Assembly (NCBI GenBank): GCA_003224085.1
Contig: QHYK01000100.1
Coordinates: 1-34,296, forward strand
Origin: Acidobacteriota bacterium
Lineage (GTDB): Bacteria; Acidobacteriota; Terriglobia; Acidiferrales; UBA7541
Length of the DNA stretch: 34,296 nucleotides
Reading direction: 5' to 3'
In this document: piece after piece, positions 1 through 34,296 of the stretch
Position numbering within the stretch: position 1 is the stretch's first letter
Layout: each line of letters begins with the position of its first letter
The notes under the pieces: model-generated
What the model was told of the DNA's origin: nothing
Seen by the model: only the letters and a program-made list of their open reading frames with translations
The model's database searches: none
Program-made: the position numbers and the translations under genes

Positions 1-1
1 G

Positions 2-148
2 GCCAAACGAGAACTCGCCAATGGCTCCCCGCTGAACGTTGACGTCTTGATGAAAGACGTCATCCGCTCGATCAACAGGGTGCGAACCTCTCGAGAAAAA
101 CTGCGTGGCTGCATCCTGCAATCCGATCTCTCTAATTTTTTGTCCTGA
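2..148 (+). CDS. Possible C-terminal end of a gene entering from the left edge
   Basis: An open frame runs from the window edge to a TGA at 146-148 and encodes about 48 residues ending in 'LSNFLS'. It contains no stop and has a plausible residue mix with several charged residues and a helical look ('VDVLMKDVIRSINRVRTSREKL'-like stretch, described only in part). No family is recognised. It would converge on the minus-strand TPR gene that ends at 173. Being this short, it could be chance; only the sequence to the left can decide. Confidence 0.3.
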   Translation, partial: AKRELANGSPLNVDVLMKDVIRSINRVRTSREKLRGCILQSDLSNFLS

Positions 149-172
149 TCCATTGCATTATTTATGCAGAGG

Positions 173-1387
173 TCAATAGTGGTCAGAAGATGGATCGGCC
201 GTCTGCCTGGTCACTTCTGACGGAGAAGAGAACGGGGAGCCTCGAGGTTCGATGCCCTTCTGCCGCGCCGCTTCCTCGTGCAGGCGCCGGTACTCCGCGA
301 TGGCCTTCTCCTGCTCCGCGGTGTTACCCAAGGCCTTCTGGATCTGCGCCAGACGATACCAGCCAACTTCATTCTCCGGATTTGCGGCAACCGCCTTTTG
401 GGCGTGGACCAGGGCTTGTTCTGTCTCCTTCTTCTCCACGAGTACGGCCGCCAATCCCAAGTGTGCCTCGGCAAAGCCCGGATAATACTCGAGCGCCTGC
501 TCGAAGTACTTCTCGGCTTCGTCTGTGTGTCGTGCGCTGCGGTGCAGTTCGCCTAGTTCATACGCAGCGTTGGCGTTGCTTGGGAATAACTGCAGCTCCC
601 ACTCGAACTCCTTCTGCGCTTCGGCCGTGTCGTCCGGCAAATGCCGCTGCCAATAGCGAGAGAGCAGCGTGCGGCCGATCCGGTAATGCATCCCGGGGCG
701 GCTTGGTTCGAGCCTGAGCACTTCCCGGTATTCCTGAATCGCCTGATCATAGGAGCCCCGGCTCTCCTGAGCCTCGCCCGCTGCCAGATGCCGCCACAGG
801 GAATTGGGGGCCACTTCGGCAAGCTTCCGCATGGTGAGGAACGCGAAATTGCCGTAGATCTTACCGGTTTGGTACAGAATCTCGGGATCCTCGGCGTAGA
901 GCCGGTCGAGTTCCATGGCGACGTCAACGGCATTCTTGTCGCGTTTCAGACCTGTGTAGGCACGCAGCAGCTCCAGCCCGCACAGGCGCTTGATTTCGGG
1001 CTCGCTCAAACGGGGAAAGCACTTCCGGAGGCTCGGCAGGGCTTCTTCGTACCGGCCCAGTTCGGAAAGCGACATGCCCAGCAAGTTGTCCGACTTTGTC
1101 AATGTGGGCTTGAGCTTCAGCGCCTGACGCAGTGCATGGACGGCGTCCTCGAACTTGCCCTGCTTGAAATAGATCAAGCCAAGATTGGCGTGCACTTCGG
1201 CGACGGCAGGCTGTAGTTCTCGGAGCTTCGCGTAGGCCTTCTCCGCATCCTGGTAGTGCCCTCGAGTTAATGCCGCCTGCCCTTCGGTTGCGTAACGTTG
1301 TGCACTATCTTCCTGTTGGGGTTGCCCGAACACGCGCATAAGAACCGTAAGAGCGAACACGGCGAGCCCGATAAGGAGCCTTTTCAC
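173..1387 (-). CDS. Secreted tetratricopeptide-repeat protein
   Basis: Encodes about 404 residues. The chosen start is GTG at 1387, preceded by GAGGTGG at a normal spacing and followed directly by a signal-peptide-like stretch (VKRLLIGLAVFALTVLMRVFGQ). A longer reading frame up to 1525 exists, but it would run through the two hairpins at 1460-1542 and place about 46 residues before the signal peptide, so I reject it. The mature protein is a chain of TPR units, for example 'AEVHANLGLIYFKQGKFEDA', 'YRIGRTLLSRYW', 'NAAYELGELHRSARHTDEAE' and 'AEAHLGLAAVLVEKKETEQA'. TPR proteins are scaffolds with no enzymatic activity of their own, so the partner is unknown. It lies 169 bases downstream of the TonB-dependent receptor on the same strand. 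A role at the envelope with that receptor is inference. Confidence 0.85.
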   Translation of the reverse strand: MKRLLIGLAVFALTVLMRVFGQPQQEDSAQRYATEGQAALTRGHYQDAEKAYAKLRELQPAVAEVHANLGLIYFKQGKFEDAVHALRQALKLKPTLTKSDNLLGMSLSELGRYEEALPSLRKCFPRLSEPEIKRLCGLELLRAYTGLKRDKNAVDVAMELDRLYAEDPEILYQTGKIYGNFAFLTMRKLAEVAPNSLWRHLAAGEAQESRGSYDQAIQEYREVLRLEPSRPGMHYRIGRTLLSRYWQRHLPDDTAEAQKEFEWELQLFPSNANAAYELGELHRSARHTDEAEKYFEQALEYYPGFAEAHLGLAAVLVEKKETEQALVHAQKAVAANPENEVGWYRLAQIQKALGNTAEQEKAIAEYRRLHEEAARQKGIEPRGSPFSSPSEVTRQTADPSSDHY

Positions 1388-1459
1388 TGCCCACCTCGTT
1401 GCCTGCAGTGTAGCGCATGCTGGAGGAGCCACACTACCGTGCCTGGCTTCCAATGGCTG

Positions 1460-1504
1460 ATTCTGTCCAGCAGAGACGCCAAGCCCTTCCGGGCTTGACA
1501 GAAT
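1460..1504. repeat. Compound inverted repeat between receptor and TPR genes
   Basis: An outer arm ATTCTGTC (1460-1467) is matched by GACAGAAT (1497-1504), and inside it CAAGCCC (1480-1486) pairs with GGGCTTG (1491-1497) across a TTCC loop. The arms share base 1497, so they are alternative or partly competing stems. It lies in the gap between the receptor stop and the TPR start. It could be a processing site, a terminator part or an interspersed palindromic repeat. Confidence 0.5.
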
Positions 1505-1518
1505 TCGGAAAGAGCTGT

Positions 1519-1542
1519 CCGCCACCGCCTTGGCGGTAGCGG
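1519..1542 (-). terminator. Strong GC-rich hairpin after the receptor gene
   Basis: CCGCCACCGCC (1519-1529) and GGCGGTAGCGG (1532-1542) form an 11-bp stem with a two-base loop. The single imperfect pair becomes a G-U wobble in the minus-strand transcript. The hairpin begins about 15 bases past the receptor stop codon (1557-1559). The following tract on the minus strand (CTCTTT) is a poor U-run, so it may be a leaky terminator, a transcript stabiliser or a REP-like element rather than a full intrinsic terminator. Confidence 0.45.
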
Positions 1543-1556
1543 GCCTGCTTCAAATG

Positions 1557-4500
1557 TTAGAAGATGACTTTGGCTCCGAGCTGGAGAATTCGTCCCGGAC
1601 GTGCTGCCAGAACAGCACCGAAGCCAGGATCGTTCGGGTTATCTCCCACGGGTGCCCCGATTCCGGTGCTGGTGAACGGATCGAATCCATACTGATGATG
1701 ATTAAACACGTTGAATGCCTCGGTCCGGAACTGGAACGCGACCCTGTCGGTGAACTTAAAATCCTTGCCCAGGCCCATATCCCAGTTGTTGATTCCGGGG
1801 CCGCGCAGAATGTCTCGACCGCTATGGCCGAACTGCCCCGCAAGAGGCTGACAGAAGGCTACGCCCGACAAGTTTGCGGCCACACAGCTGGCTGTTGCCG
1901 CCGGGTTCGAGTCCGTGGATATCGTATTGTTGAACCAATGATTGACGTCCTTTTGAAATCCACTGGGATACGGATTACCGATTACGTTGCAGCGATTGGT
2001 GAAAGTGGTCAAAACCAGCAGATTGTTGTTGCAGAGAATGGAGAACGGGAAGCCGCGCTGGAACGTGGTGATCGTGGTCAGCTGCCATCCTCCAAGCGCC
2101 AGATCAAGCCCTTTGTTGATGCCGCTGCCAAAGCGCTTGCCGCGCCCCAATGGCAGCTGATACACCAAACTCGTGACGAACCGATGGTCTACATCGAAGT
2201 CCGAAGGACCGTAGTCTAGCCGGGGCTTGAGATCGTCCATGTGGCCGGCGAAAGCGTTGGTCGACCCCACACCGGCAGCCGCGGACTTGTCGTCGAGACT
2301 CTTTGACCAGGTGTAAACCGCGAGCAGAGCCATGGAGCTCGAGCGGTGCTCAAGTTTCAGGTTTCCCGCGTTATAGCTCGAATAGCCGTTGTATTCACTA
2401 TCCAGAAAGCCCAGGATGCTGTTGAAGTTAGCGTATGGCTTCCTCTGAGAGAAGAGACAGTTGGCTGCGACGTTGTTTGGACTGCCTCCGGTCAGCGGAT
2501 CGCACGCGGTGGGATCGGGAGGCGGAGGCCCCTGGCCGATATTGATGCGGTTCAGAAGGTGCGTACCTTTGTTCCCCACATAGTTGGCCTCGAGGGTCGT
2601 GTTCCGCGCCAGCTCACGCTCGACCGAGAAGGACCACTGCTGAACATACGGGTTATGCGGGTGCTCGGAGATGATCACAGCAAAGAACTGGCCCCCGTCT
2701 GCCGGACTGACCTGATGCAGTGGAACCGGGGGAAACATTTGCTCGGTCAACTTGGGAAGCGTGAGATCGGACGTCGGAGTATCGTTAACCCGGACGACGA
2801 ACGGGTAGATGTCACCGGAGTCGTCAATCTCGCGGGTTTCGAACGAATCAAAGAAAATACCGTAGCCGCCGCGAACCACAGTCTTACCACTCAAACGATA
2901 GGCCAGCCCTATACGCGGAGCGAACGGCTTCTTGGAACCGTCCGCCGGATTGGGACGGCCGCAATACCTATAAAAACCGTTTCCGGAAGGAGCGATAGGG
3001 CCTCCCAGGCTCTGTACGGTCGTCGTTCCCAGTCCTTTGTCGGCATAGCACAATCCGCCCTGCGGATTAGCCACGTCCACCCAGAACATCTTGTTGCTTT
3101 GCTCGGTGGGCACTGAACGATAGTCCCAGCGAAGACCGAGATTCAATGTAAGGCGGTTCCTGACTTTGAAGTCATCTTGCACGAACGGGGCGAAATACAT
3201 GAATCGATACTGGTTCAGGTTGCCTGCCACGTTGGTCGGGCTAAACGGCCCCGGTTGGAACGTCGAAGCGCTGTTGTAGTAACCCAGCAGGAAGTCGGCA
3301 ATCGCGTTGCCGGTGCCACAAAACTGTGTCTCGCACCCGTTCGCGCCGCTCGCTCCGTTGCTAAGAATAAGGTCATTTGAATAGCCAAAGTCTCCAAGAA
3401 AGTCTGCGGACAAATCGCGTTTCTGGAGCCACCGGCGGTAATCGAATCCGCTGCTAAAGGTGTGCCGCCCCCGAATGACCGTCACCGTATCTGAAAACTG
3501 CCAGGTTGGAATGTCGCTGGTGGTGGTGTCGTTGCCTTGACTGCCCACCGACGCGTAAGGAGACCCCAAGCTAATCGTTGGAAACAGGCGCGCATAGGAC
3601 GGCAAATTCGGGTATACGCCGGTGATGCCCAAAGCCGAGACCTCGGCTGGCGCTATGGGCATTCCTCCCTGGATCGCAATAGGCTCCAAGCGCCCGAAAC
3701 GAAAGTTGTTGACCACGCGAGACCCGATGTTCTTGGTGTGAGAAATCATCCAGGTCTCGGCATTTTCGTCGAACACGCCAACGCCGTAGGGAACGGTAAT
3801 GGAGCCGTTGATGTTCTCATTGTTGTAGGATGCTTTGGTATAGCGGAAGAACACTTTGCCGAGGCGACGCAACTCCTGATCCAACCGGTAGGTCTGCTGG
3901 TTGGTGGTTTGCGGTAACGTGACGGCCAAGCGGTAGTTGAAGCCGGCACCGCCACAGCCGACACAGTTCGGAGCCGGAAACATCTTCAGGGCAAACGCCT
4001 GTTGCGCGAGAGTCGAGAATCGGGTAGCGGGGATTTTGTTATTGGTGAATGCCTGGCCAGTAGTCGGGTCAATCGGCATGCAGGCAGTCGCAGGGGTGGG
4101 GATACAAGTACCACCAGCTTGCGTCGGGAGTGCCAGACCTGACGAGGAAAAATCGCCGCTCAATTGAGCGAGGTCGGGAACGGTAAAATTGCTCTGGTCA
4201 AAGCCGCTGCGGATCCTCCACCCTTCGTAATTGGCCAAGAAAAACGTCTTGTTCCGCCCGTCGTAAACCTTGGGAACATAGATCGGACCTCCGAGAACGA
4301 AACCAAACTGATTCTGACGCAATTTCGGCAGGGCTTTTTGAAAGGGAGCCTTGGCGTCAAATGCGTCATTCCTGAGAAACTCGAATGCCGTGCCTTGCAA
4401 CTGGTTCGTGCCACTCTTGGTGACGATGTTCACCTGGTTGGCGCTAAAGCCGTACTCTGCTGAATAGGTTTCGCTCTGAATCCTGAACTCCTGGATGGCA

Positions 4501-5147
4501 TCTTGCGACAGAATCACAGCCGGAGTATTGAGTGCTGTGTCCGTATTGACCAGGCCATCGAGGGTGTAGTTATTCGACGTGGGGCGGCCACCATTGATGC
4601 TGATGGCGTTGCCTTCGCCCTGGCGCATTTGACCTTGTTCCCCATTGGTCTGAACCGCGCCCGCGCCAATGAAAAGGAGACTAACAAAATTGCGGCCATT
4701 CAGTGGTAGCTGATCTACTTGTTGTTGCGTCACGATCTGCGACACTGCCGAGGTATCGGTGTCAAGCGTCAAGGCACCTGCTTGAACTTCGACGCTTTCT
4801 GTGACCGCGCCGGGCTTCAGGGTTACGTTTACACGCTCCTGCTGCGCTACCACCAGGGTCACGCCGTCGGTTACTGATTTCTGGAAACCCAGGGCTTGCA
4901 CAGTGATCCGATAGATTCCGGGAGGCAAGAACGGTACGGTGAAGTCGCCTGAAGACGTCGTTTGCGTACGGTTAGTGATATTGGTCGCCGTGTTAGTCAC
5001 TTCAACCTCGGCGTTCACCACAACAGCGCCCGAACTATCGGTTACGGTCCCTAGGATGGTACCGTTCGCGCCGCCTTGGCCGTAAAGAAGTCCCGTCGCC
5101 GAAATGAACAATAAGCACAGAAAGAGAATACGCGTTGTCGCGGACAT
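1557..5147 (-). CDS. TonB-dependent receptor with carboxypeptidase-regulatory-like N-terminal domain (Oar-like)
   Basis: Encodes about 1196 residues of an outer-membrane transporter. The start is ATG 5147 with GGAGG about 9 bases upstream; a longer frame to 5174 adds nine unlikely residues. Order: signal peptide (residues 1 to about 24, ending near 'LLYGQ'), carboxypeptidase-regulatory-like beta domain (about 28-110, 'GTILGTVTDSSGAVV...'), plug domain with 'LPLNGRNFVSLL' and 'INGGRPTSNNYTLDGL', then a long 22-strand-type barrel ending in 'LQLGAKVIF', with the terminal Phe typical of outer-membrane proteins. No SusD-like gene is adjacent, as is usual for this receptor type in Acidobacteriota. 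Its neighbours are a sugar-binding regulator and a rhamnose operon, and a close copy of the rhaI-upstream motif lies at 5310-5329. I infer that it imports rhamnose or rhamno-oligosaccharides; substrate cannot be read from the sequence. Confidence 0.93.
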   Translation of the reverse strand: MSATTRILFLCLLFISATGLLYGQGGANGTILGTVTDSSGAVVVNAEVEVTNTATNITNRTQTTSSGDFTVPFLPPGIYRITVQALGFQKSVTDGVTLVVAQQERVNVTLKPGAVTESVEVQAGALTLDTDTSAVSQIVTQQQVDQLPLNGRNFVSLLFIGAGAVQTNGEQGQMRQGEGNAISINGGRPTSNNYTLDGLVNTDTALNTPAVILSQDAIQEFRIQSETYSAEYGFSANQVNIVTKSGTNQLQGTAFEFLRNDAFDAKAPFQKALPKLRQNQFGFVLGGPIYVPKVYDGRNKTFFLANYEGWRIRSGFDQSNFTVPDLAQLSGDFSSSGLALPTQAGGTCIPTPATACMPIDPTTGQAFTNNKIPATRFSTLAQQAFALKMFPAPNCVGCGGAGFNYRLAVTLPQTTNQQTYRLDQELRRLGKVFFRYTKASYNNENINGSITVPYGVGVFDENAETWMISHTKNIGSRVVNNFRFGRLEPIAIQGGMPIAPAEVSALGITGVYPNLPSYARLFPTISLGSPYASVGSQGNDTTTSDIPTWQFSDTVTVIRGRHTFSSGFDYRRWLQKRDLSADFLGDFGYSNDLILSNGASGANGCETQFCGTGNAIADFLLGYYNSASTFQPGPFSPTNVAGNLNQYRFMYFAPFVQDDFKVRNRLTLNLGLRWDYRSVPTEQSNKMFWVDVANPQGGLCYADKGLGTTTVQSLGGPIAPSGNGFYRYCGRPNPADGSKKPFAPRIGLAYRLSGKTVVRGGYGIFFDSFETREIDDSGDIYPFVVRVNDTPTSDLTLPKLTEQMFPPVPLHQVSPADGGQFFAVIISEHPHNPYVQQWSFSVERELARNTTLEANYVGNKGTHLLNRINIGQGPPPPDPTACDPLTGGSPNNVAANCLFSQRKPYANFNSILGFLDSEYNGYSSYNAGNLKLEHRSSSMALLAVYTWSKSLDDKSAAAGVGSTNAFAGHMDDLKPRLDYGPSDFDVDHRFVTSLVYQLPLGRGKRFGSGINKGLDLALGGWQLTTITTFQRGFPFSILCNNNLLVLTTFTNRCNVIGNPYPSGFQKDVNHWFNNTISTDSNPAATASCVAANLSGVAFCQPLAGQFGHSGRDILRGPGINNWDMGLGKDFKFTDRVAFQFRTEAFNVFNHHQYGFDPFTSTGIGAPVGDNPNDPGFGAVLAARPGRILQLGAKVIF

Positions 5148-5309
5148 GGTTTTTTCCTCCAAGTGCCACCCCAAACTTTGTGAAACTTGACAGCAATTCC
5201 GAAATCAGGATCTCGGAACCTGCTCCTGCCCCGCGCGGTCGTCGCCGTGTACTTGGCGCGGATGCTCCCATTGGGCGCACGTATCGTCAACTTCCAACAG
5301 GCAAACTCT

Positions 5310-5329
5310 CGAAATTTCGCTATGAAAAA
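5310..5329 (-). promoter_or_regulatory. Candidate operator, copy 4, upstream of the receptor
   Basis: Read on the minus strand, this site is TTTTTCATAGCGAAAT followed by TTCG. It matches the site at 6734-6753 at 17 of 20 positions. It lies about 163 bases upstream of the receptor start, in the same orientation as the gene. It also contains a perfect 10-base palindrome, CGAAATTTCG (5310-5319). The match suggests that receptor and catabolic operon share a regulator. Confidence 0.5.
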
Positions 5330-5508
5330 CCGAGAACCTGCCGGAAGGGATGGCCGCCAAATCGCTATTGGGCAAGGAATTCAGCGGTCAATTTGAGCTT
5401 TATTTCAATGCCGCCAGTGCGCCTGCGGGCCGCTTGCTGTTTTGCAGTGTAGAAACAAGCTCCCTCCCGAGGAACCTAATCTGTGCCGGGGAATGCCAAC
5501 TCCGCATT

Positions 5509-5521
5509 TGGCCGAAGGCCA
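5509..5521 (-). terminator. Short hairpin just after the regulator stop
   Basis: TGGCC and GGCCA form a 5-bp stem with a three-base loop, nine bases past the regulator's stop. No U-run follows, so termination activity is doubtful. Confidence 0.2.
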
Positions 5522-5529
5522 GCTCTTTC

Positions 5530-6702
5530 TCAGTGCGTCAGGTGTTGATGGGAACCGTCGTGAGGTTCTGTTCGGACTAGCTGTGCCAGAGCGTCGTTGG
5601 GATAGTAATGATCTACGGAAGCCGGGGTGATCAGCTTATGTTCCACGAAAACCGCGGGGGGCACCGGGCGCTGGTTGAGGATGTCGAGACTGACTCGAAT
5701 CAGGCTCTCACCGTAGCGCTCGGGGAAGTAAGCCACGGAACCAACAAATCGAGTTTTCGGCTGACGGAGTTCCGTTCGTCCTTCCGGCGACGCATTCTGT
5801 CCCATAACCACGCAGTTCTCCGTCCGGCCCGCTTCCTGAAAGGCACGCAGGGCACCAAGTGCGCTCGGGTCGTTGATGGCCCCAACAAGCACATGCCGGG
5901 AGTGTGAAAAACGCACGTGTTTGCGCACGGCCTCAAAGCTGGGCCCAAGTTCACCGTCGCCTTCCAGATAAGTCACGCGGCAGCTCGCCGCGCTCGGCAG
6001 CACTAGGTTGATTCCCACCAGCAATCCCGACAATCGCATGTGGGGAACATTTCCAGCGCGTTTCAGTTCGAGCAAGAGAATCTCGTCCACTTCTGAGTGC
6101 CAGAGCTCCTTGACCCAGCGGCCCAAGTAACGCCCGCCAATCAATCCAGCCTCATAATTATTCGCGCCATAATACGTAGCCCCGGGATGAGGAATATCAA
6201 TCGCGATCATCGGAATGCCAGCCTCGCGATATTTGGCCGCTACGATTGGCGCGACCTCTTCGTTGGTCTGAAATTCGATCGCCAAGTCGACTTTTTCGCG
6301 CACCAGCAAGTCGGCGTTGCGCTGAGCAATCTTGGCGCTGTAGCGGTTATCGAGGCAGATCAGTTCGATTCCCTCTGCGGCTGCGGCTCGTTGCAAACCC
6401 TCCGTCACTTCCCGGGAAAACTGATAATCAGTACCTTGGGCCGCGTATCCTAACCGGTAGAGTCTCTGCCTCCACGGTCGTATACGTGATTGATAGAGAT
6501 TCTGCCCGACCTTATCGATCATCCCGCATTTCTCGAGCGTATAGAGAAGACGAAATGCCATGGTCTTCGGCAGGCCACATCGCGCACAGATTTCTTTCAG
6601 CGGCAGAGCTTCCCCTGGAGAGTGAAACGCGCTCAACAACTGAGAGGAGTGGACAAGGGATTTGACCAGGTAGCGGTCCCGAGCCTGGAGGGAGGAGCTC
6701 AT
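5530..6702 (-). CDS. Transcription regulator: IclR-type winged helix fused to an RbsB-like sugar-binding domain
   Basis: Encodes 390 residues. Residues about 12-70 form a winged helix-turn-helix of IclR type ('LLSAFHSPGEALPLKEICAR', 'GLPKTMAFRLLYTLEKCGMI'). Residues about 92-375 look like a type 1 periplasmic binding protein domain ('REVTEGLQRAAAAEGIEL', 'VDLAIEFQTNEEVAPIVAAK', 'GIPMIAIDIPHPGATYYGAN', 'VLVGAINDPSALGALRAFQE'). There is no signal peptide, so it should be cytoplasmic. LacI-family proteins pair such a sugar domain with a LacI helix-turn-helix, and IclR proteins normally carry a GAF-like effector domain, so this combination is unusual. It is divergent from rhaI across a 474-base gap with three motif copies, the nearest about 32 bases upstream of its ATG. 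I infer that it senses rhamnose, rhamnulose or a phosphorylated intermediate, controls both transcripts and probably itself. The ATG at 6702 lacks a strong ribosome binding site. Confidence 0.85.
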   Translation of the reverse strand: MSSSLQARDRYLVKSLVHSSQLLSAFHSPGEALPLKEICARCGLPKTMAFRLLYTLEKCGMIDKVGQNLYQSRIRPWRQRLYRLGYAAQGTDYQFSREVTEGLQRAAAAEGIELICLDNRYSAKIAQRNADLLVREKVDLAIEFQTNEEVAPIVAAKYREAGIPMIAIDIPHPGATYYGANNYEAGLIGGRYLGRWVKELWHSEVDEILLLELKRAGNVPHMRLSGLLVGINLVLPSAASCRVTYLEGDGELGPSFEAVRKHVRFSHSRHVLVGAINDPSALGALRAFQEAGRTENCVVMGQNASPEGRTELRQPKTRFVGSVAYFPERYGESLIRVSLDILNQRPVPPAVFVEHKLITPASVDHYYPNDALAQLVRTEPHDGSHQHLTH

Positions 6703-6733
6703 ATAGCGGGGACATCATGATTTATTCTGTCCA

Positions 6734-6753
6734 TTTTGCAAAGCGAAATTTTG
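6734..6753 (+). promoter_or_regulatory. Candidate operator, copy 1
   Basis: TTTTGCAAAGCGAAAT followed by TTTG. It lies 32-51 bases upstream of the regulator ATG, a position suited to autoregulation, and shares its core TGCAAWGCGAAAT with copies 2 and 3. Confidence 0.55.
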
Positions 6754-6960
6754 AGTTGTGGCCATCCCGTGGAACGGCACGGGCAGACGCAGTTCCGTGC
6801 CTGCCGGTTGAGAACCGCCATGCCCCAAGAAAGCTGAGTGGAAACGCTTTGATGCGCGTGGCGGCCACCTCTTCACGAACTCCCCCAAAATCTATAAGCT
6901 GTCAGAAGCGTGGAATTACAAGCACAAATTGCTTCCCGGCATTTGGATGTGTCACCAGGA

Positions 6961-6980
6961 TTCTGCAAAGCGAAATCAAG
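6961..6980 (+). promoter_or_regulatory. Candidate operator, copy 2
   Basis: TTCTGCAAAGCGAAAT followed by CAAG. It is identical to copy 1 over the 13-base core TGCAAAGCGAAAT, in the same direction, and lies about 215 bases upstream of the rhaI start. Confidence 0.55.
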
Positions 6981-7081
6981 CACCGCGTTTGCGCGTCGCA
7001 ACTTGGGTTCTTGTTTTGGTCTTGGGTGCACCGCAAATGTCTTGGCGTTGGGACCTATTGGACCATTTCGTGGGCATTGGT

Positions 7082-7101
7082 TTTCATTTCGCATTGCAAA
7101 A
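7082..7101 (-). promoter_or_regulatory. Candidate operator, copy 3, inverted
   Basis: On the minus strand it reads TTTTGCAATGCGAAAT followed by GAAA. On the plus strand it forms a partial palindrome TCG-N2-TTGCAA-N2-CGA (7089-7104), a likely dimer site. It lies about 75 bases upstream of the preferred rhaI start, close to where a promoter or repressor site would be expected. Confidence 0.5.
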
Positions 7102-7176
7102 CGATTGAATTTGCCAAGGAAAACCATGACGGCCACGCGAAACGATTGTAATCTTCCGCTCCCAAGAGAGGTTCGC

Positions 7177-8367
7177 ATGGACGCACCCGCGAGTGACAAA
7201 GTTTTTGCTGCGCTTGAGACATTTCGCATCGAACTTCCATCCTGGGGCTTCGCCAATACAGGAACTCGTTTCGGGAAATTCATTCAACCGGCGGCCGCCA
7301 CCACTACCGAGGAGAAGTTTAGCGATGCGGGTCAAGTGCACCTCCTCACAGGAGTCTGCCCGACGGTAGCTTTGCATGTGCTGTGGGATTGTCCGCAAGG
7401 CGTACAAAGCACTGATGAAATCAGGCGTTTCGCCGGCCGCTATGGAGTTGCGCCAGGGTCCATTAATCCCAATCTTTTTCAGGATCAGGAATACAAGTAC
7501 GGATCGTTCGCAAATCCGGATAGCTCCGTCCGCCGGCGCGCCTTGCAGCACACAAAAGACAGCATCGAAATCGCGAAGCGCCTCCAGAGCAGGGACATAT
7601 CGCTTTGGTTTGCGGACGGTTCGAACTATCCCGGGACGGCGAACATCCGACAGCGCAAGAAATGGTTTGCTGAAGCGCTGAAGGAATCGCATCGAGAGCT
7701 GTCGCCAGAACAACGATTGCTCGTTGAGTACAAACCCTTCGAACCGGCCTTTTATCACACGGACATCGCCGACTGGGGCATGGCGCTCCTCCTCTCGCGC
7801 GCCGCCGGTCCACAAGCGAAAGTCCTTGTTGATACCGGGCATCACTATGCTGCGCAGAACATTGAGCAAATCGTGGCCTGGCTACTTTCTGAAGACATGC
7901 TCGGGGGGTTCCACTTCAACGACCGTCGCTACGCCGACGACGACTTGACGATGGGATCGATCGATCCATATCAGGTTTTCCGTATCTTCCACGAAATCCA
8001 TTTCTTCGAATGGGAGACTGGTCAGCGAGCTGACATCGCTTATATGGTGGATCAAAGCCATAATCTCAAAGGCAAGATCGAGGCCATGATTCAGACCGTG
8101 GCGATGGCTCAGCAACTCTTTGCCAAGGCGGCACTAGTGGACGTCAAGAAACTTGCTACGGCCCAGAAGAACTGCGGTCTAGTCCAAGCAGAGTCGCTTC
8201 TGCAAGACGCTTTTGCGACCGATGTGCGCCCGGCCATCCAAGACTGGAAGATTTCCAAGGGCTTGCCGAAAGATCCTTTGGAGGCATTCCGGCAGAGCGG
8301 CTACCTCGAGCGCGTCACGAAAGAACGGGCAGCGAAAAACGCCCACAACGTTTCATCTTATGCCTAA
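7177..8367 (+). CDS. rhaI: L-rhamnose isomerase, RhaI type
   Basis: Converts L-rhamnose to L-rhamnulose, in the cytoplasm. About 396 residues of a metal-dependent TIM barrel resembling Pseudomonas stutzeri RhaI. By that comparison metal ligands appear intact: Glu184 (in 'VEYKPFEPAFY'), Asp219 and His222 ('LVDTGHH'), His246 ('GGFHFND'), Asp254 and Asp256 ('RYADDDL') and Asp292 ('VDQSHN'). The start chosen is ATG 7177 with AGAGG five bases away. ATG 7126 (AAGGA upstream) is also possible and adds 17 residues. A still longer frame from 6910 runs through two putative operators and is unlikely. First gene of the plus-strand rha operon; it overlaps rhaB by 8 bases. Confidence 0.94.
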   Translation: MDAPASDKVFAALETFRIELPSWGFANTGTRFGKFIQPAAATTTEEKFSDAGQVHLLTGVCPTVALHVLWDCPQGVQSTDEIRRFAGRYGVAPGSINPNLFQDQEYKYGSFANPDSSVRRRALQHTKDSIEIAKRLQSRDISLWFADGSNYPGTANIRQRKKWFAEALKESHRELSPEQRLLVEYKPFEPAFYHTDIADWGMALLLSRAAGPQAKVLVDTGHHYAAQNIEQIVAWLLSEDMLGGFHFNDRRYADDDLTMGSIDPYQVFRIFHEIHFFEWETGQRADIAYMVDQSHNLKGKIEAMIQTVAMAQQLFAKAALVDVKKLATAQKNCGLVQAESLLQDAFATDVRPAIQDWKISKGLPKDPLEAFRQSGYLERVTKERAAKNAHNVSSYA

Positions 8368-9844
8368 CCTTCGCTCCAAACCTTATCTAGCTTTCGATTT
8401 CGGAGCGGAAAGCGGACGTGCAGTTCTTGCCCATCTGCAGTCGGGAATTCTCACGATTGAAGAAGTCCACCGCTTCCCCAATGAGCCCGTCGAATACGGG
8501 GGTTCGCTTCATTGGGACGCCCCACGTCTCTGGTTCGAAGTGCGCAAGGCGCTGGCCGGCGTGGAGGAGATGGAACCGGCGGGTATCGGGGTGGACGCGT
8601 GGGGCGTGGACTACGCCTTGCTCGGTGAACGTGGAGAGCTACTTCAGAATCCGTATCACTATCGCGACCGCCGCACGCAGGGAATAATGGAAGACGTTTT
8701 TCGAACAGTATCCAAGGAGGAGATCTACGCGGCGACGGGCATTCAATTCATGCCCATCAACACTCTCTTCCAGCTCTACGCTGCGCAGCGAGAGACTCCC
8801 GCCATACTTGCGGCAGCCAAGCAACTGGTTACCATCCCGGACCTCTTCAATTACTGGCTGACCGGAAATGTCGTTTGCGAATTCACGAACGCAACCACAA
8901 CTCAGCTCGTTGACCCTTTCCGCCGCAATTGGGCAACGGATCTCATGCGCAAGGTTGGGCTTCGTCCTGAACTCCCGGCATCCATCATCGAGCCAGGCTC
9001 GATCATCGGAACGCTGCGGCCTTCTATAGCGCAGAATTCTTCTTTTGCTCGAACGCCGGTAATTGCTCCCGCCTGCCATGACACCGGCTCGGCTGTTGCT
9101 GCGATCACAGCTCGCGATGGCACTGCATTCCTCAGTTCTGGAACTTGGTCTCTTATCGGCACCGAACTTGACACACCCATTGTGACTCCTGAAGCTCTCA
9201 AGCTCAACTTCACAAACGAGGGTGGAGTGAATGGAACGACACGCCTACTGAAGAACGTGATGGGACTCTGGATGCTTCAGGGCTGCAGGAATTGGTGGCG
9301 CACACAGGGCCAGAACACCGATTATCGCGAACTTGTCGAACTAGCAGCGCGCGAGCCAGCCTTCGCACATTTGGTAGATCCTGACGACGAGTCTTTCCTG
9401 CGGGTGACTAATATGCCTGCGGCTATCGACGATTTCTGTAAGAGGACGAATCAGCCGACAGCATCGAGTCCGGGTGCCTACGTGCGTTGCGTGTTGGAGA
9501 GCCTGGCATTGAAGTATCGTGGGGTTCTCCGGAGCCTCGAACGGCTTTGCGGAAAGCGCATCGAACAGATTCGGGTCATCGGCGGCGGGTCGAAGAATCG
9601 CCTCCTGAACCAATTCACTGCTGACGCCACTGGCCTAAGGGTGTTGGCTGGTCCCGCGGAAACCACCGCTTTAGGCAACGTGGCGGTCCAGATTCTGGCT
9701 ACCGGCGCCGCCGGTTCACTCCAGGAAGTTCGCGCAATCGTCGATCGGTCTTTTCCAACCGAGGTGTTCAATCCCATTGATCCTGGCCGATGGGACGAAC
9801 AGGCTAAGCGCTTCCAGCACTACAGCGAGGTGACCTATGCCTGA
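8360..9844 (+). CDS. rhaB: L-rhamnulokinase
   Basis: Phosphorylates L-rhamnulose to L-rhamnulose 1-phosphate using ATP. About 494 residues of the FGGY sugar-kinase family, the usual length. The N-terminal phosphate-binding segment 'AFDFGAESGR' (residues 11-20), the substrate-side 'GIGVDAWGVDYALL' (about 75-88), the catalytic-Asp motif 'PACHDTGSAVAA' and the C-terminal adenosine motif 'VIGGGSKNRLLNQFTAD' are all present. The start is ATG 8360 inside the end of rhaI; an in-frame ATG at 8213 lies deep in rhaI and lacks family similarity. The junction ATGCCTAA holds both the rhaB start and the rhaI stop, which implies translational coupling. It overlaps the next gene by 8 bases in the same way. 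Confidence 0.94.
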   Translation: MPNLRSKPYLAFDFGAESGRAVLAHLQSGILTIEEVHRFPNEPVEYGGSLHWDAPRLWFEVRKALAGVEEMEPAGIGVDAWGVDYALLGERGELLQNPYHYRDRRTQGIMEDVFRTVSKEEIYAATGIQFMPINTLFQLYAAQRETPAILAAAKQLVTIPDLFNYWLTGNVVCEFTNATTTQLVDPFRRNWATDLMRKVGLRPELPASIIEPGSIIGTLRPSIAQNSSFARTPVIAPACHDTGSAVAAITARDGTAFLSSGTWSLIGTELDTPIVTPEALKLNFTNEGGVNGTTRLLKNVMGLWMLQGCRNWWRTQGQNTDYRELVELAAREPAFAHLVDPDDESFLRVTNMPAAIDDFCKRTNQPTASSPGAYVRCVLESLALKYRGVLRSLERLCGKRIEQIRVIGGGSKNRLLNQFTADATGLRVLAGPAETTALGNVAVQILATGAAGSLQEVRAIVDRSFPTEVFNPIDPGRWDEQAKRFQHYSEVTYA

Positions 9845-12053
9845 AATCAAAGAAACTAGCCGGCTGAAGGATTTGTGGAATGACGAATACGCGAAAAAGA
9901 TCGCCTCAAACCAGTTGGCCATGCTGCGTTACCGGTCGAACCTGTTGGGTCGAGACTTGCGCATTACAAACTTCGGTGGAGGCAACACGAGTTCCAAGAT
10001 GGAACTCCCTGATCCATTCAGCGGCAAGAGCGTGCGAGTACTCGCGGTCAAAGGAAGCGGCGGGGATATTGGCTCAATCACGGAAGCAGGCTTTGCCCTG
10101 CTTTATCTGGATCGTTTGGAAGAACTCAAAGGTCTTTACCGTGGCGAACAGCACGAAGATGAGATGGTCGGTTACTATCCGTTGGCGGCGTTTGGCGAAA
10201 GCCGTGTTGCGGCATCCATCGACACACCCTTACATGCCTTTTTGCCGTTTCCCCATGTCGACCATCTGCACCCTGACTGGGCGATCGCGCTGGCCGCAAG
10301 TGCCAACGGCAAAAGTAAACTCGATGAATTCAACCGAATATTTGGCCACAAGATCGTCTGGGTTCCCTGGCAACGTCCGGGATTCGATCTTGCCCTGCGA
10401 ATCGAAAGGGCGGTACAGGACAACCCTGGTACCGACGGAATGGTTCTTGGCGGCCACGGGCTTTTCACCTGGGGCATTACACAACGCGAGTGCTACCTGA
10501 ACTCGATTCATATCATCGACCAGATGGGTGAATTCATTGAGCGGCACCAGGCAAAGAAGGGGACCCTGTTCGGTGGGCTTGACTCCGCGCCGGTTCAAGA
10601 TCGCCAAACCATCGTCCCTCAGATTCTACCCACGCTTCGCGGAGCTCTGTCATCGAATCGACGCGTGATCGCTCACTATTCTGACGACTCGGACGCCTTG
10701 ACCTTTGCAGGGTCAAAATGGTCGAAAGAGCTGGCCAGGCTTGGGACAAGTTGCCCGGATCACTTCCTGAGAACACGCGTCTGTCCAATGTTCTTGGACT
10801 GGGACCCTGCCAAAGGAACAGTGGCAACTCTAAAGGATGGCATTCAGAGTCAAGTCCTCCAGTACCGCACCTCATACCAGCAGTACTACGAGGCGCACGC
10901 AAAGCCGGATTCTCCGCCGCTCCGCGACTCCAATCCATCGGTGGTAATCATTCCCGGATTAGGGCTGTTCGGCTTCGGCAAAAACAAGAAAGAGGCGCGC
11001 ATCACAACCGAGTTTTTCATCAACGCCATTCATGTCATGGCTGGAGCGAATGCGCTTGAGGACGGTAAAGCGCCAAATCCGTTGCCCCAGGCTCGCACAG
11101 TAGAACAGTCCAAGCAGTTCACCGAGTTCCACAATTATGTCGCCCTCCCACGCGCAGAGGCTTTTCGCATCGAATACTGGGCATTAGAAGAGGCCAAGTT
11201 GCAACGCATGCCTGCGGAAGCCGAGTTCAGCAGGAGGATTTTTCTCATAATTGGCGGGGCCAGTGGTATCGGCCGGGAGACTGCTCTCCTGCTTGCGAAA
11301 AAAGGCGCGCACGTCGTCGTCGCGGATTTCGACGTGGAGGGTGCCAACAAGGTTGCGGCTGAAGCCGGCGCGCTGGGATCACCTGAATTCACTGCCCACA
11401 CAGCCGTTGATCTCGGCTCATCTCAGAGTCTTGCAGAAGCGATAAGATTCACCGTCCTCCGATTCGGCGGCATCGACGGGATTGTGAATACTGCCGCCAT
11501 CTACCCGCTAGCAGGCGCGGAGGGGGAGTTGTCCGATGCGCTCTGGGCAAAGACCTTTCAGGTTAACGTCACGGGAAACTACTGGTTGGCCCGCGAGACA
11601 GCCTGGGTATTCGCCGACCAGAAGCTGCCAGCATCGATTGTCCTCACCAGCTCGGCCAACGCTGTCGTACCTAAGAAAGGCAGCGAAGCATACGACACGA
11701 GCAAGAGCGCCTTGAACCACCTGATCAGGGAACTCGCGATCAAACTTGGCCCGCTGGTGCGGGTCAACGGAATCGCTCCTGCGACGGTGGTTGCTGGCTC
11801 CACAATGTTCCCACGTGACCGCGTGATCCAATCGCTGCAGAAGTACAAAATCGCATTCTCGGATACGGAATCTACGGAAGAACTCCGTTCGAAACTGGCC
11901 GACTTCTACGCGCAACGCACCCTCACCCGGCGCCCGATTCTCCCGCAGGATGGCGCCAGCGCAATCCTCTGGCTGGCCGGCGATCAGAGCGCCAAGACGA
12001 CCGGACATGTGATTCCCGTTGATGGCGGGCTGTGGGAGGCCTTTTTGCGGTAA
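9837..12053 (+). CDS. rhaEW: Bifunctional L-rhamnulose-1-phosphate aldolase / L-lactaldehyde dehydrogenase
   Basis: Cleaves rhamnulose 1-phosphate to dihydroxyacetone phosphate and L-lactaldehyde, and oxidises the latter to L-lactate with NAD. 738 residues in two parts. Residues about 20-430 are a class II aldolase domain ('ITNFGGGNTSSK' at 43-54, metal-site 'PHVDHLHPDW' at 139-148, 'GGHGLFTWG' at 205-213). Residues about 465-738 are an SDR domain with the cofactor loop 'GGASGIG' (473-479), Ser605/606, and the Tyr619-x3-Lys623 pair ('YDTSK'). This fusion is the family also called YuxG or RhaD aldolase/ADH, and it replaces separate RhaD and AldA enzymes. The start codon overlaps the rhaB stop (ATGCCTGA). 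Confidence 0.94.
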   Translation: MPEIKETSRLKDLWNDEYAKKIASNQLAMLRYRSNLLGRDLRITNFGGGNTSSKMELPDPFSGKSVRVLAVKGSGGDIGSITEAGFALLYLDRLEELKGLYRGEQHEDEMVGYYPLAAFGESRVAASIDTPLHAFLPFPHVDHLHPDWAIALAASANGKSKLDEFNRIFGHKIVWVPWQRPGFDLALRIERAVQDNPGTDGMVLGGHGLFTWGITQRECYLNSIHIIDQMGEFIERHQAKKGTLFGGLDSAPVQDRQTIVPQILPTLRGALSSNRRVIAHYSDDSDALTFAGSKWSKELARLGTSCPDHFLRTRVCPMFLDWDPAKGTVATLKDGIQSQVLQYRTSYQQYYEAHAKPDSPPLRDSNPSVVIIPGLGLFGFGKNKKEARITTEFFINAIHVMAGANALEDGKAPNPLPQARTVEQSKQFTEFHNYVALPRAEAFRIEYWALEEAKLQRMPAEAEFSRRIFLIIGGASGIGRETALLLAKKGAHVVVADFDVEGANKVAAEAGALGSPEFTAHTAVDLGSSQSLAEAIRFTVLRFGGIDGIVNTAAIYPLAGAEGELSDALWAKTFQVNVTGNYWLARETAWVFADQKLPASIVLTSSANAVVPKKGSEAYDTSKSALNHLIRELAIKLGPLVRVNGIAPATVVAGSTMFPRDRVIQSLQKYKIAFSDTESTEELRSKLADFYAQRTLTRRPILPQDGASAILWLAGDQSAKTTGHVIPVDGGLWEAFLR

Positions 12054-12116
12054 AGGGCGATGGCGCAAAAGAACTGCTTCTTGCTGTGGGGCCTTAACAA
12101 GCTTTGGGATAACTAC

Positions 12117-12434
12117 ATGCAACGTATTTGCTTCGTTCTCCAAGTTAAACCGGATCGGCTGGAGGAGTACAAGGCCCGCCATCGCAGCGTATGGCCCGAA
12201 ATGCTGGCGGCTTTGCGTGAAACAGGATGGAACAACTACTCCCTGTTCTTGCGCCCAGACGGATTGTTGGTCGGATACCTTGAAACGGAAGACTTTGAAC
12301 GGGCTCGTGCCGGCATGGCTGGCCGCGACGTAAACGAACGTTGGCAAAAAGAGATGGCCGGCTTTTTTGTCCAGCCGGCTGGTGTCTTGCCCGACCGCGC
12401 CATGCAACCGCTCGAAGAGGTATTCCATGTCTAG
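12117..12434 (+). CDS. rhaM: L-rhamnose mutarotase
   Basis: Interconverts the alpha and beta anomers of L-rhamnose so that the isomerase gets its preferred form. About 105 residues, as in the RhaM (RhaU/YiiL) family. Characteristic stretches are present: 'RICFVLQVKPDRLEEYKARH' with the Tyr and His of the active site, 'VWPEMLAALRETGWNNYSLF', and the terminal 'LEEVFHV'. I chose ATG 12117 because family members begin at this point. An in-frame ATG at 12060, seven bases after the rhaEW stop with AGGG in front, would add 19 residues and has the better ribosome binding site, so a longer form is possible. Fourth gene of the operon. Confidence 0.9.
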   Translation: MQRICFVLQVKPDRLEEYKARHRSVWPEMLAALRETGWNNYSLFLRPDGLLVGYLETEDFERARAGMAGRDVNERWQKEMAGFFVQPAGVLPDRAMQPLEEVFHV

Positions 12435-12455
12435 CTCCAATCGTTAAGGACGGAC

Positions 12456-13625
12456 ATGTCGCCAAATCCTGCGCTGGGCGTTTTCTTTCACTGGCTAGGT
12501 GGACTGGCTTCGGCCAGTTTCTACGTTCCCTATCGCGGCGTTCGCCGCTGGTCTTGGGAAACATATTGGTTGGTCGGCGGCCTATTCAGCTGGATTATCG
12601 CTCCCTGGTTTATTGGTCACCTTATGACCCAAGACCTGCTCGCCGTCTTATCGGAGGCATCTACCAGCACGCTGTTCTGGGCATTCTTTTTCGGCCTTCT
12701 TTGGGGTATTGGCGGGCTGACGTTCGGCCTGACCATGCGCTTCCTTGGTCTTTCCCTCGGGATGGCTGTCGCGCTCGGCCTGTGCGCAGCGTTCGGTACG
12801 TTGATGCCTCCCATCTTCAGCGGCGTGTTTGTCCATCAAGTTCTGGGAACAAGCTCCGGACGAGTCATTCTTCTTGGGATTTTTGTCTGTCTGCTGGGCA
12901 TCGCGGCCGCTGGCCTCGCCGGGATTTTCAAAGAACGCGCAATGTCGCCGGAACAGCAGAAGGTCGCAATTGAGGAGTTTGACTTGAAGAAGGGCCTTGC
13001 TGTCGCGACCCTGTCGGGAGTCATGAGCGCTTGCTTTGCCTACGGACTAGCGGCGGGCGCACCCATCAAGGCGCTTACCTTGAAGCACGGCACGCCGCCC
13101 CTGTGGCAAGGACTTCCCGTGCTGGTTGTCGTGCTGGTCGGCGGCTTTAGCACGAATTTCGTTTGGTGCCTCGCGCTTAACATTCGCAACCGTACTGGCT
13201 TTCAATACTTCACGTCAAATTCGAAGAGATACTCGCAAGTGGCAAAAGAAACCATCGTCGAAACCGCCATTGACGCTCCGGGTCGCGAGGTCGTGGAACA
13301 CATTCCTTCAGCCAAGAGAAACAATAGCCAGGAACCGGTACCGATGCTGGCTAATTACCTTTTATGTGCCCTCGCCGGGACAACCTGGTACTTCCAATTC
13401 TTCTTCTACACGATGGGTGAAACCCAGATGGGCAAGTATGGGTTCTCCAGTTGGACCCTGCATATGGCCAGCATCATCATTTTCAGTTCCCTCTGGGGCA
13501 TCGGGTTAAAAGAATGGAAGGGCGCGGGCACCCCTGCAATGCGGCTACTCACTCTGGCTCTTTTCCTGCTCGTAGGATCCACGATGATGGTCGGCTACGG
13601 TAATTACCTCGGAGTGGCGCACTAA
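12456..13625 (+). CDS. rhaT: L-rhamnose/proton symporter
   Basis: Moves L-rhamnose across the inner membrane with a proton. 389 residues with about ten hydrophobic segments. RhaT-type signatures include 'GGLASASFYVPYRGVRRWSW' near the N-terminus, 'LFWAFFFGLLWGIGGLTFGL', 'NFVWCLALNIRNRTG' and 'GTTWYFQFFFYTMGETQMGK'. It is somewhat longer than the Escherichia coli protein (344 residues); the extra length sits in a hydrophilic loop after 'GFQYFTSNSKRYSQ'. AAGGACGG lies just before the ATG. It lies 21 bases after rhaM, so it is surely co-transcribed. With the outer-membrane receptor it gives a complete two-membrane uptake route. Confidence 0.94.
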   Translation: MSPNPALGVFFHWLGGLASASFYVPYRGVRRWSWETYWLVGGLFSWIIAPWFIGHLMTQDLLAVLSEASTSTLFWAFFFGLLWGIGGLTFGLTMRFLGLSLGMAVALGLCAAFGTLMPPIFSGVFVHQVLGTSSGRVILLGIFVCLLGIAAAGLAGIFKERAMSPEQQKVAIEEFDLKKGLAVATLSGVMSACFAYGLAAGAPIKALTLKHGTPPLWQGLPVLVVVLVGGFSTNFVWCLALNIRNRTGFQYFTSNSKRYSQVAKETIVETAIDAPGREVVEHIPSAKRNNSQEPVPMLANYLLCALAGTTWYFQFFFYTMGETQMGKYGFSSWTLHMASIIIFSSLWGIGLKEWKGAGTPAMRLLTLALFLLVGSTMMVGYGNYLGVAH

Positions 13626-13684
13626 CCGGTTTCGTTCGAACGACACCCGCTGCACTGCAGCCGATAGGAGCACTTGAAGAAATC

Positions 13685-13846
13685 ATGAGACGTCAAGAAA
13701 AAGGCATCAGGACGTCTCGGACTTGTGTGGTGTTTCTTCTCGGGTGGTTGCTTTTGCTGGGCAACCGCGCCTCCGCTGCGGCCGGCGCGAAAGATCCAAC
13801 TGACCTCCGTGCCGATTCGCTGACACGGCACGTTCGACGCTCGTAA
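13685..13846 (+). CDS. Small ORF with a signal peptide, possibly a gene remnant
   Basis: Encodes 53 residues: a basic N-terminus (MRRQEKGIRTSR), a hydrophobic core ('TCVVFLLGWLLLLGN') and an Ala-rich cleavage region ('RASAAAGA'), then only about 20 residues before the stop. It sits in the 281-base gap between rhaT and the lactate oxidase gene, on the operon strand. It could be a true small secreted peptide, or the surviving signal sequence of a lost exported enzyme such as a rhamnosidase. The ribosome binding site is weak (GAAGAA). No family is recognised. Confidence 0.4.
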   Translation: MRRQEKGIRTSRTCVVFLLGWLLLLGNRASAAAGAKDPTDLRADSLTRHVRRS

Positions 13847-13906
13847 GGTGCAAGACGGCGGGATACTGCGCTCAAATTGAAAGAATTCTTTAGCACGGAG
13901 GAATTG

Positions 13907-15088
13907 GTGGGTTCAGAACATGGCACGCTCGGACCGCCCAAAGTAGTCAACATTGAGGATCTCCGGCGTCTCGCTCAACAGCGGCTGCCGCGGCCAGTGT
14001 TTGATTACCTCGATGGCGGCGCAGAAGACGAAATCACTTTGCGCGAAAATACCCGAGCGTTTCAGGACATCAGCTTCCGTCCGCGCGGCGCGGTCGCTAT
14101 TAAGAAATGTGCTCTCGCTGTGTCCGTACTGGGCCAGGAGCTTTCGTTTCCCGCTATGCTAGCGCCAGTTGGCTACAGCCGTCTGATGCATCCTGGCGGT
14201 GAAGTTGTAGCGGCCAAAGCGGCGGGAGAAGCGGGTACCGCCTATATCCTCTCAACGATCTCAGGACATAAACTCGAAGCTGTCAAAGCCGCCACAAAAG
14301 GTCCTACTTGGTATCAATTGTATCTGCTGGGCGGCCGGGAAGCTGCCGAAGCGGGCATCGACCGAGCTCGTGCTTCTGGTTATTCGGCCTTGGTAATTAC
14401 GGTGGACACTGCGGTGGCCGGAATGAGAGAGCGCGATCCTCGCAACGGCATGAAGGAGCTTCTCGGCAAGTCCCTCCTCGCGAAGCTACGCTACTTGCCT
14501 GAAATCTTGGCGCATCCTCGATGGCTGGCTGGCTTCCTTGCGGATGGGGGAAAGCCGCGACTGGAGAATATCGTCGTTCCGGGTCAGGGACCGATGAAGC
14601 TCATCGACGTTGCCGCGGCTCTGGTCGACGCCGCGGTGACTTGGGACGATTTGCAATGGATCCGCAAGGTTTGGCCGGGACCTATCGTCGTGAAAGGTAT
14701 CCTCACGGCAGAAGACGCAGATCGTGCGGTCGGCGAAGGCGCCGCCGCTGTTGTTGTCTCGAATCATGGCGGACGGCAGCTCGATTCCGTCTCCGCCACA
14801 ATTCGGGCCCTTCCAGAAGTGGTCTCGGCGGTCAACGGTCGAGCCGAAGTCCTCATGGATGGCGGAATCCGTCGCGGAAGCGACGTCGTGAAAGCGATTT
14901 GTCTCGGCGCACGCGCCGTGCTCGTAGGACGTGCCTATGCGTACGGATTGGCTGCGGCGGGACATCTTGGTGTCGTGCGCGCCCTGGAAATCTTGCGAAG
15001 CGACGTCGAAAGAACCCTTCGACTTCTGGGTTGCCCCGCCGTCTCCGCCTTGGGGCCGTCCTTCGTTGAGTCATTAGGCCGCAGGTGA
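13907..15088 (+). CDS. lldD: FMN-dependent L-lactate dehydrogenase/oxidase (alpha-hydroxy-acid oxidase family)
   Basis: Oxidises L-lactate to pyruvate, probably feeding electrons to the respiratory chain or oxygen. About 393 residues of the alpha-hydroxy-acid oxidase TIM barrel. Visible active-site residues (numbered from the GTG): Tyr34 ('FDYLDGGAEDE'), Tyr136 ('TWYQLYLL'), Lys263 ('VVKGIL'), His287 and Arg290 ('SNHGGRQLD'), and the FMN phosphate site 'LMDGGIRRGSD'. I chose GTG 13907, four bases after GGAGGA; TTG 13904 is equivalent, and a longer frame from TTG 13877 is less likely. It lies downstream of rhaT on the same strand, and its substrate is the product of RhaEW, so the rhamnose context makes L-lactate the likely substrate, although 2-hydroxy-acid oxidases of other specificity share these motifs. 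Confidence 0.88.
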   Translation: MGSEHGTLGPPKVVNIEDLRRLAQQRLPRPVFDYLDGGAEDEITLRENTRAFQDISFRPRGAVAIKKCALAVSVLGQELSFPAMLAPVGYSRLMHPGGEVVAAKAAGEAGTAYILSTISGHKLEAVKAATKGPTWYQLYLLGGREAAEAGIDRARASGYSALVITVDTAVAGMRERDPRNGMKELLGKSLLAKLRYLPEILAHPRWLAGFLADGGKPRLENIVVPGQGPMKLIDVAAALVDAAVTWDDLQWIRKVWPGPIVVKGILTAEDADRAVGEGAAAVVVSNHGGRQLDSVSATIRALPEVVSAVNGRAEVLMDGGIRRGSDVVKAICLGARAVLVGRAYAYGLAAAGHLGVVRALEILRSDVERTLRLLGCPAVSALGPSFVESLGRR

Positions 15089-15233
15089 TCGTCTATCGGC
15101 ACCGCGCGGCTTGATTAACCGTCGGAATGTTGTCTATGAGTTTGTTCGTTGAAAGGCATCAGAACAATTGGCGGCAGCATTGGCCCTCTCTATAGACTCT
15201 TTCACCTACAATTCATCGAGGAGATCGTGAACG

Positions 15234-15827
15234 ATGAAGTTGAAATTGCCTTCTGGGACGTTCGACGCCTATTTGTTCGACTGCGATGGGACAATCGCAG
15301 ATTCGATGCCGCTGCACTACCTTGCATGGAGAACCGCTCTCGCAGAATGGAATTGCAGTTTTTCGGAGGATCTGTTTTATGCATGGGCTGGTTTCGCCGT
15401 GGCAAAGATAATCTCTATTTTGAACGAAAAGCATGGGCTAGACATGCCTGTTGAAGAGGTGGCGCGAAGGAAAGAGGAACTTTATCTTGAAGCGATTCCA
15501 AACCTAAGGGCCGTTCCTGAAGTGCTGGAACACATTAATTTGCAATATGGCCGAATTCCTTTGGCAGTCGTCTCAGGAAGCACTCGCGAATCGGTCAGCG
15601 CTTCGCTGCGTTTCTTGCACCTGCTCGATAAGTTTGAGACGCTCGTTTGCGCGGGAGACTACAAGGAAGGCAAGCCAGACCCTGAAGCATTTTTGATCGC
15701 CGCTGCTCGCCTGAAAGTCAAACCTGAGTCGTGTTTGGTGTTCGAAGACGGGGAGTTGGGAATGGTAGCGGCCGAGGCTGCGGGGATGGCAACGGTGAAA
15801 GTTCCTTCGCGACGAGCAAGGCTATAG
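15234..15827 (+). CDS. HAD-superfamily phosphatase, beta-phosphoglucomutase/YqaB-like
   Basis: 197 residues with all HAD motifs: 'FDCDGTIADS' with Asp16 nucleophile and Asp18, Ser114 in 'VVSGST', Lys147 in 'EGKPDPEAF', and 'VFEDGELGM' with Glu171/Asp172. The cap between the first two motifs resembles beta-phosphoglucomutase and the YqaB fructose-1-phosphate phosphatase group. AGGAG lies about 10 bases before the ATG. It lies 145 bases beyond the lactate oxidase gene on the same strand. A role in removing a toxic sugar phosphate such as rhamnulose 1-phosphate is possible, but nothing in the sequence fixes the substrate. Confidence 0.85.
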   Translation: MKLKLPSGTFDAYLFDCDGTIADSMPLHYLAWRTALAEWNCSFSEDLFYAWAGFAVAKIISILNEKHGLDMPVEEVARRKEELYLEAIPNLRAVPEVLEHINLQYGRIPLAVVSGSTRESVSASLRFLHLLDKFETLVCAGDYKEGKPDPEAFLIAAARLKVKPESCLVFEDGELGMVAAEAAGMATVKVPSRRARL

Positions 15828-16183
15828 AGGGTTGCGGTCCTCACGGCCCGGAAGTCTCAAAAAGAACGTTCGGCAGTGCCCATGGGGAAGTCTTTGGTTA
15901 GCAATCGCAACTTGGCGCCACAGAGCCCGACACCATCAAGACGGAGGTTGATGCGCCAGGTTGCACTTTGCAAGAAAACAGGGTTGAGCAAATGGTCTGG
16001 CAGGGGAAGGCCTGCAAGCGACTCGATGACGCCCTGATAGTAGGTCCAGACGGGCGTGGGTTATCTTCATTGGTTATCTGTTTTGACCTGCACGACGGTG
16101 CCAAGCGGAAAGGTCGACCACAGGAGGACTGACCACCACTTGCCCAGAAAATTCTCAATTTTGACCCGCATCGTCCGTGCGAC
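15828..16183. other. Convergent intergenic region, 356 bases
   Basis: It lies between the ends of the HAD gene and the GH106 gene. On the minus strand two short frames read as plausible peptide (34 codons from ATG 16171, then a different frame around 15900-16050), but neither resembles a known family. No clear terminator was seen. Confidence 0.4.
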
Positions 16184-19045
16184 TTAGTTTTTGCCCCTCT
16201 CGGAGGCGCGAGCCACTAAATGTAGTTTCCCGACAATCCCGGCAGGGAGAGGCTCAAGATGCTCAAGGTCCTGGTCGCTGAATCGTACCCCGTAGCGATC
16301 GTTTAGCAGACGATGATCCGGCAGAGAGCCGCCGGCCATTCCATTGACAGCAAGATTTCCTAAGAGGATTTTGAATTGGTTCTCGCCAGCATGCAGGAAT
16401 TCCGTTACGTCCAGCTCGTAAGGTGGAAGCCATACCGATCCCGCCGCCTTCCCGTTCACAAATACTTGCGCGGCCTCGCGCACAGGACTGTCTAACCACG
16501 CCTGCGCACGCGGCGTGCCCGAACCCGTGCCTTCGTTCCGGAACTCGGAAGGCGCTGTCGGCATCGCCACTGGCGTGCCCGGGCCAAAATCAAGATACAC
16601 CTCCATCTCGGGCTTGAGCATATCGGCGGGCACGTTTACCGTCTTATCGTATTGCGAGAGTCCCGAGTAATATTTTGCATTTTCATCGTCCGTCCAAGAA
16701 TGGAGCTTTTCCATTTTCACCGACCGGTTTGGGATCGAACCGAGAAACGTCACGGACCAATCGGTTGTCAAATCGAGCGGCGGTGGCATTGTCTGAGGCT
16801 TATTGTGACGCAGTTCGCGCCGCTTAACGCCCGGCTTTTGCCGAGAAAGCACGAGGACACAAGACTGGTAAGGAAGCAATGTCAGAGCGATTGGAGAAAC
16901 GGCGCCTAAATTTTGCGTTTCGCCGGAGACAGCGTTCCAAAGTTCAGCCTCCGTGGCTACGCGAAACGCGGCTTGTGTATGGACGGTCTGATTGGTGGTG
17001 TTTGCGAGAAAATACAGATCGGCCGATTCCAGTTTGCGGTGGACAAACCCCACGCCGGGAGCAGGAGGAGAGAAGGTTACCTCTGGCTTCATCAATTGAT
17101 CGAGCGTACGACCGAGTTCCGAATCCGTCGCGAGAAAGTGGCCCCGCGCATTCGGCTCACGAAAAAGTTGTTCGGAAATCTCCCGGACCCCCGGCGTATC
17201 GGTTTTGGATTGCTCCAGCCCCGGAGCAAGCGAAGGCATTTTCCGCGTGGCGATGATAGTTCCCCCCGACCGTGTGTACAATTCGATCTTGCGATAGGTA
17301 GAGAGCGGCAAGCGCTCAATACCGGGAAGAACCAATATAGGATAAGGAATCCCGACCTTCTCGATTGCCCCAGCGTCGATGAAATCAAAATTGAAGCCGG
17401 CGTCGAGAATTTGCGAAATTGCCTGGCCACCTAACATCGCTGCAATAGTTTGATTTACGGAAATGCTTGCTCCCAGCGGCAGTGCATCCGTTCGGCTCTC
17501 GCCTGGCAAGCCGGAGAGCGTAGCTGTGAATTGCGCCCAAGCATCATCTGTCGGCAATAGCAACGCCACATCGTTCGCCGGCTTCCCCTGCCGCAGCAGA
17601 AAGCTCATGCGTTGGAGGTAGCGCGTGACGTCCGGCATCACCAGCCACCATGGATTGCGTTCGTTGAAAGCCGCGGCGGCGTAGAAGTGCCAACCGGGTT
17701 CCCCCGCGGATTTGGATGAATAGGGCCAGCCATGGCCGATCAATTGGTTGCTGCCTTCCAAAAAGTAGGTATCCGCGGCAGCCTTCATGTCCAGCGGAGT
17801 TGCGCGAAAGGCGGGCGAATGCAACCATGTCCATGTTTCGGCGGACGTAACCTGACGGGCATACAAGTGGTTCGCAGAAGCGGCCCACCGCACGGCTGAA
17901 AACCCCTTCCAATTCCATCCTTCCCCTTCAGGTAGATCGACGAGCGCATTGCTTGAAAGCGTCACCGGCGGCGTGCCGTAATTTTGTGACCGAAACTTCG
18001 TGTTATGCACGTTGGCCCACTCGCGGACAGGCTTGAGATAGTTCTCATCGGCGAGTTCCGTAAGCGTTTCGCCCCAGTCGTGTCGGACCTCGCTTGCGAG
18101 CGGACTCTCCTTGCCAACCAACTCGGGCAGATATGGGGTCAGGTCGTAACCGCGCCGCCCTCGAAACTCCCGGAGAAAATTGCGGGTCCAATCAGACCGG
18201 TAAACTTCAAGGCTGTCGCTGAAGACGGCGTAAGGTGGATTTGATCCGAAAGCCTGCATCAGGCGATCACCCACGGTATGCAGGTAATTTTCTGTGGCCT
18301 GGCGATCGTAGTGATCCACCACGAATCCTTCGGCCCCAATCGCCGGCCGTTTGACTTGTTGTCCCGTGTGGCTGGCGATGAAAAACAACACTGCTTGCGA
18401 TCCTTCGGCGCGCGGCAACCACAATCGGCCGTCTCGAATGTCCGAAAGTTGCTGCGCGCCTTCCGTTTTGATTCCATCCTGCACATTGCGAACCAGAAAA
18501 GCATCCAGAAATTTCTCCCCGGCCTCCATGGCAGGCAGTGCAACCGAGCCTTCGCCGTCGGCAATTGGGGATGCGGTCACCCGTAACATTCCAGCAGATT
18601 CGGCCACCGGCACACTCGGACCGCCGTACGGCCAGCCACTGCCCAGCGTAAGATCGAAACGCAGCCTGAGTTCGCGCGCTCGCCTCGCGGCAAAGCGCAA
18701 ACTATCCAGGTACTCGTCCGACAGGAATGGGTAATTGTGAATACCCGTTGTGGCATCGTCGAGTTTCAGCGGATAGGTCGTTTGAACTTCGACGCCGCCG
18801 ATTCCGGCATCCCTCATGAGCTCGAGTTCTCTCTCCAACTCCTCTTTCGTCACGGAGGGGCCGAACCACCACCAACGCATCATGATCCGGCAATCGTCAG
18901 GAGGGTTCTCAAAAGACTTCCGGAGATCACTTATGGGACTTCCTCCACTTCGGGTTTGCGCCGGAATCTGCGAACCCAAAAGCACGATCACCACCACGAG
19001 GACTATCAAAAGCTTACGCGGGAGTCTTTGGAGTCTTTCTAGCAT
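16184..19045 (-). CDS. GH106 alpha-L-rhamnosidase, exported
   Basis: Releases terminal alpha-L-rhamnose from plant or microbial polysaccharides such as rhamnogalacturonan, probably in the periplasm or on the surface. About 953 residues from ATG 19045. The N-terminus is a signal or anchor segment (MLERLQRLPRKLLIVLVVVI...). An upstream frame beginning with TTG at 19138 would put 31 residues before it and is rejected. Family features: 'RIMMRWWWFGPSVTKEELER' followed by 'DAGIGGVEVQTTYPL', 'DLTLGSGWPYGGP', 'PYAVFSDSLEVYRSDWT', 'GHGWPYSSKSAGEPGWHFYA', and a C-terminal beta-sandwich ('VFVNGKAAGSVWLPPYELDV'). Length fits GH106 (about 900-1100). Catalytic glutamates were not mapped. It is convergent with the rha operon and divergent from an MFS transporter. 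It would supply rhamnose to the neighbouring pathway. Confidence 0.9.
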   Translation of the reverse strand: MLERLQRLPRKLLIVLVVVIVLLGSQIPAQTRSGGSPISDLRKSFENPPDDCRIMMRWWWFGPSVTKEELERELELMRDAGIGGVEVQTTYPLKLDDATTGIHNYPFLSDEYLDSLRFAARRARELRLRFDLTLGSGWPYGGPSVPVAESAGMLRVTASPIADGEGSVALPAMEAGEKFLDAFLVRNVQDGIKTEGAQQLSDIRDGRLWLPRAEGSQAVLFFIASHTGQQVKRPAIGAEGFVVDHYDRQATENYLHTVGDRLMQAFGSNPPYAVFSDSLEVYRSDWTRNFLREFRGRRGYDLTPYLPELVGKESPLASEVRHDWGETLTELADENYLKPVREWANVHNTKFRSQNYGTPPVTLSSNALVDLPEGEGWNWKGFSAVRWAASANHLYARQVTSAETWTWLHSPAFRATPLDMKAAADTYFLEGSNQLIGHGWPYSSKSAGEPGWHFYAAAAFNERNPWWLVMPDVTRYLQRMSFLLRQGKPANDVALLLPTDDAWAQFTATLSGLPGESRTDALPLGASISVNQTIAAMLGGQAISQILDAGFNFDFIDAGAIEKVGIPYPILVLPGIERLPLSTYRKIELYTRSGGTIIATRKMPSLAPGLEQSKTDTPGVREISEQLFREPNARGHFLATDSELGRTLDQLMKPEVTFSPPAPGVGFVHRKLESADLYFLANTTNQTVHTQAAFRVATEAELWNAVSGETQNLGAVSPIALTLLPYQSCVLVLSRQKPGVKRRELRHNKPQTMPPPLDLTTDWSVTFLGSIPNRSVKMEKLHSWTDDENAKYYSGLSQYDKTVNVPADMLKPEMEVYLDFGPGTPVAMPTAPSEFRNEGTGSGTPRAQAWLDSPVREAAQVFVNGKAAGSVWLPPYELDVTEFLHAGENQFKILLGNLAVNGMAGGSLPDHRLLNDRYGVRFSDQDLEHLEPLPAGIVGKLHLVARASERGKN

Positions 19046-19489
19046 CTGCAATCCATTTGGGAGTGCCGTGATCTTTGATACCCAATCGTGGCCGGCCGGC
19101 CCGGCAAGGCGCCGGAAAACGTCGTGATCGCTCTTCAATTCGTAACCGTGCGGTCGCCACTCATAAAGGTAACATCAATGCGCCGGCTCCAATTATCGTA
19201 ATCCCAGCTCCTCGGTTACCAGAGTACTCGGATCGCGACCGCCGCGTGCTTGACCGTGTTCTTCGATTAGTCGCTTGGCTTTCGCAGGCATCGCCTGCCC
19301 GGAAAAGAATAGTCACCGCGCGATCGGACGAGAGGTCGCCGCCAGCCGCACAACACGCTGTGGAGTTGCACAAAGGCAATCCGTCCCGTGAGATGAGAAG
19401 CAGGCAGTGGGCCGGCCAAACTAAGAGTGTTCACCCACCTTTAGTCCTGCTAAATTGCCGGGGCAGGAGCGCGCAACGGAACTTTGCTA
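19046..19489. other. Divergent intergenic region between GH106 and MFS genes
   Basis: A 444-base region likely to hold promoters for both genes. It includes a short perfect hairpin, GCAGGC-ATC-GCCTGC (19284-19298). I found no full copy of the rha motif here; CTTTCGCAGGCA near 19278 is only a partial match. Confidence 0.4.
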
Positions 19490-20794
19490 ATGCACTCGGC
19501 ACAGGTAAACGGAACGCGAAACATCACTGTGTCCCGGCGAAGATGGGGCATCGCCTGGTTGCTGAGCTTCGGCGTCCTGGTCAATTATTTCGACCGCGTC
19601 AATCTGTCCGTTTCTCAGGACGCGCTGCGAGCCGCGTTCGGAATCTCCCCGGTCATGTTCGGCTACTTGTCGAGCGCTTATAGCTGGACATATGCTGCGT
19701 GCCAATTGCCCTCTGGCCTTCTGTTGGATCGCTTTGGGGTCAAGCGCATCGGCCGAATTGGCACGCTTCTCTGGAGCGTAGCTTCCTTCGCCGCAGCCGT
19801 GTCCTCGGGAATTCGTGGCTTCTTTGCCGCAAGGTTCTTGCTGGGGATCGGGGAGGCTCCTACGTTTCCAGCTAACGCCAAAGCCGTTGGTTACTGGTTT
19901 CCTAGCTCAGAACGCAGCCTTGCGACCGCGCTCTTCGATGCCGCGGCGAAATTCGCGTCTGCCATGGGAGTCCCGTTAATCGGCATCCTTCTCTTGCATT
20001 TTGGCTGGCGGTGGAGTTTCTCCGCAACCGGTTTTGTGAGCCTGCTTTATTTTGCGCTATTTTATGCGTCTTATCGCAATCCGAGCGAGGACAAGTTGCT
20101 TTCAGTATCCGAGCGCGAATTCCTCGCCCGCGGTGGTGCGCAGCCAGAAGATGCCGTCAAAGCGGCGAAAGGCGCTCCCCTCGCTTACCTGTTGCGGCAA
20201 CGCAAAGTCTGCGGTTTGGCGCTGGGGTTCGCCTCATACAATTACACATTCTACTTGCTCTTGACCTGGCTGCCTTCCTATTTCGAAAGCGCGCTTCACG
20301 TGAATTTGTTGCACTCCGTCTTGTTCACCAGCATTCCCTGGCTGTTCGCCACGCTTGTTGACCTGCTGGTTGGCGGCTGGCTTGTGGACACACTGATCCA
20401 ACGCGGATGGAACGCCATTCGTGTCCGCCAGGTCGTGCTCATTGGTGGAACCAGTTTCGGCCTGGTAATTTTGGGCGCCGCGCACGTTCGAACGCCCGCG
20501 GCTGCCCTTTTTTGGATCAGCATGTCCATCGGCGGTCTTTCTGCGGCCTCGCCGGTGGGCTGGTCGATTCCTTCTCTGATTGCTCCTCGCGAGAGTGTCG
20601 GCACGCTCGGGGGAATCGTCAATTTTTGCAACCACCTGGCAGGGATCACGGCACCGATTGTTACGGGCTATATCGTTAAAGCAACCAATTCCTTTTCGGG
20701 AGCGTTTGTTGCGGCGACGATTTTTCTCTTGATCGGCATCGCTGGCTATGTGTTTCTGCTTGGGCGCATCGAGCCAATTCCCGAGCCCGCTTGA
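19490..20794 (+). CDS. MFS transporter, anion:cation symporter (hexuronate/glucarate) type
   Basis: About 434 residues with twelve predicted membrane helices. 'LVNYFDRVNLSVSQDAL' in the first helix is the hallmark of the anion:cation symporter family, whose members carry hexuronates, glucarate, galactonate and similar acids. 'SWTYAACQLPSGLLLDRFGV' is the loop between helices 2 and 3. The start is ATG 19490; a TTG six bases earlier is possible. The ribosome binding site is weak. Its neighbours (rhamnosidase, a sugar-acid-type SDR, an arabinofuranosidase remnant) fit uptake of an acidic product from rhamnogalacturonan, but substrate is inference. Confidence 0.87.
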   Translation: MHSAQVNGTRNITVSRRRWGIAWLLSFGVLVNYFDRVNLSVSQDALRAAFGISPVMFGYLSSAYSWTYAACQLPSGLLLDRFGVKRIGRIGTLLWSVASFAAAVSSGIRGFFAARFLLGIGEAPTFPANAKAVGYWFPSSERSLATALFDAAAKFASAMGVPLIGILLLHFGWRWSFSATGFVSLLYFALFYASYRNPSEDKLLSVSEREFLARGGAQPEDAVKAAKGAPLAYLLRQRKVCGLALGFASYNYTFYLLLTWLPSYFESALHVNLLHSVLFTSIPWLFATLVDLLVGGWLVDTLIQRGWNAIRVRQVVLIGGTSFGLVILGAAHVRTPAAALFWISMSIGGLSAASPVGWSIPSLIAPRESVGTLGGIVNFCNHLAGITAPIVTGYIVKATNSFSGAFVAATIFLLIGIAGYVFLLGRIEPIPEPA

Positions 20795-20854
20795 TTTCCT
20801 GGCGACGCAACGCGCGGGGGAATGACCAGCTTACTTTACCTTTGGGTCTGCTGA

Positions 20855-21661
20855 TTACTTTTCGCTTGCCGGTACGGAATTGGGCAGCGCTCGCGTTGCG
20901 CCAGTCGATATTCCCCCATCCACCAAAAGAGTCTGCCCCGTCACGTAGCGGCTGGATTCCGCGGCAAGAAACACCACCGCACCATCAAGATCCTGCGGCT
21001 GGCCGGGACGTTTCAATGGAATGCGATCGCAGAGATATTCGACCCACTCCTTGTTCTCATAAAGAACCTTGTTTTGTTCTGTGCGAAACCATCCCGGCGC
21101 CAGACAATTGACGGTGACGCCGTACTTGCCCCAGTCGTCGGCCAAGCTCATCGTCAATTGTCGTATTCCGCCTCGACTGGCGCCGTAAGGAGCGAGGCCG
21201 GCATAGCCAGCCACGCTGGTGACAGAGCCTATATTAATGATGCGACCGTACCGCCGGGCAATCATGCCCCGCGCGACTGCTTGCGAAACAAAAAAGCTGC
21301 CACGTAAATTCGTATCCAAGATCAGATTCCAGTCTTCCCAAGTGACCTCGAGCGCCGGTTTGCGCACATTGCAACCCGCATTGTTCACCAGGATATCGAG
21401 ATGACCGAAAGCCTTTTCGGCAGTGGCAGTCATTTTCTCGATGCTCTCCTGCTGCTGGACATCGAGTGCCACGGAAACGGCGCGGCGCCCAAGAGTCTTG
21501 ATCTCCGCTTCCAACGGCAACAAGCGATTGGGGTCCCGGCTGGTGAGCACAAGATCCGCGCCTGCTTTGGCCAGCGCACGCGCCATGTATTGCCCGAGCC
21601 CTCGGCTGGTGCCCGTGACGATGGCAATTCGTCCGCTGAGATCGAAGAGTCCGTTGCTCAC
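20855..21661 (-). CDS. SDR oxidoreductase, gluconate 5-dehydrogenase/KduD-like
   Basis: 268 residues of a classical short-chain dehydrogenase, with best resemblance to the IdnO (gluconate 5-dehydrogenase) and KduD group. Cofactor loop 'TGTSRGLG' (16-23), 'NNAG' (93-96), catalytic Ser146 ('INIGSVTS') and Tyr159 are present. The residue four after the Tyr is Arg163 (codon CGA), where almost all family members have Lys ('YGASR' instead of 'YGASK'). The C-terminal 'GQTLLVDGG' is standard. It starts with GTG at 21661, sharing one base with the TAG stop of the alcohol dehydrogenase gene (TAGTG), so the two are translationally coupled. Likely role: a step in oxidation or reduction of a sugar acid or keto sugar. 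Confidence 0.88.
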   Translation of the reverse strand: MSNGLFDLSGRIAIVTGTSRGLGQYMARALAKAGADLVLTSRDPNRLLPLEAEIKTLGRRAVSVALDVQQQESIEKMTATAEKAFGHLDILVNNAGCNVRKPALEVTWEDWNLILDTNLRGSFFVSQAVARGMIARRYGRIINIGSVTSVAGYAGLAPYGASRGGIRQLTMSLADDWGKYGVTVNCLAPGWFRTEQNKVLYENKEWVEYLCDRIPLKRPGQPQDLDGAVVFLAAESSRYVTGQTLLVDGGISTGATRALPNSVPASEK

Positions 21662-22698
21662 TAAAGGTCACCGGGCCTTAGAACGACTTTCATCAAGTTG
21701 GGTTCGCGAGTGTGCAAGCGTTCAAACCAAAGAGGACCGTCGGCAAGCGGAGCAACCGCCGTGATAAGGTTCTTTACTTGAATAGCTCCTGACGCCAGCA
21801 GCTCCATGGCGCGCGGATATTCGCCAGCCGACGCGCACGATCCCTGAAGTCGGATCTGCCGGGTTACGACTTTCTGGAGGGGAAGTATCACTTCCGGGGC
21901 GATATTGCCCACGAGGACGACCGTTCCGCCCTTACGAACGCTCTCGATCGACGCCCTCACACTATCCGCTTTGCCTACGGCCTCCATTGCAACATCCACG
22001 CCGGCCCCTCCCGTAAGTTTCCCCACTTCTGCCGCAACGTCCAACTTTGCCGACAATGTGGTATCCGCTCCAACGTCTTCTGCAAGCTTCAGCCGGGAGT
22101 CGTCTATATCGGCGACGATAATTTGAGAGCATCCTGCCGCGCGCAGAACTTGCACAATCAAGAGGCCGATCATTCCTGCTCCCAAGACCAAGGCTGAGCT
22201 GTTGGCGGAGACCTGTGCCAGGGAGACAGCATGGATCGCGACTGACACCGCTTCCAGCATCGCGGCTTCCTCAAAGGGAATCGTGTCGGGCAGACGGTAC
22301 ACGATGCGCGAGGGAACGGCAACAAACTCTGCAAAGGCTCCCGCGCGGCGATAGTCGCCGCAAGAGACTCCGAGAACCTGCCGCTTGTCGCAAAGATTTG
22401 CTTCTCCACGACGGCAGTAACTGCAAGTGCCGCAGTAGATGGTCGAGTCGAAAGTGACTCTATCTCCCACCGCAAGTCCGGCTACACCAGAACCTATCGC
22501 GTCGATTGTTCCCGCCGCTTCATGTCCCATCACAATGGGGGGAATGCGTCTACCAGAGGAGCCGTCGTAGCCGTGAACGTCGCTCCCGCAGATGCCACAA
22601 GCTGCGACGCGCACCAAGACTTCGCCGGGCCCGACCGTAGGCACAGGCAAATCCGCAATTTCCAAACGCTTATATTTCGAAAGCAAGAGAACTTTCAT
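21661..22698 (-). CDS. Zinc-dependent alcohol dehydrogenase, sorbitol/threonine dehydrogenase-like
   Basis: 345 residues of the medium-chain dehydrogenase family. The catalytic zinc site (Cys37 in 'CGICGSDVHG', His59-Glu60 in 'MGHEAAG') and the four structural-zinc cysteines (89, 92, 95, 103 in 'YCGTCSYCRRGEANLC') are all intact. The nucleotide loop is 'VLGAGMIG' (171-178), followed by 'IIVADIDDSRLKLAED', whose Asp favours NAD over NADP. Such proteins oxidise polyols or sugars at a secondary alcohol. It is upstream of and coupled to the SDR gene. Together they may carry out two successive oxidations of a sugar released from plant polysaccharide; the exact substrate is unknown. Confidence 0.9.
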   Translation of the reverse strand: MKVLLLSKYKRLEIADLPVPTVGPGEVLVRVAACGICGSDVHGYDGSSGRRIPPIVMGHEAAGTIDAIGSGVAGLAVGDRVTFDSTIYCGTCSYCRRGEANLCDKRQVLGVSCGDYRRAGAFAEFVAVPSRIVYRLPDTIPFEEAAMLEAVSVAIHAVSLAQVSANSSALVLGAGMIGLLIVQVLRAAGCSQIIVADIDDSRLKLAEDVGADTTLSAKLDVAAEVGKLTGGAGVDVAMEAVGKADSVRASIESVRKGGTVVLVGNIAPEVILPLQKVVTRQIRLQGSCASAGEYPRAMELLASGAIQVKNLITAVAPLADGPLWFERLHTREPNLMKVVLRPGDL

Positions 22699-23054
22699 AG
22701 ATGAATCGTCGCTTCATTGAAGCACATGCACCCCGAGCGCTCCTTTTCGGATTTTCTGAAAAACGCTTTTAGGAGGTCCAGTGCTGTCGCCAGGTATAGA
22801 ATCCGCAGGCATGGTCACCATTCGCGTCAGACACCTTACTCTCCCCTTCGGCAGGAAATTTTGTTTAAGTTTGCTCATACCACGCTTTAGAAATTTGCGT
22901 TTGACTTGTTCACGCGCACGCTCTTAACCTCCGTCCTAAAGTAGAAGATTCAAGTTATCGATGCAATCCGTCGAAGCGTGAATTCAGTAGGGGGTGGGTG
23001 TGACTCGATTTGTCCGCGAAACCCAAACGTTGCAATCCCCCCGTATTTCTAGCA
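22699..23054. other. Region between alcohol dehydrogenase and GH127 remnant
   Basis: About 356 bases with no supported gene. TTGACT (22901-22906) and TAACCT (22925-22930), 18 bases apart on the plus strand, resemble a sigma70 promoter reading toward the GH127 remnant. It may also contain decayed GH127 sequence too changed to recognise. Confidence 0.3.
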
Positions 23055-23589
23055 ACTTCGCAATCGATTGTGTGGATTCGGATTCTTGGGGACCTTGCGA
23101 GAGATTCCTGTTGCGAAGTGAAAATCCATGGTTACCAAAGTAAATGCATCCAGAAGTCTTACGCTTCGGTGGGCGCCCGGCGACGTTATCAGCGTCAAAT
23201 TCGATCTGACAACGCACCTGATGGAAGCGAATCCGCGCGTGGTGGACGACTACGGCCGCGTGGCCGTGCAGCGCGGCCCGCTTGTCCATTGCTTGGAACA
23301 GCTTGATCAACCCGAAGGAATTGCGCTCGCGGCCGTCCGCCTTGAAGGAAATCAAAAATCCACATCACAATTTCAGGAGGAGTTCCGCGATGACCTGCTG
23401 GGAGGCGTCGTCGTATTGAAGTGCATCGGAGCGGCTTACGAATCCAGTCCGCGCGGCGGGCTTTACTCCCGTTACAGCCCGGAAATTTCGAACAAACATG
23501 CGACCACGCTTACATTCATTCCCTATTATGCGTGGGCTAATCGGGCAGCCACACCAATGCAAGTTTGGACGCCGGTGCTAAACGCGTGA
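23055..23589 (+). pseudogene. C-terminal remnant of a GH127 beta-L-arabinofuranosidase
   Basis: Two overlapping frames give consecutive parts of the GH127 (DUF1680) C-terminal region. In the frame around 23070-23170 one reads 'WIRILGDLARDSCCEVKIHG', like the family's 'LRIPGWA...V.VNG' strand, then 'SYASV'. From about 23172 the next frame continues as 'RWAPGDVISVKFDL', 'MEANPRVVDDYGRVAVQRGP', 'LVHCLEQ' and ends 'FIPYYAWANRAATPMQVWTP', which is the family C-terminus. So there is a frameshift near 23165-23175, and the catalytic (alpha/alpha)6 barrel is absent. The stretch from ATG 23128 to the stop at 23589 could still be translated as a 153-residue beta domain, but without catalytic function. 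Confidence 0.8.
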
Positions 23590-23732
23590 CAGGCGGCCAT
23601 GAGTTGACTTGCAAGGGGGCGTTTTCGGCAGCAACGCCATTCATTGTTCTCGACCTGGCCTGTACGAAGGGGCGGTAACCGGCTGGCCGCAGGGACGGCG
23701 CGCCAAACAAGACAGTCATCTAAGCTTAGAGA

Positions 23733-24380
23733 ATGCGGAAGCCCGTCCTTTTTTCGCTGTTGCGGTGCGCGGCGGCTTTGGCGGGATTGGTGTCGCTCGT
23801 GGAGTCGGGTCAGGCACAGTTGAAAACACCGATCATCGGTGAGCCAACGCAAACAACTGGGCGGCTGTCATCGGGGCAAAACCAGCAGGCCGCCGGGCAG
23901 AACGCTCAAACGACGGGACAGAATGCGAAGGCGCTACGGCCCCCGGCCATACAGCCAGGCTTCCGTTTGCTCACTCTACAAGAGGGGAGGGCGATCGCCC
24001 AGGGGATCGCTTGGGCGGACGACGAAGAAGGACTCGCTCCAGATTGCTCACACTTGGTCCACAAATTGTACGAGCAGGCGGGCTACCCTTATCCCTACGC
24101 TAGCTCGCTGGACCTGTATCGCGGAACCGGGCCATTCCTCCGGGTGCGCTACGCGCACCCGGGCGACTTGGTCGTATGGCGCGGACACGTCGGCATCGTA
24201 GTGAATCCCAAGGAGCATTCTTTCTTCAGCACGACTAGCTCGGGGACGCGCATCGGGAATTACCGTTCGGCGTATTGGCGCGGTCGCGGCGATCCGCACT
24301 TCTTCCGGTATTTGACCAAGAGCCCGCGGGAAGCCAGCGGTGGGACCACCGAAGCGGCCAACCGCCAGCCGCACCATTGA
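23733..24380 (+). CDS. Secreted NlpC/P60-like cysteine peptidase
   Basis: 215 residues. A signal peptide (residues 1 to about 28, 'LLRCAAALAGLVSLVESGQA') is followed by a Gln/Asn-rich linker with three GQN units (49-64), then a domain with the NlpC/P60 pattern. Cys105 lies in 'APDCSHLVHKLYEQAG', and His152 in 'HPGDLVVWRGHVGIVVN', the usual Cys-His arrangement. The third polar residue may be His162 or Asn158. Such enzymes cut peptide bridges in peptidoglycan. It stands alone, with a convergent hydrolase gene 28 bases away. The family match rests on motifs only, so a divergent CHAP-like fold is possible. Confidence 0.78.
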   Translation: MRKPVLFSLLRCAAALAGLVSLVESGQAQLKTPIIGEPTQTTGRLSSGQNQQAAGQNAQTTGQNAKALRPPAIQPGFRLLTLQEGRAIAQGIAWADDEEGLAPDCSHLVHKLYEQAGYPYPYASSLDLYRGTGPFLRVRYAHPGDLVVWRGHVGIVVNPKEHSFFSTTSSGTRIGNYRSAYWRGRGDPHFFRYLTKSPREASGGTTEAANRQPHH

Positions 24381-24408
24381 GAATCAGTTTCGGGATCGGA
24401 CAATGAAC

Positions 24409-25851
24409 CTAAGGTGCGGTGAACTGTGCGCGGCACACGGGATCGGACTGGCATTCAGGGCTGAGAGCGTCATACGGACGAAGATACGGCGCGGGCGTGT
24501 AGTCGCGGTAAGCCGGTTGCACAGGCAGCGCGCCAAGGGGTGTGGGAAAAACGTTCAGGGCCGGTCCCACCGCCGAAGCGGCCGAATTCATCGAGGCGGC
24601 ATCGAGCGCGCCCCACGCTCCCGTGTCGAGTCGGCTGAGCAGCGCTTGCACAGCCGCGGCGGTTTCGCCCGGAGTAATGGCGCAGTGGCCGGCCCGATGC
24701 ACAAACGCCTGCCGCAAGAGGGCGGAGTTTCCAGCGGCGTCGACCACACTTTTGTATGCTGATTCGTTCTGCACTAGGACAAGGCCATCCCCCTGCGTGT
24801 GTACCGTCAGGACGGGGACGTTAATCTGGCCGTCAAAGATGATGTTGGTTTCCAGATAGTGAAGTGCATTGGGATCGGCGCCGATGCGCGCGGTGTTCTG
24901 CAGAGTCTGGAGGTCGGCGTTGAGGTCCAGGCCAGCTTCCTCATAGAGCGCGGTGACTTCATCGCGATTGATGGAATTGGCTAGTAGAGCAGCGTAGTCC
25001 ACGCCTGTATTGAAGGACGGATTGCCCCCAGCACGCAATTCGAGTTCGGTGCGCGCCGCGAAAACAAAGGGAAAATCGATAGTTTGCGCCCAAAGAAACT
25101 GGTTGAACTCCCGAGCTGCAAAATCGGTGGGCGCGGGCTCAGGGGAAGTCGGCAGGAACCACCCGGGGCCATCCACAAGAGCGGCAACGAGAGCAAGACG
25201 TGCGCGGCCCCGCGGCGTGGCTTGCGCGAAAGTAAGCGCCGCTTCGGCAAGCAGAAGATTGCCGATAGGGTCGCGGATATTAACAACTTGCAAGCCGGTG
25301 TCTGGCGCGAGCAGAGTCTTGAACGCAAAGCCAAAATCCAGCGCGGTGTTCCACGTAGCGACGCCCCCGGAAAGAACTCCGCACATGGGCAGCGCAGCGT
25401 CAAAGCGGGCAGGATAACCTTGGATCAATCCGGCCGTCACCATACCACCGAGAGAATGACCCCACGCAATCGTGCGCTTCGGCGCGCCGGCCAGTTGCTT
25501 GAAAAGATCGAGCACCGCAATCTGATCGGGCAGGGCTTCGTGGATGGCCCAGCCGGTTGTCGCGTAGGAGGATCCAGCGAGCGCAAAGCCGTTCGACAAC
25601 ATATAGGAACGCGTAACTGGGTCGCCTACGTCTTGAGCGGGATTGGCGCCACCTGGTGCCACAAAACCATGACTATAAAGAAAAAGGGTACCGTTCCAGT
25701 TGGCTGGAACTTCGATGAGGTAAGTGGCCCCATCGGGCAAGCTGCCCGTGTGAGTGGTGACGCCGGACTGCGCGTCCGCGGCAGGCGACAAAGACAGGCA
25801 GAGCATGGCAAATGCCGCCAGAGTGAGAAAAGCCTTGCTGATCGACGACAT
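24409..25851 (-). CDS. Secreted alpha/beta hydrolase
   Basis: About 480 residues from ATG 25851, with AAAGGA eight bases upstream; a longer frame to 25932 only adds residues before the signal peptide. The signal peptide is 'SKAFLTLAAFAMLCLSLSPA' with cleavage near 'ADAQSG'. Features of the fold: oxyanion-type 'YSHGF' (59-63), nucleophile Ser133 in 'WGHSLGGMV', and a C-terminal 'HRAGHCAITPGE' with the catalytic His; the acid is probably the Asp in 'HTQGDGLV'. It is probably an esterase or peptidase acting outside the cytoplasm. The 'PECQSDPVCRAQF' end has two cysteines that could form a disulphide. No operon partner; substrate unknown. Confidence 0.85.
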   Translation of the reverse strand: MSSISKAFLTLAAFAMLCLSLSPAADAQSGVTTHTGSLPDGATYLIEVPANWNGTLFLYSHGFVAPGGANPAQDVGDPVTRSYMLSNGFALAGSSYATTGWAIHEALPDQIAVLDLFKQLAGAPKRTIAWGHSLGGMVTAGLIQGYPARFDAALPMCGVLSGGVATWNTALDFGFAFKTLLAPDTGLQVVNIRDPIGNLLLAEAALTFAQATPRGRARLALVAALVDGPGWFLPTSPEPAPTDFAAREFNQFLWAQTIDFPFVFAARTELELRAGGNPSFNTGVDYAALLANSINRDEVTALYEEAGLDLNADLQTLQNTARIGADPNALHYLETNIIFDGQINVPVLTVHTQGDGLVLVQNESAYKSVVDAAGNSALLRQAFVHRAGHCAITPGETAAAVQALLSRLDTGAWGALDAASMNSAASAVGPALNVFPTPLGALPVQPAYRDYTPAPYLRPYDALSPECQSDPVCRAQFTAP

Positions 25852-25990
25852 GACGAATTTCCTTTGGGCTTTAAGACGGGTGGGTGACTGAAAGCAGTTT
25901 GCTGGGGTTGAAAACAGTTTAAGCGAGAGCAATGGGGCAACGCAAGGGACGGGTCACCAGGGGTCACACAGAATTGCGTTGCAGCAGAGT

Positions 25991-27340
25991 TTATGAGGGA
26001 GAGGCTAGGCGGTACATGGTGATGCCACTGAGGAGCTTGGGATAGAAATCGGTGGACTTCTGCGGCATGACTTCGCCGGCTGTGGCGATTTTCATGACCT
26101 GATCTATGCGGCAGGGGTTCAAAAGAAACGAAATTTGCGCGCGGCCGGAGTCTACGGCCTCAAGTGCGGCGGTGGCTTCGCGTTCGTAGGTGAGATGGGC
26201 TTCGGCGGTGACGGCTTGCGGCGTGATGCCAAGAGCGGGCTCGAGGATTCCTTCGTGCAGGAGGACGACGTCGAGTTCGCGCTGGAGCCGCGAGACGCTG
26301 GGAAGGAGTTGGGCAAGATGGACGCCGTCGCGAAGGGTAAGAACATAGAAAGCGCGTTTCCGTGAATCGGTGGCGGGGTAGACGCCGATGGCACGGCGCG
26401 GGCAGACGCCGTGGAGGCACGCGAGGAATTTTTTGCGAGCTTCCGCTTTCTCTGCGTGGCTCGAGAAGGAAAATTCTTCAGTGGCGAACCAGGGCTCAAG
26501 GTGGCGGCGTATCGCGGGCCAGGAAAAATCGTGGATGTTCGCCGCGACTCGATGCGTGGGCAGAATGGTGAGTCCTTCGCTCCGGGTGTTGATAAAGGTC
26601 ATCATGACGCGTTCGAACGGCGCATGGGGTTCGATTTTTCCGGCGTGGGCGCGGCGCTCGCTGCGGTAAGCGAGCGCAGTTTCGTAGCGGTGATGGCCGT
26701 CGGCGATGACCAGCGTTTGATCCTGCATGGCTTTCTGAATTTCGGCGACGCTATCCGGGCGCGAGACAATCCATAGGCGGTGGATGACGCCATATTCGTC
26801 GCAAAGCTGAGTGTCGGGAGCGGCAGACTCGGCATCGGCGAGAATTTCGTCCACGCGCCGCTGAGAATCGGAATAAAGCATGAAGAGCTGGCCAGTGTGC
26901 GTTTGCGTGTGGCGAAGAAGTTCGAGTCGGTCGGCTTTTGGGCCGGAGAGCGTTTGTTCGTGGCGGAAGACGACGCGGGCGGAATAATCTTCGAGCTGTC
27001 CCGCTCCGATAAAGCCGCGCCGAGTGCGGCGTTCTTCGGTGCCGGGCATGGTGTATTCTTGTGAGTAAGCGTAGAACGAAGGCTCAGGGTCCTGCTGCAA
27101 AATGCCATTGGCGATCCAACCTGCGAGAGCGGCGGCCGCACGCGTGTATACGTTGTTTTGGGGCGTGTCGGCCGGAAGGCTACGGCCTTTTTCAACGGCG
27201 ATCAGGTTGTGCGGGTCCGCGGCGTAATATTTTTCTTGCATTGCGGGAGAAATCTTGTCGTAGGGTTGCGTCAAAACGCGCTCAAACGGAGCGCAGGCCG
27301 GGTTGTAGCGAAAGGCGCGAAAGGGAAAAACGCGAGCCAT
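25991..27340 (-). CDS. DUF1015 family protein
   Basis: 449 residues, usual length for this widespread cytoplasmic family of unknown function (COG4198). Recognisable stretches: 'MARVFPFRAFRYNPACAPFE' at the start, 'VLTQPYDKISPAMQEKYYAA', 'ADPHNLIAVEKG', and the well-conserved 'VIADGHHRYETALAYRSER', followed by 'VMMTFINTRSEGLTILPTHR'. The last two suggest a catalytic or ligand site with two His and a Tyr. GGAGA lies just before the ATG. No operon partner. DUF1015 proteins are sometimes described as HpcH/kinase-like or SerC-linked, but the sequence here gives no function. Confidence 0.88.
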   Translation of the reverse strand: MARVFPFRAFRYNPACAPFERVLTQPYDKISPAMQEKYYAADPHNLIAVEKGRSLPADTPQNNVYTRAAAALAGWIANGILQQDPEPSFYAYSQEYTMPGTEERRTRRGFIGAGQLEDYSARVVFRHEQTLSGPKADRLELLRHTQTHTGQLFMLYSDSQRRVDEILADAESAAPDTQLCDEYGVIHRLWIVSRPDSVAEIQKAMQDQTLVIADGHHRYETALAYRSERRAHAGKIEPHAPFERVMMTFINTRSEGLTILPTHRVAANIHDFSWPAIRRHLEPWFATEEFSFSSHAEKAEARKKFLACLHGVCPRRAIGVYPATDSRKRAFYVLTLRDGVHLAQLLPSVSRLQRELDVVLLHEGILEPALGITPQAVTAEAHLTYEREATAALEAVDSGRAQISFLLNPCRIDQVMKIATAGEVMPQKSTDFYPKLLSGITMYRLASPS

Positions 27341-27649
27341 GGGGTCTCCAGGAGCGTGAAGTGCCTGTAGTGCCGCTCCAATGCGCCGGTTAATGTCTCA
27401 AGGTGCTCTTTGCGGAGCAGTTTTGAAACGTCCGCCGACTTAAGTGGTCCAAGCCGTCGAAACGGCACAAGCGAAGCCTTCCAGTTTACGCGAGGAAGAG
27501 AGAAATCCAAAAGAGCAAGGGCACGCGCGTGAGACGGTTTTTTTGAGCCCCATCGTTAGACCGCGGCTAATGTTATCTTTGCGCGGGCCCGAAGTGGACA
27601 AGAGGCTGCCGCGAGAGCGCGTTCCTATTCGGGGCAGCAGTATTAAAAT
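27341..27649. other. Divergent intergenic region, 309 bases
   Basis: It lies between the DUF1015 and HAD genes. It includes TGCTC-N6-GAGCA followed by GTTTT (about 27400-27422), a terminator-like hairpin with no plus-strand gene in front of it, and an AT-rich stretch (TATTAAAATATG) at the start of the HAD gene. No gene seen. Confidence 0.4.
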
Positions 27650-28330
27650 ATGTATCTTATGACGGCTGCGGATTTTTCATCCGTGCGCGCGCTGATCTTC
27701 GATTTAGACGGCACGCTGATTGATTCGAAACAAGATCTAATTCGCTCTGTCAATGCAATGCTAGTCGAGATGGGGCACAAGACTCTCCCCGAGGACACCA
27801 TTTCCGGCTACATCGGACACGGCGCACCAGTTTTAATCAGCACAGCGCTGGGAAACGGGGCTACGGAAGAGGAGCGCGAGCGGGCCTTGAAATTCTTCCT
27901 GGCGCACTACGAGGAGCACAAGCTGGATTCGACGCGAGCGTATGCGGGAGTTGCTGAGGCGCTTGAGGGCTTGCGCGAGTTTCCCATGGCCGTGCTGACC
28001 AACAAACCGGTGCGCGTGAGCCGCCGCATCCTGGAACGACTGGGCCTGGCGAAATATTTCCGCGCCGTGTATGGCGGAAACAGTTTTGAGACAAAGAAGC
28101 CGGATCCCCTGGGCGCGAAGAAAGTTCTGGAGGAACTCGGCGCGAGCGCCGGACAAGCGATGATGGTCGGCGATTCCGAAGTGGATGTGCAGACGGCGCG
28201 GAACGCCGGGACGCTCGCAGCAGCGGTCAATTATGGATTTGGGACGCACGACCGCGCGGCGTATCCCGCAGACATTTATTTGGACCGCCTGACAGACCTG
28301 GCACCGTTGCTCAAGAACCACAAACGATAA
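27650..28330 (+). CDS. gph: HAD hydrolase, phosphoglycolate phosphatase-like
   Basis: 226 residues with HAD motifs 'IFDLDGTLIDS' (Asp18, Asp20), 'VLTNKP', 'KKPDP' and 'MVGDSEVDVQTARNAG', and an alpha-helical cap of the Gph/PGP type. Such enzymes hydrolyse 2-phosphoglycolate from oxidative DNA repair or metabolism, but close relatives act on other small phosphates. ATG 27650 is used; ATG 27659 (fourth residue) is equally possible, and neither has a good ribosome binding site. No link to the neighbours is evident apart from the glycosyltransferase gene that follows 86 bases later. Confidence 0.85.
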   Translation: MYLMTAADFSSVRALIFDLDGTLIDSKQDLIRSVNAMLVEMGHKTLPEDTISGYIGHGAPVLISTALGNGATEEERERALKFFLAHYEEHKLDSTRAYAGVAEALEGLREFPMAVLTNKPVRVSRRILERLGLAKYFRAVYGGNSFETKKPDPLGAKKVLEELGASAGQAMMVGDSEVDVQTARNAGTLAAAVNYGFGTHDRAAYPADIYLDRLTDLAPLLKNHKR

Positions 28331-28416
28331 GCGTCAGCGGGATTCCCCTCTTACTATCGAGCACGGACGGTAAGACTTGGCTTGCCAATGAGCGCGCCAG
28401 TTGGCAGACTCAGCGC

Positions 28417-29529
28417 GTGGTAATAGGCCTGTTCCCAGAACTGGATGCACCCGGAGGGGTGCAGCGCGTGGGGCGCCATTTGGCGGCTGTGCTGACTGAA
28501 TTTGCATCCAGCCGCGGGTGGGACTGCCGCCTGCTTAGCTTGAACGATTCCCCAGAACTGCACCGCGCTTCGGTAGGCGGGCGGGAGTTTGTGTTTACCG
28601 GATGCGAGAAGGCCAAGGGGCGCTTCGCGGTGACGGCAATGCGAGCTGCGAGGCGAGATGCAAAGCTGGTGCTCGCCGGACACCCGAATCTCGCGCCCGT
28701 TGTGCAGGCAATGCGCCTGGCGGCGCCGAAGATGAAAACCATTGTCTGCACACATGGCGTCGACGTGTGGGAACGCCTCGGACGCCTGCGGCGGGCAGCG
28801 CTGAGGGGCGCCCATCTTGTGTTGGCGCCGAGCCGCGATACGGCCGAGCACCTCGCCACGCAGCAAGAGGTGCCGCGCGAGCGGATCCGAGTGCTGCCTT
28901 GGGCGCTTGATCCGCAATTCGAGGCCATGCTAGCGGCCAATACCCCCGCCAAGCCGCCTAGAGATTTCCCGGCTGGGCGAGTGATCTTAGCGACCGGCCG
29001 CTGGGCAGCGTCGGAACGCTACAAGGGCATGGATACGCTGATTACGGCGCTGCCCCGGCTTCTGACGACTTGGCCGCAGCTGCAACTGGTGCTCGCGGGA
29101 TCGGGAGACGACCGGGCGTGGCTCGAAGATTTTGCGGAGAAAAACGGCGTGGTGCGCCACGTGCATTTTCTCAGCGGGCTGGGTAACGAGGAACTGGCGG
29201 CGTGCTACAGCGCCTGCGAGATCTTTGCTTTGCCCAGCCGCGGCGAAGGATTTGGCCTGGTGTACCTGGAGGCCATGGCGTGTGGCAAGCCGGTGATCGG
29301 GGGCACCCACGGAGGAGCGCCGGAGCTGATTCAGGATGGCGTCACCGGTTATTTGGTGCCCCATGGGGATCCCATTCAACTGGCCACCGCTATCCAAACC
29401 TTGCTGGCGGACCCCCAGCACGCAAGAGCAATGGGCGCGCGCGGGCGGCAAACCGTGGACCATGAATACCGCTTCCAGAACTTCGTGAAAGCCCTGAAAA
29501 AAATCCTGCGCGATCAATGCGAATCCTGA
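28417..29529 (+). CDS. GT4-family glycosyltransferase
   Basis: About 370 residues of a GT-B glycosyltransferase. The N-terminal domain carries the acceptor loop 'ELDAPGGVQRVGRHLAAVL'. The C-terminal domain carries the donor site 'PSRGEGFGLVYLEAMACGKP' with the E-x7-E pair, then 'GGAPELIQDGVTGYLVP'. It probably transfers a sugar to a lipid-linked glycan on the cytoplasmic face. It begins with GTG 28417; the frame is open upstream but shows no better start. Its end overlaps the start of the next, broken, glycosyltransferase by 13 bases, so they were once one transcription unit, presumably for exopolysaccharide or O-antigen. Confidence 0.87.
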   Translation: MVIGLFPELDAPGGVQRVGRHLAAVLTEFASSRGWDCRLLSLNDSPELHRASVGGREFVFTGCEKAKGRFAVTAMRAARRDAKLVLAGHPNLAPVVQAMRLAAPKMKTIVCTHGVDVWERLGRLRRAALRGAHLVLAPSRDTAEHLATQQEVPRERIRVLPWALDPQFEAMLAANTPAKPPRDFPAGRVILATGRWAASERYKGMDTLITALPRLLTTWPQLQLVLAGSGDDRAWLEDFAEKNGVVRHVHFLSGLGNEELAACYSACEIFALPSRGEGFGLVYLEAMACGKPVIGGTHGGAPELIQDGVTGYLVPHGDPIQLATAIQTLLADPQHARAMGARGRQTVDHEYRFQNFVKALKKILRDQCES

Positions 29530-30729
29530 ACGTCACCGAGACCTACGCGCCTTTTTTGGAATTTGGTGGGGCCGCCCGTAAAGGTGCGGGCGCTTGCCGA
29601 AGGCCTCGCGGAGAAGGGACACGAAGTGACGGTCCTAACGGCAGATTGGGGGCTCGAAGGACGCGGAAAAATCCACCAAAACAAAATTGGATGGGAACGG
29701 TCGCCTCTCGGCTGGCGGTGCCGGGAAAACGGCGTCGAAGCTATCTATTTGCCGACGTGGCTGCATTACCGGCAAGTGAGTTGGAACCAAGAGGTGAAGC
29801 GGTATTGCCGGGCGCGGCTGGGAGAATTCGATATTGCGCACATTTTTGGTTTGTACGATTTGCTGGGGACGACGGCGGCGGCGGCTTGTCGAAAGCGCGC
29901 GATTCCTTACCTAGTCGAACCGATCGGGATGTTTATCCCTATCGTCCGGAAGCTGTGGCTTAAGCGAATGTATCACCGGGTGTGGGGAAGAAGGATGCTT
30001 CAGGGGGCGAGTGCTGTTGCGGCCACTTCACAGCATGAGATCGAAGAGCTGGTGACGGGAAGGATTCCGCGCGCGAAGATGGTCATGAGGCGAAATGGAG
30101 TGGAGGCACCCGAGGCTTGGCCGGAGCCGGGAACTTTTCGTGGAAAATTGGGAATTCCAGTGGAAGCTCGCGTGGTTCTTTTCTTGGGCCGACTGAACGT
30201 GAAAAAAGTCCGGCTTTGCTGTTGCGAGCTTTTGCCCAAGTGAAGAAGCGATTGGAGGGAGTGCCTCTGCGGTTGGTGTTTGCCGGGCCAGACGAAAGCG
30301 GCGTGAAGCACAGTTGGAGCAAATGGCGGCCCAATTGGACATTAAGAGAGAAGTTCAGTTGCCTGGGCCGGTGTTTGGCCAGGACATGTGGGCGGCGACC
30401 GGGACGCGGATGTTTTCGTGCTCCCCTCGCAAAGCGAGAATTTCGGAACACGGCTGCGGAGGCGGTGGCAGCCGGCACGCCAGTGGCGTGTGACCGAACA
30501 ATGCGGGATCGCGCCGCTTCTCGCCGATGAGGCTGGCCTGGTGGTGAAGCATGATTTGCAAGAGCTAACCGAGGCGCTTGCCCGGATATTGACCGATGGC
30601 GAACTCCGTAGACATTTCCGGGCCGGATGCGCTAAAGTCCACCTGACCCCGGGATGGGAAGGTCCTATTAGCGAAATCCAGGACCTGTATGCTCGGTGTC
30701 TCTCTTGGAACAACGCCGGAAAAAGTTAG
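29517..30729 (+). pseudogene. GT4-family glycosyltransferase broken by several frameshifts
   Basis: It starts normally ('MRILNVTETYAPFLEFGG') and ends normally, but the continuous protein requires about six frame changes: at the GGGG run 29568-29571 (one G too many), at the A6 run 30202-30207 (one A too few), and near 30310, 30398, 30445 and 30488. Between breaks, the pieces read well: 'VKVRALAEGLAEKGHEVTVL', 'YLVEPIGMFIPIVRKLWLKR', 'SPALLLRAFAQVKKRLEGVP', 'RDADVFVLPSQSENFG', 'TAAEAVAAGTPV' and 'QCGIAPLLADEAGLVVKHDL'. These are typical GT4 donor-site and capsule-type features. It is either a recent pseudogene or locally poor sequence. Longest intact piece is about 29563-30243. Confidence 0.85.
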
Positions 30730-30759
30730 GCCAGTAGAACCCGTAGAATAGGTCTCCAA

Positions 30760-31623
30760 GTGCCCAAACCACGACATCCCGTCTTCCGCTCTGTGTGGTG
30801 GAGCTGCAACCTGCTCTTGGCGGCGGCGTTCTTAGGCGTCCTCGTCGCAGGACTGCGGGAATTTGGGCTGCGCTATTACTTGGATGGTTTTTCTGACGCC
30901 ATTGCTCCCAGCGTCTTACCGGCGGAGCCAAAAGTTCAGGCCATTCTGAACTGGATGCGCATCGAGCCATTGCGGGCCGTCGCGGCGAATCCCCGCGCGC
31001 TTTCCTTGCGAGACCCGTACATCACCCTCAACTACCAGCAGTTATTGCGTGTTTGCGGAACCGCCACGAATGCCTTCCTGATCCTCGCACGAGAAGATGA
31101 TTTGTCCGTGCGCCGTCTGCTCTTATTGGCTCTCGACGGAAGCACCAAACATGTTGTAGCCGAAGTGTTCATGGATGGTCGCTGGATCGTGGTCGATCCA
31201 AGATACCACTTGATCATGAAGGACGCCCAGGGACGCCTTCTGACGCGTCAAGATCTTCAGAACCCGGCCGTCTTCCGGCAAGCGGTCGGTCCCGTCGCGG
31301 ATTATCCCCGGAATTATAACTACGAACATACGACACAGGTACGCCTGGAACGCGTGCCGCTCTTCGCCGCGTGGCATCTGCGAAAGGTTCTTGACACCAT
31401 CTGTCCTTCCTGGGATGAAGCGGCAGATTGGAGCCTGCTGCTAGAACGTGAATCTTTTTTTTACTTTACGCTTGCCTGGGTAGCCATGATTTTCCTCCTC
31501 GTGGTGCGCTTTCTGCCCGGCTGGTATGCAGATAGCCGGTTGAGAATGCCTCGTTTTCCTTTGCGCGACCGCGTGCTTCGCGCGAGTGTCGCCTTCTTTT
31601 CGACCCCGGAGATCAAAGAATAG
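30760..31623 (+). CDS. Membrane-anchored transglutaminase-like protein
   Basis: 287 residues starting at GTG 30760. One membrane helix near the N-terminus (about 14-34) and another near the C-terminus (about 232-252) flank a soluble domain. This domain has the order Cys99 ('RVCGTATNAFLIL'), His131 ('STKHVVAEVFMDGRWIVVDP') and Asp146, the spacing of the transglutaminase-like Cys-His-Asp triad, and the 'DGRWIVVDPRYH' strand is typical of that fold. It could be a peptidase or amide-forming enzyme outside or at the membrane. It is followed one base later by the amidotransferase gene, and lies within a glycan locus, so a role in modifying or exporting a surface glycan is inferred. No exact family is recognised. 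Confidence 0.75.
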   Translation: MPKPRHPVFRSVWWSCNLLLAAAFLGVLVAGLREFGLRYYLDGFSDAIAPSVLPAEPKVQAILNWMRIEPLRAVAANPRALSLRDPYITLNYQQLLRVCGTATNAFLILAREDDLSVRRLLLLALDGSTKHVVAEVFMDGRWIVVDPRYHLIMKDAQGRLLTRQDLQNPAVFRQAVGPVADYPRNYNYEHTTQVRLERVPLFAAWHLRKVLDTICPSWDEAADWSLLLERESFFYFTLAWVAMIFLLVVRFLPGWYADSRLRMPRFPLRDRVLRASVAFFSTPEIKE

Positions 31624-31624
31624 C

Positions 31625-33583
31625 GTGTGCGGCATCTGCGGAGTCGCCTTCAGTTCGCGCAATACGCAAGCGGAAGCGCGAGTGCGGGCGATGGTCGCTG
31701 CGATGCGCCACCGCGGCCCTGACGAAGAGGGGCTTTTGCTTGGCGAAGTCCGCGCCCCAGGTCTCGCGCTGGGGATGACCCGGCTGAGCATCATCGACCT
31801 GGCAGGCGGCCATCAGCCCATTTGGAACGAAACCAACGACGTAGCCGTAGTGTTCAACGGCGAGTTGTACGGCTACCGCGACTTGCGTGAGCGCCTGGTC
31901 CTCTGCGGGCACCGCTTTGTAACACAATCCGACACGGAGATTCTCGTTCACGCCTGGGAAGAATGGGGGGAAGACGCGCTTAATGAACTGCGCGGAATGT
32001 TTGCGTTCGCCTTGCTCGATCTGCGCGAGCGCTATGCAACGACGCCGATTCTTTTTCTTGCCCGCGATCCGTTGGGAATCAAGCCGCTCTACTACACGCA
32101 GACGCCGGAAGGGTTTGCATTCGCTTCGGAAGTGCGAGCGCTGCTTGCCGCGGGAGCCGCTCCAAAGACTCTTTCGCGAGATGCGCTGACCTCTTATTTG
32201 CTCTTCGGCAGTGTTAGCGAGCCAGTGACGCTCGTGGAAGGCGTGTTCAGCCTGCCACCGGGGCATCGCATGTTGCTGCACGTTCCCGAGCGCCGTCGCG
32301 TTCCGCGTGCGCGGCAATGGTGGGACCAAGTGCTTTCACCTGCAGCCCGGGATACGCGAAAGCCGCGCGACCTTGCTGCGGCGGCGAAAAAGTTGCGCCC
32401 AATGCTTGAAGACGCCGTGCGGGCGCATCTGATCGCGGATGTGCCAATAGGACTTTTCTTATCGAGCGGGCTGGATTCGGGTGCCATTGCCGCGCTGGCA
32501 GCAAAGGCGCAAGCAGGGATTCAGAGCTTTACGTTGACGTTTCCGGGCACGCCATTTGATGAAGCGGAAGCCGCAGGAGCGATCGCGAAGCATTGCGGAA
32601 CCAGGCACTCAGAGGTGCCACTGGATGGTAAGGCCGTAGTCGAGCGGCTGGACGAAGCCATTGCCGCACTGGACCAGCCCACTATGGACGCGGTGAATAC
32701 GTATTTCGTTTCCTGGGCGGCGAAAAAGTTAGGCCTGAAAGTGGCGCTTTCCGGTTTGGGAGGCGATGAGCTTTTTGCCGGATACTCGACGTTCGCCGAT
32801 ACGCCGCGACTATCAAGACTGATTCGCACCGCCTGGTTCGCGCCGGCAGTGGTAAGACGTTGGACGAAACAATTCGTTGCTGCGCTTGCTGGGAATCGTA
32901 GCTCACCGGATGCGGGGAGCAAGGCGGCCGCCGCCTGGGTCTCTCCCGACGCGTTGCCACATCCTTATTTTTTCACGAGAACGCTCTTTCCGCCTGGAAG
33001 ACTGGAGAGAATCATCGAGCCGCGGTTCCGTCCCAGCACCATCGGGCCGGATGGCGTTACGCTCGAACCGACATGGGTTGGATGGCTGCAAAGAGCTGCC
33101 GACGAAGCGCGCAAGCTGGAACCGGTGGCGGGAATTTCGTGGCTGGAGATGCGCAGTTACATGGCGAGCACGCTGCTGCGGGACACGGATTCTGTAAGCA
33201 TGGCGCAGTCGCTCGAAGTGCGAGTTCCGCTGCTTGACACGCTCCTGATGGAATTTGCGAACGCATTGCCGGATGCAGCGCGGCGCCGGCCCGGCCAACC
33301 GAAAGCCTTGCTTGTGGAAGCGATTCGAGACTTGCTGCCAGGAGAAATTCTCGCGCAAAGGAAACGCACGTTCGCGCTGCCTTGGGAAGAATGGTTGCGT
33401 GGACCTCTGCGAAAAAAGCTGGAGGCGAGTTTCGCGAATCCCGCACCTGCTTTAAAGCCCGTGCTGCGCCGCGGTGGAACACAAAGCGTTTGGAACGACT
33501 TCCTCGCTGCAAAAACCACATGGTCTCGCCCATGGTCTCTCTACGTGCTGAATGAGTGGTGCCGCCGGCATCTCGCCGCATGA
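31625..33583 (+). CDS. asnB: Asparagine synthase (glutamine-hydrolysing) family amidotransferase
   Basis: About 652 residues. I chose GTG 31625, which gives 'MCGICGVAFSSRN' with the N-terminal catalytic Cys2 of the Ntn glutaminase domain. The frame extends upstream to 31586, but that start would bury the Cys. Glutaminase features: 'MRHRGPDEEG', 'VVFNGELYGYRDLR', 'TQSDTEILVHAWEEWG', 'GMFAFALLD'. The synthetase domain has the pyrophosphatase loop 'LFLSSGLDSGAIAAL' and 'LSGLGGDELFAGYSTF'. Members in glycan loci amidate sugar acids or aminoacyl groups, while others make asparagine; the location beside glycosyltransferases favours the former. It begins one base after the transglutaminase-like stop. 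Confidence 0.9.
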   Translation: MCGICGVAFSSRNTQAEARVRAMVAAMRHRGPDEEGLLLGEVRAPGLALGMTRLSIIDLAGGHQPIWNETNDVAVVFNGELYGYRDLRERLVLCGHRFVTQSDTEILVHAWEEWGEDALNELRGMFAFALLDLRERYATTPILFLARDPLGIKPLYYTQTPEGFAFASEVRALLAAGAAPKTLSRDALTSYLLFGSVSEPVTLVEGVFSLPPGHRMLLHVPERRRVPRARQWWDQVLSPAARDTRKPRDLAAAAKKLRPMLEDAVRAHLIADVPIGLFLSSGLDSGAIAALAAKAQAGIQSFTLTFPGTPFDEAEAAGAIAKHCGTRHSEVPLDGKAVVERLDEAIAALDQPTMDAVNTYFVSWAAKKLGLKVALSGLGGDELFAGYSTFADTPRLSRLIRTAWFAPAVVRRWTKQFVAALAGNRSSPDAGSKAAAAWVSPDALPHPYFFTRTLFPPGRLERIIEPRFRPSTIGPDGVTLEPTWVGWLQRAADEARKLEPVAGISWLEMRSYMASTLLRDTDSVSMAQSLEVRVPLLDTLLMEFANALPDAARRRPGQPKALLVEAIRDLLPGEILAQRKRTFALPWEEWLRGPLRKKLEASFANPAPALKPVLRRGGTQSVWNDFLAAKTTWSRPWSLYVLNEWCRRHLAA

Positions 33584-33617
33584 ACCTGTCCACTGCGGTA
33601 CACTTGCAAGTCATGCG

Positions 33618-34256
33618 ATGAACATTTTGGGGGTCAACGCGTACCCATTGAGGTGTCATCGCGTTTCCGCCTTCTTTGGGACTTTTTTACAGTGCCGTGA
33701 CGCAATACCTCGGCTTCTTGAGATTCGGCGACGAATATAACGTCGTGGGCCTGGCGGCCTACGGGCAACCGCAACAACTGGAACCGTTCCGCGACATCGT
33801 GCGCTTCGAAAATGGTTCTGGCGCAAATGGATTTAAGTTGGGCCTTGATTATTTCTCGCATCGCACGGGCCCGGAAATGTCTTGGGCGGAAGCGGATAAA
33901 ACGCCCGCGCTCGGCAAGTTGTTTTCGGAGGCCATGGAGAGGCAGTTCGGTCCAGCGCGCGCCGCAGACCAAACGTTAGAGCAGCGGCACCGCAACCTGG
34001 CGGCCAGATTCTTGGCAAGCCGCGCTCGTTTGTGATGAGTCAAGCCTTTTGGGGCCCGGGATATTCCCGTGAGGAGATTCGCCGCGCAATCGATTCAAAT
34101 GAGCTGGCACAAAAAGGCTGCGAAATCGCCGAACTCAAGGAAGGGGAATTGATGCGCCGCACCGCGGTGGTCATCACTGACGGCCATCGATTGCTTCCAA
34201 CGCACGCAAATGGACGCGCCCTGGTCCTCGGCGATTTTCTTATCACCAGACAGTGA
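33618..34256 (+). pseudogene. Carbamoyltransferase remnant with internal deletions
   Basis: Three segments of one carbamoyltransferase (NodU/CmcH family) in different frames. Segment A (33618-33644) is the family N-terminus 'MNILGVNAY'. Segment B (about 33664-34031) gives 'FPPSLGLFYSAVTQYLGFLR', 'DEYNVVGLAAYGQP', a middle stretch. Segment C (about 34032-34256) gives 'AFWGPGYSREEIRRAI', the start of the C-terminal domain. Roughly 150-200 codons between A and B and the 'GGVALN' region between B and C are missing, including the metal and carbamoyl-adenylate sites. It is therefore non-functional. Carbamoylation is a typical decoration in surface-glycan loci. Confidence 0.75.
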
Positions 34257-34281
34257 AGCACGTGGTGCTATTTCGGCTCGC

Positions 34282-34296
34282 ATGAAGATCTTATTG
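34282..34296 (+). CDS. Possible start of a next gene at the right edge
   Basis: ATG AAG ATC TTA TTG (MKILL...) at the window end looks like the usual start of a glycosyltransferase or nucleotide-binding protein. Only five codons are visible and no clear ribosome binding site precedes them. Confidence 0.25.

Follow-up and report, generated by a model that had tools for sequence, protein, structure and literature searches.

We found that a membrane protein with a transglutaminase-like domain (TG) and an asparagine-synthase-type glutamine amidotransferase (ASN) are encoded side by side in an Acidobacteriota bacterium (GCA_003224085.1; UBA7541, Acidiferrales), and that this arrangement is kept throughout the TG-bearing genomes of its genus. 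In our estimate, there is an even chance that the two enzymes install carboxamides on a cell-surface glycan and afterwards modify them. Surface sugars probably receive amide groups from ASN, and TG probably edits these ASN-made amides from outside the membrane. The window, that is, the whole stretch of DNA analysed, comprises positions 1–34,296 of the forward strand of contig QHYK01000100.1. In the comparison of neighbourhoods, genes were called by a simple longest-ORF rule, and that comparison is approximate. The genes of the cluster are as follows.

25991–27340, minus strand: flanking gene, presumably DUF1015
27650–28330, plus strand: HAD-type phosphatase, a conserved neighbour marking the cluster's upstream edge
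28417–29529, plus strand: GT4a, a family-4 glycosyltransferase, upstream in the cluster and conserved
29517–30729, plus strand: GT4b, a second glycosyltransferase, its frame broken in the window
30760–31623, plus strand: TG, a 287-aa membrane protein with a transglutaminase-like domain (from profile, triad and predicted topology)
31625–33583, plus strand: ASN, a 652-aa asparagine-synthase-type glutamine amidotransferase (from profile and motifs)
33618–34250, plus strand: decayed NodU-type carbamoyltransferase gene, large internal stretches of which are deleted

The TAG stop codon of TG (31621–31623) is followed, after a single base, by the GTG start codon of ASN at 31625, exactly as the initial annotation had described (TAGcGTG). 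The cluster is partly decayed in this genome. The N-terminal part of GT4b is HpsP-like, with a score under the cut-off of the HpsP model, and its frame is intact in most relatives. The NodU-type carbamoyltransferase gene is intact in many relatives, and no intact orthologue was found in the window's own genome.

Conservation of the TG and ASN genes

TG is present in 34 of the 36 genomes of the genus searched, and ASN starts 1–4 bases downstream in all 34 (1 bp in 23, 3 bp in 3 and 4 bp in 8). The genome survey for adjacency that had been suggested in the initial annotation thus finds the arrangement well beyond a single genome. The 4-bp set includes G007, which has only the C-terminal part of the TG gene at a contig edge, and G025 (L060), which has an in-frame stop within the TG gene; in G005 (L059), ASN is frame-broken, and the spacing of 4 bp was read from the sequence where our script gave 333 bp. 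The genus is known here mainly from metagenome-assembled genomes. Over ten pairs, dN/dS is 0.10–0.25 for TG and 0.07–0.22 for ASN, indicating that both genes are under purifying selection. TG also remains with ASN in genomes whose carbamoyltransferase is absent, broken or non-adjacent, as found by genome search in G000, G018, G010 and G007, and G009 has both without an adjacent carbamoyltransferase within the available stretch.

Outside the genus but within the same family, a single cluster usually contains both TG and ASN, which are often separated by other genes. Among 18 public loci outside the genus, the gap between the two is −1 to 64 bp in nine and 1.8–5.1 kb, with genes between, in six; ASN was not seen at the other three. 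On the scale of the order, TG occurs without a detected ASN orthologue in 3 of 51 genomes, and ASN is found in 19 of the 44 genomes that lack TG. Three of the 14 order genomes outside the genus that have both carry them on separate contigs. The co-occurrence counts for the 59 genomes outside the genus (14, 3, 17 and 25) give p = 0.004, and those for the 28 genomes at least 90% complete (7, 2, 10 and 9) give a non-significant p = 0.25; the genomes in both comparisons are related. Since 19 of 95 order genomes retain ASN but have no TG, ASN does not depend on TG. Two of the 36 genus members have lost TG and kept ASN, and this loss, like the imbalance across the order, fits TG acting downstream of ASN. 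A search of the phylum gave, beyond the window's own genome, weak matches in only 2 of 396 genomes, to other transglutaminase-domain proteins (L066 and L067), with no ASN match in roughly 3 kb around each. No plasmid-borne TG relatives were found. A crude motif scan of 20 loci with other-family ASN homologues and paralogues, which did find the known TG in L098, revealed no transglutaminase-like frames beside them; with so crude a motif, a miss carries little weight.

Domain, triad and predicted topology of TG

The Transglut_core profile (PF01841) matches residues 54–147 of TG at 22.2 bits, just below its 23-bit cut-off, and matches 39 of the 41 aligned family members at E-values up to 0.01 (best 4.9e-11). 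No other Pfam family matches TG at E-values up to 1, including Transglut_core3 (PF13471), PF11992 and PF06035, the last of which we take to be the HvyA/BTLCP domain. No substitution of Cys99, His131 or Asp146 occurs in 33 genus sequences, nor in 41 sequences reaching down to 38% identity. The latter alignment (A2) comprises the window and 40 of 49 TG loci, leaving out L096 (internal stop), L073, L076, L081, L083, L088, L112, L114 and L116; alignment A1 is made up of the window, 23 of the 29 loci L002–L030, L051 and L052. Profile and triad together bear out the description of the first protein as transglutaminase-like.

Hydrophobic stretches at residues 14–32 and 234–252 flank the domain, with a positively charged tail beyond each. 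The predicted topology has the N-terminal tail inside, a helix at about 14–32, the domain outside the cytoplasm, a helix at about 234–252 and the basic C-terminal tail inside, in agreement with the earlier description of a Cys-His-Asp domain between two membrane helices. Both helices pass the hydrophobicity threshold in 30 of the 41 sequences (the first is missed in 10, the second in one), and the tails are non-negative in these 30.

Structure prediction, also proposed earlier, gave a more mixed answer. The AF2 model of TG (pLDDT 76, pTM 0.65) has many transglutaminase-superfamily chains among its fold neighbours (Foldseek, VIA), but their scores are weak, and unrelated helical chains equal or exceed them. 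At middling Z of 5.6–6.9, the neighbours include transglutaminases, arylamine N-acetyltransferases and geldanamycin amide synthase; Foldseek returned nothing at an E-value of 0.001 or better. Sequence searches for relatives of solved structure gave one chance-level match (E 1.1) with the single protein and none, at E-values up to 1, with the profile.

ASN and the surrounding glycan genes

ASN shows strong matches to GATase_7 and Asn_synthase, and the earlier designation as an asparagine-synthase-type enzyme holds. The protein begins (fMet)-Cys, with Cys2 as the N-terminal nucleophile, and has the ATP-site motif SSGLDS. It scores 416.9 bits against TIGR01536 (glutamine-hydrolysing asparagine synthase), over the cut-off of 267.1, and 433 bits against the WbpS-type model TIGR03108, below the cut-off of 816.9; five paralogues in the window's genome outscore ASN on the latter model, and none in the genome reaches its cut-off. 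ASN has a leucine (SGLGGDE) aligned to the glutamate of E. coli AS-B (SGEGSDE; 1ct9), which we take to be the equivalent of Glu348 and an important residue. Leucine or isoleucine replaces this glutamate in all 32 genus loci L031–L062. The leucine motif occurs in 13 of the 19 loci L098–L116, with four of these 13 also showing a glutamine motif and the remaining six loci showing none, as counted per locus and not gene by gene. Among the paralogues compared, L130 keeps the glutamate and L126, elsewhere in the window's genome, has leucine.

Better-preserved relatives have further genes in the cluster, for glycosyltransferases, the NodU-type carbamoyltransferase and a WecA-like starter transferase. 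A family scan of one relative (G014, L117) found two nucleotide-sugar dehydrogenase genes (UDP-glucose-dehydrogenase-like and WecC/TviB-like) and a TviC-like epimerase gene 11–20 kb downstream of ASN, and three further loci (L118–L120) presumably have uronic-acid nucleotide-sugar genes downstream, as identified by reading alone. No flippase, polymerase or export protein was found among the selected cluster proteins scanned. No PADLOC model for anti-phage defence matches TG or ASN.

The pairing has close chemical precedents by analogy. In Bordetella bronchiseptica, the transglutaminase-superfamily enzyme WbmE is described as deamidating uronamide-rich O chains (PMC3507681). As far as that description allows comparison, WbmE resembles TG in superfamily, location outside the cytoplasm, a surface-polysaccharide locus and a uronamide substrate, the resemblances on the TG side being inferred; TG differs in being a predicted two-helix membrane protein. 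WbpS and WbqG are described as amidotransferases making uronamides (PMC7468200). They and PGN_1234, according to the available accounts, resemble ASN in being AsnB-type amidotransferases in glycan clusters with nucleotide-sugar dehydrogenase and epimerase genes, although ASN remains below the cut-off of the WbpS-type model. TgpA of Pseudomonas aeruginosa is, as predicted for TG, an inner-membrane protein with PF01841, its domain periplasmic with transglutaminase activity in vitro; unlike TG, it has six helices and DUF3488 (PF11992), and the available text does not connect it with a glycan cluster. In the openly licensed literature (titles and abstract openings, among the matches listed), we found no description of a transglutaminase and asparagine synthase or synthetase pair in connection with exopolysaccharide, O-antigen or capsule.

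Proposed function and alternatives

We propose that cytoplasmic ASN would use glutamine and ATP to convert the carboxylate of a uronic-acid sugar into a uronamide; a hexosaminuronic acid as substrate would fit the genes found downstream in relatives. The glycan would be assembled on a lipid carrier and then exported. TG, tethered to the inner membrane and with an outward-facing domain, may then attack the uronamide through Cys99, free ammonia and restore some carboxylates, or may alternatively pass the acyl group to an amine. Deamidation, as reported for WbmE, would most simply account for TG action on uronamides. The uronamide product, its export route and the action of TG on it are inferred. 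The initial annotation had offered amide chemistry on a surface polymer or release of a peptide-like group, and had known of no named two-gene system of this kind. The cluster content of relatives, the predicted topology and the precedents support the former suggestion; we found no support for peptide-like release. Nor is the absence of a named system right, since WbmE is described as a uronamide deamidase and lasso peptides, in the accounts available, combine a B protein of transglutaminase fold with a C protein that resembles asparagine synthetase.

That TG and ASN are themselves a lasso-peptide or similar RiPP pair, a B-type leader peptidase and a C-type cyclase, has hardly any probability. 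Both superfamilies are those of lasso B and C, the lasso B2 and C genes are described as lying side by side as well, and the lasso cyclase model (NF033535) gives ASN 189 bits. This score is, however, under the cut-off of 525, ASN keeps Cys2, and TG, which belongs to another transglutaminase family and has two predicted membrane helices as a putative anchor, matches neither the lasso B2 model (NF033537) nor Transglut_core3 at E-values up to 1. A separate gene in the same genome (L175:5542-5913) does match lasso B2 (76 bits, cut-off 33) and Transglut_core3 (85 bits). The two AsnB-like genes beside it are also below the cyclase cut-off (257 and 267 bits), indicating that the cyclase score alone is a weak argument. 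Given the unmatched B2 model and the genome's own lasso-type set (C117), we rejected the lasso identity. An ordinary asparagine synthetase next to an unrelated TG is very improbable too: ASN exceeds the TIGR01536 cut-off, but it lies within a glycan-type cluster, and the hydrophobic residue at the AS-B glutamate throughout the genus loci argues against ordinary asparagine synthesis.

An unlikely reading is that TG acts in the periplasm as a cysteine protease or processing enzyme controlling the polysaccharide export or assembly machinery, and that its nearness to ASN reflects a shared operon only. HvyA of Caulobacter (BTLCP family) is described as an extracytoplasmic transglutaminase-like enzyme that affects surface polysaccharide, its Cys-His-Asp being needed to restrain capsulation, with no amidotransferase partner mentioned in the available text (PMC4241560). 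It belongs to a different family from TG. The polysaccharide-type cluster around TG and the retention of ASN without TG in the order suit such a protease; the invariant partner at 1–4 bp is, however, ASN, the selected cluster proteins scanned include no flippase, polymerase or export protein, and Transglut_core is the sole domain detected in TG at E-values up to 1. TG as an acyl-transferase, joining a glycan or amino acid to an amine by transamidation or NAT-like amide synthesis with the uronamide as activated donor, is quite doubtful. The acyl-transferring enzymes among its fold neighbours point this way, as does the primary carboxamide from which transglutaminases, in the accounts available, usually take the acyl group, but middling Z is common, unrelated helical chains do as well or better, Foldseek has no match at the threshold above, and an amine partner for TG is not known. 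There is a slim chance that TG is a glycan transglutaminase, which would use ASN-made uronamides as acyl donors and join the polysaccharide covalently to envelope amines (protein lysines, amino sugars or peptidoglycan), the pair being a two-gene cross-linking module that anchors exopolysaccharide.

If our preferred reading, the making and editing of glycan carboxamides, is true, amide writing and editing on a surface glycan would be encoded side by side and co-inherited across a genus of soil acidobacteria. TG would then join Bordetella WbmE as an enzyme of transglutaminase fold that acts on sugars and not on proteins, and the role of uronamides in charge, adhesion, or phage or predator resistance would be testable in natural TG-plus and TG-minus relatives.

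The gene pair and its surroundings

The window is contig C100 in full (34,296 bases), from a genome of 6.8 Mb. Close relatives in a public collection are Acidobacteria known from metagenome assemblies, under the labels gp2, Acidoferrales or Candidatus Acidiferrum. The membrane transglutaminase-like gene (TG) and the asparagine-synthase-type gene (ASN) are co-directional with a one-base spacer, as the tight pairing proposed in the initial annotation had it. The window contains the following features.

29517-30729, second upstream glycosyltransferase (GT4b), reading frame broken
30760-31623, TG, same direction as ASN
31625-33583, ASN, starting one base past the end of TG
33618-34250, NodU-type carbamoyltransferase, in pieces, with large internal deletions

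The cluster in relatives runs from a HAD phosphatase through two glycosyltransferases (GT4a and GT4b), TG, ASN, a NodU-type carbamoyltransferase, a WcaI-like glycosyltransferase, an NAD-dependent epimerase and a WecA-like transferase to a geranylgeranyl-reductase-like flavoprotein. The downstream sugar-gene families were scanned in one locus (L117 of genome G014), where UDP-glucose-dehydrogenase-like, WecC/TviB-like dehydrogenase, TviC-like UDP-GlcNAcA epimerase, GmhA-like isomerase and Cps4B-like phosphatase genes lie 11-20 kb 3' of ASN. Among the sugar genes, the general nucleotide-sugar-dehydrogenase subfamily alone attains its NCBIfam cut-off, and Pfam domains attain theirs in the carbamoyltransferase, epimerase and WecA-like proteins. 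In ten pairs, dN/dS values indicate purifying constraint on both TG (0.10-0.25) and ASN (0.07-0.22). TG/ASN is a real, conserved and selected pair inside a surface-glycan-type cluster.

No intact carbamoyltransferase orthologue was found elsewhere in the window's own genome (G000), where the best match outside the window has 39% identity. By TG identity, the closest locus (G030) has its carbamoyltransferase and GT4b intact but GT4a split, and the second-closest (G018, L032), like the window, has a split GT4b and retains hardly any carbamoyltransferase. Other glycan-type clusters, in G000:C108 (L152) and G036:C25 (L151), comprise two AsnB-like genes, a WecA-like gene and glycosyltransferase genes; TG was not found in these two clusters.

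Features of the two proteins

The Transglut_core model is matched by 39 of 41 TG family members (best 4.9e-11), with the window's TG scoring just under the cut-off, and the Cys99-His131-Asp146 triad is invariant across all 41 sequences. In the AlphaFold model (pLDDT 76, pTM 0.65), a long first helix is followed by a helix right behind the cysteine, by strands carrying His131 and Asp146, and by a long second helix. Structure searches return transglutaminases, arylamine N-acetyltransferases and peptide:N-glycanase, with weak scores and alongside unrelated helical chains; the profile and the triad are therefore the main basis of the fold assignment. Hydrophobicity and charge predict that both tails are inside and the domain outside, and both helices pass the hydrophobicity threshold in 30/41 sequences.

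ASN clears the general asparagine-synthase model and falls below the cut-off of the eps_aminotran_1 model, on which five paralogues in its own genome outscore it. When ASN is aligned to E. coli AS-B (1ct9), a Leu stands opposite the Glu of SGEGSDE, presumably Glu348, which we take to be important for asparagine formation. All 32 genus loci scanned (L031-L062) carry Leu or Ile at this position.

Distribution and loss of the pair

Among 61 genomes searched, TG is present in 34 of the 36 genus members (own genome counted) and in 0/25 genomes from outside the genus. ASN follows 1-4 bases behind TG in all 34 TG-bearing genus genomes, which bears out the expected conserved adjacency; in one of them a contig edge leaves just the C-terminal piece of TG, in another TG has an in-frame stop, and in a third ASN is frame-broken. 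An order-wide profile search gave TG hits in 51 of 95 genomes, representing 6 of 17 genera and one family only, and none in two other families (6 genomes). ASN orthologues occur in 67 of the 95 (E up to 1e-145). Overall, 48 genomes have both genes, 3 TG alone, 19 ASN alone and 25 neither. Outside the genus, these classes number 14, 3, 17 and 25 (p 0.004, uncorrected for kinship), or 7, 2, 10 and 9 in genomes at least 90% complete (p 0.25, likewise uncorrected).

The two genes are adjacent in six of the 14 non-genus genomes with both, 1.8-5.1 kb apart in five and on separate contigs in three. In 18 public non-genus loci, the gap is -1 to 64 bp in nine and 1.8-5.1 kb in six; ASN was not seen in the other three, within 6.0 kb (L106), 0.2 kb and 1.5 kb of downstream sequence. 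Tight adjacency is therefore a genus trait, and clustering of the two genes reaches wider. One non-genus relative (L100:6852-9995) has a 2OG-Fe(II) oxygenase gene and further unscanned genes between TG and ASN. A public record titled Betaproteobacteria (L086, CAJCHZ010000027.1) carries an acidobacterial TG/ASN cluster and is probably mislabelled.

Both genus genomes that lack TG still have ASN (74% and 68%) and the carbamoyltransferase. Only some 200 bases separate ASN from the upstream glycosyltransferase there, and in G031 this stretch still codes for the TG tail. TG was thus lost secondarily and ASN kept.

L149:7105-7218 and L150:7500-7717, natural TG losses, one leaving a C-terminal tail

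These losses show that ASN does not depend on TG. The carbamoyltransferase is missing, broken or non-adjacent in G000, G018, G010 and G007 (genome search), and TG and ASN remain together there, as they do in G009 without an adjacent intact carbamoyltransferase in the available stretch. The loss asymmetry is compatible with, and short of proof of, TG acting after ASN. A second, degenerate TG-like piece (L063, G030:C42) has its catalytic His replaced by Pro and runs on into a different protein; no ASN match lies beside it in the available stretch.

Precedents and proposed function

Lasso peptide systems pair the same two superfamilies. TG itself fails the lasso models, and a separate 123-residue gene of the same genome passes them (lasso B2, NF033537, 76 bits; Transglut_core3, PF13471, 85).

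G000:C117, L175:1507-5913, minus strand, lasso-type set: B2-type gene, then two AsnB-like genes

Like ASN, those AsnB-like genes score under the lasso cyclase cut-off, so this cut-off is not a clean test.

The nearest functional precedent for TG is WbmE of Bordetella, described in PMC3507681 as a periplasmic transglutaminase-superfamily enzyme that deamidates O chains rich in uronamide (the carboxamide of a uronic-acid sugar). HvyA of Caulobacter (PMC4241560) is reported to be another periplasmic transglutaminase-like enzyme, and it influences a capsule. According to PMC7468200, a uronamide in Porphyromonas requires the AsnB-type WbpS (PGN_1234), and E. coli O121 needs WbqG for the same kind of step. 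From these precedents, we infer as the best explanation that ASN would write amides inside the cell and TG would edit them outside. Deamidation would be the simplest outcome, with transamidation as the bold option. The general chemistry of the pair thus already has named precedents, contrary to the earlier statement that no named system of this kind was known. What appears new, as a variant, is the membrane-anchored form of TG together with its one-base coupling to ASN in this acidobacterial genus.
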